Below, piece after piece: positions 1 to 52,532 of a DNA stretch of 52,532 nt; position 1 is the first letter of the stretch, and each line of letters begins with the position of its first letter. A program made the translations under genes and the position numbers. Source of the stretch: Alphaproteobacteria bacterium (GTDB lineage Bacteria > Pseudomonadota > Alphaproteobacteria > UBA6615). The stretch spans positions 1-52,532 of the forward strand of contig JAJFIX010000028.1 in assembly GCA_021774575.1 (NCBI GenBank). The letters are read 5' to 3'. The notes below the pieces were generated by a model. It did no database searches and was not told where the DNA came from. It saw only the letters and a list, made by a program, of their open reading frames with translations.

Positions 1-66
1 CGCGAAAGGATCAAACTCAAAACGATGGAGAACCGGCGCTTGCAATACCGCAAATACGCCGCTTAA
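1..66 (+). CDS. possible C-terminal end of a truncated ORF (window edge)
   Basis: Frame 1 of the plus strand is open from the window edge and closes with TAA at 64-66, giving about 21 basic residues. This could be the tail of a gene that starts outside the window. It overlaps the antisense ORF at 17-271, so at most one of the two is likely to be real. The family cannot be recognised from so little sequence. Confidence 0.22.
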   Translation, partial: RERIKLKTMENRRLQYRKYAA

Positions 67-271
67 TATCTTGAACCAGATGGGCCAGATCCTCCTTTAG
101 ATCAGGCCGTTGTTTGTTCCAATTTATATGATGACGGACAGCCAAGAAGTACAATTCGATAGAATGGTGCCATTTTTTTCGCCCAAGGCGATTATCCAGT
201 AATACGACAACCTTATCACGAATAGGGGCAGCAAATCTAGCGTCGTTATCGACTATACAAAAGGCATTCAT
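17..271 (-). CDS. hypothetical protein, 84 aa
   Basis: Small ORF with an ATG start at 269-271 and TGA at 17-19. The product is soluble, moderately basic, has no signal peptide or membrane segment, and contains a His/Trp-rich centre (HHINWNKQRPD). I do not recognise the family. It lies left of the recombinase triad, in DNA that looks accessory. It overlaps a possible plus-strand gene end at 1-66. It may be a real small gene of the mobile region or a chance ORF. Confidence 0.28.
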   Translation of the reverse strand: MNAFCIVDNDARFAAPIRDKVVVLLDNRLGRKKWHHSIELYFLAVRHHINWNKQRPDLKEDLAHLVQDIKRRICGIASAGSPSF

Positions 272-597
272 TAGTTCTGCAGAGAAGTTTTCCTTCCCCT
301 GTCCCTACCAAAAATCCGATTGGTACATTTGCTTGATGCAGCCCCCGGGAACCTACGAAACGCAGCCTGCAGGCTCAAGATAGTTTCCCTTGGCACTGCC
401 GTTTTAAGGCATGTGATCTCCGTACAGAAAGGCGCGTATTTCCACTGGACATCTGCTTGGGACAGAGCGGTACTGTCCATGTGTGGTGACACCTATTTGA
501 CCTCCTTCACCGCAAGCCCGGCCCAGGCCTACGCCTAGCCGGGCCTGTGCGGTGGCAGCGCCTGCATCGGGCCGGCGCCATACCAAAGAAGGTCATA
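272..597. other. intergenic region upstream of the recombinase triad
   Basis: No convincing gene is seen on either strand; the short ORFs here lack family character. The one structured element is a GC-rich stem-loop at 516-544. The region probably carries the promoter of the DUF3489-DUF2924-recombinase unit, but I could not identify a clear -35/-10 pair. Confidence 0.4.
516..544. other. GC-rich stem-loop upstream of DUF3489 gene
   Basis: GCCCGGC at 516-522 pairs with GCCGGGC at 538-544. An inner stem AGGC (525-528)/GCCT (533-536) closes a four-base loop. It ends about 53 bases before the chosen start of the DUF3489 gene and has no T-tract, so a leader structure or protein-binding site is more likely than a terminator. 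The function is inferred only from position. Confidence 0.3.
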
Positions 598-813
598 ATG
601 CCCGCCAAAACCACCAAACCAGACATCATCCTCAAGCTCATTAACCGCAAATCCGGAGCCGCGTTAAACCAACTCCAGGAAGCAACCGGCTGGAAACCCC
701 ACAGTGTCCGAGCGGTTCTTAGCGGGCTACGCAGGAAAGGCCATGAGATTACGCGTGACAAGAACAAGAAGGGTGTAACCTTCTACAGTATTGTCGACGG
801 TGCGCAGAAATGA
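598..813 (+). CDS. DUF3489 domain protein
   Basis: A 71-residue basic protein starting MPAKTTKPD. It resembles the DUF3489 family: a small winged-helix-like fold with the pattern NRKSGAALNQLQEATGWKPHSVRAVL broken into two helices. The track frame opens 51 bases earlier, but the ATG at 598 gives the usual family start. Its stop overlaps the start of the next gene by 4 bases, which suggests translational coupling. DUF3489, DUF2924 and a large serine recombinase recur together in alphaproteobacterial genomes, so this is probably an accessory or regulatory protein of that mobile module. The molecular role is unknown. Confidence 0.75.
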   Translation: MPAKTTKPDIILKLINRKSGAALNQLQEATGWKPHSVRAVLSGLRRKGHEITRDKNKKGVTFYSIVDGAQK

Positions 814-1253
814 TCGGCGTCATTGATCAGGGGCAAATCGCTGAGGAAATCTCGGCGATTTCGCAACTCACCCGAGAGGAGTTGATCAACGCTTGGAAAT
901 CAGCGCACAGACAAACTCCGCCCAAAGGCATAAGCCGTCGATTGCTGGAATACAGCGCGGCCTATCAATTACAGGTGAAGGCCTTCGGCGGACTGAAACC
1001 GACGATGCGCCGGAGGCTGCGTCAGGCGACTGGCCGTGCCGAACGGTCCGCCCCAGCCACCATCATCGTCAATAAATCTAAACGCCCGTCACCCGGCACA
1101 CGGTTGCTCCGTGAATGGCATGGCAAAACTCATACGGTCGAGGTCGTTGCCAGTGGTTTTGTATATAAAGGCGAAGCTTACAAGTCGCTTTCGCAAGTAG
1201 CGCGATCCATCACAGGCACTCGCTGGTCAGGGCCTAGGTTCTTCGGGCTATGA
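810..1253 (+). CDS. DUF2924 domain protein
   Basis: A 147-residue protein with the DUF2924 pattern: an N-terminal helix with LTREELINAWKSAHRQTPP, a middle RRLLEYSAAYQLQ segment, and a C-terminal beta-rich block (LLREWHGKTHTVEV, FVYKGEAYKSLSQVARSITGTRWSGPRFFGL in two halves). This C-terminal block is the family hallmark and may be a small DNA- or ligand-binding fold. It overlaps both neighbours by 4 bases (ATGA-type junctions) and so belongs to one operon with the DUF3489 and recombinase genes. In known genomes the family nearly always sits next to a resolvase-family recombinase; its biochemical role is not established. Confidence 0.85.
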   Translation: MIGVIDQGQIAEEISAISQLTREELINAWKSAHRQTPPKGISRRLLEYSAAYQLQVKAFGGLKPTMRRRLRQATGRAERSAPATIIVNKSKRPSPGTRLLREWHGKTHTVEVVASGFVYKGEAYKSLSQVARSITGTRWSGPRFFGL

Positions 1254-2908
1254 GCAAGCGAATCCGTTGCGCCATCTACACCCGTAAATCCACCGACGAA
1301 GGGCTCGAGCAGGAATTCAACAGCCTGGATGCTCAGCGCGAGGCCTGTGATGCCTATATCCAGTCCCAGCGAGGCCAAGGCTGGGTGGCGATAAAGAAGC
1401 AATACGATGACGGCGGACTTTCTGGCGGCACCATGAATCGGCCCGCACTACAATCCCTGCTGACCGACATCGAAAATCACAAGGTCGATCTGATCGTTGT
1501 CTACAAGGTGGACAGGCTGACCCGTTCTCTGATGGATTTTTCCAAAATCATTGAGAACCTCGATGCCAGCGATGTATCGTTCGTCTCAGTCACCCAACAG
1601 TTCAACACGGCCAGTTCTATGGGGCGACTCACCCTGAATGTTCTTCTCTCTTTCGCCCAGTTCGAGCGTGAGGTCACGGCCGAACGCATCCGCGACAAGA
1701 TCGCAGCCTCAAAAAAGAAAGGCATGTGGATGGGCGGTTTATCGCCGCTCGGATATAACGCCGTTGATAAAAAACTCGTCGTCGACAAGGATGAGGCAAA
1801 GGTCGTTCGAACTTTGTTTGGCCGGTATCTCAAATTGGGCTCTGTCCGTAAATTAAAACAGGAGGCGGACCGTCAGGGTTTGACCACCAAGAAACGCAAG
1901 TCAGGGGGACGGTGCTCTGGTGGTCTAGCGTTTTCCCGGGGGCATCTCTATCAACTTCTTCATAACCCGGTTTACATCGGCGAGGTTGCCCATAAAGGAA
2001 AAACCTACCCGGGCCAACACGACGCCATCGTTGATCGGAAAACCTGGGACACGGTGCAGAAAATGTTGGACGATCAGGCGCCAGCCCGCACCTCAGTTGC
2101 CAATACTAAGCAACAATGCCTGCTCACCGGCCTCGCGTTCGATGAGCAGGGAGATCGCCTCAGCCCTTCCCACTCCAGGAAAGACGGACGGCGCTATCGT
2201 TATTACATCTCGCATCGCCTGATGCAGGGAGGAGACAAAAGTGATGGCTGGCGGATACCCGCCGATCAGCTTGACGGAGCCGTCTTGATGGAGTTACGCA
2301 AGTTTCTGGAAGATGGCATCCAGATTGCGAACGCGCTTTATGGTTCTGATGCTAGGCCGGACAGGGTTCAGGACGCGGTCAGTGCTGCGGTAAAAGTTTC
2401 GGAAGAAATCGAGAAAGACCATAAACAGGCCCGTCAGCTCATTGAACGCGTGAATATTGACGGCAAGCAACTACGTATTCAGGTCTCGCTAACCAATCTG
2501 TCTGACTGTATCGGGGCTGCCGATGCCGTCAACGATGGTTCCATCATTCTGCAAACGCCGATCACATTTGGTCGGCGTGGCGTTGAAAGCAAAATCATTC
2601 TGCCAGGAGCCGCAAAAGCCCCCTCACCCGATAACGGCTTGATAGATCTGGTATCCAATAGTTATCAGTGGGCCCAACGAATATTTAAAAGGGAAGTTAC
2701 CTCAGTCCGGGAGATATCCCTGAAAGACAATATTGACGAGGCTGATGTCAGCCGGTTCCTGCCTTTGGCATTCCTGGCCCCCGATATTCTTGAGACCATA
2801 TTAAGCGGTGCACAACCGATTAAACTGACGTCAGAGAAATTGAAGCGTTTGCGCAAACTGCCACAATCATGGGAAGAGCAGCGCAAATTGCTCGGATTCA
2901 GCAACTAA
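1250..2908 (+). CDS. large serine recombinase (resolvase/invertase family)
   Basis: A 552-residue site-specific recombinase. The N-terminal resolvase domain (about residues 4-150) shows YTRKSTDEG with the nucleophilic Ser near residue 14 and the VDRLTRS arginine motif near residue 90. The Recombinase domain follows (about 165-290, with GMWMGGLSPLGY at its start). The zinc-ribbon position (about 285-330) has the family outline (LLTGL, HSRKDGRRYRYYIS) but lacks the usual Cys pairs. A long C-terminal region is probably a coiled coil. Large serine recombinases integrate, excise or invert DNA. It is the last gene of the triad. No phage genes are seen nearby, so it may belong to a small integrated element; the tRNA 180 bases downstream marks the edge of core DNA. 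Confidence 0.93.
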   Translation: MSKRIRCAIYTRKSTDEGLEQEFNSLDAQREACDAYIQSQRGQGWVAIKKQYDDGGLSGGTMNRPALQSLLTDIENHKVDLIVVYKVDRLTRSLMDFSKIIENLDASDVSFVSVTQQFNTASSMGRLTLNVLLSFAQFEREVTAERIRDKIAASKKKGMWMGGLSPLGYNAVDKKLVVDKDEAKVVRTLFGRYLKLGSVRKLKQEADRQGLTTKKRKSGGRCSGGLAFSRGHLYQLLHNPVYIGEVAHKGKTYPGQHDAIVDRKTWDTVQKMLDDQAPARTSVANTKQQCLLTGLAFDEQGDRLSPSHSRKDGRRYRYYISHRLMQGGDKSDGWRIPADQLDGAVLMELRKFLEDGIQIANALYGSDARPDRVQDAVSAAVKVSEEIEKDHKQARQLIERVNIDGKQLRIQVSLTNLSDCIGAADAVNDGSIILQTPITFGRRGVESKIILPGAAKAPSPDNGLIDLVSNSYQWAQRIFKREVTSVREISLKDNIDEADVSRFLPLAFLAPDILETILSGAQPIKLTSEKLKRLRKLPQSWEEQRKLLGFSN

Positions 2909-3085
2909 AATCCACCACCGATTGGTGACACAAAATCCCGATTAGAGACTTTTGATCAAAATCCGCCACTTCCCCAGTTAGAGACCGTCTCTACACAGCA
3001 TTCCTGAAAAATATGCTCGGAAATCCGCAGAAAACAGCCGACTCTCTCCGTTTTCCAATTGGTGTGGGAAAAGACGGGGGGTGGT

Positions 3086-3162
3086 TGGTGGGCCCGGCAG
3101 GACTCGAACCTGCGACCAAACCGTTATGAGCGGTTCGCTCTAACCAACTGAGCTACAGGCCC
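3086..3162 (-). tRNA. tRNA with anticodon CAT, probably tRNA-Ile2 (k2C) or elongator tRNA-Met
   Basis: Read on the minus strand, the cloverleaf is complete. The 7-bp acceptor stem GGGCCTG/CGGGCCC has one T-G pair. The D-arm has GCTC...GAGC, the anticodon stem is AACCG/CGGTT around loop CTCATAA, the T-arm has GGTTCGAGTCC, and an encoded CCA tail lies at 3086-3088. The anticodon is CAT. It is not initiator tRNA, because the first pair G-C is intact. The GGGCC acceptor suggests the lysidine-modified isoleucine tRNA, but I cannot exclude elongator Met. It lies downstream of rpoD on the same strand. Confidence 0.93.
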
Positions 3163-3208
3163 CCATGGGTGATGTGTGCGTCTGTGTCTATTTTAAACTT
3201 TGGGCGTA

Positions 3209-5419
3209 TTAGTGATCGAGGAAGCTGCGCAGTTTTCGCGAGCGGGAGGGGTGTTTGAGTTTGCGCAGTGCCTTGGCTTCGATTTGGCGGATGCGCTCGC
3301 GGGTGACGGAAAATTGTTGGCCGACCTCCTCTAGCGTGTGGTCGGTATTCATGCCGATGCCAAAGCGCATGCGCAAGACCCGTTCTTCACGGGGGGTCAG
3401 GGTGGCGAGCACGCGGGTGGTTGTCTCGCGCAAATTGACTTGTATGGCCGCGTCGATGGGCAGGATGGCATTTTTGTCTTCGATGAAATCGCCGAGATGA
3501 CTGTCTTCTTCGTCGCCGATCGGCGTTTCCAAACTGATCGGTTCCTTGGCGATTTTTAGCACCTTGCGTACTTTTTCAAGGGGCATATGAAGTTTTACGG
3601 CCAGCTCTTCGGGGGTCGGCTCGCGGCCGATTTCGTGCAACATCTGGCGCGAGGTACGAACCAGTTTATTGATCGTTTCGATCATATGGACCGGGATACG
3701 GATGGTCCGTGCTTGATCGGCGATCGAACGGGTAATTGCCTGGCGGATCCACCAAGTTGCATAGGTGGAGAATTTATAACCACGGCGATACTCGAACTTA
3801 TCGACCGCCTTCATTAGGCCGATATTGCCTTCTTGAATGAGGTCGAGAAATTGCAGACCGCGATTGGTGTATTTCTTGGCAATCGAGATCACCAATCTGA
3901 GATTGGCCTCGACCATTTCCTTCTTGGCTCGTCCGGCTTCGCGCTCGCCTTGCTGCACCATGCCGACAACGCGTCGGTACTCACTGATTGGTAAACCAAT
4001 ACGATCGGCCATCTCTTGAATTTCGACGCGGATTGTGCGGACCTCGTCACCGTGTTTTTCAGAAAAGGCCTTCCAACCTTTGCCTTTGAGCCTGGAAACA
4101 CGGCTCAGCCAACGCGGGTCCTGCTCATTGCCGAAATATTGATCAAGAAAATCGGTGCGGCTGACCTTGCAGTCGAGGGCCAAGCGTAACAATTTTCCTT
4201 CAAAACTAGTGAGCCGCCGATTGAGGCCGTAGAGCTCATCGACCAGCGCCTCAATCCTGTTATTGTTGAGCCGCACCCGTTGCATCAATTCAACAAGCTC
4301 GTGGTGCAATTTCGAATAACGCCGCTCTTGTGGCGTCGTCAGCTCCTCGGATTTCTTTTTCAACCCGGCCAGGCGCTGTTCCTGCAGCTTATGCAGTTTC
4401 TTATATGTTTTAGCGATATCATCGAAGAGTTCGAGAGCATCGGGCTTAAGTTTTGCCTCCAGCGCCGCCAGCGACAATGGTGCTTCTTCCTCATCGTCAT
4501 CGTCATCGTCATCTTCATCACCGTCGGTTTCCGATGATGCGGCGCCTTGGTTGTCGGTATCATCACCCGCCGGGGAGGCCGCGCCGTTAGTAGAGGGCGC
4601 AGCTGCACCATTGAGACTGGCAGCAGCCCCATTTGCTTGCACCGCACCCGCCGCACCGTTCGGACCCACTGCGTCGGCGGCTGGCTCTTGCTCGCCTTCT
4701 TTCTGGTCGACGTCTTTCTGCTCGCCTTCCTTTTGCTCGCTGCCCTCCACCGTCGCGCCGTCGGCACTGGTTTGGTTCTCTTCGGATTCGCTTCCAGGAG
4801 CCGGTGCGGCCCCGGGGCCGCCGCCATTCGTCGCATCGAGGTCAATGACGTCGCGCAACAAAATGCGTTCGTCCTTCAATGCGTCACGCCAGGCAATGAT
4901 AGCGCGGATAGTCAACGGGGACTCGCAGATCGCGCCGATCATCTTCTCGCGACCGGCCTCGATCCTTTTTGCAATCGCGATTTCACCTTCCCGCGACAGC
5001 AATTCCACCGAACCCATTTCGCGTAAATACATTCGCACCGGATCATCGGTTCGACCTAAATCTTCATCGCCGACCTTGCCAGTGGTCGCAACCTTGGTGC
5101 CGGGCTTGGCTTCGGCTGCGCCATCGCCTTCGGTTGCCGCCGGTTTTACCTTACTGTCCCCACTGGAATCGTCTTGATCTTCTGCCTCGACGACATTGAT
5201 ACCCATTTCAGATAGTTGGGCGAGCACGTCCTCGATCTGCTCCGACGACACTTGGTCTGCCGGCAGCGCGGCGTTTAATTCCGTATAGGTGATGTAGCCA
5301 CGTTCACGGCCCTGGGTGACCATTTTTTTGACCGCTTGAACAGCGCTGTCCATAAGGGGCCCATCGCCGCCCTCTTCTTTGGTCTCTTGGACCGCCGCGG
5401 TTGCTTCCTTTGCCGCCAT
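3209..5419 (-). CDS. rpoD: RNA polymerase primary sigma factor RpoD (sigma-70)
   Basis: A 736-residue housekeeping sigma factor. The N-terminal region 1.1 covers about residues 25-95. Region 1.2 has [12 protein letters not shown] with [13 protein letters not shown]. The non-conserved region is large. Region 2 includes the core-binding and -10 segments ([47 protein letters not shown]). Region 3 has RIPVHM. Region 4 has the helix-turn-helix with [27 protein letters not shown]. It is longer than a typical protein of about 610-680 residues because of a low-complexity insertion (about residues 205-320). That insertion holds EQKEG-type five-residue repeats, NGAA repeats and a run of Asp/Glu. It lies downstream of dnaG on the same strand, the usual primase-sigma pairing, with an 82-base gap. 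Confidence 0.98.
4684..4738 (-). repeat. 15-bp imperfect tandem repeat inside rpoD (EQKEG units)
   Basis: Read on the minus strand, this stretch encodes [19 protein letters not shown], that is, consecutive five-codon units diverged by a few substitutions. It is followed by NGAA-type repeats and a poly-Asp run at about 4480-4520. The repeats keep the frame. It lies in the non-conserved region between sigma regions 1.2 and 2, where length changes are tolerated. Confidence 0.7.
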
Positions 5420-5501
5420 TTAAACTCCGCCGTCTCAAAATTAAATTCCAGTCTTCCCGGTGCCGAATGGCGCCTAATTTGGGATGGTGCCGAATGGCGC
5501 C

Positions 5502-7385
5502 TTATTTGGAATACAGCCCGTCTTCTTTTATCTGCTCACGCAAAATGCCAAAAAGTCGATCCTCTTTGGCCTCGGTCATGTCCGCCGCCAAGTCCCGTTC
5601 CGCGTCCTGCCTATCCAAATCGACCTGCCGGCGCCCATACCAATCGAGAATATCATGTAGTGCCCGCTCAGCTTCTTCTTCGCCCGCATCTGGCCTCGCA
5701 AAGGAGGCTGTCGAATAGACAGACGGAGACAAGACCACCTGTACCAACCGTTCCAGATCCGCATTCCCAATTGCTATCAAATGGCGTCTCACACCCTCAG
5801 AGTCAAGGTTAGGTTCAGAACCGAGAAGGTTTAGGATTTCCCGCATCATTCTGTCAAGTCGCACGCTGGTTAATCGTATTTCGGCAAATATCTCCGTGAG
5901 CCCGGAAACCAACGATGGATGGTGGATCATCAGGGCGAGAAGTGCCTGTTCCTGGCGCTCGGCAAGTCCATCAAAATCACCATGGGTTTGCCCCAAACCA
6001 CCAATACTACCACCACTCATTCCACTGCCAAACCCGCCAAACTTCTTGGGTTTTTGGCGGCCATTCGGCGTCCATCGACCTTTACCGCGCGCCGAGCCGC
6101 CCCGATAACGGTCCGGACGCGGGAACATCCGCTCCAGGCGCTGGTCGAAGGCCAATCGATAAAATTCGCCAACCTCCTCGTCGGCAATATCGCGCACCCT
6201 GGTCCGTAGATCGCGTTTCAACGCTGCTTGGCGCTCCGGCGTGTCAAATTTTCCCGCACTAACCTCCAGTGACCAAATAACGTCGACGAGCGGACGGGCA
6301 CGCGAAATGACACGTGCCAAGGCCTCGGGGCCCCGAGTAACGATCATGCTGTCAGGGTCCTCGCCCTCGGGCAACAGGGCGAAGGCTAGACTTTTGCCCG
6401 GTTTGAGCAGCGGCAGAGCCCTCAAGGCGGCTCGTCCGGCGGCCCGAACACCCGCCTTATCACCGTCAAAGCACAGCACCGGCTCATCGGCCAAACGCCA
6501 TAATTCCTGGATCTGTGCCTCGGTTAAAGCCGTGCCGAGGGGCGCTACCGAATGGGTAAACCCACCTTGTGCCAGGGCGATCACGTCCATATATCCCTCA
6601 GCGACGATCACCGACCCAGCGTCGCGCGCCGGTCCGCGCGCCTGCGCTACACCATATAACACCGACCCTTTATGGAAGAGGTCGGTTTCCGGGGAATTCA
6701 GGTATTTTGGCTGACCACTGCCCATTGTTCGTCCGCCAAACGCAATGACTTTTCCACGCCGATCGGTTATCGGAAAAATAATTCGGCTGAAGAAATAATC
6801 GCGGGGTGCCCCCCCGCCGCCTTCATCTTTCCTGGCCAAACCGCAGGCCACCATTTCGTCAACTGTAATCCCACCGGTGCCCAGCGCCTGGGTGAGCAAA
6901 CCTCGCCCACTGGGCGCATAGCCTAGGCGAAACTTTTTTATCGTCTGTTCGTCAAGGCCCCGACCACGCAGATATTCCAGCGCCACCTTGCTGCCCGGCT
7001 TAAACAGCTCTCCGCTATACCAGTCGGCGGCCTGTTCCATAATTTCTTGAAGGCTAGCGCGCCGCTTTTCTCGCATCTGAGACGCAGGATCCGCTTGGGG
7101 CACCTCAAGTCCGACCTCAGCAGCGAGTTTTTCGACCGACTCGGGAAAACTTAACCCCTCGGTCTTCATCAAAAATGCAAAAATATCGCCATGTTCACCG
7201 CTGGAAAAACAATGAAAAAAACCCTTTTCATCATTCACCGTGAAGGACGGGGTTTTCTCTTTGTTGAATGGGCTTAGACCAACAAATTCTCGACCTCGGC
7301 GGGCCAATTTAACCCGTCGGGCGACGACGTCCGAAACCGAGATACGGTTGCGAATTTCATCAAGAAATTGCGGCGACAATGCCAT
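5502..7385 (-). CDS. dnaG: DNA primase DnaG
   Basis: A 627-residue replicative primase that makes RNA primers at the fork. The N-terminal CHC2-type domain (about residues 35-95) has SPFNKEKTPSFTV and HCFSSGEHGD, so three of the four usual zinc ligands are replaced. I recall this as typical of alphaproteobacterial DnaG, so it is not damage. The TOPRIM catalytic domain (about 255-340) shows VAEGYMDVIALAQGG and LCFDGDKAGVRAA. The C-terminal DnaB-interacting region follows, with a Gly-rich linker at about 425-465. It is followed by rpoD after 82 bases and preceded by yqeY 280 bases upstream, all on the minus strand. Confidence 0.98.
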   Translation of the reverse strand: MALSPQFLDEIRNRISVSDVVARRVKLARRGREFVGLSPFNKEKTPSFTVNDEKGFFHCFSSGEHGDIFAFLMKTEGLSFPESVEKLAAEVGLEVPQADPASQMREKRRASLQEIMEQAADWYSGELFKPGSKVALEYLRGRGLDEQTIKKFRLGYAPSGRGLLTQALGTGGITVDEMVACGLARKDEGGGGAPRDYFFSRIIFPITDRRGKVIAFGGRTMGSGQPKYLNSPETDLFHKGSVLYGVAQARGPARDAGSVIVAEGYMDVIALAQGGFTHSVAPLGTALTEAQIQELWRLADEPVLCFDGDKAGVRAAGRAALRALPLLKPGKSLAFALLPEGEDPDSMIVTRGPEALARVISRARPLVDVIWSLEVSAGKFDTPERQAALKRDLRTRVRDIADEEVGEFYRLAFDQRLERMFPRPDRYRGGSARGKGRWTPNGRQKPKKFGGFGSGMSGGSIGGLGQTHGDFDGLAERQEQALLALMIHHPSLVSGLTEIFAEIRLTSVRLDRMMREILNLLGSEPNLDSEGVRRHLIAIGNADLERLVQVVLSPSVYSTASFARPDAGEEEAERALHDILDWYGRRQVDLDRQDAERDLAADMTEAKEDRLFGILREQIKEDGLYSK

Positions 7386-7665
7386 CGTTCAACTACCAAT
7401 CTTGCCCAGTCGGATATGCCCTGTCGGATTTGCCAGCTTGGGACGCGGCAAAAAATTTGGCACAGCTAAATTTAGCGCGCGCCCTTACGAGTCGCCATTT
7501 CAAGCTGGCAGGGGCGCATCACCTTCGACGAATTGCCCCGGATAATACCGGTTCACCCACCTGCAGGTCCAATGCAAGTTGCGGTTAAAAGCTGGGGAAA
7601 TGTCGGAAAAACAAGGATAAAACCATGATCTCGCATCCAACGAACGAGCAAATGGCGACCTGTAG

Positions 7666-8130
7666 TCAGGCAGCCGATAGCATTTCCTTGACGACCTGGC
7701 TAGCTTTGCCAAAATTCATTTCTCCCGCATGGCCTTCACGCAAGACCGTCATCACCTTGCCCATGTCCTTTAAAGTCTTTGACGATGTTTCGGCGATTGC
7801 CTTTTTGACCGCGTGCGCAATTTCCGTTTCATCCAGCTGGCGCGGCAAAAACCGTTCCAAAACGCCGATCTCTTCGCGCTCAGCCTCGGCCAGCTCAACT
7901 CTACCGCCTTGCTCAAACATTCCGATGCTATCCTGGCGCTGGCGTACCATGGTCTGAAGCATAGACAGAATTTCTTCGTCGCTAATCCCGTCCTCGTTGC
8001 CATTGCCGCGGGCCGCGATGTCACGGTCTTTAAGTGCCGCCAAGATCAATCGTACGGTTGCAAGGGCGCATTTTTCTTGATCTTTTAGCGCTTGTTTAAG
8101 CGCATTTCTCAGGTCATCGCGTAACATCAT
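7666..8130 (-). CDS. GatB/YqeY domain protein
   Basis: A 154-residue protein of the YqeY family, related to the tail domain of the GatB amidotransferase subunit. It shows the family landmarks: LRDDLRNALKQALKDQEK at the N-terminus, TVRLILAALKDRDI, the helix with MVRQRQDSIGMFEQGGR, and FLPRQLDETEI followed by KDMGKVMTVL. The family is thought to bind tRNA or act in tRNA-dependent amidation, but a stand-alone role is not firmly known. It lies upstream of dnaG on the same strand, a common alphaproteobacterial order, and is divergent from carA. Two adjacent ATG codons (8130 and 8127) could start it. Confidence 0.94.
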   Translation of the reverse strand: MMLRDDLRNALKQALKDQEKCALATVRLILAALKDRDIAARGNGNEDGISDEEILSMLQTMVRQRQDSIGMFEQGGRVELAEAEREEIGVLERFLPRQLDETEIAHAVKKAIAETSSKTLKDMGKVMTVLREGHAGEMNFGKASQVVKEMLSAA

Positions 8131-8387
8131 TGTACTCCATCATGCCACCAGGCGTTGGACCGTATCCGATTCGCATTGCCATGGCAAACCGGAAGCCAGT
8201 CATAACATACTGAATTATAACGATTTTTTAGTTTTAATCTACTTGACCCAATCTCTTAGCTAGCTTATGAAACATCGCGTGCGCGAACGAACTCTTTCGC
8301 CCAGCCTGCCGCCCGGCCTGCCGGTGCTTTTTCATGAGCGCACGAGGTATAAGACCAAAAAACCACAATGAACATGACCAGGTTCGG

Positions 8388-9599
8388 ATGACCCAAGACA
8401 CCAACACCCGGCACAAACAAGCAACCGCCAACCAGACAGACCGGCCAGCCTGGGCGACGGGCGCCTTAGTAATGGCCGACGGGGCCGTCTATTGGGGGCG
8501 CGGGATCGGTCGAACGGGAACGGCTGTTGGCGAGGTGTGCTTTAATACCTCGCTCACCGGTTATCAAGAAATCTTGACCGACCCCTCCTATGCGGGCCAA
8601 ATAATCACCTTCACGTTCCCCCATATCGGCAATGTCGGTACAAATATTGAGGATATGGAGGCGACCAATACAGCGGCGCGGGGGTGCATTTTGCATGCGC
8701 CAGTCACCGATCCTAGCAATTGGCGATCAGACACACATCTCGATAAATGGTTGAAAAATATGAACCTTGTGGGGCTGACAGGTCTCGATACAAGGTCCCT
8801 CACCCACGCAATTCGAGACAGTGGGGCGCCTATTGCCTCAATCGCGCATTTTGGTGTTGCAGACACCAACATTGATTTGCTGCGCAATAACGCCGCCGAC
8901 TGGCCGGGGCTTGAAGGAATGGACCTGGCCGCCGAGGTAACCACGCGCCAGACATATCATTGGAACCAGGCGGAGTGGAGCCTGGGCGACGGCCATACAA
9001 ATGCGCCCGCCTCCCGGCATAAAGTTGTCGCGGTGGATTTTGGCGCTAAGCACAATATTCTTCGTTGCCTGGCCAGTGGGGCGTGCGACGTTACCGTGGT
9101 CCCGGCGAGCGCTTCGGCCGAAGAGATATTGGCCCATGAGCCCGATGGAATTTTCCTGTCCAATGGCCCCGGCGACCCGGAGGCAACTGGAATTTATGCC
9201 GTCCCAACGGTCAAAAAACTACTTGAGACGGACCTGCCGATATTTGGAATTTGCCTTGGCCACCAGATACTTGCCATAGCCCTGGGGGCCAAAACAAAAA
9301 AAATGCATCTCGGCCATCGGGGTGCGAACCATCCCGTTAAGGATTTGACAACCAAAAAGGTGGAAATCACCAGTCAGAACCATGGTTTTGTGGTGGACGA
9401 GACGAGCCTGCCCGATGGTATCGCCGCAACCCACCGGTCGTTATTCGATGGGAGCCTGGAAGGGCTGGCAGTCGATGGTCGGCCAGTATTTTCGGTCCAA
9501 TATCATCCTGAAGCTTCGCCGGGTCCACGCGATAGCCATTATTTGTTTGACCGGTTTATTGCCCATATGGACGCAACGCCCAATGGGCAGATTTTCTAA
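8388..9599 (+). CDS. carA: carbamoyl-phosphate synthase small (glutaminase) subunit CarA
   Basis: A 403-residue subunit that hydrolyses glutamine and channels ammonia to CarB for arginine and pyrimidine synthesis. The N-terminal domain has GEVCFNTSLTGYQEILTDPS in two blocks and ITFTFPHIGNVGTN. The C-terminal class I amidotransferase has the nucleophile in GICLGHQILA, the SNGPGDP motif, and the His/Glu pair in YHPEASPGP. The ATG at 8388 is chosen because family proteins begin shortly before the WATGALVMADG segment. An upstream ATG at 8334 would add 18 unconserved residues. It is divergent from yqeY across a 257-base gap and is followed by carB after 235 bases. Confidence 0.97.
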   Translation: MTQDTNTRHKQATANQTDRPAWATGALVMADGAVYWGRGIGRTGTAVGEVCFNTSLTGYQEILTDPSYAGQIITFTFPHIGNVGTNIEDMEATNTAARGCILHAPVTDPSNWRSDTHLDKWLKNMNLVGLTGLDTRSLTHAIRDSGAPIASIAHFGVADTNIDLLRNNAADWPGLEGMDLAAEVTTRQTYHWNQAEWSLGDGHTNAPASRHKVVAVDFGAKHNILRCLASGACDVTVVPASASAEEILAHEPDGIFLSNGPGDPEATGIYAVPTVKKLLETDLPIFGICLGHQILAIALGAKTKKMHLGHRGANHPVKDLTTKKVEITSQNHGFVVDETSLPDGIAATHRSLFDGSLEGLAVDGRPVFSVQYHPEASPGPRDSHYLFDRFIAHMDATPNGQIF

Positions 9600-9834
9600 C
9601 TTGCGCGAGGCATATCTTTACAAAGATTATCGCGAGACTATGTCGCACGAGGGAAAGTTTCGTTTTCTGCTCGTACGCTCCGCGCCCGGACAAAATTATT
9701 AGTGGCGCCACGGGCCTCGGCTGCGCTATTGGATGGCCTCATCTTAAAGGCGCTTGAGCGTCTGAGCGAGATCGGCGTCGCCACCGACGATATGGGTACG
9801 ACAACCGATCCAATCGAGAGTGAAGCCGTCCCGA
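9600..9834 (+). other. carA-carB intergenic spacer
   Basis: The 235-base spacer holds no recognised gene. A GTG-started 51-codon frame (9702-9857) runs into the carB start, but it has no known family and no good ribosome binding site. A simple spacer is the more cautious reading. A Shine-Dalgarno-like GAGAG lies about 17 bases before the carB ATG. Confidence 0.4.
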
Positions 9835-12800
9835 ATGCCCAAGCGACACGACATTAAATCAATCATGATTATCGGCGCTGGCCCGATCATTATCGGCCAG
9901 GCGTGCGAATTCGATTATTCCGGAACCCAGGCAGTCAAAGCCCTCAAAGAAGAAGGCTTTCGGGTGGTCCTGGTCAATTCCAATCCGGCGACGATTATGA
10001 CCGACCCGGATTTGGCCGACGCGACCTAGATAGAGCCGATCACCCCAGAATTCGTTGCCCGCATTCTGGAAATAGAGAAACCCGACGCGCTCTTGCCGAC
10101 CATGGGTGGCCAGACGGCCCTCAACACGGCGCTGGCGCTCCATAAAGACGGCACGCTGGATCGTCTAGGCGTCGAGATGATTGGCGCGCGGCCCGCAGCA
10201 ATTGAAAAAGCCGAGGATAGATTGGCGTTCCGCGAGGCGATGGACAGGATCGGGCTCGATTCCCCTCTCAGCTTCATGGCGCGCTCGATGGATGACGCGC
10301 AAGCCGCCCTTGACCATGTCGGTCTGCCGGCGATCATCAGGCCGAGCTACACATTGGGCGGCACCGGCGGGGGCATTGCTTATAACCGAGACGAATATAG
10401 TGCCCAAGTCGAAGCCGGCCTTGCCGCCTCGCCGACCAGCGAAGTTTTAGTCGAAGAATCGGTTCTCGGCTGGAAAGAGTTTGAGATGGAGGTGGTGCGC
10501 GACCAAGCCGATAACTGCATCATCATCTGCTCGATCGAAAACATTGATCCGATGGGCATTCACACCGGCGACAGCGTAACCGTCGCGCCGGCCCTCACCC
10601 TGACCGACAAAGAATATCAGATCATGCGCAACGCCTCGATTGCGGTGCTGCGCGAAATTGGGGTTGATACTGGTGGCTCCAATGTCCAGTTCGCCGTCGA
10701 CCCGGAAACCGGGCGCCTGATCATTATCGAGATGAACCCGAGGGTCTCGCGCTCCTCCGCCCTCGCGTCGAAAGCAACCGGATTTCCAATTGCCAAAATT
10801 GCGGCAAAACTGGCGGTCGGCTACACTCTTGATGAACTCGATAACGATATCACCGGTGTCACTCCGGCCAGTTTCGAGCCGACCATCGACTATGTGGTTA
10901 CCAAAATTCCACGGTTCACCTTTGAAAAGTTCCCCGGTACCGATGCGCTGCTCACCACCTCGATGAAGGCGGTCGGTGAGGTCATGGCAATCGGGCCGAC
11001 CTTTGCCGCGTCCCTGCAAAAAGCCCTGCGCTCGATGGAAACCGGCCTGACCGGATTGAACGAAGTGCACATCCCCGGTGCGCAAACAGTGCCGATAGAG
11101 ACCGACGCGCTACGCGCCGCCCTTGGTGCACCGACACCGGATCGCATCTTAACAATCGCCCAAGCGATGCGGCATGGTCTGGGCAATGACGATATTCATG
11201 CGGCAACAAAATTTGACCCCTGGTTCCTTGATCGCATTCGTGAAATCGTTGAGGTCGAGGCCGGATTGCGCCGGGCGGGGCTGCCAAAAAATCGCGATAG
11301 TGATGCCACCACCCTGGGGCTTGCCGATATCAAGGCCATGGGATTTTCCGACGTTCGGATCGCCGAACTCACGGGCGTCAATGAAACAGATGTTGCCGAC
11401 GCCCGGGTCGCGCTGGACCTATATCCAACCTATCGGCGGATCGACACATGCGCCGGCGAATTTCCCAGCCGCACGCCCTATATGTATTCGACCTATGGGC
11501 AGAGTTTTACCGCAAACGCGTGCGAATCTAATCCCACAGAGGCCGAAAAGATCATCATCCTCGGGGGTGGTCCGAACCGGATAGGCCAGGGTATCGAATT
11601 TGATTATTGCTGCTGTCACGCAGTGTTTGCCCTGACCGAGGCCGGCTATGAAACAATCATGGTTAATTGCAACCCGGAGACGGTTTCAACCGATTACGAC
11701 ACTGCCGATCGGCTGTATTTTGAGCCGCTGACAGGCGAAGACGTTATCGAGATCGCCCGTATTGAAGCGGCCAAAGGCACCCTTAAGGGCGTCATTGTGC
11801 AGCTCGGCGGGCAGACCCCGCTGAAACTCTCCCATTTATTGGAAAAAGCGGGGATTCCGATCCTTGGCACGACACCCGACGCGATTGATTTGGCCGAGGA
11901 TCGCGAACGATTTCAAAAATTTGTGCGGGATTTGGGTTTACGCCAGCCCAATAACGGCACGGCGAAAAGCGGCGCGCAAGCCGCCAGGATTGCAGCGGAA
12001 ATCGGGTATCCGGTGCTGTTGCGGCCCTCCTATGTGCTCGGCGGTCGGGCCATGGAAATTGTCCATGACGAAGCCGCGCTCAATCGCTACGTCACCGAGG
12101 CGGTTCAAGTTTCCGGCGACAGCCCGGTGCTCGTCGACAGCTATCTATCCAACGCCATTGAGGTCGATGTCGACGCCTTGTGCGATAAAGACGGCGCCGT
12201 CTACGTGGCCGGCATCATGGAGCATATCGAAGAGGCGGGCATACATTCCGGCGATAGCGCCTGTTCCTTGCCCCCCTATTCTCTGCCCGAGGAAATCATC
12301 GCAAAAATCCGACAACAGACCAAGCAACTTGCCCAGGGTCTCAATGTCGTCGGATTAATGAATGTGCAATTTGCCGTCAAGGAAGACGAGCTCTACCTGA
12401 TCGAAGTTAATCCGCGCGCCAGCCGGACCGTTCCTTTTGTCGCCAAGGCAACAGGTGTGCCCATCGCCAAAATTGGCGCAAGATTGATGGCCGGGGAGAC
12501 CCTGGCTGATTTCGATTTGGATGGAAGCGGAGATGGGCCGAACGAAATACGCCATGTCGCGGTCAAAGAAGCGGTTTTCCCATTTGACCGGTTTCCCGGT
12601 GTCGACCCGGTGTTGGGCCCGGAAATGAAATCAACCGGTGAGGTCATGGGCCTCGACACGGATTTCGGCCGGGCATTTGCTAAATCCCAGATCGGCGGCG
12701 GCCAGAAAGTACCGACGGAGGGGATGGTATTTATTTCGGTTCGTGACACCGATAAACCGACAACGGTCGATCTTGCGACACGGCTCATTGCCCTTGGCTT

Positions 12801-13134
12801 TAGCATTACCGCGACCCGTGGCACCGCCGCCTATCTTGCAGACCGAAACATTGAGGTCACGCAAGTCAACAAAGTGCTCGAAGGGCGCCCCCATATTGTC
12901 GACTTGATGAAAAACGGTGACATACAGCTCGTTTTCAATACGACGTCGGGGGTTCATGCGCTCTCGGACAGTTTTTCGCTGCGCCGCACGGCGCTGACGG
13001 AAAATATTCCCTACTACACGACCATCTCCGGGGCCCGGGCCAGTGTTGCCGCAATTAAGGCGGTCGCGGACGGGGTTCCAAGCGGGGGGCTTGAAGTTGC
13101 GCCCTTACAGTCGTATTTTAGCAACTCGTATTGA
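9835..13134 (+). pseudogene. carB: carbamoyl-phosphate synthase large subunit CarB, interrupted by an in-frame TAG
   Basis: The full CarB frame is 1100 codons, starting [17 protein letters not shown]. It encodes two ATP-grasp halves ([10 protein letters not shown] in the first; [16 protein letters not shown] in the second), the oligomerisation region between them, and a C-terminal MGS-like allosteric domain (about residues 950-1095). The only defect is TAG at 10027-10029, between DLADAT and IEPITPEF, where homologues I know have Tyr (ADATYIEPITPE). The frame continues unchanged on both sides; the pieces are 9835-10029 and 10030-13134. The first downstream ATG is at 10093, and starting there would lose about 86 residues of the first nucleotide-binding fold. 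It may be a real nonsense allele, a sequencing or assembly error, or read-through. The absence of any other lesion argues that the mutation, if real, is very recent. Confidence 0.93.
10027..10029 (+). other. in-frame amber codon in carB
   Basis: TAG in the carB reading frame, codon 65, replaces the expected Tyr codon (TAT or TAC), so a single third-base change explains it. TAG ends several ordinary genes in this window (the VOC protein at 27825 and the redoxin at 38545), so there is no sign of genome-wide amber recoding. Confidence 0.9.
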
Positions 13135-13245
13135 TATAGAGATCTGATTCCCCTGATTTCAGCCGTTTTGCCCCGCAAGTTCTTGTGCGGGAAAACTTCC
13201 CGGCGTCAGGGCAGGTCGTTTTTTTTGGCTTTTGGAATATGTGAC

Positions 13246-13719
13246 ATGGAAAAGGCACCAATTACCCAAGGTGGGCATCAACGTCTTCAGGGCGAGTTGA
13301 AGACCCTGAAAACCGTCGAACGCCCGACGATCATTAAGGCCATTGCCGACGCGCGCGAGCATGGCGACCTGTCGGAGAATGCCGAGTATCATGCGGCGCG
13401 CGAGCGCCAATCCTTCATCGAAGGCCGCATCATGGAACTCGAGGACTCGATTAAGCGTGCCGAGATCATCGACGTGACCAAGATCAAGGGTAAGACCGTC
13501 CGCTTCGGCGCGACCGTCAAGCTGGCCGACGAGGAAAGCGATAAACAATCGACCTATCAGATTGTCGGCGCCTTAGAAGCCGAGATCAGCGAGGGTCAGA
13601 TTTCCATTTCGTCCCCCCTCGCCCGGGCTCTGATCGGTCGCGAGACCGGCGACAGTGTCGAAGTCGAAAGCCCCCGCGGCACCCGCTACTATGAGATCGT
13701 CAAGGTTCAGTTTAAGTAA
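13246..13719 (+). CDS. greA: transcription elongation factor GreA
   Basis: A 157-residue factor that rescues backtracked RNA polymerase by stimulating transcript cleavage. The N-terminal antiparallel coiled coil (residues 1-75) has GGHQRLQGELKTLKTVERP and the acidic-tip segment REHGDLSENAEYHAARE. The C-terminal FKBP-like domain ends in SPLARALIGRETGDSVEVE. The ATG at 13246 gives the standard family start; the open frame extends 26 codons upstream without conservation. It follows carB by 111 bases on the same strand, a conserved alphaproteobacterial arrangement. Confidence 0.97.
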   Translation: MEKAPITQGGHQRLQGELKTLKTVERPTIIKAIADAREHGDLSENAEYHAARERQSFIEGRIMELEDSIKRAEIIDVTKIKGKTVRFGATVKLADEESDKQSTYQIVGALEAEISEGQISISSPLARALIGRETGDSVEVESPRGTRYYEIVKVQFK

Positions 13720-13760
13720 GCGCTTTGGTGGGTTTGCCGTTTGTGCAGCGGCCCGGTGAC

Positions 13761-13777
13761 GCCCCCTTGGTGGGGGC
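13761..13777 (+). terminator. GC-rich hairpin after greA, possible terminator
   Basis: GCCCCC (13761-13766) and GGGGGC (13772-13777) form a 6-bp all-GC stem with a five-base loop, 42 bases after the greA stop. There is no T-tract, so it may act as a weak or Rho-assisted terminator, or only as an mRNA 3' stabiliser. Confidence 0.35.
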
Positions 13778-13814
13778 CGGAGGCCCATCGACTTGAATAT
13801 CGGGGCGAACAGAC

Positions 13815-14099
13815 CTAGACGAGTTCAATTCTCAAACGCCGACCAACCGCCGAGGCGGCACTGAGCATGGTATGCAGCGTAACGCCGGGATGTGTCGGAT
13901 CAAGCAATCGGTCAAGTGCCCGCCGGCTGGTGTTCATTCGCCTGGCCATAGCGACTTTGGTCAGGCCCTCTTTTTCCATCGCTTCGCGCACCTGGTCGGC
14001 GAGAATTTCCTTAATCGCCTGTTCCTCGGTCGCTTCCAACAGGCCTTGGTCGGCAAGGAAATCATCAAGGGCGTCACCAATATTTTTGTCTTTAATCAT
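13815..14099 (-). CDS. XRE-family antitoxin (HigA-like)
   Basis: A 94-residue protein with a helix-turn-helix in its C-terminal half (about residues 45-85: GLTKVAMARRMNTSRRALDRLLDP). The N-terminal half is an acidic helical segment that would bind the toxin. The first bases overlap the toxin gene stop by 4, and the toxin comes first, the order seen in higBA-type modules. As an antitoxin it should neutralise the partner and repress the operon, probably at the palindrome at 14468-14484. The assignment rests on fold pattern plus neighbour; the substrate specificity of the toxin is unknown. Confidence 0.85.
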   Translation of the reverse strand: MIKDKNIGDALDDFLADQGLLEATEEQAIKEILADQVREAMEKEGLTKVAMARRMNTSRRALDRLLDPTHPGVTLHTMLSAASAVGRRLRIELV

Positions 14100-14449
14100 A
14101 TCCCTTCTCCCCTCATACGTTTGAGAGCAATGTCGATATCCTTCTTGGGCGTCTTGCGCGTCTTCTTTATAAATCCGTGCAACAGAACCATCCGATCACG
14201 GCGAATGCAGAACAACACCCTGGCAATACGCCCATCTGAAATGTCGCAGCGGACTTCCCACAAACCTCTGCTCATGTTTCGGCAATACGGCATCCCAATC
14301 GGCCAGCCGAATTCGACTTTCTGGAGATCCTTACCAACGATCTGCCGGTCGTCGCGCTTCAACCGCAAGAGCCAATCGCGTACAGGCTGCCTGCCGGAGT
14401 CCAGTCTATAAAAGTCCGCAAATATCTTTTTACCTGGACGCAAGGCCAT
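14096..14449 (-). CDS. RelE/HigB-superfamily toxin (phage Gp49-like)
   Basis: About 117 residues from the ATG at 14447-14449; an in-frame ATG at 14476 would add 9. The sequence fits the Gp49-like/HigB family. DSGRQPVRDWLLRL sits near the N-terminus, then KVEFGWPIGMPYCRNMSRGLWEVR, then RIARVLFCIRRDRMVLLHGFIKKTRKTPKKDIDIAL, given here in blocks. Such toxins are ribosome-dependent mRNA interferases. The basic C-terminal segment (FIKKTRKTPK) is the typical active-site region. It forms an operon with the downstream antitoxin (4-base overlap). The upstream start would lie inside the palindromic putative operator, so the inner start is preferred, though neither has a clear Shine-Dalgarno. Confidence 0.83.
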   Translation of the reverse strand: MALRPGKKIFADFYRLDSGRQPVRDWLLRLKRDDRQIVGKDLQKVEFGWPIGMPYCRNMSRGLWEVRCDISDGRIARVLFCIRRDRMVLLHGFIKKTRKTPKKDIDIALKRMRGEGI

Positions 14450-14467
14450 ATATAATACGTGCCATTT

Positions 14468-14484
14468 TTGACACATTTTGTCAA
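14468..14484. promoter_or_regulatory. palindrome upstream of the toxin-antitoxin genes, putative operator
   Basis: TTGACA-CATTT-TGTCAA is a perfect 6-bp inverted repeat with a five-base spacer. It sits at the 5' end of the toxin gene and includes a -35-like TTGACA on the coding strand. An AT-rich TATTATATAT lies about 21 bases further on. Antitoxins of this type usually bind such palindromes to autoregulate. The binding role is inferred. Confidence 0.5.
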
Positions 14485-14490
14485 GTAAAT

Positions 14491-14519
14491 TTAGGGATTT
14501 GTTTCAGCCGTTGGGGATT
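14491..14519 (+). repeat. imperfect direct repeat, copy A
   Basis: The segment around GGATTTGTTTCAG recurs at 16911-16939 with 13 identical consecutive bases and further matches on both sides. Copy A lies just upstream of the toxin-antitoxin unit; copy B lies immediately outside the IS right inverted repeat. The two bracket the two XRE genes and the IS. Confidence 0.5.
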
Positions 14520-14616
14520 CGGGCTGGGGTGACGCGAGGCCAAGAGTTAACTTTCGTGTCCCTATGACGCCTGAGCGTAATTAGACCGATACACCGCGCT
14601 TCTCTCTATTTTCCCT

Positions 14617-14853
14617 TTATTTTCCCTGTAGCTTCGCAATGATTTTGCATGGGTCGATTTTTAGCACGCGGCAGATTTCCAGAAATTCAATCACATCTAC
14701 GCGACGCTGACCCAGCTCGATCGTAGCGACGATTGAGTGGACCCTTTCGAGACGGTTCGCAAGCTCCCGCTGGTTGAGCTTTTGCGCCTTGCGGGCCTCG
14801 ACCAGGAGCGCCGCCAATTGTTTTTGCTGAGCGCTGTAGAGCGTCTTTTTCAT
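14617..14853 (-). CDS. small XRE-family helix-turn-helix regulator, 78 aa
   Basis: The ATG at 14853 gives a compact HTH protein: QLAALLVEARKAQKLNQRELA, then a recognition helix around RVHSIVATIELGQRRVD, then FLEICRVLKIDPCKII. The frame is open 70 codons further upstream, but that part has no HTH character and overlaps the divergent XRE gene. Single-domain regulators of this type are common next to mobile elements and toxin-antitoxin loci. The target is unknown. It is divergent from the XRE gene at 15028. Confidence 0.8.
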   Translation of the reverse strand: MKKTLYSAQQKQLAALLVEARKAQKLNQRELANRLERVHSIVATIELGQRRVDVIEFLEICRVLKIDPCKIIAKLQGK

Positions 14854-15027
14854 GTCCGCACTCTGCTGAGAAGCTGAGATACGAACTTCAGTAAGCGGTG
14901 AAAGGATTTGCTTCGATTTTCCGATCAAGTTATGATCCAGGTTCACAGTAAAATTGCAAATCTCCAGTTTAACGAACAAGAGTCGAAAGGGGGGCGGTAG
15001 ATCAGCACAACTCAACCGCCGGACCTC

Positions 15028-15387
15028 ATGCCCCACCAAACGTCCAAGCAAATCGACACTCATGTCGGCACTCGCCTGCGATCCCTACGCACCACCCATG
15101 GTCTCAGCCAAAAAGCACTCGCCACCCACCTCGGCATGTCCTTTCAGCAAGTGCAAAAATACGAGACCGGCGCCAACCGAATTTCGGCCAGCATGCTCTA
15201 CCAGCTAGCGCAAATATTCGGCGTAACGCCGGACGCATTTTTCGATGGGCTTGGAGATGGCAATAAAAATCAAGCAACGCTGGCTGTTTCGTTGAAATCG
15301 GCGCAAACGGCCAAGTTACTCGAAAACATTCCCAGCGAGAAAGTTAGGCGTGCGATGCGCGCTTTGGAGAATGCATTGGCGGACTAG
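15028..15387 (+). CDS. XRE-family transcriptional regulator, 119 aa
   Basis: The N-terminal HTH (about residues 10-70) reads VGTRLRSLRTTHGLSQKALA, then GMSFQQVQKYETGANRISAS, then LYQLAQIFGVTPDAFFDGL. The C-terminal tail (about 85-119) is helical and ends in RRAMRALENAL. This architecture is common in alphaproteobacterial stationary-phase or quorum regulators of the PraR/PhrR type. The ATG at 15028 has a weak ribosome binding site but is the only start that keeps the whole domain. It lies between a divergent small XRE gene and the IS element. Confidence 0.85.
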   Translation: MPHQTSKQIDTHVGTRLRSLRTTHGLSQKALATHLGMSFQQVQKYETGANRISASMLYQLAQIFGVTPDAFFDGLGDGNKNQATLAVSLKSAQTAKLLENIPSEKVRRAMRALENALAD

Positions 15388-15546
15388 GGCGATGAGACCT
15401 TGCCCGCTGCCGGTTTCACGGGCACCGGGATTAGGTATTAGATAGAACAATGAAGAGGCGAAGACATCCCAAATTCCACCCTTTGGGCGCCTTAAAATTT
15501 TAGATTTTTCTTTATATTTCTAATGGTTATTGGGGCTCGCAACCAT

Positions 15547-15560
15547 GTGTGGACAGCCCC
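15547..15560 (+). repeat. IS left subterminal inverted repeat
   Basis: GTGTGGACAGCCCC, paired with the reverse complement of 16890-16903 (one mismatch, A versus G at position 9). Having inverted repeats at all points to the IS1111 subgroup rather than the classical IS110 group, which lacks them. Confidence 0.7.
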
Positions 15561-15797
15561 TTTATTGCAAGTGTCATACAGCATTTTTTCACGTTTCGGT
15601 TAGGTACAGTCATGTGTCCGGCCTGTTGACGCGGCACACGACCGCTGGCCTTGATGAAATCCGTGACGAAGTCGGTCTCAATCAGCTTAACGCTCATGCG
15701 AGAGCATGGTTGCGGGCGAGGTGTCCGGCTTCCGGTTTCAAACCGTTGCGTGATCATCATGCGATACGGACCTTGCAAACCTGGATTTGTTGCTGTT
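15561..15797 (-). ncRNA. candidate bridge-RNA region of the IS element
   Basis: A 237-base non-coding stretch inside the IS, 3' of the transposase on its coding strand. In IS110-family elements the non-coding end encodes a structured bridge RNA that selects target and donor DNA, and in IS1111-type elements the long non-coding end lies downstream of the transposase. I infer the RNA from family knowledge and position. I have not folded it or found its guide loops. Confidence 0.35.
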
Positions 15798-16823
15798 TTA
15801 GCCACGAGCCTGTCTGATCTTGTAGTCCTCCTGGCGTGCCATAATGGCCCAAGCGATGCGGGCCGTTTTGTTGGCCATCGCCACGGTCACCTTGCGCGGC
15901 GGCTTTTTATCGAGCCGGGCGGCGGCCCAGGCCTCGTCAGGCGTTCTTTGTTTCTTCACAACGCTCAGCATCGATGTGGCGCCGACGACAAGCAATCGAC
16001 GTATATACCGATCCCCCTGTTTCGATATGCGACCGAGCCTTTCTTTACCGCCGGTCGAGTTTTGTCGGGGCACGAGCCCCAACCACGCGGCTAGCTGCCG
16101 GCCCGACTTGAACTGGCTCGGGTCGGTGATGGTAGCCGACAGGGCCGATGCGGTGATCGGTCCGACCCCTGGTATCGTCGCCAACCGCCTGCTCTCCGGA
16201 TTTTTGCGATGCCAGCGCACGATCTCTTTGTGCAGACGATCGATCCCAACCTTCAAGTCCCGCAGTTGATCGACGATTGTCGCAAGCGCAATTGCAGCGA
16301 CTGCGGGTAATCCGTTCTTCTCGCTGTCCTCGACGAGGGTCGCCAGCTTGGCAACGTTCTCGATGCCCTTGGCCACCACGATGCCGAACTCCGAGTGGTG
16401 TCCGCGTAGCGCGTTGATCAGCACGGTGCGTTGTCGGATCATCAGGTCGCGGGTCCGGTGGAGCATTAACACGCCCTGCTGTTCCTCACCCTTGGGCGGA
16501 ACAAAACGCATCGACGGTCGCGTCACGGCTTCGCAGATCGCTTCCGCGTCCGCCGCGTCGCTCTTGCCGCGCTTGACATAGGGCTTGACGTAATGCGGTG
16601 GCATCACGCGAACCTTATGGCCCAGTGATTTGAGCTCGCGCGCCCAATAATGGGATCCACCGCAAGCCTCCAATCCGACAAGACACGGAGACAAGGCGGA
16701 GAAAAATGGCAGCATGGCGGCGCGTCGTAGCTGCTTGCGGATAACGACCTGCCCGTCGCTGTCTACGCCGTGCACCTGGAAAACGTTCTTTGCGAGATCA
16801 AGTCCTATCGTGGTAATCGTCAT
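15798..16823 (-). CDS. IS110-family transposase
   Basis: A 341-residue transposase from the ATG at 16823, which has GGGAG about nine bases upstream. The N-terminal RuvC-like DEDD domain starts TTIGLDLAKNVFQVHGVD (first catalytic Asp), with KSDAADAEAICEA further on supplying later acidic residues. The C-terminal Transposase_20 domain holds IPGVGPITASALSATI (helix-hairpin-helix-like) and the catalytic-Ser region DPSQFKSGRQLAAWLGLVPRQ in two blocks, with GGKERLGRISKQGDRYIRRLL after it. Length and motifs are intact, so the element may still be active. It sits between two accessory gene groups. Confidence 0.96.
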   Translation of the reverse strand: MTITTIGLDLAKNVFQVHGVDSDGQVVIRKQLRRAAMLPFFSALSPCLVGLEACGGSHYWARELKSLGHKVRVMPPHYVKPYVKRGKSDAADAEAICEAVTRPSMRFVPPKGEEQQGVLMLHRTRDLMIRQRTVLINALRGHHSEFGIVVAKGIENVAKLATLVEDSEKNGLPAVAAIALATIVDQLRDLKVGIDRLHKEIVRWHRKNPESRRLATIPGVGPITASALSATITDPSQFKSGRQLAAWLGLVPRQNSTGGKERLGRISKQGDRYIRRLLVVGATSMLSVVKKQRTPDEAWAAARLDKKPPRKVTVAMANKTARIAWAIMARQEDYKIRQARG

Positions 16824-16889
16824 TGTGGATGGCTCCCTGTTAATGAAGTCTTTTGACAACTCCATTATGCCGATCAAACGTCGGCGGTG

Positions 16890-16903
16890 GGGGCCGTCCA
16901 CAC
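16890..16903 (-). repeat. IS right subterminal inverted repeat
   Basis: GGGGCCGTCCACAC on the plus strand is the partner of the left repeat. It lies 66 bases upstream of the transposase start. Confidence 0.7.
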
Positions 16904-16910
16904 CATCAGC

Positions 16911-16939
16911 TTAAGGATTTGTTTCAGGCGTTGAAGGTT
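16911..16939 (+). repeat. imperfect direct repeat, copy B
   Basis: Second copy of the repeat at 14491-14519, 8 bases beyond the IS right inverted repeat. It may be a dispersed intergenic repeat used as the IS insertion site, or a scar of an earlier rearrangement. Confidence 0.5.
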
Positions 16940-17054
16940 GGAGGTTTATTGAATTGAGTCGACTGTACCCCGCAACCCGCACCCCAGAATCCCGACATGT
17001 CGGAGATTGGAGATAAAACTTGGCGCGTTGCGCGCCGGGCGGATAAAAACACCC

Positions 17055-17969
17055 ATGCGCCTAAAAACGAGCCTCGATCATCTGCCGGCGATCAAGCGCC
17101 GCGACCTTGAACGGGCCGCCGAGATTCTGCACCAGGAGTTCGACGAGGCGATCGCCTATGGCACCACCCAACATAAAAAAGACGGACGGATATTAAAGAT
17201 TATCCTATTCGGCTCCTATGCCCGTGGCGGCTGGGTCGACGACCATCGGGGCGGCTATTACAGCGATTATGATCTGCTGGTGATCGTCAACCGCGAGCAG
17301 CTCACCGATGTTGCCGAATATTGGTACAAAGCCGAAGACCGCCTAAACCGCGAGCCGACAATCAAGCCCCAGGTCAATTTCATCGTTCACTCATTGCAGG
17401 ATGTGAACGGGCAACTGGCCGAGGGGCGGTACTTCTTCTCCGATATCGTCAAGGACGGCATCGCCCTCTACGACCTGAAGGGCCACAAGCTAAAGGACCC
17501 GAAGCCGCAGACGCCGGACGCAGCATTGACGTTGGCGCGGACATATTTCGAAAAAGGCTTGCCTCGGGCACAAGGGTTTTTGAAGACGGCCATTTCATCG
17601 AAGGACGATCCGGAACCCGCACTCCAAAACATCGCAGCCTTCCTACTTCATCAAGCCACAGAAAGCGCCTACCACACACTGCTATTGACCCTCACCCTTT
17701 ATGTTCCCCAAACCCATAATATCGAATTCCTGCGCGGTCTTTGTGAAGACCGGGTGGCGGACTTAATCGACGCCTGGCCCCGAGATCTGCGACGCCACCG
17801 TCGCATGTTCCAACTGCTCAAGCGCGCCTATATCGAGGCCCGCTATTCCGAGCATTACGAAATCACCCGCGAGGAACTCGAATGGCTGGAAGGATGTGTG
17901 ACCGACCTGCAAACGCGGATCGCGACGGCATGCGAGGCGCGGTTAATGGAGATGTCCGGGGAGGTTTAA
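17055..17969 (+). CDS. fused nucleotidyltransferase (MNT) - HEPN domain protein
   Basis: 304 residues from the ATG at 17055; an in-frame TTG at 17007 would add 16. The N-terminal domain is a Pol-beta-type nucleotidyltransferase: LFGSYARGGWVDD and YSDYDLLVIV supply the GS motif and the two metal-binding Asp residues (about residues 52-80). The C-terminal half (about 165-290) is helical and resembles HEPN, ending with an Arg-rich stretch and EARYSEHYEIT, near the usual HEPN R-x4-6-H site. Separate MNT and HEPN genes form toxin-antitoxin pairs in which MNT modifies and silences the HEPN RNase; here both are in one chain. It lies in the accessory island, directly after the IS. It is known as a domain combination, but the function is not established. 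Confidence 0.85.
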   Translation: MRLKTSLDHLPAIKRRDLERAAEILHQEFDEAIAYGTTQHKKDGRILKIILFGSYARGGWVDDHRGGYYSDYDLLVIVNREQLTDVAEYWYKAEDRLNREPTIKPQVNFIVHSLQDVNGQLAEGRYFFSDIVKDGIALYDLKGHKLKDPKPQTPDAALTLARTYFEKGLPRAQGFLKTAISSKDDPEPALQNIAAFLLHQATESAYHTLLLTLTLYVPQTHNIEFLRGLCEDRVADLIDAWPRDLRRHRRMFQLLKRAYIEARYSEHYEITREELEWLEGCVTDLQTRIATACEARLMEMSGEV

Positions 17970-18037
17970 GGGGGGTGCGGTGGCTCGTAACCAACTCAAA
18001 AATTTGATTATTGTCAAAGTTTGCTGGCGAACCGCCA

Positions 18038-18754
18038 TCAGGGTCGCACCGGCAGGCCGTCGGCTTGCAGCAACAGCGGGCGAGCCCGCCTCATGGCTCG
18101 TCGCCGGGTCATTCCCGGGGAAATCGTCGGGTGATATAGGGTGCGGATCAATAATTCGTCGGTGGTGGTAAGTACGGTCAAAATGTCATGGCCGTTAAAG
18201 ACTGAGGGCGATATGTAATCGGCATCATTGGCCAGGCCTAAAATTTGCGTCATGTCGCTGAGCAGGCAGGCTGATGTGCCGGTTGCGCTGCGCCCGGTTC
18301 GTACGAAAATTTTGGCTTCGTAAATTCGGTGGGTTCCGTCTTGGCTGTAGAGAAACACGCAGCCCGATGAAAGCATCATTGGCACCATGAAGCCTGGGTC
18401 GGAAAGGTAGGGGGCGATCAGGCCCTCTAATTCGTCGATATTACCGAAGGCAATCACGACATTTGCCGGCTCGCCGGCCCCGGCCAGACCGATCGATAAT
18501 CCACTTGCGTTGGCGAGAGATGCGGCATGACCGGCAATGGTCGCGCGAAATTGGGGGGCGGCGTCGCCGTCTAGTCTAATCGTCAGAGCTCCTTGCCACT
18601 TGGCAAGGGATTTGGGCCGTTGGCGATCAATGACCTCGCCAAATGTGACCGCCTCGAACATATCAGCCAGCGGATCGCCGGACGGCGAGAACATCGCTGG
18701 GCCACCACCGCAGCCGATTAGCCATAACGGCATTAAGATCCAAGCTAGCCGCAT
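18038..18754 (-). CDS. DUF2927 lipoprotein
   Basis: 238 residues. The N-terminus MRLAWILMPLWLIGCGGG is a lipoprotein signal with lipobox IGC, Cys near residue 15. The body resembles DUF2927: RWxGxLxIRLDGDA-like strand, SSGCVFLY, CLLSDMTQILGLANDADYI and PSVFNGHDILTVLTTTDELLIRTLY in blocks. The family is alphaproteobacterial and of unknown function, probably periplasmic and loosely metalloprotease-like in appearance, though I do not see a clear HExxH. The gene is monocistronic: convergent with the MNT-HEPN gene and divergent from ETF-QO. Confidence 0.85.
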   Translation of the reverse strand: MRLAWILMPLWLIGCGGGPAMFSPSGDPLADMFEAVTFGEVIDRQRPKSLAKWQGALTIRLDGDAAPQFRATIAGHAASLANASGLSIGLAGAGEPANVVIAFGNIDELEGLIAPYLSDPGFMVPMMLSSGCVFLYSQDGTHRIYEAKIFVRTGRSATGTSACLLSDMTQILGLANDADYISPSVFNGHDILTVLTTTDELLIRTLYHPTISPGMTRRRAMRRARPLLLQADGLPVRP

Positions 18755-18856
18755 CTTTTCTCCTCGATTTCACCACCCCACCGAAAATAGTGTCGACAAA
18801 TAGTGTGGGCGGTGCGGTCTGATTCCGCTAAAACTTACTCCGTTACACTGTAGAGA

Positions 18857-20515
18857 ATGGAGACCGAAATGGAACGCGAATCAATGGCCTACGACATTGT
18901 CGTCGTTGGCGCAGGGCCGGCGGGGCTATCGACGGCGATACGGGCCAAGCAAATCGCCGACGACGAGGGGCGCGAGGTTTCGGTCTGTGTGCTCGAAAAG
19001 GGCGCCGAGGTCGGGGCGCATATCATGTCCGGGGCGGTGCTTGAACCACGTGGTCTTGATGAGCTCTTTCCCGATTGGCAAAATATCGGTGCGCCGGTCA
19101 CGCGCAAGGTGACGGACGAAAAACTATTATTCCTCACCAAATCGGGCGGGTTTTCCTGGCCGACATGGCTGCTTCCCGGTGCGATGAAAAATCACGGCAA
19201 TTATATTGTCCGGCTGGGAAATTTTGTCCAATGGCTGGGCGAGCAGGCCGAAGCGCTGGGCGTCGAGATCTATCCCGGATTTGCCGCTGCCGAAATCCTT
19301 TATGACGAGACCGGTGCCGTCAAAGGGGTCGCCACCGGCGATATGGGCCGCACCGCGACCGGCGATGAAGGCGCTAATTTTCAGCCGGGCATGGAACTTC
19401 ACGGGACCTATACGGTTTTTGCCGAGGGGGCGCGTGGGCATCTGGGCAAGGAGCTGATGGCCCAGTATAATTTGCGCGAAAATGCCGAAGACCAGACCTA
19501 TGGTCTCGGCATTAAAGAGTTATGGGAAGTCGATAGCCCGCTCCATAAGCCCGGCCTGGTCACCCATACCGCCGGCTGGCCCCTTGATGCCAAAACTTAT
19601 GGCGGGTCTTTTATCTATCATCTCGACGATAATTTGGTTGCCATCGGGTTCGTTGTCGCCCTCGATTACCAGAACCCCTATCTCAGCCCCTATCAGGAGT
19701 TTCAGCGTTTTAAGACCCACCCGAAAATCCAGCCGTTGCTGGAAGGTGGGCGACGGATCGGCTATGGCGCGCGCGCGCTCAATGAAGGCGGCGTGCAAGC
19801 CTTACCGAAACTAGCCTTTCCCGGCGGCATGCTCGTCGGGTGCGAGGCCGGGACGCTGAATACGCCCAAGATCAAGGGCACCCACACAGCGATGAAGTCG
19901 GGCATGCTGGCCGCCCAATCCATCCTATCGGCGCTCAAAGACCATGCGCCGGTAAAAGAACTGACCGACTATGATAAATCATTCCGCAGCAGTTGGGCCT
20001 ATGAAGAGCTGTTTCGGGCGCGCAATTTCCGCCCGGCATTCAAATGGGGGCTCCTCCTGGGAACCCTTTATGGCGGTATCGACCAGGTGGTTGCCAGAGG
20101 TCGCCTGCCCTGGACGCTCAAGCACGGGGGCCGAGACAATGAAAGTCTGTCCAAAAAATCAAAATCGAAAATAATTGACTATCCCAAACCCGATGGGAAA
20201 TTAACCTTTGATCGGCTAACCAATGTCTCGTTTGCGAATGTGGCCCATGAAGAAAATCAGCCTTGCCACCTGATTTTAACCAGCCAAACACGCCCCCTAT
20301 CGGTCAATTTGGCCGAATATGACTCCCCGGAACAGCGCTACTGCCCGGCTGGGGTGTACGAAATTCTCGCCGATGACGGCACGGGCGATCCGCGCCTACA
20401 AATCAATGCGCAAAACTGTGTCCATTGCAAAACCTGCGATATCAAGGACCCCACCCAGAACATCACCTGGGTTACCCCCGAAGGCGGCGGTGGACCGAAT
20501 TATTCGGGCATGTAA
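18857..20515 (+). CDS. electron transfer flavoprotein-ubiquinone oxidoreductase
   Basis: A 552-residue ETF-QO, the inner-membrane-associated enzyme that passes electrons from ETF (fed by acyl-CoA and amino-acid dehydrogenases) to ubiquinone. The N-terminal FAD site has VVVGAGPAGLSTAIRAK (about residues 14-30). The substrate/UQ-binding region includes GGFSWPTWLLPG and GGSFIYHLDDN. The C-terminal 4Fe-4S ferredoxin domain (about 490-545) supplies Cys residues in YCPAGVYEI and NCVHCKTCDIKDPTQNI. The length is normal. It is convergent with the DUF1501 gene, only two bases apart. Confidence 0.97.
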   Translation: METEMERESMAYDIVVVGAGPAGLSTAIRAKQIADDEGREVSVCVLEKGAEVGAHIMSGAVLEPRGLDELFPDWQNIGAPVTRKVTDEKLLFLTKSGGFSWPTWLLPGAMKNHGNYIVRLGNFVQWLGEQAEALGVEIYPGFAAAEILYDETGAVKGVATGDMGRTATGDEGANFQPGMELHGTYTVFAEGARGHLGKELMAQYNLRENAEDQTYGLGIKELWEVDSPLHKPGLVTHTAGWPLDAKTYGGSFIYHLDDNLVAIGFVVALDYQNPYLSPYQEFQRFKTHPKIQPLLEGGRRIGYGARALNEGGVQALPKLAFPGGMLVGCEAGTLNTPKIKGTHTAMKSGMLAAQSILSALKDHAPVKELTDYDKSFRSSWAYEELFRARNFRPAFKWGLLLGTLYGGIDQVVARGRLPWTLKHGGRDNESLSKKSKSKIIDYPKPDGKLTFDRLTNVSFANVAHEENQPCHLILTSQTRPLSVNLAEYDSPEQRYCPAGVYEILADDGTGDPRLQINAQNCVHCKTCDIKDPTQNITWVTPEGGGGPNYSGM

Positions 20516-20517
20516 CG

Positions 20518-21711
20518 TCACGAAAGCAAGCCTGGGACAGGTCTGTGGGCGCCCAGGGTTTGACTTGCCTCGGGTAATCCCCACCAAGTCTGGGTCGCGC
20601 TGGCCAGCAGGGAACGGTAATCCATCGTGTATTTTAGATCGCCCGCATCCAGATCAACGAGAGAAGGTTGCTCACCAAAGAAGCCGCCATTAACCCCGCC
20701 CCCCATGACAAAATGTGGAGCCGCCGTTCCGTGGTCGGTACCGCCGCTGCCGTTTTGACCGACACGACGGCCAAATTCGGCATAGCTCATCACCAACACC
20801 CGATCCCAATTGTCCGTCCCAATCATCGCCTGACGAAACGCCGCAAAACCGGCGCCAAGCTGGGTGAGTAAATTTCGGTGCTGGTTGGCTTGTCCGGCAT
20901 GGGTATCAAACGATCCCAGGGTCAGTTTGATCGCTGGGATATCAATGCCCGATGCGATCACCCTTGCCGCCACTTCTAGACTTCGGCCAAATGGACCGGC
21001 CGGGCCACCGGTTGGAAACGCAACCCCTAGTTCCCCAGCGGCTCGGAGACGTTGTTCGATCTCGGACGCCGCCGCGACCACCGTCGCGCGGGTATTTAGA
21101 ATATGATCCAGCGCCGAGCCTCCCGCTGCCATGCCGCCGGCCTCCATCCGGTCGGCTCGATCAACAAAACGATCGGGATTGTCGAGCCGAATTGCCGATA
21201 TGCCGGGGCCGAAAAACGGACCGCTATCACCACTGAGGATCAAGGCATCGGCAATTTGATCGTGGGTAATATTTGTTTCGCCGTAAACGCCCGACGCCCA
21301 ACCCCGGCTTAAGACTTGGTCGCTGGCCGAGCCGGTGTTCCATATTTCGATTGAGCGAAAATGCGACCGATCCGGTTGCGGGTAACCGACGCCAAGCGCA
21401 ACCGCGAGATCACCCGCGCTCCATGCATCCATCAATGGGCCAAGGGCCGGATGGAAACCAAGACGCTCGTCAAGGGTCAAGACCTGGTCGCGTGGAATGG
21501 CCAATTGAGGCCGGGATGTTTGGTAGGCCCGGTCGGCATACGGGATGACCGTGTTAATTCCGTCATTCCCTCCATTGAGTTCAACCAGCACCAGTACCCG
21601 GTTATTAAAATCATGACCGCCCGCAGCCAGGGCAGCTCGCGACAGAACCGGTCCAGCGGAAAGAGCCGTCGCAGCACCGCCGGTCGCGCGCAAAAAATCA
21701 CGTCTGTTCAT
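20518..21711 (-). CDS. DUF1501 protein, Tat-exported
   Basis: 397 residues. The twin-arginine signal MNRRDFLRATGGAATALSAG is followed by a DUF1501 domain: VLVLVELNGGNDGINTVIPY near residue 38, GYPQPDRSHFRSIEIWNTG, and FGRRVGQNGSGGTDHGTAAP near residue 320. The family belongs to the alkaline-phosphatase/sulfatase superfamily and contains metal-binding Asp/His residues. It is almost always encoded beside DUF1800, with which it may form an extracytoplasmic complex of unknown activity. Last gene of a five-gene operon (11-base gap to DUF1800). Confidence 0.95.
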   Translation of the reverse strand: MNRRDFLRATGGAATALSAGPVLSRAALAAGGHDFNNRVLVLVELNGGNDGINTVIPYADRAYQTSRPQLAIPRDQVLTLDERLGFHPALGPLMDAWSAGDLAVALGVGYPQPDRSHFRSIEIWNTGSASDQVLSRGWASGVYGETNITHDQIADALILSGDSGPFFGPGISAIRLDNPDRFVDRADRMEAGGMAAGGSALDHILNTRATVVAAASEIEQRLRAAGELGVAFPTGGPAGPFGRSLEVAARVIASGIDIPAIKLTLGSFDTHAGQANQHRNLLTQLGAGFAAFRQAMIGTDNWDRVLVMSYAEFGRRVGQNGSGGTDHGTAAPHFVMGGGVNGGFFGEQPSLVDLDAGDLKYTMDYRSLLASATQTWWGLPEASQTLGAHRPVPGLLS

Positions 21712-21722
21712 CTGCCTGCTCC

Positions 21723-23201
21723 CTACTTCAATTGATAGACGGGATCGGTAATCAGTTGGCCAATAAAGGCCGAGTTTACCCCCATGCCCGTAACAGCAGC
21801 TTCCGCCGGTGAGCTAGCCAGAATGAGGGCCGACAGGCTTTGCGGATCCTCCCATCGGGGCATTAATCCGTTGACCCATCGGTCGAGGAAAGGACCGGTT
21901 CTGGCGCCAATATTTTGCATCCCCCGGGCCAGCGCAATTTCGCGACGCTCCCCCGGGCTAATATCCGAATTTGTCACTCGTCCCCGAACGGGTTCGTTTT
22001 CGGCCTCAAAGCCGGCAACCGAGCGCACGACATCATTGCGCAACAATAATGTTTCAGAGGTGATCCAGGCGGTGCCGCCGGGCCAGCCTTTGACGTTCGG
22101 CGGGTCAAAAATATCTTGCCCCAACTGCCCGCCGACCAGGACCAGCAAGCGCATTTGGGGCAGGTTGATATCGAACTGGCGAACAGTTCCAACCAACAGA
22201 TCGACAGGAGATTTGATTAAGTTTGCCCGGTTCTCCTCCGCCCAAAAAGCCCCGCTGGTGAGCAGCGCCTGCATCAAGGGCTCAATTTCATAATTGGCCC
22301 CGCGAAATATATTCGCCAGCCTCTCGACTTCATTGAGATCGGGGGTCTCGGAGATGAATTGCCGCCAAAGTTTCTCCACCACCGTTTCCGCCGTTCGTGG
22401 ATGGGCCAGCAGAATTTCGATAATGTTGTCCCCATCAAACGCGCCGATCTGCCCGAGCACGGTTTTTCTGCCCCCATCGTGAATACGCGGGCGGAATAGA
22501 AAAGTTCCGGTTTGGGGGTCGACGCTATACCCGGTAAAGGCACGAGCGACATTCTTGATGTCGTCCTCGCTATAATTACCCACACCGAGGGTAAACAGCT
22601 CGAGCAATTCACGGGCGAAATTTTCGTTTGGCGCATCGGCACGACTGCGGACCGTATCGAGATAGGCAAGCATGGCCGGGTCACGGGCAACGGCCCGCAA
22701 CATGTCGGCAAAATTGCCAAGCCCATGTCTGCGGAGCAGGACATTTTGATGATACATCGATACCGGCGACCGGGTTTTGCGGATCGAAGAGGTGAAATGA
22801 TTGTGCCAGAAAAGGGTCATGACCTCGGTGAGCGGCGCCGCCGTCGCAGCCATTTCGCGATACCACCATGCCTTCAAATCACCAGCCTGGGCAACGCGTG
22901 CCCGGCGCAATGCCATCCGTTCGGCCTCGTTTGAGCGAACGATGGTGCGTGGATTGACCCACCCGTCCGCGACGAATGCGGGCGGGCTAGTGGTCGCAAC
23001 TTCTTGGTAGGCACCGAGCAATCGAGCCACCGCCTGCTCCCGGTTCAGCTGCAAAATCGTCTCAACCTCATTTATCGGCGCGGCAAAGCCGGTTCGCGCG
23101 AGCAAATGTCTCGCCTCTTCGACGGTGAGCGCCGAGGCCTGTACCGGCACGGTCAAAACGACAATTGCTGCCATGAATGCTGTCATGAGCCACTTCATCA
23201 T
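21723..23201 (-). CDS. DUF1800 protein, secreted
   Basis: 492 residues from MMKWLMTAFMAAIVVL, a Sec signal peptide ending at VQASA. The frame is open 41 codons further upstream, but that part is unconserved and the signal peptide fixes the start. DUF1800 landmarks are EEARHLLARTGFAAP, WYREMAATAAPLTEVMTLFWHNHF in two blocks, FARELLELFTLGVGNYSEDDI, VARAFTGYSVD and PPNVKGWPGGTAWI. It is paired with DUF1501 in many bacteria and thought to act in the periplasm or outside. The upstream sigma/anti-sigma genes suggest it is produced under an envelope signal. Confidence 0.95.
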   Translation of the reverse strand: MMKWLMTAFMAAIVVLTVPVQASALTVEEARHLLARTGFAAPINEVETILQLNREQAVARLLGAYQEVATTSPPAFVADGWVNPRTIVRSNEAERMALRRARVAQAGDLKAWWYREMAATAAPLTEVMTLFWHNHFTSSIRKTRSPVSMYHQNVLLRRHGLGNFADMLRAVARDPAMLAYLDTVRSRADAPNENFARELLELFTLGVGNYSEDDIKNVARAFTGYSVDPQTGTFLFRPRIHDGGRKTVLGQIGAFDGDNIIEILLAHPRTAETVVEKLWRQFISETPDLNEVERLANIFRGANYEIEPLMQALLTSGAFWAEENRANLIKSPVDLLVGTVRQFDINLPQMRLLVLVGGQLGQDIFDPPNVKGWPGGTAWITSETLLLRNDVVRSVAGFEAENEPVRGRVTNSDISPGERREIALARGMQNIGARTGPFLDRWVNGLMPRWEDPQSLSALILASSPAEAAVTGMGVNSAFIGQLITDPVYQLK

Positions 23202-23220
23202 TGATCGCTCCCGTTTTTCG

Positions 23221-23724
23221 TTATCGCTGGGGCCCAAAGCCCGACCTGTTTGTGGCGCGGTTAGCTGGCCCCGACGGTCGAAATCCGAGCCCAAGAATGC
23301 GAAAGATAGGCGTGCGCCGCGCAAACCTGATGAATTTTAATCGCTGACCCTCATCAAGTTGATCCATAAATAGTGCCAAATCGTCAATAATAATGCGCTG
23401 CTGATCGTGACGTTTATCGACCATCTCGCCCAACAAAGAAGTGACAGCAACCGGATCGGCCCCGGCCTCGAGCTGTTCGCGAAAAGCGACCAGCAAGTGA
23501 CGCATTTCCTCGCGTTGCTCCATCGCTCTACTGCGCACGGTTTCGGAAAGCGAACGTAGCGCTTGGACCTGTTCCGGCGCCAAATTCATATCCGCCACCC
23601 GCATTTCATTCCGAACCTCGATCCGACCATGAAACCCATTGCGGGCATATAGCAGCCCCCCGACAAAGAGCGCATTTGTCAGCAGCGAGGCGCCTAAGAC
23701 AACCCACACAATGTTCTTTTTCAT
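23221..23724 (-). CDS. CpxP/ZraP-like periplasmic protein with N-terminal anchor
   Basis: 167 residues. Residues 6-27 form a single membrane segment or uncleaved signal (IVWVVLGASLLTNALFVGGLL in two blocks). The rest is a helical, Met/Arg/Gln-rich domain like the periplasmic heavy-metal-sensor/Spy-CpxP family: NLAPEQVQALRSLSETVRSR, EEMRHLLVAFREQLEAG and RHDQQRIIIDDLALFMDQL. The C-terminal tail is Arg/Gly-rich. Such proteins sense misfolding or metal and modulate envelope stress signalling. It lies between the anti-sigma candidate (3-base gap) and DUF1800 (19-base gap). Confidence 0.82.
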   Translation of the reverse strand: MKKNIVWVVLGASLLTNALFVGGLLYARNGFHGRIEVRNEMRVADMNLAPEQVQALRSLSETVRSRAMEQREEMRHLLVAFREQLEAGADPVAVTSLLGEMVDKRHDQQRIIIDDLALFMDQLDEGQRLKFIRFARRTPIFRILGLGFRPSGPANRATNRSGFGPQR

Positions 23725-23727
23725 GCC

Positions 23728-24318
23728 TTACCCGTCCCGGCCGAATGCATCGGATCCCCCGTCGAATTCCTCGTCCAATATTTGATCAAATGACAAATAA
23801 TATGCGCCATCTGCAACGTCGACGACGGCTGAAAACTCATCTACCGAAAACTCATCTACCGAAAACTCATCTAATTGTGCGCCGCTGGTGTCGGTAAAAC
23901 CGTCATAAGTCAGCTGCCCCATTAAAAAAGCGCCGCCGCCGATAACCAGCATCAAGGCGGCAAAAGCGCCACCAGACACCAGGTGGCGCCAAGAAAATGA
24001 CCCGGCAACCCACCAGGTAAACCCGGTTCTCGTTCGCGGTATCGACGGTCCGCCGATCCGCCGTGCAGCGTCCATAATTGACTTTGGAACTGGTGATATT
24101 GGAACAGATCCGCCCCCGGTCGCCCGGGCGGCCAGCATGACCTCGCACCAGTCCGGCGACCCAGCCAACAATTTTTCGACTTCATCGCAGTCCCTTGTCT
24201 GCAATCGCCCCTCAAGCCACTCCGAAATCAACACAATATCAGGCGGCTGAGACACCGGTCCCTCGAATGCAACGGATCGCCAGAGCGCGCGATCAGTGTC
24301 CGTTTCAGTCATATCCAA
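23728..24318 (-). CDS. putative membrane anti-sigma factor
   Basis: 196 residues. The cytoplasmic N-terminal part (about 1-105) has SEWLEGRLQTRDCDEVEKLLA, similar to the first helices of anti-sigma domains, but without the zinc HxxxCxxC motif. One membrane segment lies at about 116-135 (GAFAALMLVIGGGAFLMG). The periplasmic tail is acidic and carries a triple DEFSV repeat. It lies immediately downstream of an ECF sigma gene and upstream of a CpxP-like gene, which is the main reason for the call. The sequence itself is only weakly diagnostic. Confidence 0.7.
   Translation of the reverse strand: MDMTETDTDRALWRSVAFEGPVSQPPDIVLISEWLEGRLQTRDCDEVEKLLAGSPDWCEVMLAARATGGGSVPISPVPKSIMDAARRIGGPSIPRTRTGFTWWVAGSFSWRHLVSGGAFAALMLVIGGGAFLMGQLTYDGFTDTSGAQLDEFSVDEFSVDEFSAVVDVADGAYYLSFDQILDEEFDGGSDAFGRDG
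23831..23875 (-). repeat. 15-bp tandem repeat, three copies, in the anti-sigma gene
   Basis: GAAAACTCATCTACC occurs twice in succession, followed by a third copy altered in its last two bases. It encodes DEFSV-DEFSV-DEFS on the minus strand, in the periplasmic tail. The near-identity of the copies indicates recent expansion. Confidence 0.92.
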
Positions 24319-24383
24319 TCACCCTCGTTATCTCTCCTATACGCGCTAGCGTGCCGGACCATCCCCACAGCTCGAAATAATGT

Positions 24384-24956
24384 CTATCGGATGTCCTGAT
24401 CCTTTCGCACCCACGTCCGCAAACGTTCAATCGCCTTATGGCGGGTACTGCGCACTGTCTGAGCCGTCACGCCGAGCATCTGAGCGACATCGGCCACATC
24501 CAAATCATGCTCATATATCAATGTGAGCACCAGGCGTTGACGTGGGGTCAATAGATCGTTGGGAATATTGAGGGGCACCGGTTCGTCGGCGGGCACGGCA
24601 ACCAATGCCTCGCTGAGTTCATCAATTGGCAGAGTGCGTTTTTGGCGGCGCATATGGTCGATCGTCGCCGAACTCGATACCACCCTGATCCAGGTACCGA
24701 GGCCGGCGCGCGCCGGATCATAGGTGCGCAATAGGCGAAAATTCTTATCGCAAAGCCGCAAAAACACATTTTGCACGACCTCCGCCACCTCATCGTCACC
24801 GAAACCGTAACGCATCAATGAACGACGTGCGGTCGCGTGAATGACCGGCGCGTAAATTTCGACAAACGCGTGCCATGCAGGGCGATCACCCGCCAGCAAA
24901 GCTGAAAGATCTATTTCTGAAGTTGGGTCAACTGGTTTGGTCAAAAGAATCGCCAT
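24384..24956 (-). CDS. ECF-type RNA polymerase sigma factor
   Basis: 190 residues. Region 2 (about 25-100) includes ATARRSLMRYGFGDDEVAEVVQNVFLRL in two blocks, DPARAGLGTWIRVVSSSATIDHMRRQKR in two blocks. Region 4 (about 135-185) has LTPRQRLVLTLIYEHDLDVADVAQMLGVTAQTVRSTRHKAIERL, again in blocks, forming the HTH. There is no region 3. It is first in the five-gene operon with the anti-sigma candidate 65 bases downstream, so it probably activates its own operon upon an envelope or extracellular signal. Confidence 0.94.
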   Translation of the reverse strand: MAILLTKPVDPTSEIDLSALLAGDRPAWHAFVEIYAPVIHATARRSLMRYGFGDDEVAEVVQNVFLRLCDKNFRLLRTYDPARAGLGTWIRVVSSSATIDHMRRQKRTLPIDELSEALVAVPADEPVPLNIPNDLLTPRQRLVLTLIYEHDLDVADVAQMLGVTAQTVRSTRHKAIERLRTWVRKDQDIR

Positions 24957-25061
24957 GGAAAGGTAGATCGATTTGGATTTACCTTATCCATGGCACAGCT
25001 TGAACGTCCACCATCACGATGAGCAAGACGGTGGGCGAAATTCAGAACTGAATATTGATGA

Positions 25062-25724
25062 TTAGTCGGAACGCAACCATTCGCCACCGGTCACCAGCGT
25101 CGCCGCCTCGGTACGGTTAGACACGTTAAGGGTCTTTAACAGTCCCGAAACGTGAAGCTTCACCGTATTTGGCGATAGGCCGAGATCCTTGGCAATGTCG
25201 ATATTTGATTTACCACGCGCTACCAGCATCAATATTTCACGTTGACGTTCGGTCAGCGGAGCGAGGATTGCCGACGTGTCACGGCCTGTCGTCGCACGAG
25301 GGCCAAAACTTTCGGGCAAGGAATCGACGCCACGGCGGTTCAGCTTGGGAACCCAAACCTCGCCTTCCAAGACCCGCTTGACGGCCATCACGAAATCTTC
25401 CTTCGACGACGTCTTGGGAATATAACCCGACGCGCCCAGTTTGATTGCCTCCAATACGTCGCCACGATCCTCGACCATTGACATAACAATGATCGGCACA
25501 TCATCGAGTTTGTTCATCATGGATTCCAGCCCTTCGAAGGGCGAAGCCCCAGGCATCAGGAGATCAAGCAGAACAAAATCAAATGCTTTATCGGTCTCGA
25601 CAATTTCGAGAGCCTCTTTAAAATCGTTACATTCGACCATTTCTAGATTGTCATCGACGTCGCTCAAGACTTCGCTCAAGCCCAGTCGAAAGACCCAGTG
25701 GTCGTCGGCAATAAGTGCGCGCAT
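25062..25724 (-). CDS. NarL/FixJ-type response regulator (LuxR HTH), orphan
   Basis: 220 residues. The receiver domain (about 1-120) has acidic residues in ALIADDHW, the phosphoacceptor Asp54 in FVLLDLLMPGA, and the conserved Lys in SGYIPKTSS. The LuxR-type HTH (about 150-212) has LTERQREILMLVARGKSNIDIAKDLGLSPNTVKLHVSGLL in blocks. No histidine kinase is encoded in the window, so its partner lies elsewhere. The 450-base AT-rich upstream region with an inverted repeat suggests regulated, possibly autoregulated, expression. Confidence 0.95.
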   Translation of the reverse strand: MRALIADDHWVFRLGLSEVLSDVDDNLEMVECNDFKEALEIVETDKAFDFVLLDLLMPGASPFEGLESMMNKLDDVPIIVMSMVEDRGDVLEAIKLGASGYIPKTSSKEDFVMAVKRVLEGEVWVPKLNRRGVDSLPESFGPRATTGRDTSAILAPLTERQREILMLVARGKSNIDIAKDLGLSPNTVKLHVSGLLKTLNVSNRTEAATLVTGGEWLRSD

Positions 25725-26180
25725 AAATTCACCTTTAAAATTAACTAGTGGACTATTCTCTTTATGGTCTGTCCGAACGACTCATTCCGATAGACCACAA
25801 CACGCGTTACATTTTAACGGTCTGTTAATTATGCGCCAGGGCAAGCGTAATCATTCCCGGCTATATTGGAAATACCATATTGGATAGTCCGTTTATACTA
25901 TTATATTAGATTTATACGCAAAAACCCCTAATTTTCAGCCGTTTTATTACTTTTTTATATATAAACTCGCGCCGGTTCTCCTAAACAAAAAAAATGAAAA
26001 CTGGCATTTTTTCTCAATTTTTCCGGATCGGCGACGAAAATAGTGCTCCCGACTCGTGCAAATTTCCGGTTTTCGACCCAACAAAAATTGTGCGCGCATT
26101 TACCCCGCCGAACCACAGGTTGCATCATTGCACAATGACCAATGTGACTAGTTGTGCAGTGTAGCCATGCCCTGGAAACA
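25725..26180. other. AT-rich intergenic region upstream of the response regulator
   Basis: A 456-base region clearly richer in A+T than its surroundings, with no gene. It holds an inverted repeat at 25766-25796, several GGTCTGT-like motifs and runs such as TATACTATTATATTAGAT. The side near 25725 should contain the promoter of the response regulator; the side near 26180 is the terminator of the NmrA gene. No small ORF with convincing coding character was found. Confidence 0.5.
25766..25796. promoter_or_regulatory. imperfect inverted repeat upstream of the response regulator
   Basis: GGTCTGTCCG (25766-25775) and CCGATAGACC (25787-25796) are inverted repeats matching at 8 of 10 positions, with an 11-base spacer. 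They lie 42-72 bases upstream of the start codon. They may be an operator for the regulator itself; this is inferred from symmetry and position. Confidence 0.4.
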
Positions 26181-26209
26181 AAAAACCGGCGCCTGAAAGG
26201 CGCCGGTTT
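26181..26209 (-). terminator. Rho-independent terminator of the NmrA gene
   Basis: An 11-bp perfect stem, AAACCGGCGCC (26183-26193) with GGCGCCGGTTT (26199-26209), and a five-base loop. On the minus strand it is followed by a T-run that continues past 26181. It lies 25 bases after the stop of the NmrA-like gene. Confidence 0.9.
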
Positions 26210-26233
26210 CCCTGAACTAGGTTGTCCGAGTAT

Positions 26234-27097
26234 TTATGCCTGAAATGCCCCCATATAGTCGGTCACGAAAGCAGCCAGTGTCCGGGGTGCATTGCCGGTG
26301 AGTTTACTCACATTGTCCGAGACCTCACCGAAACCACCGGTGCCACCGAGTGTCATCATTGCAAGCTGATGGGTGACCAGCCATTCCGGCATACCGCGCT
26401 GTTCCATCATGCCTTTTGCCGCTTCGAGGGGCGGCGTCATGATCGCAATATCCCGGCCTAGCTGTTTTGTCAGCTCGGCTCCGAATGCGTTGAGGTTTGA
26501 GGCTGCGCCCGAGAGGTAATAGGTCTGCCCGGCATGGCCTTCGCTGGTCAGAACGGCGGCCGCGACGGCACCAACATCGCGCGTATCAATCATCGATAAC
26601 GGCGCATCCGGGGCCAGCGGCATGGCCATTTTACTTTCACCGGCAATCATCGGCGCCTGGCCCAAAAGTGTCTGGAAAAAGAGGTTCGGCTGCAAAATGG
26701 TATAATCCATGCCACTCGCCTTCAACGCCTGCTCACTGGCATAATGGGCGCGGCCAACGACGGATTCAGCGTCGGGTGTGATGCCCGCGGTCGAACCGGA
26801 ACATTTGACAAAGTGCTTTACGCCCGCCGCCTTGGCGGCCTCGACCGCATTGCCTTCGAGATCAGCCAGCACCGGACTATGTCCACAAACGAGGAAGACT
26901 TTCTCCGCCCCCTCAAGCACCGCGTCCAGGCTCGCCCGGTTGCCCAAATCGGCTTCAGCCAGCTCGACGGTATCGCCGAGCTTACCCTTGGCCGCCTCAA
27001 CATCGCGAACGCCGCATTTGAAACGGGCGCCTTTTGCCGAAAGTTCCTTAACCAGGGCTCCGCCGATATTGCCGGTCGCACCAAATACAACAATCAT
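26234..27097 (-). CDS. NmrA-like NAD(P)-binding protein (atypical SDR)
   Basis: 287 residues from the ATG at 27097 (MIVVFGATGNIGG). AGAGG precedes this ATG, making it preferable to the one at 27112. The N-terminal Rossmann motif VVFGATGNIGGALVKEL and KHFVKCSGSTAG match the NmrA/quinone-oxidoreductase-2-like group, and DYTILQPNLFFQTLL is the typical central block. The family reduces quinones or senses the NADP redox state; the substrate here is unknown. It is monocistronic, ends in a strong terminator and is divergent from the VOC gene. Confidence 0.92.
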   Translation of the reverse strand: MIVVFGATGNIGGALVKELSAKGARFKCGVRDVEAAKGKLGDTVELAEADLGNRASLDAVLEGAEKVFLVCGHSPVLADLEGNAVEAAKAAGVKHFVKCSGSTAGITPDAESVVGRAHYASEQALKASGMDYTILQPNLFFQTLLGQAPMIAGESKMAMPLAPDAPLSMIDTRDVGAVAAAVLTSEGHAGQTYYLSGAASNLNAFGAELTKQLGRDIAIMTPPLEAAKGMMEQRGMPEWLVTHQLAMMTLGGTGGFGEVSDNVSKLTGNAPRTLAAFVTDYMGAFQA

Positions 27098-27276
27098 GAT
27101 CGCCTCTTTCATTAATCAAAAGATGTTGGAAGTCGCCGAATAAGCCCGGCGGATAATCTCATTGGAGAGGATCACCAATTCTGGGATGATCCGATAGGGT
27201 GCACCAGTTAACATATCACCCGAGCCACTTGAAGCCTTATTGAGACCAGGCCAACCAGAATGAAAGAAAGGGCAAC

Positions 27277-27825
27277 ATGCCTGATAATCCGAAGACAACC
27301 GGCCTACCAGGCCTGCACGGCACCGACCATATCGGCTTTACCGTCCCCGACCTGGATCAGGCTGTTGATTTTTTCGTCAATGTAATCGGCTGCGAGCCGT
27401 TCTATGACCTGGGCCCCTTCGATGCGGAAGACAACTGGATGGCAACTCATCTCGATGTCCACCCGCGCACGGTGATGAAGCGCCTGAAATTCCTGCGCTG
27501 CAAAAACGGCTCGAATTACGAAATTTTCGAATATGACGCCCCGGACCAGAACACCAGCCAACCCAAGAACAGCGATGTCGGCGGCCACCATCTTGCATTT
27601 TACGTCGATGATATGGACGCTGCCCTCGCCCATCTGCGCGCCCACAATGTCGAAATCCTCGGCGAACCAACGGTTCGCGTCACCGGCGCAAGCGGCGGCC
27701 AGACCTGGGTCTATTTCAAAGCCCCTTGGGGCATGCAATTGGAGTTGGTTTGCTTTCCGGGAGGCAAGGCCTACGAAAAAGAGTTCGAAGGCAAACTCTG
27801 GCACCCGAAATTTCCAGGTGAATAG
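27277..27825 (+). CDS. VOC-family (glyoxalase/bleomycin resistance) protein
   Basis: 182 residues with two beta-alpha-beta-beta-beta modules of the vicinal oxygen chelate fold. Module one has GTDHIGFTVPDLDQAVDFFV (metal His near residue 17). Module two has GGHHLAFYVDDMDAALAHLRAHN and ends with YFKAPWGMQLELVCFPGG (metal Glu). The architecture fits lyase, dioxygenase or epimerase members; the substrate is unknown. GAAAGGG gives a good ribosome binding site. Confidence 0.92.
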   Translation: MPDNPKTTGLPGLHGTDHIGFTVPDLDQAVDFFVNVIGCEPFYDLGPFDAEDNWMATHLDVHPRTVMKRLKFLRCKNGSNYEIFEYDAPDQNTSQPKNSDVGGHHLAFYVDDMDAALAHLRAHNVEILGEPTVRVTGASGGQTWVYFKAPWGMQLELVCFPGGKAYEKEFEGKLWHPKFPGE

Positions 27826-27896
27826 AAGCTGCGGACCCGATGAATATCATTTTTTAGCGAACGCGCGTCAAACAGCGACCGGGATCGTCAAGAATC

Positions 27897-27929
27897 AAAA
27901 AAGCAAGGTGGCAATACGCGCCACCTTGC
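27897..27929 (-). terminator. Rho-independent terminator, minus strand
   Basis: A 10-bp perfect stem, GCAAGGTGGC (27903-27912) with GCCACCTTGC (27920-27929), and a seven-base loop. On the minus strand it is followed by six T (27902-27897). The only candidate transcription unit feeding it is the small ORF or gene remnant at 28016-28291, which supports that locus having once been, or being, expressed. Confidence 0.85.
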
Positions 27930-28015
27930 AAATATCTAGCAATCAAGAGAATGGAGAACACACAGAACAACGGAGATGTCGTCCAGCGTTGTTCAAACCA
28001 TCAGCTCAAAACACA

Positions 28016-28291
28016 TCAACCGCCATTCCCAATCCAAGGCCTGGGGTGACAATGAAATTGATCAACGTATTGTACGGTGCTCCAACAATCTTTACTCGGA
28101 GAAAGAAGCTCGTCAGACCAACCGTTAGCTATATGCCAATTACGAGAAATAGGATGCAGGTCATTAATAATTATGTCAGCGTCGACAGCGCCGACCGTCG
28201 CAATCAGAGCGATCGCCGGCATCGCCATCAGCCCGAACACCAACAACGAAGTCGCGACAACACACCTGATAAATTTACTGAAGTTAGACAT
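28016..28291 (-). CDS. small secreted protein, possibly the N-terminal part of a frameshifted gene
   Basis: 91 residues from the ATG at 28291 (GGAG about 11 bases upstream). Residues 1-25 form a good signal peptide (MSNFSKFIRCVVATSLLVFG, then MAMPAIA). The remaining ~65 residues match no family I know and contain two Cys. In another frame of the same strand, 28006 to about 28125 encodes a stretch ending TPGLGLGMAVDVF, with the terminal Phe typical of outer-membrane beta-barrels, and stops at 28006. The gene may therefore be a decayed small outer-membrane protein joined by one frameshift. The terminator 87 bases downstream supports a real transcription unit. Confidence 0.45.
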   Translation of the reverse strand: MSNFSKFIRCVVATSLLVFGLMAMPAIALIATVGAVDADIIINDLHPISRNWHIANGWSDELLSPSKDCWSTVQYVDQFHCHPRPWIGNGG

Positions 28292-28312
28292 AAGATAAGT
28301 ACTCCTGTTCAA

Positions 28313-28638
28313 AAAGACCCGTTAACCATAAGAAGGTAACCCCATCATTCATAATGCCAATTAACAAAAATACAAACTGCCTAGAACTCACATATGCCTA
28401 CCATATCGCTACCTAGACCTACATTTTTTTCGCGGAACAAACCTTAATCTTACTATAATTATCTGATTTCCATCACCTTCCTTATCGCCCTGCCCATCCT
28501 CCGTCAGCTTACAAACCACAATGACTGTAAAAATCAGCGCAACCCAATCAGGACGGCAATACAATCAGCTTTCCAGCAAATACAAACCTGCAGGCACGGG
28601 CAAAACAAATCGGGCTCAAGCGACCCCAGTGCCCGCTC
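28313..28638. other. intergenic region between the small secreted ORF and the E1 gene
   Basis: 326 bases, AT-rich in its first half (T/A runs around 28420-28470). No gene, tRNA or strong hairpin was recognised. It probably contains the promoter of the small secreted ORF near 28320-28380 and the 3' end of the E1 operon transcript. Confidence 0.4.
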
Positions 28639-30831
28639 TCACTCAGCCGCCAGGGCCAATCCCATATCGGCCATCATGCCGGCAAAGCCATCGCGTATTT
28701 CCTCTGCCCCGACGAACGCGGCGCGCTCGAGGATTTTGGAGACGCTGGGGGAGCTCTCGCCGCCGTGGATGCGTTTAACCGGTTGGTCCAAATGATCGAA
28801 GTAGCGGTTTTGCACTTCGTCAGTGAGCATGGCGCCGTAAGACGCAGTGAGCGGGCCTTGCTCCAGAACAACCACATTGTTGGTTTTGGCAATGCTCGCG
28901 CCGATGGTTTGCCAATCGATACCGGCCCGGTCAAGAGAGCGCAGGTCGATGATTTCGGCGTCGACGCCCATTTCGTTGGCCACCTGGATCGCCAGCGGCG
29001 TCATCGATAGGTAGGTGAGGACGGTGAATGCACTGCCCGGTCGCACGATTTTGGCTTTGCCCAGGGGAATATAATAATCGAAATCATCGGCCGGGCCGGG
29101 GCCCATGGTTTCGTAGAGGTCAACATGCTCGATCACCAGAACCGGATCTTTGGCCAGCAGGGCCGAATTCAATAGCCCGACATAATCGAACGGCGTCGAC
29201 GGCGCGACGATGCGAAAACCCGGCCAGTTTGAATATAAGCCCGCCGGGTCCATCGAGTGTTGGGATCCGTAACCGCTACCGATGGCGCATTTTGTGCGAA
29301 TGACGATGGGCATGTCCGTATCGCCGCCATACATGTGCCGTGCTTTGGCGATTTGATTGAACAGTTGGTCGGCGGCAACCAGGGAGAAATCGGAATACAT
29401 CAGCTCAACCACCGGGCGGTAGGTGCCTTCCATCGCGACGCCACCGCATAATCCGGTAAACCCTTGCTCGGCAATCGGCGTTGGAATGATCCGGTCGGGA
29501 TATTTTTCCGCCAGGCCTTTGGTTGCGCCGTTGGTGCCACCTTTGAGCTGATGGATATCTTCGCCCATGGAAAAGATGCGCTCATCTTCGGCCATCCGCC
29601 GGTCCATCACGGTGGAAACGGCGGTGATGAATTTGGTTCCCGTCGTCGCGCCGGAAAATGTCTCCAGCTCTTCAAAACGCACACCGTCAAATTCGGCAAG
29701 ATCGCCTCGCAGGCCAAAATCGCGGAACGCGGTATCGGGCCAGAGAGACTGGATGATGGTGCGTTTGTTACCATCACTCTCGGTCAGTTGAGCCGCTGCG
29801 TCAGCCATCGCCGCCTGAGCATTGGCGCGCATACCGTCATTTTCGCCCTTGCTAATGAATTTACGCGCAATCATCTCCTTGGCCATGCGGGCTAAGGGAT
29901 CACGGGCCTGCCATTTCGCCTCTTCTTCCTTCGAGCGATAACCGAAGGCCGAGCCGGGTATGCCACCGCCATGATGGCGATAGCGATAGACCATCGCCTC
30001 GATAATTGCCGGCCCCTCGCCCGCCCGCATGATCTTGGTTGCTTTTTCCGCCGCGATTCTGACCGCGAGGGGATCCATCCCATCGACGCGAAACGCCGGA
30101 ATGCCATAGGCAATGCCCCGGGACGACATACGGGTCTCGCGGGTTTCTTCTTCGATTGTCGTTGATACAGCGTAGCCGTTATTTTCAATGAAAAAACAAA
30201 TTGGCAAATCATAGAGCGCGGCCAGATTCATCGATTCCGGCACTGACCCGATATTGACTCCCCCATCGCCAAAATAGGTGAACATCACCGCCCCTTGTCC
30301 GCGCCGCTTTTTTGCCCAAGCCACACCGTTGGCCAGCGGCACCCCGCCGCCGACAATCGCATTGGTGCCAAGGGCCCCCGCCTCAGCCAAGCGCAAATGC
30401 ATCGAGCCGCCCCGGCCCTGGCAATAACCTTGGGCAAGACCCATGATCTCGGCCAGGGACTTTTGCAGCATTTCCTGCAGATGTTCCGGCACCCGCGTTT
30501 TGGCCGGATCGTAATCGAGCGGATCCATATAGCGCAGTACCTTGGCAAGAAACTGATGATGGCCCCGGTGTGATCCGTTGACCGCGTCATCGTCACCAAG
30601 CACGGCGATCGAGCCGACGGCGCCGCCTTCCTGACCAATCGACGAATGGGCCGGTCCGTGAATGAGACCCTCGCCTTCGAGCTCCAAAACCTGTTCCTCA
30701 AACGCGCGGATCAGATGGAGGTGATGCAGCATCGGAAAGAGCGTTTTCTTTCCCGCCTTATCCCAATCTTTTTCCGTCGTCTGAATTTCCTGCCACGGGG
30801 CAGATGGTTTTAAGTTTACGATCTTAGGCAT
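28639..30831 (-). CDS. fused alpha/beta thiamine-diphosphate 2-oxoacid dehydrogenase E1
   Basis: 730 residues joining both E1 subunits in one chain. The alpha part (about 1-370) has GPAHSSIGQEGGAVGS, the thiamine motif FGDGGVNIGSVPESMNLAALYDLP in blocks, and IENNGYAVST. The beta part (about 385-730) has ERIFSMGEDIHQLKGGTNG, PIAEQGFTGLCGGVAMEG, and the C-terminal transketolase domain with VLEQGPLTASYGAMLTDEV. The enzyme decarboxylates a 2-oxoacid and passes the acyl group to a lipoyl E2. No E2 or E3 gene is nearby, so it must borrow them or act otherwise. It is last in a six-gene operon, and the alcohol and aldehyde dehydrogenases upstream suggest branched-chain or related carbon breakdown. 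Pyruvate, 2-oxoisovalerate or acetoin could all be substrates. Confidence 0.92.
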   Translation of the reverse strand: MPKIVNLKPSAPWQEIQTTEKDWDKAGKKTLFPMLHHLHLIRAFEEQVLELEGEGLIHGPAHSSIGQEGGAVGSIAVLGDDDAVNGSHRGHHQFLAKVLRYMDPLDYDPAKTRVPEHLQEMLQKSLAEIMGLAQGYCQGRGGSMHLRLAEAGALGTNAIVGGGVPLANGVAWAKKRRGQGAVMFTYFGDGGVNIGSVPESMNLAALYDLPICFFIENNGYAVSTTIEEETRETRMSSRGIAYGIPAFRVDGMDPLAVRIAAEKATKIMRAGEGPAIIEAMVYRYRHHGGGIPGSAFGYRSKEEEAKWQARDPLARMAKEMIARKFISKGENDGMRANAQAAMADAAAQLTESDGNKRTIIQSLWPDTAFRDFGLRGDLAEFDGVRFEELETFSGATTGTKFITAVSTVMDRRMAEDERIFSMGEDIHQLKGGTNGATKGLAEKYPDRIIPTPIAEQGFTGLCGGVAMEGTYRPVVELMYSDFSLVAADQLFNQIAKARHMYGGDTDMPIVIRTKCAIGSGYGSQHSMDPAGLYSNWPGFRIVAPSTPFDYVGLLNSALLAKDPVLVIEHVDLYETMGPGPADDFDYYIPLGKAKIVRPGSAFTVLTYLSMTPLAIQVANEMGVDAEIIDLRSLDRAGIDWQTIGASIAKTNNVVVLEQGPLTASYGAMLTDEVQNRYFDHLDQPVKRIHGGESSPSVSKILERAAFVGAEEIRDGFAGMMADMGLALAAE

Positions 30832-30882
30832 TGCCTACTTTCATCAGTTTAGTGAGCTACCGTTTAGTGGGTAACTGAGCGC

Positions 30883-32583
30883 TCATTTTATGCCGCCGAA
30901 GCACAAATATTTGATCTCAACAAAATCGTCGATCCCGTATTTCGATCCTTCACGACCGATCCCACTTTCTTTCATCCCGCCAAAGGGCGCCACCTCGGTC
31001 GATATGATACCTTCATTGATGCCGACAATGCCGTATTCAAGCGCCTCGGCAACACGCCAAATTCGAGCCATATCCGAGCCATAAAAATAGGCGGCGAGGC
31101 CGAACTCGGTATCGTTGGCCATGCGTATGGCTTGGGCCTCGGTTCGAAACCGGAAGACCGGTGCCAACGGCCCAAAGGTTTCCTCCCGGGCACAGATCAT
31201 ATCGGGTGTCACGTCGGCGATCACAGTCGGCTGGAAAAACCTGCCTTTTCGCATTTTTTTGCCGCCGGTGACTATCTGCGCGCCCTTCGATAGGGCGTCG
31301 TCGATATGCTCTTTCACCTTCGCCACCGCAGCGTCGTCGATTAGTGGTCCCTGCTGGGCCCCCGGCGTGAAACCGTCGGCGACCTTTAGCTTCTCAACGG
31401 CTTTGGCCAATTTACGGGTGAAGACGGTGTAAATTTTATCTTGGACCAAAATTCGATTGGCGCAGACGCAAGTTTGGCCGGTATTACGGAATTTGGAGGC
31501 CAGCGCTCCCTCAACGGCACGATCGATATCGGCGTCGTCGAAAACGATAAACGGCGCGTTGCCGCCAAGCTCCAGCGAGACTTTTTTCACATTGGCAGCG
31601 CATTGGGCCATCAGCAATTTGCCGATTTCCGTCGATCCGGTAAAGGTGAGCTTGCGCACGGTCGGGTTAGACGTCAGTTCGCCACCGATCTGGCTCGCCG
31701 ACCCGGTGATTATATTAAAGACCCCCGGCGGCATCCCCGCCTGCTCCGCCAGCTCGGCCAGCGCCAGTGCCGAATAAGGGGTCATGGTCGCCGGCTTAAC
31801 CACCACCGGACAACCGGCAGCCAGCGCCGGCGCACATTTTCGGGTGATCATCGCATTGGGGAAATTCCAAGGCGTGATCGCCCCAACGACACCGATCGGC
31901 TGTTTTAACACAACGATGCGTTTGTCGGGGCCGTGGCTGGGAATGGTATCGCCATAAATCCGTTTGGCCTCTTCGGCAAACCATTCGGCAAAGGATGCGC
32001 CATAAGCTATTTCACCACGGGATTCGGCGAGGGGCTTTCCTTGCTCGGCGGTCATGATCATCGCCAAATCTTCTTGATTTTCCATCATCAGCTCGAACCA
32101 GCGGCGGAGGATCGCCGCGCGCTCCTTGGCGGTCTTGGCGCGCCAAGCCGGCCAGGCCTTATCAGCCGCATTGATCGCCGTGCGGGTTTCAGCCGCCCCC
32201 ATATTGGGGATGGTGCCGAGCACTTTATCATTGGCTGGGTTAGTCACGTCGATCACAGCCTTGCTATCGGCACTGACCCACACACCGTTGATATAACATT
32301 GCTGGCGAAACAGTTGCTTATTGGCCAGCTTAATCGGGAACGAATCGAGACCGCTCGTCTGCGTCATATTTTTTTGTGTATTTTTTGGCGCCTTTTTTGC
32401 AACGGTCTTTTTGACTACGGTTTTTTTAGCTACAGCTTTTTTAGCTACAGCTTTTTTGGCTACAGCTTTTTTGGCTACAGTCTTTTTTACTGTAGCCGGT
32501 TTTGCCCTACGAACGGTTTTTACGCTGCCGGTGGTTTTTTTTGCGCGTGCGGTTTTTGTTGTGCTTGAAGCTGCTCGTGCCAT
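30883..32583 (-). CDS. succinate-semialdehyde dehydrogenase-like protein with histone-H1-like N-terminal tail
   Basis: 566 residues. Residues about 73-566 are a full-length aldehyde dehydrogenase of the GabD type: ITPWNFPNAMITRKCAPALAAG in blocks, LTFTGSTEIGKLL, catalytic Glu in LELGGNAP, catalytic Cys in GQTCVCANR (about residue 370). It should oxidise succinic semialdehyde or a similar aldehyde with NAD(P). Residues 1-72 are an added Lys/Ala/Val/Thr tail with KKAVA pentads, like bacterial histone-H1-type proteins. Translation from the distal ATG is supported by a near-consensus site (GGAGG six bases before 32583), while the internal ATG at 32367 has none. The tail could bind DNA, RNA or polyanions, or act in assembly; this is unknown. 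Second-last gene of the operon. Confidence 0.93.
   Translation of the reverse strand: MARAASSTTKTARAKKTTGSVKTVRRAKPATVKKTVAKKAVAKKAVAKKAVAKKTVVKKTVAKKAPKNTQKNMTQTSGLDSFPIKLANKQLFRQQCYINGVWVSADSKAVIDVTNPANDKVLGTIPNMGAAETRTAINAADKAWPAWRAKTAKERAAILRRWFELMMENQEDLAMIMTAEQGKPLAESRGEIAYGASFAEWFAEEAKRIYGDTIPSHGPDKRIVVLKQPIGVVGAITPWNFPNAMITRKCAPALAAGCPVVVKPATMTPYSALALAELAEQAGMPPGVFNIITGSASQIGGELTSNPTVRKLTFTGSTEIGKLLMAQCAANVKKVSLELGGNAPFIVFDDADIDRAVEGALASKFRNTGQTCVCANRILVQDKIYTVFTRKLAKAVEKLKVADGFTPGAQQGPLIDDAAVAKVKEHIDDALSKGAQIVTGGKKMRKGRFFQPTVIADVTPDMICAREETFGPLAPVFRFRTEAQAIRMANDTEFGLAAYFYGSDMARIWRVAEALEYGIVGINEGIISTEVAPFGGMKESGIGREGSKYGIDDFVEIKYLCFGGIK
32400..32490 (-). repeat. 15-bp tandem repeats encoding KKAVA pentads
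   Basis: Units of the type TTTTTAGCTACAGCT follow each other in frame with small changes (GCT/GGC, ACAG/ACGG) and encode the pentad tail of the aldehyde dehydrogenase. Runs of 6-7 T in each unit make the tract prone to slippage. Whole-unit gain or loss keeps the frame. Confidence 0.88.
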
Positions 32584-32607
32584 TTAATCCTCCGTAGTGG
32601 TGGCGCG

Positions 32608-33513
32608 CTAAGCGCCGTCCGGTTTCGACCCCGCCATTTCCTCGGCCAATAATACCAGAGCACAAAAATCAAGGGCGCCCTGGCCTTTTGAAATCATCGC
32701 GGCATATTGCTGACGCGCCGCAGCGGTAAACGGCATTGGCGCCTCCATATCGCGCGCTGTCGCCAGCGCCAGATCCAAATCCTTGCCCATCTGTTCTACA
32801 CTGAAAGCTGGCGTGAAATCCCGGTCCTTTAGAAACTGTGCTTTAAACTTTACTAGCGGCGACCCGACCGGACTGTCTTGCATAATATCGATCAACTGTG
32901 CCCAGTCCATCCCACCCTTGTTGCCAAAGGCAATGGCCTCACCAAGAATAGCGCTCACAATGCCGAGCTGCAGATTGATCGAAAGTTTGAGATAGCGCGA
33001 CTGCTCATCCTCGCCGACCCATAATATTTTGCCACCAAGGACTTCCAGCACAGCTCGGCTCGCCTCCAACGCGGCTTCGGGACCCGACGTCATCACCATG
33101 AGCTCTCCGCGCTCGGCGACCGGGGTCGACCCCATGACCGGCGCACGCAAAAATGCCACGCCCTTGCTCTCAAGTGCGGCAGCCACCCGCGACGATGCCA
33201 TCGGCGAGACCGTGCTCATGTCAACAAATATCGTTCCCGGCGCAGCCGCTTCGGCAATACCGCCGGGGCCGATCGCAATCGCCTCCAGCACCTGGTCGTC
33301 GGAAGTCATGGAAATGACGATATCAACATCGGTGGCGGCAGCAGCGGCCGTATCGACCGCGGTCACATGGTCATATTCGTGAGCCAGATCGTCACTTTTT
33401 GATTTTGAGCGATTAAAGACCTTCATCGCATATCCCGCCCGCGCGAGATTATGAGCCATCGGCAGGCCCATTTTTCCCAACCCAATCCAGCCGATTTTTT
33501 CGCCCGTCGACAT
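32608..33513 (-). CDS. 3-hydroxyisobutyrate dehydrogenase-family NAD(P) oxidoreductase
   Basis: 301 residues. The N-terminal Rossmann motif is IGWIGLGKMGLPMAHNLARAG (GLGxMGxxMA). The substrate motif DMSTVSPMASSRVAAAL is followed by FLRAPVMGSTPVAERGELMV in blocks. The catalytic Lys is in YLKLSINLQLGIVSAILGEA, and FSVEQMGKDLDLAL lies in the C-terminal helical domain. The family includes 3-hydroxyisobutyrate, tartronate-semialdehyde and succinic-semialdehyde reductases. Being directly upstream (24 bases) of a semialdehyde dehydrogenase, it may make or consume that aldehyde. Confidence 0.93.
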   Translation of the reverse strand: MSTGEKIGWIGLGKMGLPMAHNLARAGYAMKVFNRSKSKSDDLAHEYDHVTAVDTAAAAATDVDIVISMTSDDQVLEAIAIGPGGIAEAAAPGTIFVDMSTVSPMASSRVAAALESKGVAFLRAPVMGSTPVAERGELMVMTSGPEAALEASRAVLEVLGGKILWVGEDEQSRYLKLSINLQLGIVSAILGEAIAFGNKGGMDWAQLIDIMQDSPVGSPLVKFKAQFLKDRDFTPAFSVEQMGKDLDLALATARDMEAPMPFTAAARQQYAAMISKGQGALDFCALVLLAEEMAGSKPDGA

Positions 33514-33553
33514 TTACCGTCCCCCGATTAGTACGCGCTCACCCAAAATTTTT

Positions 33554-33910
33554 TCAGCCAAGCCGGGCTGGTGCCATAAAAGCGACGAAGCGTATTTTTT
33601 CCTCGCCCAGCGGCTTGATCGTATGGAGAGCACCCTTGGGAATAAACACACCGTCTTCGGGCTCCATAGTAAATGTCTCATCCTCGACGGTCACTTCAGC
33701 CCGGCCCGACAGCAGGAAAAACCCGTGTTCATTGTCGGGATGGCTGTCTTCGAGCCCAGCGCCGCCAGGGTGTATATCGACGAGGAAGAACTCGATTTGC
33801 TCAGCGCCGACTGTCCCCGGCGTAAAGATCGGATACCCATCGGTCTTCTCGTGCTTGGGTGGGCAGGCGAACGGTTGCTCCGACGCCCGAATTAATTTTG
33901 CCACAGCCAT
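33554..33910 (-). CDS. cupin-domain protein, 118 aa
   Basis: The ATG at 33910 has GGAGG six bases upstream, inside the 11-base gap after the M24 gene; the longer open frame is antisense-like and rejected. A single conserved beta-barrel cupin is present: metal motif one around DSHPDNEHGFFLLSGRAEV (His/Glu), motif two around GVFIPKGALHTIKPLG. It may be a small isomerase, lyase or metal-dependent binding protein of the pathway. The substrate is unknown. Confidence 0.9.
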   Translation of the reverse strand: MAVAKLIRASEQPFACPPKHEKTDGYPIFTPGTVGAEQIEFFLVDIHPGGAGLEDSHPDNEHGFFLLSGRAEVTVEDETFTMEPEDGVFIPKGALHTIKPLGEEKIRFVAFMAPARLG

Positions 33911-33921
33911 TTCGGCCTCCG

Positions 33922-35175
33922 CTAATAAACGTCGCAGCCGGGTAAGCCGCAGGAGATTAAGTTTGCCGAGGGGAAATTTGTAATAACCTCGCAGCCGGTA
34001 GCGGTCACAACGACCTCTTCTTCGATGCGCGCCGCGCCGGAGCCATCCTCGGCTCCTTTCCAGCATTCAACCGCAAAGACCATGCCTTCTTTTAGCACAA
34101 CACCGGGGTTTTTATAGCGCCGGGTTAAAACGGGGCGCTCCCAAAGCGACAATCCGATGCCGTGGCCAAATTGGAGCAAGAACGCCTCTTCTTCATTTGC
34201 ATAGCCAAATTCTTCGGCTGCAGGCCACACCGAGGCGACATCATCAACGGTCGCGCCCGGCTTGATCGCATCAATCGACGCGCTGACCCATTCGGAGCAT
34301 TTTTCATAAGCGTCGAGTTGAGACTGGTTCGGCTTGCCGCAAATAAAGGTGCGATAATAACAGGTATGATAGCCATTAAAGGAATGCATGATATCGAGGA
34401 AAATCATATCGCCGGGCTGAATAATGCGATCGGAAAAGGTATGCGAGTGCGGCGCGCCGCGCGGACCGGCAACCGAATTCACGCATTCGACCCGCTCCGA
34501 GCCCAGTCGAAACAGCTTATCATGTGCGATCGCCACCAAGTCGTTTTCCCGCGTGCCAGGACGGATCGCCTTTGAAATATCGACATAGGTGGCGTCGACC
34601 ATGCCAGCGGCGACTTTTAGGAGTTCGATCTCGTCCTTTGTCTTGATCTCGCGGGCGTTAAGCATCGCCTGCTGACCATCAATAATTTCAATGCCAGCGG
34701 CCTCAAGGGCACGCAGCATTGGCAATTCCATAATGTCGATACCTAGCGGCTGACCGGCCAACCCCAAATCGTGCAGGGTCGCCACAATTTGTTTGGCAAA
34801 ATCATGCTGCACGCCGAGATGAGGTGGCAATGCGCCCTGCATCGTACTTACGGGCGCGGCGACCCGGCCATCAAGCCAGGGGTTATTCTTGCGCTTCGCC
34901 GGAGGCGCAGGATCCCACAGAAACGGTTTGCCGTCCGCCGGGCAGATCGCGTAGCGGTCAAACTTATCACGCCCCCATTCGCCGATATGGGTTCCCGTGA
35001 TGTAGCGAATATTATCGAAATTAAAACAGAGGACTGCGGCTAACCCGGCTTCCCTTATCGCCGACTGAGCTCGAGCCAAGCGCTCGGTATTAAGACGCTC
35101 ATAGGAGATACCCGCCTCCCAGTCCTTGGCCATCGTGCCCCAGGTGGCCGTCGCATGAGGTTGATTATATTCCAT
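33922..35175 (-). CDS. M24-family metallopeptidase-like protein (creatinase/Xaa-Pro/DddP type)
   Basis: 417 residues from the ATG at 35175 (AGGAACGGGACGG upstream). The N-terminal creatinase domain (about 25-170) has AVLCFNFDNIRYITGTHIG. The C-terminal pita-bread domain (about 185-400) has MIFLDIMHSFNGYHTCYYRTF in blocks, the His in FGHGIGLSLWERP, and Glu in FAVECWKG and RIEEEVVVT. The usual second metal-binding Asp (D-x10-D) is replaced by Cys, in YHTCYYRTF. The family covers Xaa-Pro peptidases, creatinase, ectoine hydrolase and DMSP lyase DddP. With this substitution I cannot predict a dinuclear peptidase with confidence. Second gene of the operon after CobW. Confidence 0.88.
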   Translation of the reverse strand: MEYNQPHATATWGTMAKDWEAGISYERLNTERLARAQSAIREAGLAAVLCFNFDNIRYITGTHIGEWGRDKFDRYAICPADGKPFLWDPAPPAKRKNNPWLDGRVAAPVSTMQGALPPHLGVQHDFAKQIVATLHDLGLAGQPLGIDIMELPMLRALEAAGIEIIDGQQAMLNAREIKTKDEIELLKVAAGMVDATYVDISKAIRPGTRENDLVAIAHDKLFRLGSERVECVNSVAGPRGAPHSHTFSDRIIQPGDMIFLDIMHSFNGYHTCYYRTFICGKPNQSQLDAYEKCSEWVSASIDAIKPGATVDDVASVWPAAEEFGYANEEEAFLLQFGHGIGLSLWERPVLTRRYKNPGVVLKEGMVFAVECWKGAEDGSGAARIEEEVVVTATGCEVITNFPSANLISCGLPGCDVY

Positions 35176-35273
35176 CCGTCCCGTTCCTAATTCGTGAGTT
35201 CCCCGACGCCCGGCGCCCGAGCGACCAAATCTTTTTAATGCGTGCAAACCGTTAGATCAAAACTTTAACACTA

Positions 35274-36314
35274 TCAGGCCCTATTAGAACCGATGGTTCT
35301 GGTCATACGATTAATGAGTGCGAGAATTTCATCAATTTCCGTTCGATCAAAATCCTGCGTGATAAAAATGATTTGGCTATTACGGCTGCCCGGTGGCCAA
35401 CCCGGCAGCCATTCCAGAGTATGGAAGATATTACGCGCACCTTGAATAATTGCCGGCTCGTCGGGCCGTTCGGCAACATGGACCATGCCCTTTACACGCA
35501 ATAATTTACCTTCCTCAAGCCCGGATATGGCCTCAAACAGCATTTCTAACCCGCGCAGGGTGAATGGCTCCTCCTGGTCCACGCAAAACGCCCGAATGCG
35601 CGCATCATGGCGATTGATGTCGTGATCATGGAGATGGGCGGTCGGGCGCGTGTAAGCCTCTGCATTAAGCCAAGTTCGAACATCCGCCGATTTGCTCGAA
35701 GGGTCATAGAGCCCGGCACCGAACACCAGGTCGGCACCGACATTACCCCGCACGATCTCGACAATCGGCGCCCCCGGATTAAGCGTTGCCAGCCGCTCTT
35801 TCAGGGTTTCTATCCCCTTAGTCGCGAGATCGACTTTGGTCAGCAGGAGGCGGTCGGCGACGGCCACCTGTCGCACCGCCTCCTCATGGTCGTCCAGGGT
35901 CACTGCGCCGAGCAACCCATCGACCGTCGTAACGACGCCGTCCAGTTCGAAAACCCGGCTCACCATCGGGTCGGCGAGCACGACCTGCATTACCGGTGCC
36001 GGATCGGCGAGCCCGGTGGTTTCGATCACGGCGCGACGAAACTTTTGCACCTTACCTGCGGCGCGCCGGTGATAGAGGTCCTGCAATGTGGTCACGAGAT
36101 CGCCGCGGATGGTGCAGCAGAGGCAGCCATTTTCCAACTGCACTACTTGACCGTCGGCACTCTCGACAAGATGGTGGTCCAATCCAATTTCGCCAAACTC
36201 ATTAATAATGACGGCGACATCGCTCAGATCTGGCTGACGCAACAATGTATTCAATAGAGTGGTTTTTCCCGACCCCAAAAAACCGGTGATGATCGAAACC
36301 GGTATTCGCGCCAT
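35274..36314 (-). CDS. CobW/COG0523-family GTPase (metal chaperone)
   Basis: 346 residues from the ATG at 36314; the ATG at 36341 would add nine unconserved residues. P-loop GFLGSGKTTLLN, Walker-B-like INEFGEIGLDH, the metal motif NGCLCCTIRGDL (CxCC), and guanine specificity TKVDLA. The C-terminal CobW_C domain follows. These GTPases deliver zinc or other metals to target enzymes. First gene of the minus-strand operon, so it may load a metal into the downstream M24-like, cupin or another enzyme. Confidence 0.94.
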   Translation of the reverse strand: MARIPVSIITGFLGSGKTTLLNTLLRQPDLSDVAVIINEFGEIGLDHHLVESADGQVVQLENGCLCCTIRGDLVTTLQDLYHRRAAGKVQKFRRAVIETTGLADPAPVMQVVLADPMVSRVFELDGVVTTVDGLLGAVTLDDHEEAVRQVAVADRLLLTKVDLATKGIETLKERLATLNPGAPIVEIVRGNVGADLVFGAGLYDPSSKSADVRTWLNAEAYTRPTAHLHDHDINRHDARIRAFCVDQEEPFTLRGLEMLFEAISGLEEGKLLRVKGMVHVAERPDEPAIIQGARNIFHTLEWLPGWPPGSRNSQIIFITQDFDRTEIDEILALINRMTRTIGSNRA

Positions 36315-36522
36315 TTTAGGCCCCCAAAAATAAGTCGACAATTGCTCTCATCGGATGCCCCGTTTCGGCAAGCGGGCAACAGTCATCAACATTTTAGTCA
36401 CAGGTTAACTCCTACCTTCTGGAAAAGTGCAATTTCTTCTGGCATTTCTGAGCTTTACAGGGCACACTCCAGGTCGATTCAGGATGATCGGACGGCACGA
36501 ACCATATCTCGGGGGGGATAAA

Positions 36523-37680
36523 ATGTCTCGTTCTAAGGTCACCGCCATTACGGCGGTGTTGGCATTTGTGGGACTGGCGGGTTGCCAAACTGCAAGTAAT
36601 CTACTCAGCGGCGGTAACACGGATACTGACGAAACGGTCGGTGTGGCGATCGAGGATAATACGCCACCGGATGAGGTGGCGGTCGTCCCAGTAGCACCTG
36701 CCGCAAAAGTCGCATCTGCGCCTGCGCTTCCGGCTTATACGCCGCCGACCTATCAGCAGCCTATTTACGGGCAACCGGCACAGCAGCCGGTTTATCAGAC
36801 AGGCCAGATACCGGTTTACGGTCAGCCCAACCAGGCCGGTCAAGGTGCTCTGGCAGGAATTCAGCAGCAACAGCAAATACCGCAGCAAGGCTTCCAATCG
36901 CCCGGCGGAGGGGTGCCGGTCTTCCCACAGCAGCAGCAATTCCAGCAGCAGCCTGCCTACCCCCAACAGCAGCAGGGTTACCCGCAGCAGCAGGGTTTTC
37001 AGCAGCAACAACCAGCCTTCCCCCAACAACAAGGGTATCAAGACCAGGGGTACCAGCAGCAAGCTTATCAGAACCAAGGATATCAGCAGCAACAGGGATA
37101 TCAGGAACAAGGCTATCAACAGCAAAATTACTACCCCCAGCAACCCATGGACCTGATGCCCTATCCGGGGCCCGATGGCGCGCACTCACATGGTTCTGAC
37201 GGGAATTATGCAGACCAACAGCAATCCTACGGCAGTCAGCAATTCGACCCGGCGCTGATTGAGCGTGGCGAATATCTGGTACAAATCGGCTCGTGTACCG
37301 ATTGCCACACCGATGGCGCGCTTGTTGGTGAACCCGAACCCAACCGGTATCTCGCCGGAACTCATATCGGCATTAACGTGGCTGGCCTTGGGGTCATGTA
37401 TGCGCCCAACCTAACACCGGACGCAGAAACCGGGCTGGGCAATTGGTCGGTCGGCGATATTGTGCGTGCCTTACGCACCGGGGTACGCCCTGATGGGTCG
37501 CCGCTTCGCCCGCCGATGCCGATCGCCAATATCAGCCGGATGAACGAGGAAGACGCAACTGCCGTTGCCGTCTATTTGAAAAGCTTGCGGCCGGTCCGTC
37601 ATGTGACCAATCGCAATCCGGTTCCAGTTTCGAGTGCAAACTATCCCTATATGGATAAAGTCACACCGGACATGAACTAA
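36523..37680 (+). CDS. Gln-rich lipoprotein with C-terminal cytochrome c domain
   Basis: 385 residues from the ATG at 36523, which puts the lipoprotein signal (MSRSKVTAITAVLAFVGLAG-C) at the N-terminus; the longer frame adds 32 unconserved residues. After the Cys come an Asp/Pro-rich spacer and then a Gln/Tyr/Gly/Pro-rich tract (about residues 75-220, GYQQQ-type units). The C-terminal domain (about 240-385) is a monohaem cytochrome c: YLVQIGSCTDCHTDG (haem CxxCH), LAGTHIG, NLTPDAETGLGNWS with the axial Met probably in MPIANISRMNEEDA. It is related to the cytochrome c subunits of membrane dehydrogenases. It would be outer-membrane or periplasm anchored with the haem at the end of a flexible arm. 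Confidence 0.92.
   Translation: MSRSKVTAITAVLAFVGLAGCQTASNLLSGGNTDTDETVGVAIEDNTPPDEVAVVPVAPAAKVASAPALPAYTPPTYQQPIYGQPAQQPVYQTGQIPVYGQPNQAGQGALAGIQQQQQIPQQGFQSPGGGVPVFPQQQQFQQQPAYPQQQQGYPQQQGFQQQQPAFPQQQGYQDQGYQQQAYQNQGYQQQQGYQEQGYQQQNYYPQQPMDLMPYPGPDGAHSHGSDGNYADQQQSYGSQQFDPALIERGEYLVQIGSCTDCHTDGALVGEPEPNRYLAGTHIGINVAGLGVMYAPNLTPDAETGLGNWSVGDIVRALRTGVRPDGSPLRPPMPIANISRMNEEDATAVAVYLKSLRPVRHVTNRNPVPVSSANYPYMDKVTPDMN
37040..37132 (+). repeat. 15-bp-period Gln/Tyr repeats in the cytochrome lipoprotein
   Basis: Units such as GYQDQ, GYQQQ, AYQNQ, GYQQQ, QGYQEQ and GYQQQ follow one another, mostly at a period of five codons. The composition (Q, Y, G, N) is prion-like. Copies differ by point changes, so the tract is older than the anti-sigma repeat. 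Confidence 0.75.
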
Positions 37681-37855
37681 GCCCCGTTAGGGCCTAAGTC
37701 ACCGGAATCGAGCGTAAAAACACCGGGATTATTGCCAGAGTTCTGGACATTATTACGACAGGCAATTATGGCTGTGTGCGTTCCGCCTAGGCAGGATGCA
37801 TATTGCTGTAAATTGGCGCTGCTAGAGGCGGCGTGATGACCGGATAGAGGCACCC

Positions 37856-38545
37856 ATGGACTATAATTACGAACGCTACAAGATGTCGAATTACGACTTG
37901 TCGGAATTCCACGGGCCCCGGGCCGGCGAAGAGGCATTTGATTTTACCGTCCACAAAATGGATGGAACAGAGGTCAAACTTTCCGATTATCGCGGCAAAT
38001 GGTTGGTTATCGAAACGGGCAGCCTGACCTGCCCGATGTATGTGAAGAACGTCAGCAAACTCAATAAAATGAAAGAACAATATAGCGACGTTGAGTTCCT
38101 AATGATCTACGTGCGCGAGGCGCATCCGGGCTCCCGAATTAAACCCCATACCGATCTCGCCGACAAGATAGGGCGCGCCCAAGAAACCAAAGACGACTAT
38201 AAAGACGACCGCGAATTTCTCGTCGACGGGGTAGACGGGGCGATGCACCAAGCCTATGGCAGTTTGCCCAACATGATTTATGTCGTGAACCCGGAGGGCA
38301 AGGTGATTTACCGGGCCGACTGGGCCTTCGCCAACCGCATTGAAAACGTGCTGAACAACCGGGGCGAACTCAACACGGTTGAGCATATCGCCCATATGGG
38401 CGCAGTCCCTTGGATTTTTATTCCGGTGACGTTCAAAGGCGGCTGGAACGCCCTATGGGATTTGCTTGCCGCGACACCGATGATCCTTTGGGCCCATATC
38501 AAGGTCGATATCGCAAATCTTTTTAAGAAAAAATCCGCCGACTAG
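37856..38545 (+). CDS. redoxin of the iodothyronine-deiodinase-like family
   Basis: 229 residues. The thioredoxin-fold core (about 30-165) has VKLSDYRGKWLVIETGSLTCPMYV, given in blocks, with LTCP at the position where deiodinases carry selenocysteine. FLMIYVREAHPGSRI is a strong match to the deiodinase IY-EEAH signature, and IYVVNPEGKVIYRADWA ends the fold. Bacterial members usually have Cys here; the activity (peroxidase-like, dehalogenase or other) is not known. The C-terminal 60 residues are hydrophobic (WALWDLLAATPMILWAHIKV-like) and may be membrane-associated. A single Cys is visible in the active region. Good ribosome binding site (AGAGG). Confidence 0.88.
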   Translation: MDYNYERYKMSNYDLSEFHGPRAGEEAFDFTVHKMDGTEVKLSDYRGKWLVIETGSLTCPMYVKNVSKLNKMKEQYSDVEFLMIYVREAHPGSRIKPHTDLADKIGRAQETKDDYKDDREFLVDGVDGAMHQAYGSLPNMIYVVNPEGKVIYRADWAFANRIENVLNNRGELNTVEHIAHMGAVPWIFIPVTFKGGWNALWDLLAATPMILWAHIKVDIANLFKKKSAD

Positions 38546-38590
38546 GGGCGGCGGAAAGCAAACGTCAAGCAGTCAGAGGGATATCGCGAC

Positions 38591-39004
38591 GCACGCCGTG
38601 CTTCACGATATCCAACACCTCTGTGCAGAAAATACATAACTCCAAACTGACATGCGATCACGTCAAATGAGGCGTCTTCAAACGGCAAGTTCAGCGCATC
38701 AGCCAAGCGCTATGCGAGACGATGATTTCTCCTGCCACCCGGCACCGTGACCGAGCATCGCCTGATTGAGATCGGTTACCGTATAGTTTGCATCGGCGGC
38801 TAGCCGCCCTGCTACTGCTCGCGTTACTAAACCACTGCCGGCCTCGACTTAGGATTGAGTGCCTCAATACACCCGGCAATATCGTCGGCATAGGCCGCTA
38901 ATATCAACGGGACCAAATAAGTATCGTAAAATTCGGGTGCTGAACCGTCGAAAACTTTGTCGATATTTTCCGCCTGACCCTCCAATTGGCCCGCACCGAC
39001 AAAC
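38591..39004 (-). pseudogene. decayed SAM-dependent methyltransferase
   Basis: Three consecutive pieces of one methyltransferase lie on the minus strand. The first (about 39004-38846) reads VFDGSAPEFYDTYLVPL and runs into a stop. The second (about 38842-38705), in another frame, reads GLVTRAVAGRLAADA then YTVTDLNQAML. The third (about 38703-38591), in a further frame, reads ADALNLPFEDASFD then IACQFGVMYF and YREARR. The order matches the family: N-cap, SAM loop, acidic motif, motif with PFEDASFDV. The segment holding the GxGxG loop (usual VLEIAAGTG) has a deletion at about 38842-38846, and the C-terminal third is missing. It sits just downstream of the ABM gene on the same strand and was probably the last gene of that operon. 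Confidence 0.85.
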
Positions 39005-39018
39005 GCCCCCTGTACTCG

Positions 39019-39324
39019 CTACGTCCCCATTCCATATTCGCGCCGGACCTCGGTGACGATAATCCGATAGTTGGAAAACAACTCGGCCTTGCCCTTTTTC
39101 TGGGCAACGCTGTGATCCATCTGCGCCTTCCATTCGGCAATTGCCGCCTCGTCACGCCAATAGGACAAGGAAACATATTTGCCTTCATTAACCACACTGG
39201 CAAAACGTTCAACGGAAATGAAGCCGTCTATCTTCTCGGCGTGGGGCCGCAGGGCCATGGCTATATCGTAATATTCGTCGAATTTGCCCGGCTTGAACTC
39301 GACTTCGAAAATGACGGCGATCAT
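39019..39324 (-). CDS. antibiotic biosynthesis monooxygenase (ABM) domain protein
   Basis: 101 residues, a single dimeric ferredoxin-like ABM domain: VIFEVEFKPGKFDEYYDIA, GFISVERFASVVNEGKYVSLSYW in blocks, and the helix DEAAIAEWKAQMDHSVAQKKG. Members are small cofactor-free monooxygenases, or haem-degrading or simply ligand-binding proteins; the substrate is unknown. It follows the flavin reductase by six bases and is followed by the methyltransferase remnant. Confidence 0.92.
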   Translation of the reverse strand: MIAVIFEVEFKPGKFDEYYDIAMALRPHAEKIDGFISVERFASVVNEGKYVSLSYWRDEAAIAEWKAQMDHSVAQKKGKAELFSNYRIIVTEVRREYGMGT

Positions 39325-39330
39325 CGCCCG

Positions 39331-39834
39331 CTATCCGCCATAGAAGACATTTTCGCCGAGCTCTTTCATCTCCAAAATGGCTTCGTCGGCCCGCCCCTCT
39401 ATGGCACCCTTCTGATGGGCATCGACCACTTCGCCAATGACGATGTGATGGTCGCCGCGTTCGACGATTTCAGTCACCCGGCACTCGACGGCACCTGGGG
39501 CGGCGTCCAGTATTGGCGCGCCGGTCGACCCGTCGTGATAGGTCTCACCGTTCAGCTTGCCGTCTTCAACATCGGTCGGCTTGAAAAAACCGAAGGCAAT
39601 GCCTTGAGCGCCTTTTCCCAACATATTGAGGGCAAAACTCTCCGACGAGTTGAGCACCTCGCGAAGGCCGGAATCGGCCTTTACGCCGATCACCACCAAG
39701 GGAGGATCAAAACTCGTTTGGGTGACCCAGTTCACCGTAGCAGCCGCGATGGTGCCGTCGCTCCCCTTGGCCGTCATCACATAAATTCCGTAGGGGATCA
39801 TCCTTAGGGTCGATTTTTTAACGTCGGCATCCAT
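39331..39834 (-). CDS. flavin reductase-family (FMN-binding split barrel) protein
   Basis: 167 residues from the ATG at 39834 (GGAG upstream). The family pattern is STLRMIPYGIYVMTAKG, NWVTQTSFDPPLVVIGV, ESFALNMLGKGAQGIAFGFF in blocks, and VECRVTEIVERGDHHIVIGEV. It reduces flavin with NAD(P)H, or receives it, for a partner oxygenase. The neighbouring ABM protein could be the partner. It lies in an operon with the cupin upstream (58-base gap) and ABM downstream (6-base gap). Confidence 0.92.
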   Translation of the reverse strand: MDADVKKSTLRMIPYGIYVMTAKGSDGTIAAATVNWVTQTSFDPPLVVIGVKADSGLREVLNSSESFALNMLGKGAQGIAFGFFKPTDVEDGKLNGETYHDGSTGAPILDAAPGAVECRVTEIVERGDHHIVIGEVVDAHQKGAIEGRADEAILEMKELGENVFYGG

Positions 39835-39892
39835 AGTGTCGCACACTCCTGATAAACGCGGTTTGGTCTTAAAGCTGTTAAGCGGGATTGAC

Positions 39893-40450
39893 TCATTGAG
39901 CAGGAATAACCTGCGCAATATCAACCTTATCGGCAGCATCGGTTACCGGGAACGGGCCCTGCTTAATCTCAATAAGGCGGGTGCCTGGTTCGAGAAATTC
40001 GACCTCGTGGCCTTCTGCCATCAAAATTATGTCCAGCGGCTCCAGAATGACGTCGCCCAAATCATGGCCTTCTTTGGTCAGCACTTTGATCCGCGCTTTT
40101 CCACGTTTGCACAGCAAAATTTGGTGACGGGTGGGGAAATCCTGCAGCGGTTCGTCTGGCACATGATAATGGGCGTTGGTCGTGCCGCCGGGCGAACGCT
40201 CCAGCATCACCACCTGTAAGGGCCAGCTATCGTCACAGACATGGGCCTTGGTGCGCCGCTCGACATCGGGGTCAACGCCCGAATAGGCCTCCTCCAAATG
40301 TTTGCGGTCTTCTTCGGTATCGAGAAAGGGTGGAAAATGCTCATACTCGTCGAAATCCGACTTGATCAGTATGGCGACAGTCCGATCATCCTGCGGCGCG
40401 TGGAAAAATTGAATTTTTTTCAAATCCTGGAGCTTTGCGGTATCGAGCAT
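39893..40450 (-). CDS. cupin-domain protein, 185 aa
   Basis: The ATG at 40450 starts MLDTAKLQDLKKIQFFHAPQ; the 44 codons further upstream are unconserved. The C-terminal cupin (about 100-180) has GTTNAHYHVPDEPLQDFPTRHQILL in blocks, KARIKVLTKEGHDLGDVIL and ILMAEGHEVEFLEPG. His and Glu ligands are visible. It may be a dioxygenase or an acid-binding cupin. First gene of the cupin-flavin reductase-ABM unit. No known name. Confidence 0.85.
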   Translation of the reverse strand: MLDTAKLQDLKKIQFFHAPQDDRTVAILIKSDFDEYEHFPPFLDTEEDRKHLEEAYSGVDPDVERRTKAHVCDDSWPLQVVMLERSPGGTTNAHYHVPDEPLQDFPTRHQILLCKRGKARIKVLTKEGHDLGDVILEPLDIILMAEGHEVEFLEPGTRLIEIKQGPFPVTDAADKVDIAQVIPAQ

Positions 40451-40554
40451 TTTCGGTCTTCCTCTTGGTCGTCCCGACTTTTGGACAAAATTCTTATCTG
40501 CCCTCCTATAACAGAGGGTTGGCCCGCAGCCAAACAAAGCGGCCGCAAAAGCGG

Positions 40555-41133
40555 CTATTTTCGACCGCTGCGACGGGTCCATCTGCCGCCAAGCCAGGCC
40601 AGGCCAACGCCGGCGCCAAATCCGGCAAGATGGCTTTCAAATGAAATAAAGCCGCCGCTGGGCAAAAGGCCGGTGAACATACCGCCATAAAACAGCACCA
40701 CAATGACAGCCGCAATAATCGACAATACACTGCGTTCAACCAACCCAAGGGCCAGCAGCCAACCGAAGTAGCCGAAAACCAGCCCACTGGCGCCAAGGTG
40801 GATATTGCTCGCCCCACGCGCGGCGGCCCAGGTGACGACCCCGGTGATCAATATAAGCAATCCTGTGACGAGCCAGAACCGAACCCGACCGGTGAGCGTC
40901 ATTAGCCCCCCCATAAACAATAGCGGCACCGTATTTGACATCGCATGGGAAAGGTTTGTGTGGAGAAACGGTGCGAGGGGTATGCCAATGAGCCCCTCGG
41001 GACGGCGCGGACGTATACCAAATTGATCCAGCCGATGCCCAGTCACCGCGTTCACCGCTTCGACCGCCCAAATAAGTCCAACCAAGGTTAGGACCGGGAC
41101 GAAACGCTTAAAGAATTTCTCCAGCTTCTTCAT
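40555..41133 (-). CDS. rhomboid-family intramembrane serine protease
   Basis: 192 residues from MKKLEKFFKRFVPVL (alternatives 41163 and 41202 add 10-23 residues). Five to six membrane segments are visible. The rhomboid features are HTNLSHAMSN (HxxxN oxyanion region), GASGLVFGYFG with the catalytic Ser, and SFESHLAGFGAGVGLAWLGG in blocks with the catalytic His in the last helix. The protease cleaves substrates within the membrane, target unknown. It is convergent with nothing and divergent from the SDR gene. Confidence 0.93.
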   Translation of the reverse strand: MKKLEKFFKRFVPVLTLVGLIWAVEAVNAVTGHRLDQFGIRPRRPEGLIGIPLAPFLHTNLSHAMSNTVPLLFMGGLMTLTGRVRFWLVTGLLILITGVVTWAAARGASNIHLGASGLVFGYFGWLLALGLVERSVLSIIAAVIVVLFYGGMFTGLLPSGGFISFESHLAGFGAGVGLAWLGGRWTRRSGRK

Positions 41134-41252
41134 AAAGTTTACCGTTGTTTCTCGCAATTCCATCGGGCCAGCCCGATGAGACCAAGATTTGCGCCATGGC
41201 ACCCAGAGTCGTCCATGTTAACCTCGGCCCAACGATCAATGAGGGAAAAAAT

Positions 41253-42005
41253 ATGGACCGACTGAAGAATAAAAGCGCCATTGTCACCGGCGCAGGTGGC
41301 GGCATAGGCAGCGCGATCGCCGAGACATTTGCCGCAGAAGGCGCACAGGTTCTTTGCGTCGATATCGCGCCCGAGGGCGTGGAAAAGACGGTCGCGGCAA
41401 TCACCGGTACCGGCGGTCGGGCAGAGATCCTAGTCGCCGACATTGCCGAGGAAAAAACCGCAATTGACGCTGTCGCGCAGGCCGAAAATGCGTTCGGTGG
41501 GCTCGATATTTTGGTTAGCAACGCGGTTACCGATCTGCCCTATGTCCCGCTGACCGAAATCGCCCTTGAAGACTGGCAGCGCACCATGGACGTCAATCTC
41601 AACGCCGCGTTTCTGTTGTCCAAACACGCGATCCCGGTGATCGCGGCCGGTGGTGGCGGTAATATTATCCTTGTCGCTTCCCAACTCGGCCGCGTGGCCC
41701 GGCCCGGCCGCCCCTGGTACTGCGCGCAAAAAGGCGGTCTCATTAATATGGCAAAAGCCATGGCCCTCGATCATGCCAAACAAAATATCCGGGTCAACTC
41801 CCTCTCCCCCGGCCCCGTCGAGACCGGTCGCTATGTCAGCAATTTCAAGGACGCCGAAGAGGCGCGGCGAAACAATTTCACCCTGTTTGAACGCCTCGGC
41901 CAGCCAAAGGAAATTGCCTGGGGCGCGGTGTTTTTAGCCAGCGAAGAAGCAAGCTTCATGACCGGCGCCGACCTGTTGATCGACGGCGGCTATACCGCCG
42001 TTTGA
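41253..42005 (+). CDS. SDR-family oxidoreductase
   Basis: 250 residues from the ATG at 41253 (GAGGG upstream); the longer frame overlaps the rhomboid start. Cofactor motif SAIVTGAGGGIGSAIAETFA, NAG-like VSNAVTDLP, catalytic Ser in IILVASQLG and YCAQKGGLINMAKAMA giving Tyr-x3-Lys. It is a classical NAD(P) alcohol dehydrogenase/reductase of unknown substrate. The TetR-lipase pair lies downstream on the same strand. Confidence 0.93.
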   Translation: MDRLKNKSAIVTGAGGGIGSAIAETFAAEGAQVLCVDIAPEGVEKTVAAITGTGGRAEILVADIAEEKTAIDAVAQAENAFGGLDILVSNAVTDLPYVPLTEIALEDWQRTMDVNLNAAFLLSKHAIPVIAAGGGGNIILVASQLGRVARPGRPWYCAQKGGLINMAKAMALDHAKQNIRVNSLSPGPVETGRYVSNFKDAEEARRNNFTLFERLGQPKEIAWGAVFLASEEASFMTGADLLIDGGYTAV

Positions 42006-42138
42006 CATAAATATCGAACATCATTTGTTTATCCATTGAAACTGAACAATGTTCAATTATATCATTATTGATGAGGATAGGTGCGTAAGATCGCGCCCCG
42101 AAATTGACCAATGCCAAACCTGAATAAGGAAAAGTGTA

Positions 42139-42783
42139 ATGGGACGGCGTGCCGACCATAGCCGCGCAGACTTAGTCGACTTAGCTGCCACCGCCGTTGG
42201 CGAGTTGGTCACGGCCGAGGGATATGGCGGCCTTAACATGCGCAGCGTCGCCGGGAAAATCGGCTATTCCGTCGGGACGCTCTATAATTTATTCGAAAAT
42301 TTTGACGGTATGGTCCTCTTCGTCAATGGACGCACCCTTGATCAACTCGATATACTATTCGCCGGTTTGGAGCATACCGGCATGCCGGAGACCGATCTGG
42401 ACCGATTGTTGGAGGCCTATCTCAGCTTCATCAATGACCGGCCAAACCTATGGGATCTGTTATTCGAACATCAAGCCGGTCACGCCGTCCCCCTGCCCGA
42501 CTGGTACCGGTTGAAACTCGACAAGGTTATGGGGCGCTTGGAAGTTGCATTGACCCCCCTCTTTTCGAATTCAAAACGTGGCGAATTTGAAGACAGCCCC
42601 GAACAAAAACGAAGCGCCCAAGTGCTTTGGGCCGGATTGCACGGTATTTGGTCCCTAGCCCGGACCGGTAAACTCGGCATGGTCTCATCGGACCCGGCCG
42701 ATAACCTCTCCCGGTCGCTGGTTGAGACCTATATTGCCGGGCTAAGGGCCAAGAACGCCCCAAAACGAGTGGCGGCGTCATGA
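42139..42783 (+). CDS. TetR/AcrR-family transcriptional regulator
   Basis: 214 residues. The N-terminal HTH (about 10-60) has DLAATAVGELVTAEGYGGLNM, then RSVAGKIGYSVGTLYNLFENFDGMV in blocks. The C-terminal ligand-binding helices include LLEAYLSFINDRPNLWDLLFEH and HGIWSLARTGKLG. It overlaps the lipase gene by 4 bases (ATGA), so the pair is co-translated and the lipase or its neighbours are probably the regulated targets. Confidence 0.93.
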   Translation: MGRRADHSRADLVDLAATAVGELVTAEGYGGLNMRSVAGKIGYSVGTLYNLFENFDGMVLFVNGRTLDQLDILFAGLEHTGMPETDLDRLLEAYLSFINDRPNLWDLLFEHQAGHAVPLPDWYRLKLDKVMGRLEVALTPLFSNSKRGEFEDSPEQKRSAQVLWAGLHGIWSLARTGKLGMVSSDPADNLSRSLVETYIAGLRAKNAPKRVAAS

Positions 42784-43760
42784 GGACAATTATCATTGGC
42801 ATTGTCGCTGCCGCCGGTGCCGCATTCCTCGGCTTGACCGGGTGCGTATATAGCCAACTTCTCTTTCCCGAACAATTTTCGGCCACCTCGCCATCGAGCA
42901 AACAAAACGGGGCCCTTAACCTGACGATGCCAACCTTTGGCGGGTTGCAATTTTGGGCGGATATCCGGTTTCGTGAGGGCTGGCGGGTACAACATAATCA
43001 ATTTACCGGCTGGTATAGATTACTGAACGACCACAATATAAGGGTGGCCTGGGGTGATCGAGCGACGGTAATCGATACCTTTGACCAATTGGCCCCGCCC
43101 GTACCCAGCCAGAATGACCGACATTTGGTTGTCTTGATGCACGGCGTCCTGGCATCGGCTCTAGTTTTTACAAAATTTGAAAACATGCTCGACGAAGCCG
43201 GCTATTCAACGGTGGCAATTAGCTATGCATCGAGCCAGAGATCGCTGGAGGATCACACGGCCAGTCTCGAAGAGTTAATGAACAACCTGGAAGGCTATGA
43301 CCGTGTTTCCTTCGTCGCCCATTCGATGGGGGCATTGGTGCTCCGCAAATTGCTCTCCAACGAGGCCGACTGGCAAAAACGGATTGACGTCAGCCGGGTG
43401 GTGCAAATCGCCCCACCAAACCAAGGTTCCGTTATCGCCGAGCGGCTGCACGACGACCTCCTATATCAGGCAATTTATGGACCGGCGGGCCAGCAATTAG
43501 CGTTCGAGGCGGCGCAAAATTTGCCCGGCTTCGATGTGCCCTTCGCCATCATTGCCGGCGGCAAGGCGAACGACCGCGGCTATAACCCGCTGGTTCCCGG
43601 CGATGATGACGGTGTCGTTGCGGTAGCCGAAACCCACCTACCGGGAGCGGCGGATTTCATTGTGGTCGATGCCAGCCATTCGTTCATCGTTTATAATGAC
43701 GCGGCCATCGCCGCCACGTTGAACTTCCTCAATCACGGATATTTTACCGACCAACACTGA
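42780..43760 (+). CDS. alpha/beta-hydrolase lipoprotein (lipase/esterase-like)
   Basis: 326 residues. Lipoprotein signal MRTIIIGIVAAAGAAFLGLTG-C, Cys near residue 21. The hydrolase domain (about 110-320) has VVLMHGVLASALVF (oxyanion region), the nucleophile elbow in FVAHSMGALVLRKL (HSMG), Asp in the VPGDDDGVV region and His in DASHSFIVY. Likely a periplasmic or outer-membrane-anchored esterase or acylhydrolase. It is coupled to the TetR gene. Confidence 0.9.
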   Translation: MRTIIIGIVAAAGAAFLGLTGCVYSQLLFPEQFSATSPSSKQNGALNLTMPTFGGLQFWADIRFREGWRVQHNQFTGWYRLLNDHNIRVAWGDRATVIDTFDQLAPPVPSQNDRHLVVLMHGVLASALVFTKFENMLDEAGYSTVAISYASSQRSLEDHTASLEELMNNLEGYDRVSFVAHSMGALVLRKLLSNEADWQKRIDVSRVVQIAPPNQGSVIAERLHDDLLYQAIYGPAGQQLAFEAAQNLPGFDVPFAIIAGGKANDRGYNPLVPGDDDGVVAVAETHLPGAADFIVVDASHSFIVYNDAAIAATLNFLNHGYFTDQH

Positions 43761-43858
43761 AGTCTCCCTGATCTAGATCAAAGATCGTCCGCAATTGCCA
43801 AGGCATATTCGTGTTTCGCTTAATCGCGAGATGGCAAAACAATGTGAGGGCAGGACAG

Positions 43859-44884
43859 ATGAATTTGGCAACAGTTGCGGTCACCGTCGGCGAGGATGCC
43901 ATTGAAACCCGGGCCCTTCCGGTCCTTGACCTCGGTCCTTTCTTGGCCGGTGACGAGGGCGCTAAACAAAGCTTGGCCGGTGAATTACGCCAGGCGGCGG
44001 AAGAAATCGGCTTTCTGGCAATTGCCAATCACGGTGTTTCCCAGGACCTTCTCGACCGGATGCTGGAGCAAAACGAGCGGTTTTGCGCCCTTCCCATTGA
44101 GCAAAAACTCGCGATGAAAATCGATCATAATCAGCGCGGCTACATTCAAGCCAAGGCGACAATGATCAAGCATTCGACCTATCACGAGCATACAAAGTGG
44201 GATCTGAACGAGACGTGCGTATTTGCCACGGAGCACAGTCCCGACGACCCGCATGTTAAGGCCGGGCGGCAGTTTTACGGTCAGAATCAATGGCCGGAAA
44301 ATTTGCCTGGGTTCCGTGAAACCGTGGACGAGTATATGACCGTGCTGGAGGGGCTCGGCCGCAGTCTGCTCCCCCTCTGGGCCCTCGCCCTCGAGCTGCC
44401 GGAAGAATTTTTCAGCCCTTATTTTGAAAACGGTTACACCTATTTTCGCATGGCCCATTACCCGCCAAAACCAGAGGCGGATGAAAACGAGTTTGCCCTT
44501 GGGGCCCATGCCGATACCGGTTTCATGACGCTGCTACCGTCGCCGGACGTCAAAGGGCTGGAAATCATGGACACCAATAATATTTGGTTCCGCCCCGATA
44601 AGGTTCCCGATGTTATTCACGTCAATATCGGCCAATTCCTCGAGCGTTGGAGCAATCACCGCTTCCGCGCCACCCCCCACCGGGTTGCTGTGCCCCGCGA
44701 TAACGAGCGCTATACGACGCCGGTTTTCATCAACCCCGATTTCGAAAAAATCTGCTCTTGCCTACCGACGTGCCAGAGTCCGGCAACCCCTCCTCGTTAC
44801 CCACCAGAGAGTTATTGGGATTTCTTCAAGTGGTATATGAACAACAGCTACCCTCATTATGACGAGTTTCATAAGGGTGCGTAA
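43859..44884 (+). CDS. 2-oxoglutarate/Fe(II) oxygenase, isopenicillin N synthase family
   Basis: 341 residues from the ATG at 43859 (GAGGG/AGGA upstream). The N-terminal DIOX_N region has LPVLDLGPFLAGDEG and AEEIGFLAIANHGVSQDLLDRML in blocks. The C-terminal jelly-roll has the Fe ligands in LGAHADTGFMTLLPS (HxD) and HRFRATPHRVAVPRDNERYTTPVF in blocks (His; Arg of the 2OG motif in NERYTTP, where RxS is usual). Typical substrates are small molecules or amino acids; this one is unknown. It stands alone between the lipase and the LysE gene. Confidence 0.94.
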   Translation: MNLATVAVTVGEDAIETRALPVLDLGPFLAGDEGAKQSLAGELRQAAEEIGFLAIANHGVSQDLLDRMLEQNERFCALPIEQKLAMKIDHNQRGYIQAKATMIKHSTYHEHTKWDLNETCVFATEHSPDDPHVKAGRQFYGQNQWPENLPGFRETVDEYMTVLEGLGRSLLPLWALALELPEEFFSPYFENGYTYFRMAHYPPKPEADENEFALGAHADTGFMTLLPSPDVKGLEIMDTNNIWFRPDKVPDVIHVNIGQFLERWSNHRFRATPHRVAVPRDNERYTTPVFINPDFEKICSCLPTCQSPATPPRYPPESYWDFFKWYMNNSYPHYDEFHKGA

Positions 44885-44896
44885 GCCCAACCGAAG

Positions 44897-45517
44897 CTAA
44901 TCCAGCGCCAAGGTCACCCCGGCGCCGATCATCACTGTGCCCGCGCTGCGTCCGGTCCATTTCAGTGCACGCGGGGTCGTCAGCAATCCCCGACCCCGTG
45001 TCGCCGCCGACGCGTAGGCAAAAAGGACAAACGTGAGGACAGTGGCAACCACACACGAAACGACAACCCCATCGGCGAGCGAAATACTTTCTAGGTCGAT
45101 AATCGCCGGCAATATCCCGACATAGAAAATGATCACCTTCGGATTGGATAAGGTAAGCGTCAGACCGCCCATAAATCCCTTGAAATGACTTGGAGGCAGC
45201 GTCGCTTTTACTTCAGCCGAATGGGTTTCATTGCGGTGGGCGACCCACAGTCGGATACCGAGATAAATGAGATAGAGGCACGCTGCCAAGCGAACGAGAA
45301 CAAAGATCTCCCGATACTCCGCCGCCAGCACGGCAAGGCCGGTCATGGCAAAAATTACGAAAACAAGATCACCGGCAACGATCCCGGCAATAAAGCCGAG
45401 ATTGTGCCTCAGCCCGGATATAAGCGTGCGGGAAACCAAGGCAAAAATGCCCGGACCGGGGCTGGCCATCGCAACGAGACACGCGATCGCCAGCAGCAAT
45501 ATGGTCTCAAAGGTCAC
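44897..45517 (-). CDS. LysE/RhtB-family amino-acid exporter
   Basis: 206 residues, six predicted membrane segments. Typical start TILLLAIACLVAMASPGPGIFAL with the PGP motif near residue 20, and GLRHNLGFIAGIVAGDLVF in blocks. It exports amino acids or their derivatives. It overlaps the LysR gene by 4 bases, so the regulator probably controls it in response to the same compound. Confidence 0.93.
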   Translation of the reverse strand: MTFETILLLAIACLVAMASPGPGIFALVSRTLISGLRHNLGFIAGIVAGDLVFVIFAMTGLAVLAAEYREIFVLVRLAACLYLIYLGIRLWVAHRNETHSAEVKATLPPSHFKGFMGGLTLTLSNPKVIIFYVGILPAIIDLESISLADGVVVSCVVATVLTFVLFAYASAATRGRGLLTTPRALKWTGRSAGTVMIGAGVTLALD

Positions 45518-46449
45518 TCTCGCCCTCCTCGGCCGAAGTCAACTCGCGTAAAGTTAGTTGCAAGTTTTGCCGCCTCGTCCAATATCCATTCGCGAAAAAT
45601 CCGAATTTTTGGCGTTTCGACCGTCGCGGCCGAACTTACGACCCAATAGGCGAAATCTCCACCAATGGAAAGTTCAAACGGGCGTATCAGCCGCCCGGCG
45701 ATCAGATCGTCGGCCACCAGGGCCGTCCGCCCCATCGCCACCCCATGCCCGTCAATTGCCGCCTGCACAGCGGCGATACTGTGGTCGGAAAAGACCGGAC
45801 CTTTCTCCGCGTCGACTTTATCCCCCACACCGGCCGCTGCAATCCATCGCGGCCAATAATCGGGCTCCCAGCTATGAAGCAAAGTATGGCGCGCCAGATC
45901 CGCTGGGCCTTCTAAGGGCCCTATCGCGTCGAGCAATTGCGGCGCACAGACGGGGAAAACCTGCTCGGCCATCAAACGGTGGGTGCTGAGATCTGGCCAA
46001 TCACCATCGCCGTGGCGAACCGCAACGTCGATATCGCTTAGGGCAAAATTGATATGCTCCGGCGCAGCGCTGATCCGCAGGTCGATTTCGCCGTTGGCCG
46101 CATAAAAAAGATGTGACCGAGGAACCAGCCATTTGATCGCAAACCCCGGCGATACGCTGACCATCAAGACATTATCCTGACCGGGAGATCGAAGATCGCG
46201 GGTCGCATCGGCAATTGCGGCGAGGGCCTGGCGCACCGTCGGCAAATAGGCGGTTCCGGCTTGGGTGAGGCGCAGGCCCTGATGAATACGGCGAAACAGA
46301 GTGAGCCCGAGAAAGTCTTCGAGCTTCCGCATCTGCTGGCTAACCGCCCCCTGGGTAACCCCAAGCTCCCCGGCAGCGGCGGTAAAACTAAGATGCCGGG
46401 CGACGACCTCAAAGGCTCGCAACGCGTTCAATGGCGGCAGGTCAGACAC
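45514..46449 (-). CDS. LysR-family transcriptional regulator (GcvA-like)
   Basis: 311 residues. N-terminal HTH (about 5-65): LPPLNALRAFEVVARHLSFTAAAGELGVTQGAVSQQMRKLEDFLG in blocks, with LFRRIHQGLRLTQAG after it. The C-terminal periplasmic-binding-like sensor domain has DIDVAVRHGDGDWPDLSTH, a GcvA-group signature. First gene of the LysR-LysE unit; probably senses the exported compound. Confidence 0.93.
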   Translation of the reverse strand: MSDLPPLNALRAFEVVARHLSFTAAAGELGVTQGAVSQQMRKLEDFLGLTLFRRIHQGLRLTQAGTAYLPTVRQALAAIADATRDLRSPGQDNVLMVSVSPGFAIKWLVPRSHLFYAANGEIDLRISAAPEHINFALSDIDVAVRHGDGDWPDLSTHRLMAEQVFPVCAPQLLDAIGPLEGPADLARHTLLHSWEPDYWPRWIAAAGVGDKVDAEKGPVFSDHSIAAVQAAIDGHGVAMGRTALVADDLIAGRLIRPFELSIGGDFAYWVVSSAATVETPKIRIFREWILDEAAKLATNFTRVDFGRGGRE

Positions 46450-46574
46450 AATCTATCCATTATTTTTTCTAATATTACAAATCAGAATTACTGGTTTGTA
46501 GTCGCCCACTAATTCGCCCAGATTATACCCGCAAACCCCACTTAGGCCAAATGTTGCTTTAGGAGATCTATATA

Positions 46575-46820
46575 ATGCATCAGTTAGAATCAACGCGAAC
46601 CAATGCGAAGCACCAAACCGCTATCCTGCAGAAAATCTATTACATTAGCGGTCTGTCTGGGCGCACAATAAAGGACTTCACCGTAATCGGCCGACTATGG
46701 CTAGAGCGCCGGGAGCAGCGTATTGCCCTTGGCCAACTTGACCCCGCCCAACTGGCCGACCTCGGGCTAACCAGCGCAGCGGCGAGGGCGGAAGCGAGCA
46801 AACCTTTTTGGCGCCCCTAG
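46575..46820 (+). CDS. DUF1127 domain protein, 81 aa
   Basis: A small basic protein; the last 50 residues match DUF1127: GRLWLERREQRIALGQLDPAQLADLGLTSAAARAEASKPFWRP in blocks. The family is abundant in alphaproteobacteria; some members bind RNA and affect small-RNA turnover and phosphate or carbon metabolism. A ribosome binding site (AGGAG) lies about 10 bases upstream of the ATG at 46575. The function here is unknown. Confidence 0.87.
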   Translation: MHQLESTRTNAKHQTAILQKIYYISGLSGRTIKDFTVIGRLWLERREQRIALGQLDPAQLADLGLTSAAARAEASKPFWRP

Positions 46821-46838
46821 TGCCCAAAACGCACCGTT

Positions 46839-46872
46839 ATTAAGACGAGCTGGGTATTAAAACGAGCTGGGG
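46839..46872. repeat. 17-bp tandem duplication across the SDR stop codon
   Basis: ATTAAGACGAGCTGGGT (46839-46855) and ATTAAAACGAGCTGGGG (46856-46872) match at 15 of 17 positions. The second copy contains the last codons and stop of the SDR gene (minus strand), so the 3' end has been duplicated just downstream. Confidence 0.75.
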
Positions 46873-47636
46873 TAAAATCCACCGTCGAGCAGGATATTTT
46901 GGCCGGTCATATAGGCGGCCTGAACACTACACAAAAATGCGCATGTGCCGCCAAATTCCTCGGGCGAACCAAAACGGGCCGCCGGTATCGTCGCCTTTGC
47001 CCCGTCGGCCAGTACCTTGGCCGTTACACCTTTTAGCTTCGCCATACCGTCAAGGGCGCCCTTCAGCCGATCGGTGTCAAAATACCCCGGTAACAGGTTG
47101 TTTACAGTGACATTATTAGGGGCAACTTCGCGGGCGACACCGGCGACGAACCCGGTCAAACCGGCCCGCGCGCCGCTAGAAAGGTCAAGTCCGGTTACCG
47201 GCATTTTGACCGAAAATGAGGTGATATTAACGATGCGACCGAATTGCCGGGCAATCATCGGGTCGATCACCGCCTGGATCATTTGGATCGGCGTGACCAT
47301 GTTCATCTCAACCCCGTCGAGCATGGCCTGGCGGTCAATATCGCGAAAACCTTTGAGCGGCGGCCCACTATTATTATTAACGAGAATATCAGGCTCGGGC
47401 ATCGCTGCGAGCAGGGCGGCCCGACCGTCACTCGTCCCAACATCGGCGACAACCGGAATGATTTGCGCGCCGGTTGCCGTGCTAATCTCCTCGGCCGTCT
47501 GAACCAAAACATCTTCGTCGCGACCATTAATTGCGACAGATACGCCGGCACTGGCAAGCGCCAGGGCGCATGCCTTTCCAAGTCCACGGCTTGACGCACA
47601 GACGATTGCCCGGCGACCCGAAATTCCTAGATCCAT
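46857..47636 (-). CDS. SDR-family oxidoreductase lacking the standard Tyr
   Basis: 259 residues. Cofactor motif AIVCASSRGLGKACALALA and NNNSGPPLKGF are clear. The active-site stretch ITSFSVKMPVTGLDLSSGARAGLTGF, given in blocks, lacks the usual YxxxK: the Tyr position is Ser and the Lys is Arg. This variant is known among FabG-like homologues, and catalysis may be altered or lost. A Gly-rich C-terminus (GQNILLDGGFYPSSF) is present. The gene stands alone between DUF1127 and the arfB gene. Confidence 0.9.
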   Translation of the reverse strand: MDLGISGRRAIVCASSRGLGKACALALASAGVSVAINGRDEDVLVQTAEEISTATGAQIIPVVADVGTSDGRAALLAAMPEPDILVNNNSGPPLKGFRDIDRQAMLDGVEMNMVTPIQMIQAVIDPMIARQFGRIVNITSFSVKMPVTGLDLSSGARAGLTGFVAGVAREVAPNNVTVNNLLPGYFDTDRLKGALDGMAKLKGVTAKVLADGAKATIPAARFGSPEEFGGTCAFLCSVQAAYMTGQNILLDGGFYPSSF

Positions 47637-47770
47637 GCGATGTCCTCTGTAATTTGCTAGCTTGCTTTTTTGGTCATGCCGCGCGCTAGATCCAGTGCGC
47701 GCTAAATCCAGTGCGCGCCAAATCCAATGAATGCAATTGTGCCCGTGAAGTAAACAAGATAGAAGTCGCC

Positions 47771-48193
47771 ATGATCCAAGTCACACCCACCATCGCCATC
47801 GCCGAGGCCGAATTCACATTTACCTATATTCGTGCCCCCGGCCCCGGCGGCCAAAATGTGAACAAAGTCGCCAGCGCCGCCCAATTACGTTTTGACGCGG
47901 CCAATTGTCCGGCAATCGTTCCAGCGGTTTTTGCCCGGCTCCGCACGGCGGCTGGCCAGCGGATGACGGCAAAGGGCGAGATCGTCATCACCGCCCATCG
48001 ATTTCGCTCGCAAGAGCGCAACCGACAAGACGCCATCGACCGGCTCACCGACTTGATCCAGGGTGCAGCTGCCGTGCCAAAGCATCGGCGACCGACCAAG
48101 CCAGGCAAGGCTGCCAAACAAAGACGCCTCGATACCAAGCGACAGCATTCACAAATAAAGAAGGGACGACAACGGGTTGGCCCGGATAGTTAA
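47771..48193 (+). CDS. arfB: alternative ribosome-rescue factor ArfB (peptidyl-tRNA hydrolase, YaeJ)
   Basis: 140 residues from the ATG at 47771; upstream in-frame codons are unconserved. The N-terminal RF-1 catalytic domain has the GGQ motif in APGPGGQNVNKVASAAQLRF. The C-terminal tail is basic (KHRRPTKPGKAAKQRRLDTKRQ in blocks), and enters the empty mRNA channel. It releases stalled ribosomes without a stop codon. Its stop overlaps the convergent secreted protein gene by 4 bases. Confidence 0.95.
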   Translation: MIQVTPTIAIAEAEFTFTYIRAPGPGGQNVNKVASAAQLRFDAANCPAIVPAVFARLRTAAGQRMTAKGEIVITAHRFRSQERNRQDAIDRLTDLIQGAAAVPKHRRPTKPGKAAKQRRLDTKRQHSQIKKGRQRVGPDS

Positions 48194-48933
48194 ACGAATT
48201 TCCGATCATCTAAAATCGGTATGACTGTCAGCGGAGCTATGTCGGGAATGAGCGGAAAGCTCGGGTCTTCGTCCGACGTCTCTCGCGGTGTCTCATTTAA
48301 GTCGGAGACATCAAGTGCCGCATCACTGCTTCCAATACCCTCAGTCCCGGAAGTTTCAGCTCCGGCATCTTCGTCCGCGGCCCCCTCTTCCTCGACAATG
48401 TCATCCTCGACAGCGTCTTCCGCCACGCCACCTCCATCTTGGCCGATATCCGTGTTGATCTGCGCGCAACGCACATAAATGCCCGTCTGGCGACCATTAC
48501 TATCGGTCGATCGCATACTGGTGAAACTTCGATTAAAAACATAGGCTTGCTCAAAATTGGACGGAACGATGCTGCCATCGGAATTGCGCCGCATTAGGGA
48601 ACTGCCGGAAAAGACAATTCTTGAATCGAACGCTGGCTCCTCGAACTCGCCGAGATCCTCTTCAACAATCTCAAATGAAACAAACCGTGCCATCGTTTCG
48701 ACCGTCACCCGGTCCGAGACCAAGTTCACCGTCATTTCACCGTCAATCTCGGATGGAAAATCGACTTCAATGGTCGCCGAACCACGGATATCCAGGCGGC
48801 ACCATTTTCCGACGGCGATTGCAAAAAAATCGTCTTCGGTCGGCTCTGAAACCTGCGCTGCGACCGAACTCATACACACGAGGGACAATGCTAGGCTGGC
48901 AAGCGCAGTCCTGATCGGATCAAAAACACCCAT
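48190..48933 (-). CDS. hypothetical secreted protein with acidic tail
   Basis: 247 residues from the ATG at 48933, which gives a clean Sec signal (MGVFDPIRTALASLALSLVC-MSSVAAQ). The frame is open to 49050, but that part is low-complexity intergenic DNA. The mature part has a beta-rich domain (about 30-160: KWCRLDIRGSATIEVDF, RVTVETMARFVSFEIVEED, YVFNRSFTSMRS) and then a long Glu/Asp/Gly-rich tail. No family is recognised. Convergent with the arfB gene. Confidence 0.75.
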   Translation of the reverse strand: MGVFDPIRTALASLALSLVCMSSVAAQVSEPTEDDFFAIAVGKWCRLDIRGSATIEVDFPSEIDGEMTVNLVSDRVTVETMARFVSFEIVEEDLGEFEEPAFDSRIVFSGSSLMRRNSDGSIVPSNFEQAYVFNRSFTSMRSTDSNGRQTGIYVRCAQINTDIGQDGGGVAEDAVEDDIVEEEGAADEDAGAETSGTEGIGSSDAALDVSDLNETPRETSDEDPSFPLIPDIAPLTVIPILDDRKFV

Positions 48934-49560
48934 CTTCTTATCTCGCACTGCCTGGACGTTACGTCTCATCACCAACCCCAAAAAAACCAAACCCAAAAGA
49001 CCAAACCCAAAGACCCAAATGGCGCCCTTTTCTTGGAACGCACCCAACACACAAAACCAGTTTTCCTATAGCGGTGTCCCATGGCTCAGTTCCTGCGGAT
49101 CGTACAGTCATGATCCGGATTGCTCCAGCCAAAGCGATCAACATATCCCCATAATTTGAGCGTCAAACCAAACTGTTGCATTTTTATCGTAATCTTGGTG
49201 CCTTTTGCAGCTAACCGAACCGAAAGCCACAGATTTGGTATCAATACTGTCACCGACCGTCTTATTTTTAAAAGAAAAACAGTGTCTTCACCTGGGCATA
49301 TTATGATGCTATCATGCCACTTAAGTTGGTGGGTTTTGGCGACAATTAACCTGGTAGATGTCCGTTCGTTATGGCAAATGGCGGACGTGGTGGCGGATTA
49401 CGCCTCTGTCACATCTCCTGTTACAATTGTTGATTTGCCTGCCTTAGGCGTATGTGCGACTCTTTGGTTTAAAACTGTCTATGCGGGAACATACCTGTGA
49501 GACGGAACGGTCGGCAACTGGAACCGACTTCTGGCGAGACTTACGGTGGGGGATATCAAA
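48934..49560. other. intergenic region, low complexity at its left end
   Basis: About 630 bases without a convincing gene. The left part (48965-49025) is a run of C/A-rich units (CCAAACCCAAA), encoding a WVFGFG-type hydrophobic frame on the minus strand that I treat as non-coding. The middle has a small inverted repeat (GGATCGTACAGTCATGATCC, about 49098-49117). A 126-residue plus-strand ORF (49120-49500) lacks family features. The region should contain the divergent promoters of both neighbours. Confidence 0.45.
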
Positions 49561-50730
49561 ATGCGGGTGCAAGTTCATCTTCCGTTTCTTAACGAAGCGG
49601 ATGACGCTGATTTTGGCCATACATTTGGGCCAAAAAAACACAGAGCCGAAAAGAACAGAGCCGAAAAGAATGGACGAGTTGGGTCCGCTTTTAGGACCGC
49701 TGTTGGCCTGGCGGCAATCTCTCTTGCGGTGAACGCCTGTGACCCGCAGACACGGCGTGCTGCGGTAATTGGCGGCGGCGCCGGGGCGCTGGGCGGTCTT
49801 ACAATCGGCGCAGTATCCGGCATCGGTATATTGACCGGCACCATCGTTGGCGCCGGGGTTGGAGCGGGCGCGGGAGCGATCTACGCTAATCGTGATCGGC
49901 TGGGTCAAACCCTCAGTTCAAAAAACGACAATGGCAATACCAGCGCCACGTCCGATGGCAATACGGCATCGGGGTTGACCGAGGCATCAAGAACAGCTGC
50001 CCGACGGTCTGCCTTCGCCAATACAGCCCCCCAAGGGACGGCGCCTCTAAACACCGCATCCGCCGCGCCACAACCCATACCTCAGCGCGCGACAGCAGCC
50101 GTTGCCCAAGCGCCGGCGCCCCAAACATTCCAGCAAGCGGCCCCTCCTCTACCGCCCCAGACTTATATTCAACCGACCCAGGCCGGCACTTTTGCACCGG
50201 CACCGAGTTACGTGCCGCCGGGTCAGCAGAGCTCAGCGCCCAACTATGCCGCCGGCGGCCTGTACGCGCCTCAGCCCGGTTATATTCCGCCAGGGGCGCC
50301 GTTACAGATCGCCCCAGAGTACGCGCAACAAGGCTACCCACAGCAAGGCTACGTGCAGCAGGGGTATGCGCCTCCTCAGGGATACAACCCTGTACCGGCG
50401 CCAACCCCTCAATATACGCAGCAGGCTTATTTGCCGCCGACGCCGCTCTACAACCAACCGACCTACCCCCAGACGGCCCCCCAGACGGCATTTAACGCGC
50501 CGGTAACCACGACGGATTTGGGCGGCGGATTTTCAGAGTCGGTTTCGAGGGTTCAGGCGGGTTTGGCGCGATTAGGATACGATTCTGGGCCGGCAAACAG
50601 AATTCAGCCTGATTTACTGGAGGGCGCCGTGAGGAAATATCAGCGCGATAATTCGCTGCCCGTCACCGGGAGAATTGACGACACACTTGTCCGTCGCATC
50701 GACGAACAAAGCGGACGGAGTTCGTATTAA
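49561..50730 (+). CDS. glycine-zipper lipoprotein with C-terminal peptidoglycan-binding domain
   Basis: 389 residues from the ATG at 49561. The N-terminus is atypical: about 45 charged residues with RAEKN-RAEKN precede a lipoprotein-type hydrophobic stretch (AVGLAAISLAVNAC). No in-frame start lies nearer to the signal, so either the n-region is unusually long or the true start is non-canonical or frameshifted. A glycine-zipper segment follows (GGGAGALGGLTIGAVSGIGIL, then GAGVGAGAGAI). A long Pro/Gln/Tyr-rich tract with QQGY repeats leads to a PG_binding_1 domain (about 325-385: VQAGLARLGYDSGPANRIQ, KYQRDNSLPVTGRIDDTLV). It probably bridges the outer membrane and peptidoglycan. Confidence 0.85.
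   Translation: MRVQVHLPFLNEADDADFGHTFGPKKHRAEKNRAEKNGRVGSAFRTAVGLAAISLAVNACDPQTRRAAVIGGGAGALGGLTIGAVSGIGILTGTIVGAGVGAGAGAIYANRDRLGQTLSSKNDNGNTSATSDGNTASGLTEASRTAARRSAFANTAPQGTAPLNTASAAPQPIPQRATAAVAQAPAPQTFQQAAPPLPPQTYIQPTQAGTFAPAPSYVPPGQQSSAPNYAAGGLYAPQPGYIPPGAPLQIAPEYAQQGYPQQGYVQQGYAPPQGYNPVPAPTPQYTQQAYLPPTPLYNQPTYPQTAPQTAFNAPVTTTDLGGGFSESVSRVQAGLARLGYDSGPANRIQPDLLEGAVRKYQRDNSLPVTGRIDDTLVRRIDEQSGRSSY
49642..49671 (+). repeat. 15-bp direct duplication (RAEKN twice)
   Basis: AGAGCCGAAAAGAAC (49642-49656) is followed directly by AGAGCCGAAAAGAAT (49657-49671), one mismatch. It lies in the odd N-terminal extension of the lipoprotein. Confidence 0.93.
50326..50370 (+). repeat. 15-bp tandem repeat, three QQGY units
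   Basis: Three successive 15-base units encode QQGYP-QQGYV-QQGYA, differing at a few bases. It lies in the Pro/Gln/Tyr linker of the peptidoglycan-binding lipoprotein. Confidence 0.9.
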
Positions 50731-50788
50731 CCAGTTCTCGCTTGCTCGGGCGTCCACCCAGGCATCAAATCGGATTTGTGCGGATTGG

Positions 50789-51508
50789 TTACGCCTTTCG
50801 GGCGGCGACCTGCAAGCCGCCGCCGCGCGCCCATTTGTGTGAAATACTGCTAAAACCGACCCGATTGAGAAATGGCCCGATATTGGCGCGGTTGAAGTAG
50901 AGCTTGTGGTCGGGCGCGCTGAGGTCGCGAACGACTTTCCCGTCTTTGATATATTCGTCCGACGATGGGGTGGTCAAATAAAGCACCCCGCCGGGATTGA
51001 GCAGCCGAAAAAATTCGGTGGCAAATGCAAACGGATCGACGGTGTGCTCGATGACTTCGGAACAATAAATTCCGTCAAACAAGCGATCGGGCTGAAAATC
51101 CTCTACGGCAATTGTAGCAACGCTGATTGCTGAAAAATTCTCTTTTGCCGCGGCGATAAGCTGAGGGTTTATATCTATGCCTTCTGCATCGAGCCCCAAT
51201 TGGCGGCACGCTTCGACAAAAAAACCGACATTGCAGCCGACATCTAAAACTCGGTGCCCCGACTTCAATCGCCGTTTTAAAAAACGAGCCCGCGCCTTGG
51301 ACCGACGTAATTTAGAGGCAAATTTTTTGTCATAGGTCGCAATATACCCCGTCGCGGTCTCTTCACCTTGGAGTTCGGCCGCCTCTTCCCGGGTTAGCAT
51401 ATCCCGCATGCAGATATACTCGCTTGCCGGAAACCTGATCCAAGTAATCCCATTTTGTTCGGCCAAGACTTCGTGCTCGCTCGAACCGGTAATCGGACAA
51501 TTAACCAT
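50789..51508 (-). CDS. class I SAM-dependent methyltransferase
   Basis: 239 residues from the ATG at 51508, which has GGGGAAA upstream; 51568 is a possible earlier start. The N-terminal part has MVNCPITGSSEHEV, a Cys-containing segment that may bind metal. The Rossmann core has HRVLDVGCNVGFFVEACRQLG (motif I), GIDINPQLIAAA, FDGIYCSEVIEHTVDP and LLNPGGVLYLTTP. The N-terminal Cys-x-IT region resembles methyltransferases of cell-surface sugar biosynthesis. The acceptor is unknown. Confidence 0.92.
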   Translation of the reverse strand: MVNCPITGSSEHEVLAEQNGITWIRFPASEYICMRDMLTREEAAELQGEETATGYIATYDKKFASKLRRSKARARFLKRRLKSGHRVLDVGCNVGFFVEACRQLGLDAEGIDINPQLIAAAKENFSAISVATIAVEDFQPDRLFDGIYCSEVIEHTVDPFAFATEFFRLLNPGGVLYLTTPSSDEYIKDGKVVRDLSAPDHKLYFNRANIGPFLNRVGFSSISHKWARGGGLQVAARKA

Positions 51509-51629
51509 CACATTTTCCCCGTGCACGCCAAGCGACGCAAAATGCGCCCAAGCATCGGCGACGGCCACTTATATGATCAACCAGAACGGTGCCGCAAGTG
51601 CCCAACCCCAAGCCTCGGGGAGATTAAAA

Positions 51630-52532
51630 TCAACGGGTCCATTCGAGCCATAAATTATTTTTCGACTCCCTCGCCTGGCGTTCGACCGCCGCATAGATCC
51701 CATCGGACACGGTTCTGTCTTCAATCGCAAAACCAGCGACGATCATCAGGGCATTAATTTCTCCACCCCCATCGTCGGTCAGAAGGAAGCAACGGGCGAC
51801 ACCGGCCTCTTGCTCCCTACAGCCAACGTCACTATCGGCAACCAGCCTATCAAGGTAAGCGCGCGCCCAGGGTCCCCATGGCCATTGGTCCAGACCGGGA
51901 CCACGCACGCCCCACAAAGTCACGACCCGACTGGCATCCCCACCACTGGCATCCCCACCACTGGCATCCCCGGTGTCGATACGCAGCATATATCCATTTA
52001 GCGGCGTCGCCACACCGGAATAATCGTAACCGTCCGCATTAGAGACAACATCCCCACCAGTTGGTTCAGAATTTGCTTCGGCGACTTGCGCCGGGGCCGG
52101 TTCGGTGAAGACAAAATCATCACCCGGTGCATTGACGTGACAGGCAATACAGCCCTCATCGGCACCCTTGGCCACCCGACCGGCCAACGACATGTCCATC
52201 GGGCTTTTCAGTACGTTGCCATCGGGACCATATTTGGCCCAGAACCAATTGCCGTCCTCGGCGTCGTAGCCATCTTCGCGCTGGAACATCACCGTCACGC
52301 TATCGAGATATTGCGCTGGATCGGCCTGGATCATTTCCGCCGTGATGGCGTCACCGAGGTAATTCCATTTGATCCAGAGCGCCCCCTCATGATCGCCGAC
52401 GGTCCCCTCTGTTTCCATGATCTCGAGGATCTGGCCGTGGGGTTCGACACCTTGATAGGGTTCGCTGCGTCGGGCCGATGGGCCGGTCACCGCGTCGCTA
52501 TCGAGCAATGCCCATAGGTCGGCGGCGTAGGA
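51630..52532 (-). CDS. cytochrome P460-like domain fused to an SNase-like nuclease domain (partial)
   Basis: At least 300 residues; the frame is open past 52532, so the start lies outside the window. The N-terminal part (to about residue 140) resembles the cytochrome P460 family: ALWIKWNYLGD, WFWAKYGPDGNVLKSPM and a haem-type CxxCH in EGCIACHVNAPG. A linker with three DASGG units follows. The C-terminal ~110 residues resemble a thermonuclease (TNase) fold: VVTLWGVRGPGLDQWPWGPWARAYLDRLV in blocks, RCFLLTDDGG and AVERQARESKNNLWLEW. The canonical nuclease Arg/Glu residues are only partly visible, so activity is uncertain. It may be periplasmic. Confidence 0.8.
   Translation of the reverse strand, partial: SYAADLWALLDSDAVTGPSARRSEPYQGVEPHGQILEIMETEGTVGDHEGALWIKWNYLGDAITAEMIQADPAQYLDSVTVMFQREDGYDAEDGNWFWAKYGPDGNVLKSPMDMSLAGRVAKGADEGCIACHVNAPGDDFVFTEPAPAQVAEANSEPTGGDVVSNADGYDYSGVATPLNGYMLRIDTGDASGGDASGGDASRVVTLWGVRGPGLDQWPWGPWARAYLDRLVADSDVGCREQEAGVARCFLLTDDGGGEINALMIVAGFAIEDRTVSDGIYAAVERQARESKNNLWLEWTR
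51931..51975 (-). repeat. 15-bp tandem repeat, three DASGG units
   Basis: CTGGCATCCCCACCA occurs twice (51931-51945, 51946-51960), followed by a third, slightly altered unit. On the minus strand it encodes the DASGG linker between the P460-like and nuclease-like domains. Confidence 0.93.

Follow-up and report, generated by a model that had tools for sequence, protein, structure and literature searches.

The window, that is, the whole 52,532-nucleotide stretch of DNA analysed, carries a carB gene interrupted by a single in-frame amber codon (TAG) at codon 65, a position occupied by tyrosine in all 100 of the homologous loci compared that cover it. The most likely reading, which we hold with middling confidence, is that the TAG is a consensus error or a minority-strain base of a draft assembly. 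It would then be a one-base oddity confined to this genome record, carrying no decoding signal; the consensus base, whether a wrong call or taken from a minority strain, would misrepresent the working gene of the organism, which would have a Tyr codon at position 65.

The carB reading frame extends for 1100 codons from MPKRHDIKS to its terminal stop, and translation revealed neither a second internal stop nor a frameshift, which bears out the lone TAG in an otherwise open frame described in the earlier note (Table 1). With the TAG read as Tyr, the product scored 1462.9 bits against TIGR01369 (cut-off 1027), matching the whole model (positions 1-1051 of 1052), and 1701.9 bits against NF003671, and it aligned with residues 1-1058 of E. 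coli CarB, for which a structure has been solved (1bxr). The gene thus resembles known carB genes in its full-length match and in adjoining carA, and differs from them in the TAG, owing to which the frame is not uninterrupted, and in family-only residues at 379, 388, 392 and 534. GC3 was 0.67 on the 5′ side of the stop and 0.65 on the 3′ side. The neighbouring carA and greA are intact, as had been claimed.

Table 1. Features of the carA-carB-greA region (positions in the window)
Feature	Position	Strand	Evidence
carA, carbamoyl-phosphate synthase small subunit, intact	8334..9599	+	TIGR01368 451.8 bits (cut-off 307); Pfam
carB, carbamoyl-phosphate synthase large subunit, one in-frame TAG	9835..13134	+	profiles, translation
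In-frame TAG, codon 65	10027..10029	+	Tyr in 100/100 homologous loci covering the column
In-frame TTG ahead of the ATG at codon 90	10093	+	sequence
First in-frame ATG 3′ of the TAG, codon 90, possible restart	10102..10104	+	sequence
greA, intact, frame from first possible start	13168..13719	+	Pfam GreA_GreB_N and GreA_GreB over cut-off

Elsewhere in the window, positions 17007-17966 (+) encode a single protein in which a HEPN domain comes after a nucleotidyltransferase domain, a pair more often found as two genes of a toxin-antitoxin module. A serine recombinase preceded by a DUF2924 protein (810-2908, +) is encoded close to tRNA-Met (3086-3162), and the region seems to belong to an integrated element. 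An IS110-type transposase is encoded at 15798-16901 (-).

The comparison set for CarB comprised 103 homologous loci, of which 80 came from named genome contigs and 23 from the family; three of the 103 stop short of the column of codon 65. The other 100 all have Tyr there (70 TAT and 30 TAC), in agreement with what the earlier note had stated of homologues. TAG was seen at this column in no other CarB among the 100 covering loci, none of them from a congener, and these loci likewise lacked the sign of conserved read-through, namely an identically placed stop in another genome. The smallest codon change relative to the family relatives is one base, TAT to TAG. TAT or TAC at this codon in related genomes had been proposed as evidence against a real nonsense codon; such codons were indeed found, but in distant relatives only: among near-complete CarBs the highest protein identity was 75%, and one 368-residue fragment reached 81%. 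One compared contig titled Candidatus Marinimicrobia (L047) carries a CarB 68% identical to this one, and may be misnamed or misbinned.

In a class-wide survey of 289 genomes, 226 had a strong CarB match, and an internal stop was present in one of the best 150 of these 226 by score; the row of the present genome scores below those 150. The CarB of genome G258 (L236, G258:C5) has TAA at codon 3, at bases 7-9 of its contig, which is probably an assembly-edge fault. Internal stops flagged in the CarBs of G001, G009 and G021 each proved to be the gene's own terminal stop. A search of IMG/VR for a copy of the TAG site gave no match, as expected for a chromosomal gene.

A profile search of the genome itself returned one full-length CarB, the copy marked "1 TAG". 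The other matches (45-62 bits) were partial and in other frames and were taken for ATP-grasp paralogues, so that a second carB, one of the ways out suggested in the earlier note, found no support. PyrB is intact, as is a second carbamoyltransferase that scored 163.1 bits on the PyrB model, below the cut-off, and was taken for an OTCase; no carbamate kinase over cut-off was found in the genome. Given that PyrB and the second carbamoyltransferase are intact and no carbamate kinase passes its cut-off, a long-standing loss of carB seems unlikely, and since the users of carbamoyl phosphate have been kept, a loss of its source, if real, would be recent. A fixed null allele of carB would be costly.

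These observations bear on the reading ranked second, a possible but clearly less probable one, in which the TAG arose very recently as a genuine nonsense mutation in the strain or population that was sequenced. The gene would then yield a 64-residue fragment, arginine and pyrimidines would be drawn from the surroundings (uracil via Upp), and the organism would be a fresh auxotroph whose carB is not yet decaying. The otherwise intact carB is consistent with such an allele, whereas the retention of the enzymes that use carbamoyl phosphate argues against it. A pyrimidine salvage route, which it had been suggested to look for, is represented by Upp over its cut-off, as such an auxotroph would need; Upp is likewise present in 11 of 14 control genomes, however, and is therefore no sign of auxotrophy and uninformative on this point.

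In a tree of 99 CarB rows, 85 of them ingroup, the root-to-tip distance of this CarB (0.752) ranked 73rd of the 85 ingroup rows (median 0.815); the protein is not fast-evolving, and the tree gives no measurable decay of carB, which counts against a true nonsense allele. Three of its changes, S379A, E392A and K534R, fall in columns invariant in all other covering rows, and a fourth, R388P, in a near-invariant column where one other row also differs. S379A, R388P and E392A cluster within 14 residues (379-392; window 10969-11010) in a comparison of about 100 CarBs, and residues 388 and 392 correspond by alignment to 389 and 393 of E. coli CarB, in a strongly conserved stretch. With the TAG counted, this CarB has 4 singletons; among the 103 other rows one has 7, one has 4 and 80 have none.

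The departures at 379, 388, 392 and 534 would fit relaxed constraint under a nonsense allele, but they are matched by other proteins of the same genome. Family-only residues numbered 16 in this CarB, tied with another row at 16 (19 rows), 11 in CarA against 8 in the next highest row (16 rows), and 49 in RpoB (L221, G000:C22:8088-12221) against 24 (13 rows). The RpoB count, twice the next highest, points to a long and unusual lineage, and the departures in CarB may, without certainty, reflect that lineage rather than decay of carB. Decay specific to carB was accordingly not upheld as an explanation of the four changes. The sole control that sets CarB apart is that the CarA and GreA of the window have no singletons in the 103-row comparison. 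As regards the marks of a pseudogene, then, the tree shows no acceleration and the frame no further stop or frameshift, while four invariant or near-invariant columns are changed in a genome whose other proteins depart too. In one family member, the RpoB locus (G018:C19:9058-13190) falls into ten separate matches, with several TGA codons inside some of them, and that assembly is probably poor.

Other interrupted genes were sought with a codon-usage scan, which ranks stops flanked on either side by open sequence of coding character in the same frame. The scan covered 422 kb, about an eighth of the genome, is coarse, and has frameshifts outside its scope. It gave 1663 such stops, of which the best 60 were viewed and 34 taken on, carB included; carB and one other TAG headed the ranking. 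When the 33 other same-frame joins in the 422 kb were read through, none gave a Pfam match spanning the stop. Thirteen of them had at least one family over cut-off, on one side or as separate matches on either side (for example, flavin reductase then ABM; IF-1 then Maf; COX2 and cytochrome c then COX1; two complete ETF domains; two overlapping COX3 matches), and the remaining 20 had no Pfam family, several being antisense to known genes. The RpoB, PyrB, PyrB paralogue, Upp and RF1 of the genome contain no internal stops. At L161:13982-15373 (-), two COX3-like frames lie side by side in the same frame, match overlapping parts of the COX3 profile, and adjoin COX2 and COX1.

Between an error and a true nonsense allele, the order given here rests on the prior expectation for a draft assembly (3,504,625 bases in 46 contigs, 96.93% complete) and on assumed error rates. 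The interrupted frame is certainly that of carB, yet a single stray base is enough to produce one such codon. By arithmetic under uniform substitution, 280 of the single-base changes open to carB, 9891 in all, create a stop; an assumed, unmeasured rate of 1e-5 errors per base would predict about 0.1 nonsense codons for 422 kb and 0.9 for the genome. The error reading is favoured by the unbroken conservation of Tyr in the 100 covering loci, by the constraint on what is the sole full CarB, by intact CarA, PyrB and second carbamoyltransferase with no carbamate kinase over its cut-off, and by the draft state of the assembly, the single substitution from TAT and the expectation of about one nonsense codon per genome; the internal stop of G258 likewise looks like an assembly fault. 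Against it, the TAG sits 10 kb into the contig sequence, away from an edge, and the 33 joins contained no second interrupted gene, so that nonsense errors are not visibly abundant in the assembly. A base-call error at codon 65 would also leave the changes at 379, 388, 392 and 534 unexplained, although other proteins depart as well. Among the outcomes listed in the earlier note, which included sequencing error and auxotrophy by a nonsense allele, a consensus error and a recent nonsense allele are both compatible with the data; we infer an artefactual base here and not a genuine recent mutation. If so, a single base of the consensus is enough for a key gene to appear dead, and automatic annotation would label the genome an arginine and pyrimidine auxotroph. 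If the allele is true, a fresh auxotrophy has been caught ahead of gene decay. The codon would bear on translation only in the unlikely case of read-through.

Read-through, ranked third and improbable, would make the TAG a true amber codon that a near-cognate tRNA, or a suppressor not seen here, decodes often enough to give some full-length CarB. A sole CarB under normal constraint is what such decoding would preserve. The codon directly 3′ of the TAG is ATA, and we know of no read-through context of this kind; RNA structure 3′ of the stop did not exceed that of shuffled sequences (z = -0.15), and the lack of the codon in any other CarB among the 100 covering loci also argues against read-through. 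The genome has 44 Rfam tRNA matches. ARAGORN, applied to the loci of 30 of them and to sampled stretches holding the rest, assigned anticodons to 43, plus tRNA-Sec; the 44th match is partial, and its anticodon loop was read by eye as GGT. None of the 43 typed tRNAs and tRNA-Sec has a CTA anticodon, and the amber suppressor suggested in the earlier note is unsupported to that extent. The set lacks tRNA-Ile(GAT) and tRNA-Ala(TGC), which are usually sited in rRNA operons; the assembly is therefore not quite complete, and the absence of a CTA tRNA is no proof. RF1 is intact and over its cut-off, which also weighs against read-through. An elaboration in which the sole carbamoyl-phosphate synthase stands behind a genuine amber and is made by read-through, termination setting the rate of arginine and pyrimidine synthesis, is hardly to be expected.

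Belinky et al. 2021 (PMC7918605) describe internal stops in genes under purifying selection as frequent in bacteria, which lends read-through some plausibility, and trace internal stops to annotation artefacts, to sequencing errors, to pseudogenes and to functional genes with premature stops. The present case resembles theirs in having a single stop while the remainder of the gene is constrained. The authors kept only stops common to at least two genomes in order to exclude sequencing errors, a filter that the stop described here, present in one genome alone, would fail, and they concluded that shared internal stops are mostly short-lived. Our literature search, judged by titles and the beginnings of abstracts, gave nothing on point for carB amber alleles, and the terms used found nothing on premature stop codons in genomes binned from metagenomes or on read-through in bacteria; a further search turned up a paper on a carA disruption.

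Restart of translation, ranked fourth and very improbable, would begin at the ATG 25 codons 3′ of the TAG or at the TTG ahead of it, giving a protein without its first 89 or 86 residues, respectively, whose carbamate-phosphorylating half would still make some carbamoyl phosphate. The presence of the in-frame ATG is consistent with this, as is the title of Serre et al. 1999, cited in PMC6245113, according to which half of a yeast carbamoyl-phosphate synthetase makes carbamoyl phosphate. The part lost is nonetheless strongly conserved and belongs to the first ATP-grasp half; no Shine-Dalgarno-like purine-rich stretch, and so no clear ribosome-binding site, was seen by eye close 5′ of the ATG; and the full first half stays constrained, which restart alone would not require.

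A general reading of TAG as an amino acid, by reassignment or as pyrrolysine, has the carB codon alone in its favour and was rejected as practically negligible, since, of 216 long frames in the window and 20 sampled stretches (422 kb), 53 end in TAG (87 in TGA, 76 in TAA), RF1 is intact, no CTA anticodon occurs among the typed tRNAs, no PylS in the genome is over cut-off (best match 23.9 bits against 178.15; one of 14 control genomes passes), no second interrupted gene appeared among the joins, and no TAG join sent to Pfam gave a family match across the stop. The earlier note had likewise taken TAG for a normal stop elsewhere and had argued from this against general recoding; both points held. 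The window also encodes, at 47711-48193 (+), a small RF-1-domain protein of 160 residues, like ArfB-type ribosome rescue factors. A deiodinase-like protein with a thioredoxin fold (37856-38545, +) has the likely active site TCP, with Cys, and this Cys-type protein occurs in the same genome as tRNA-Sec (G000:C45:271629-271718, +).
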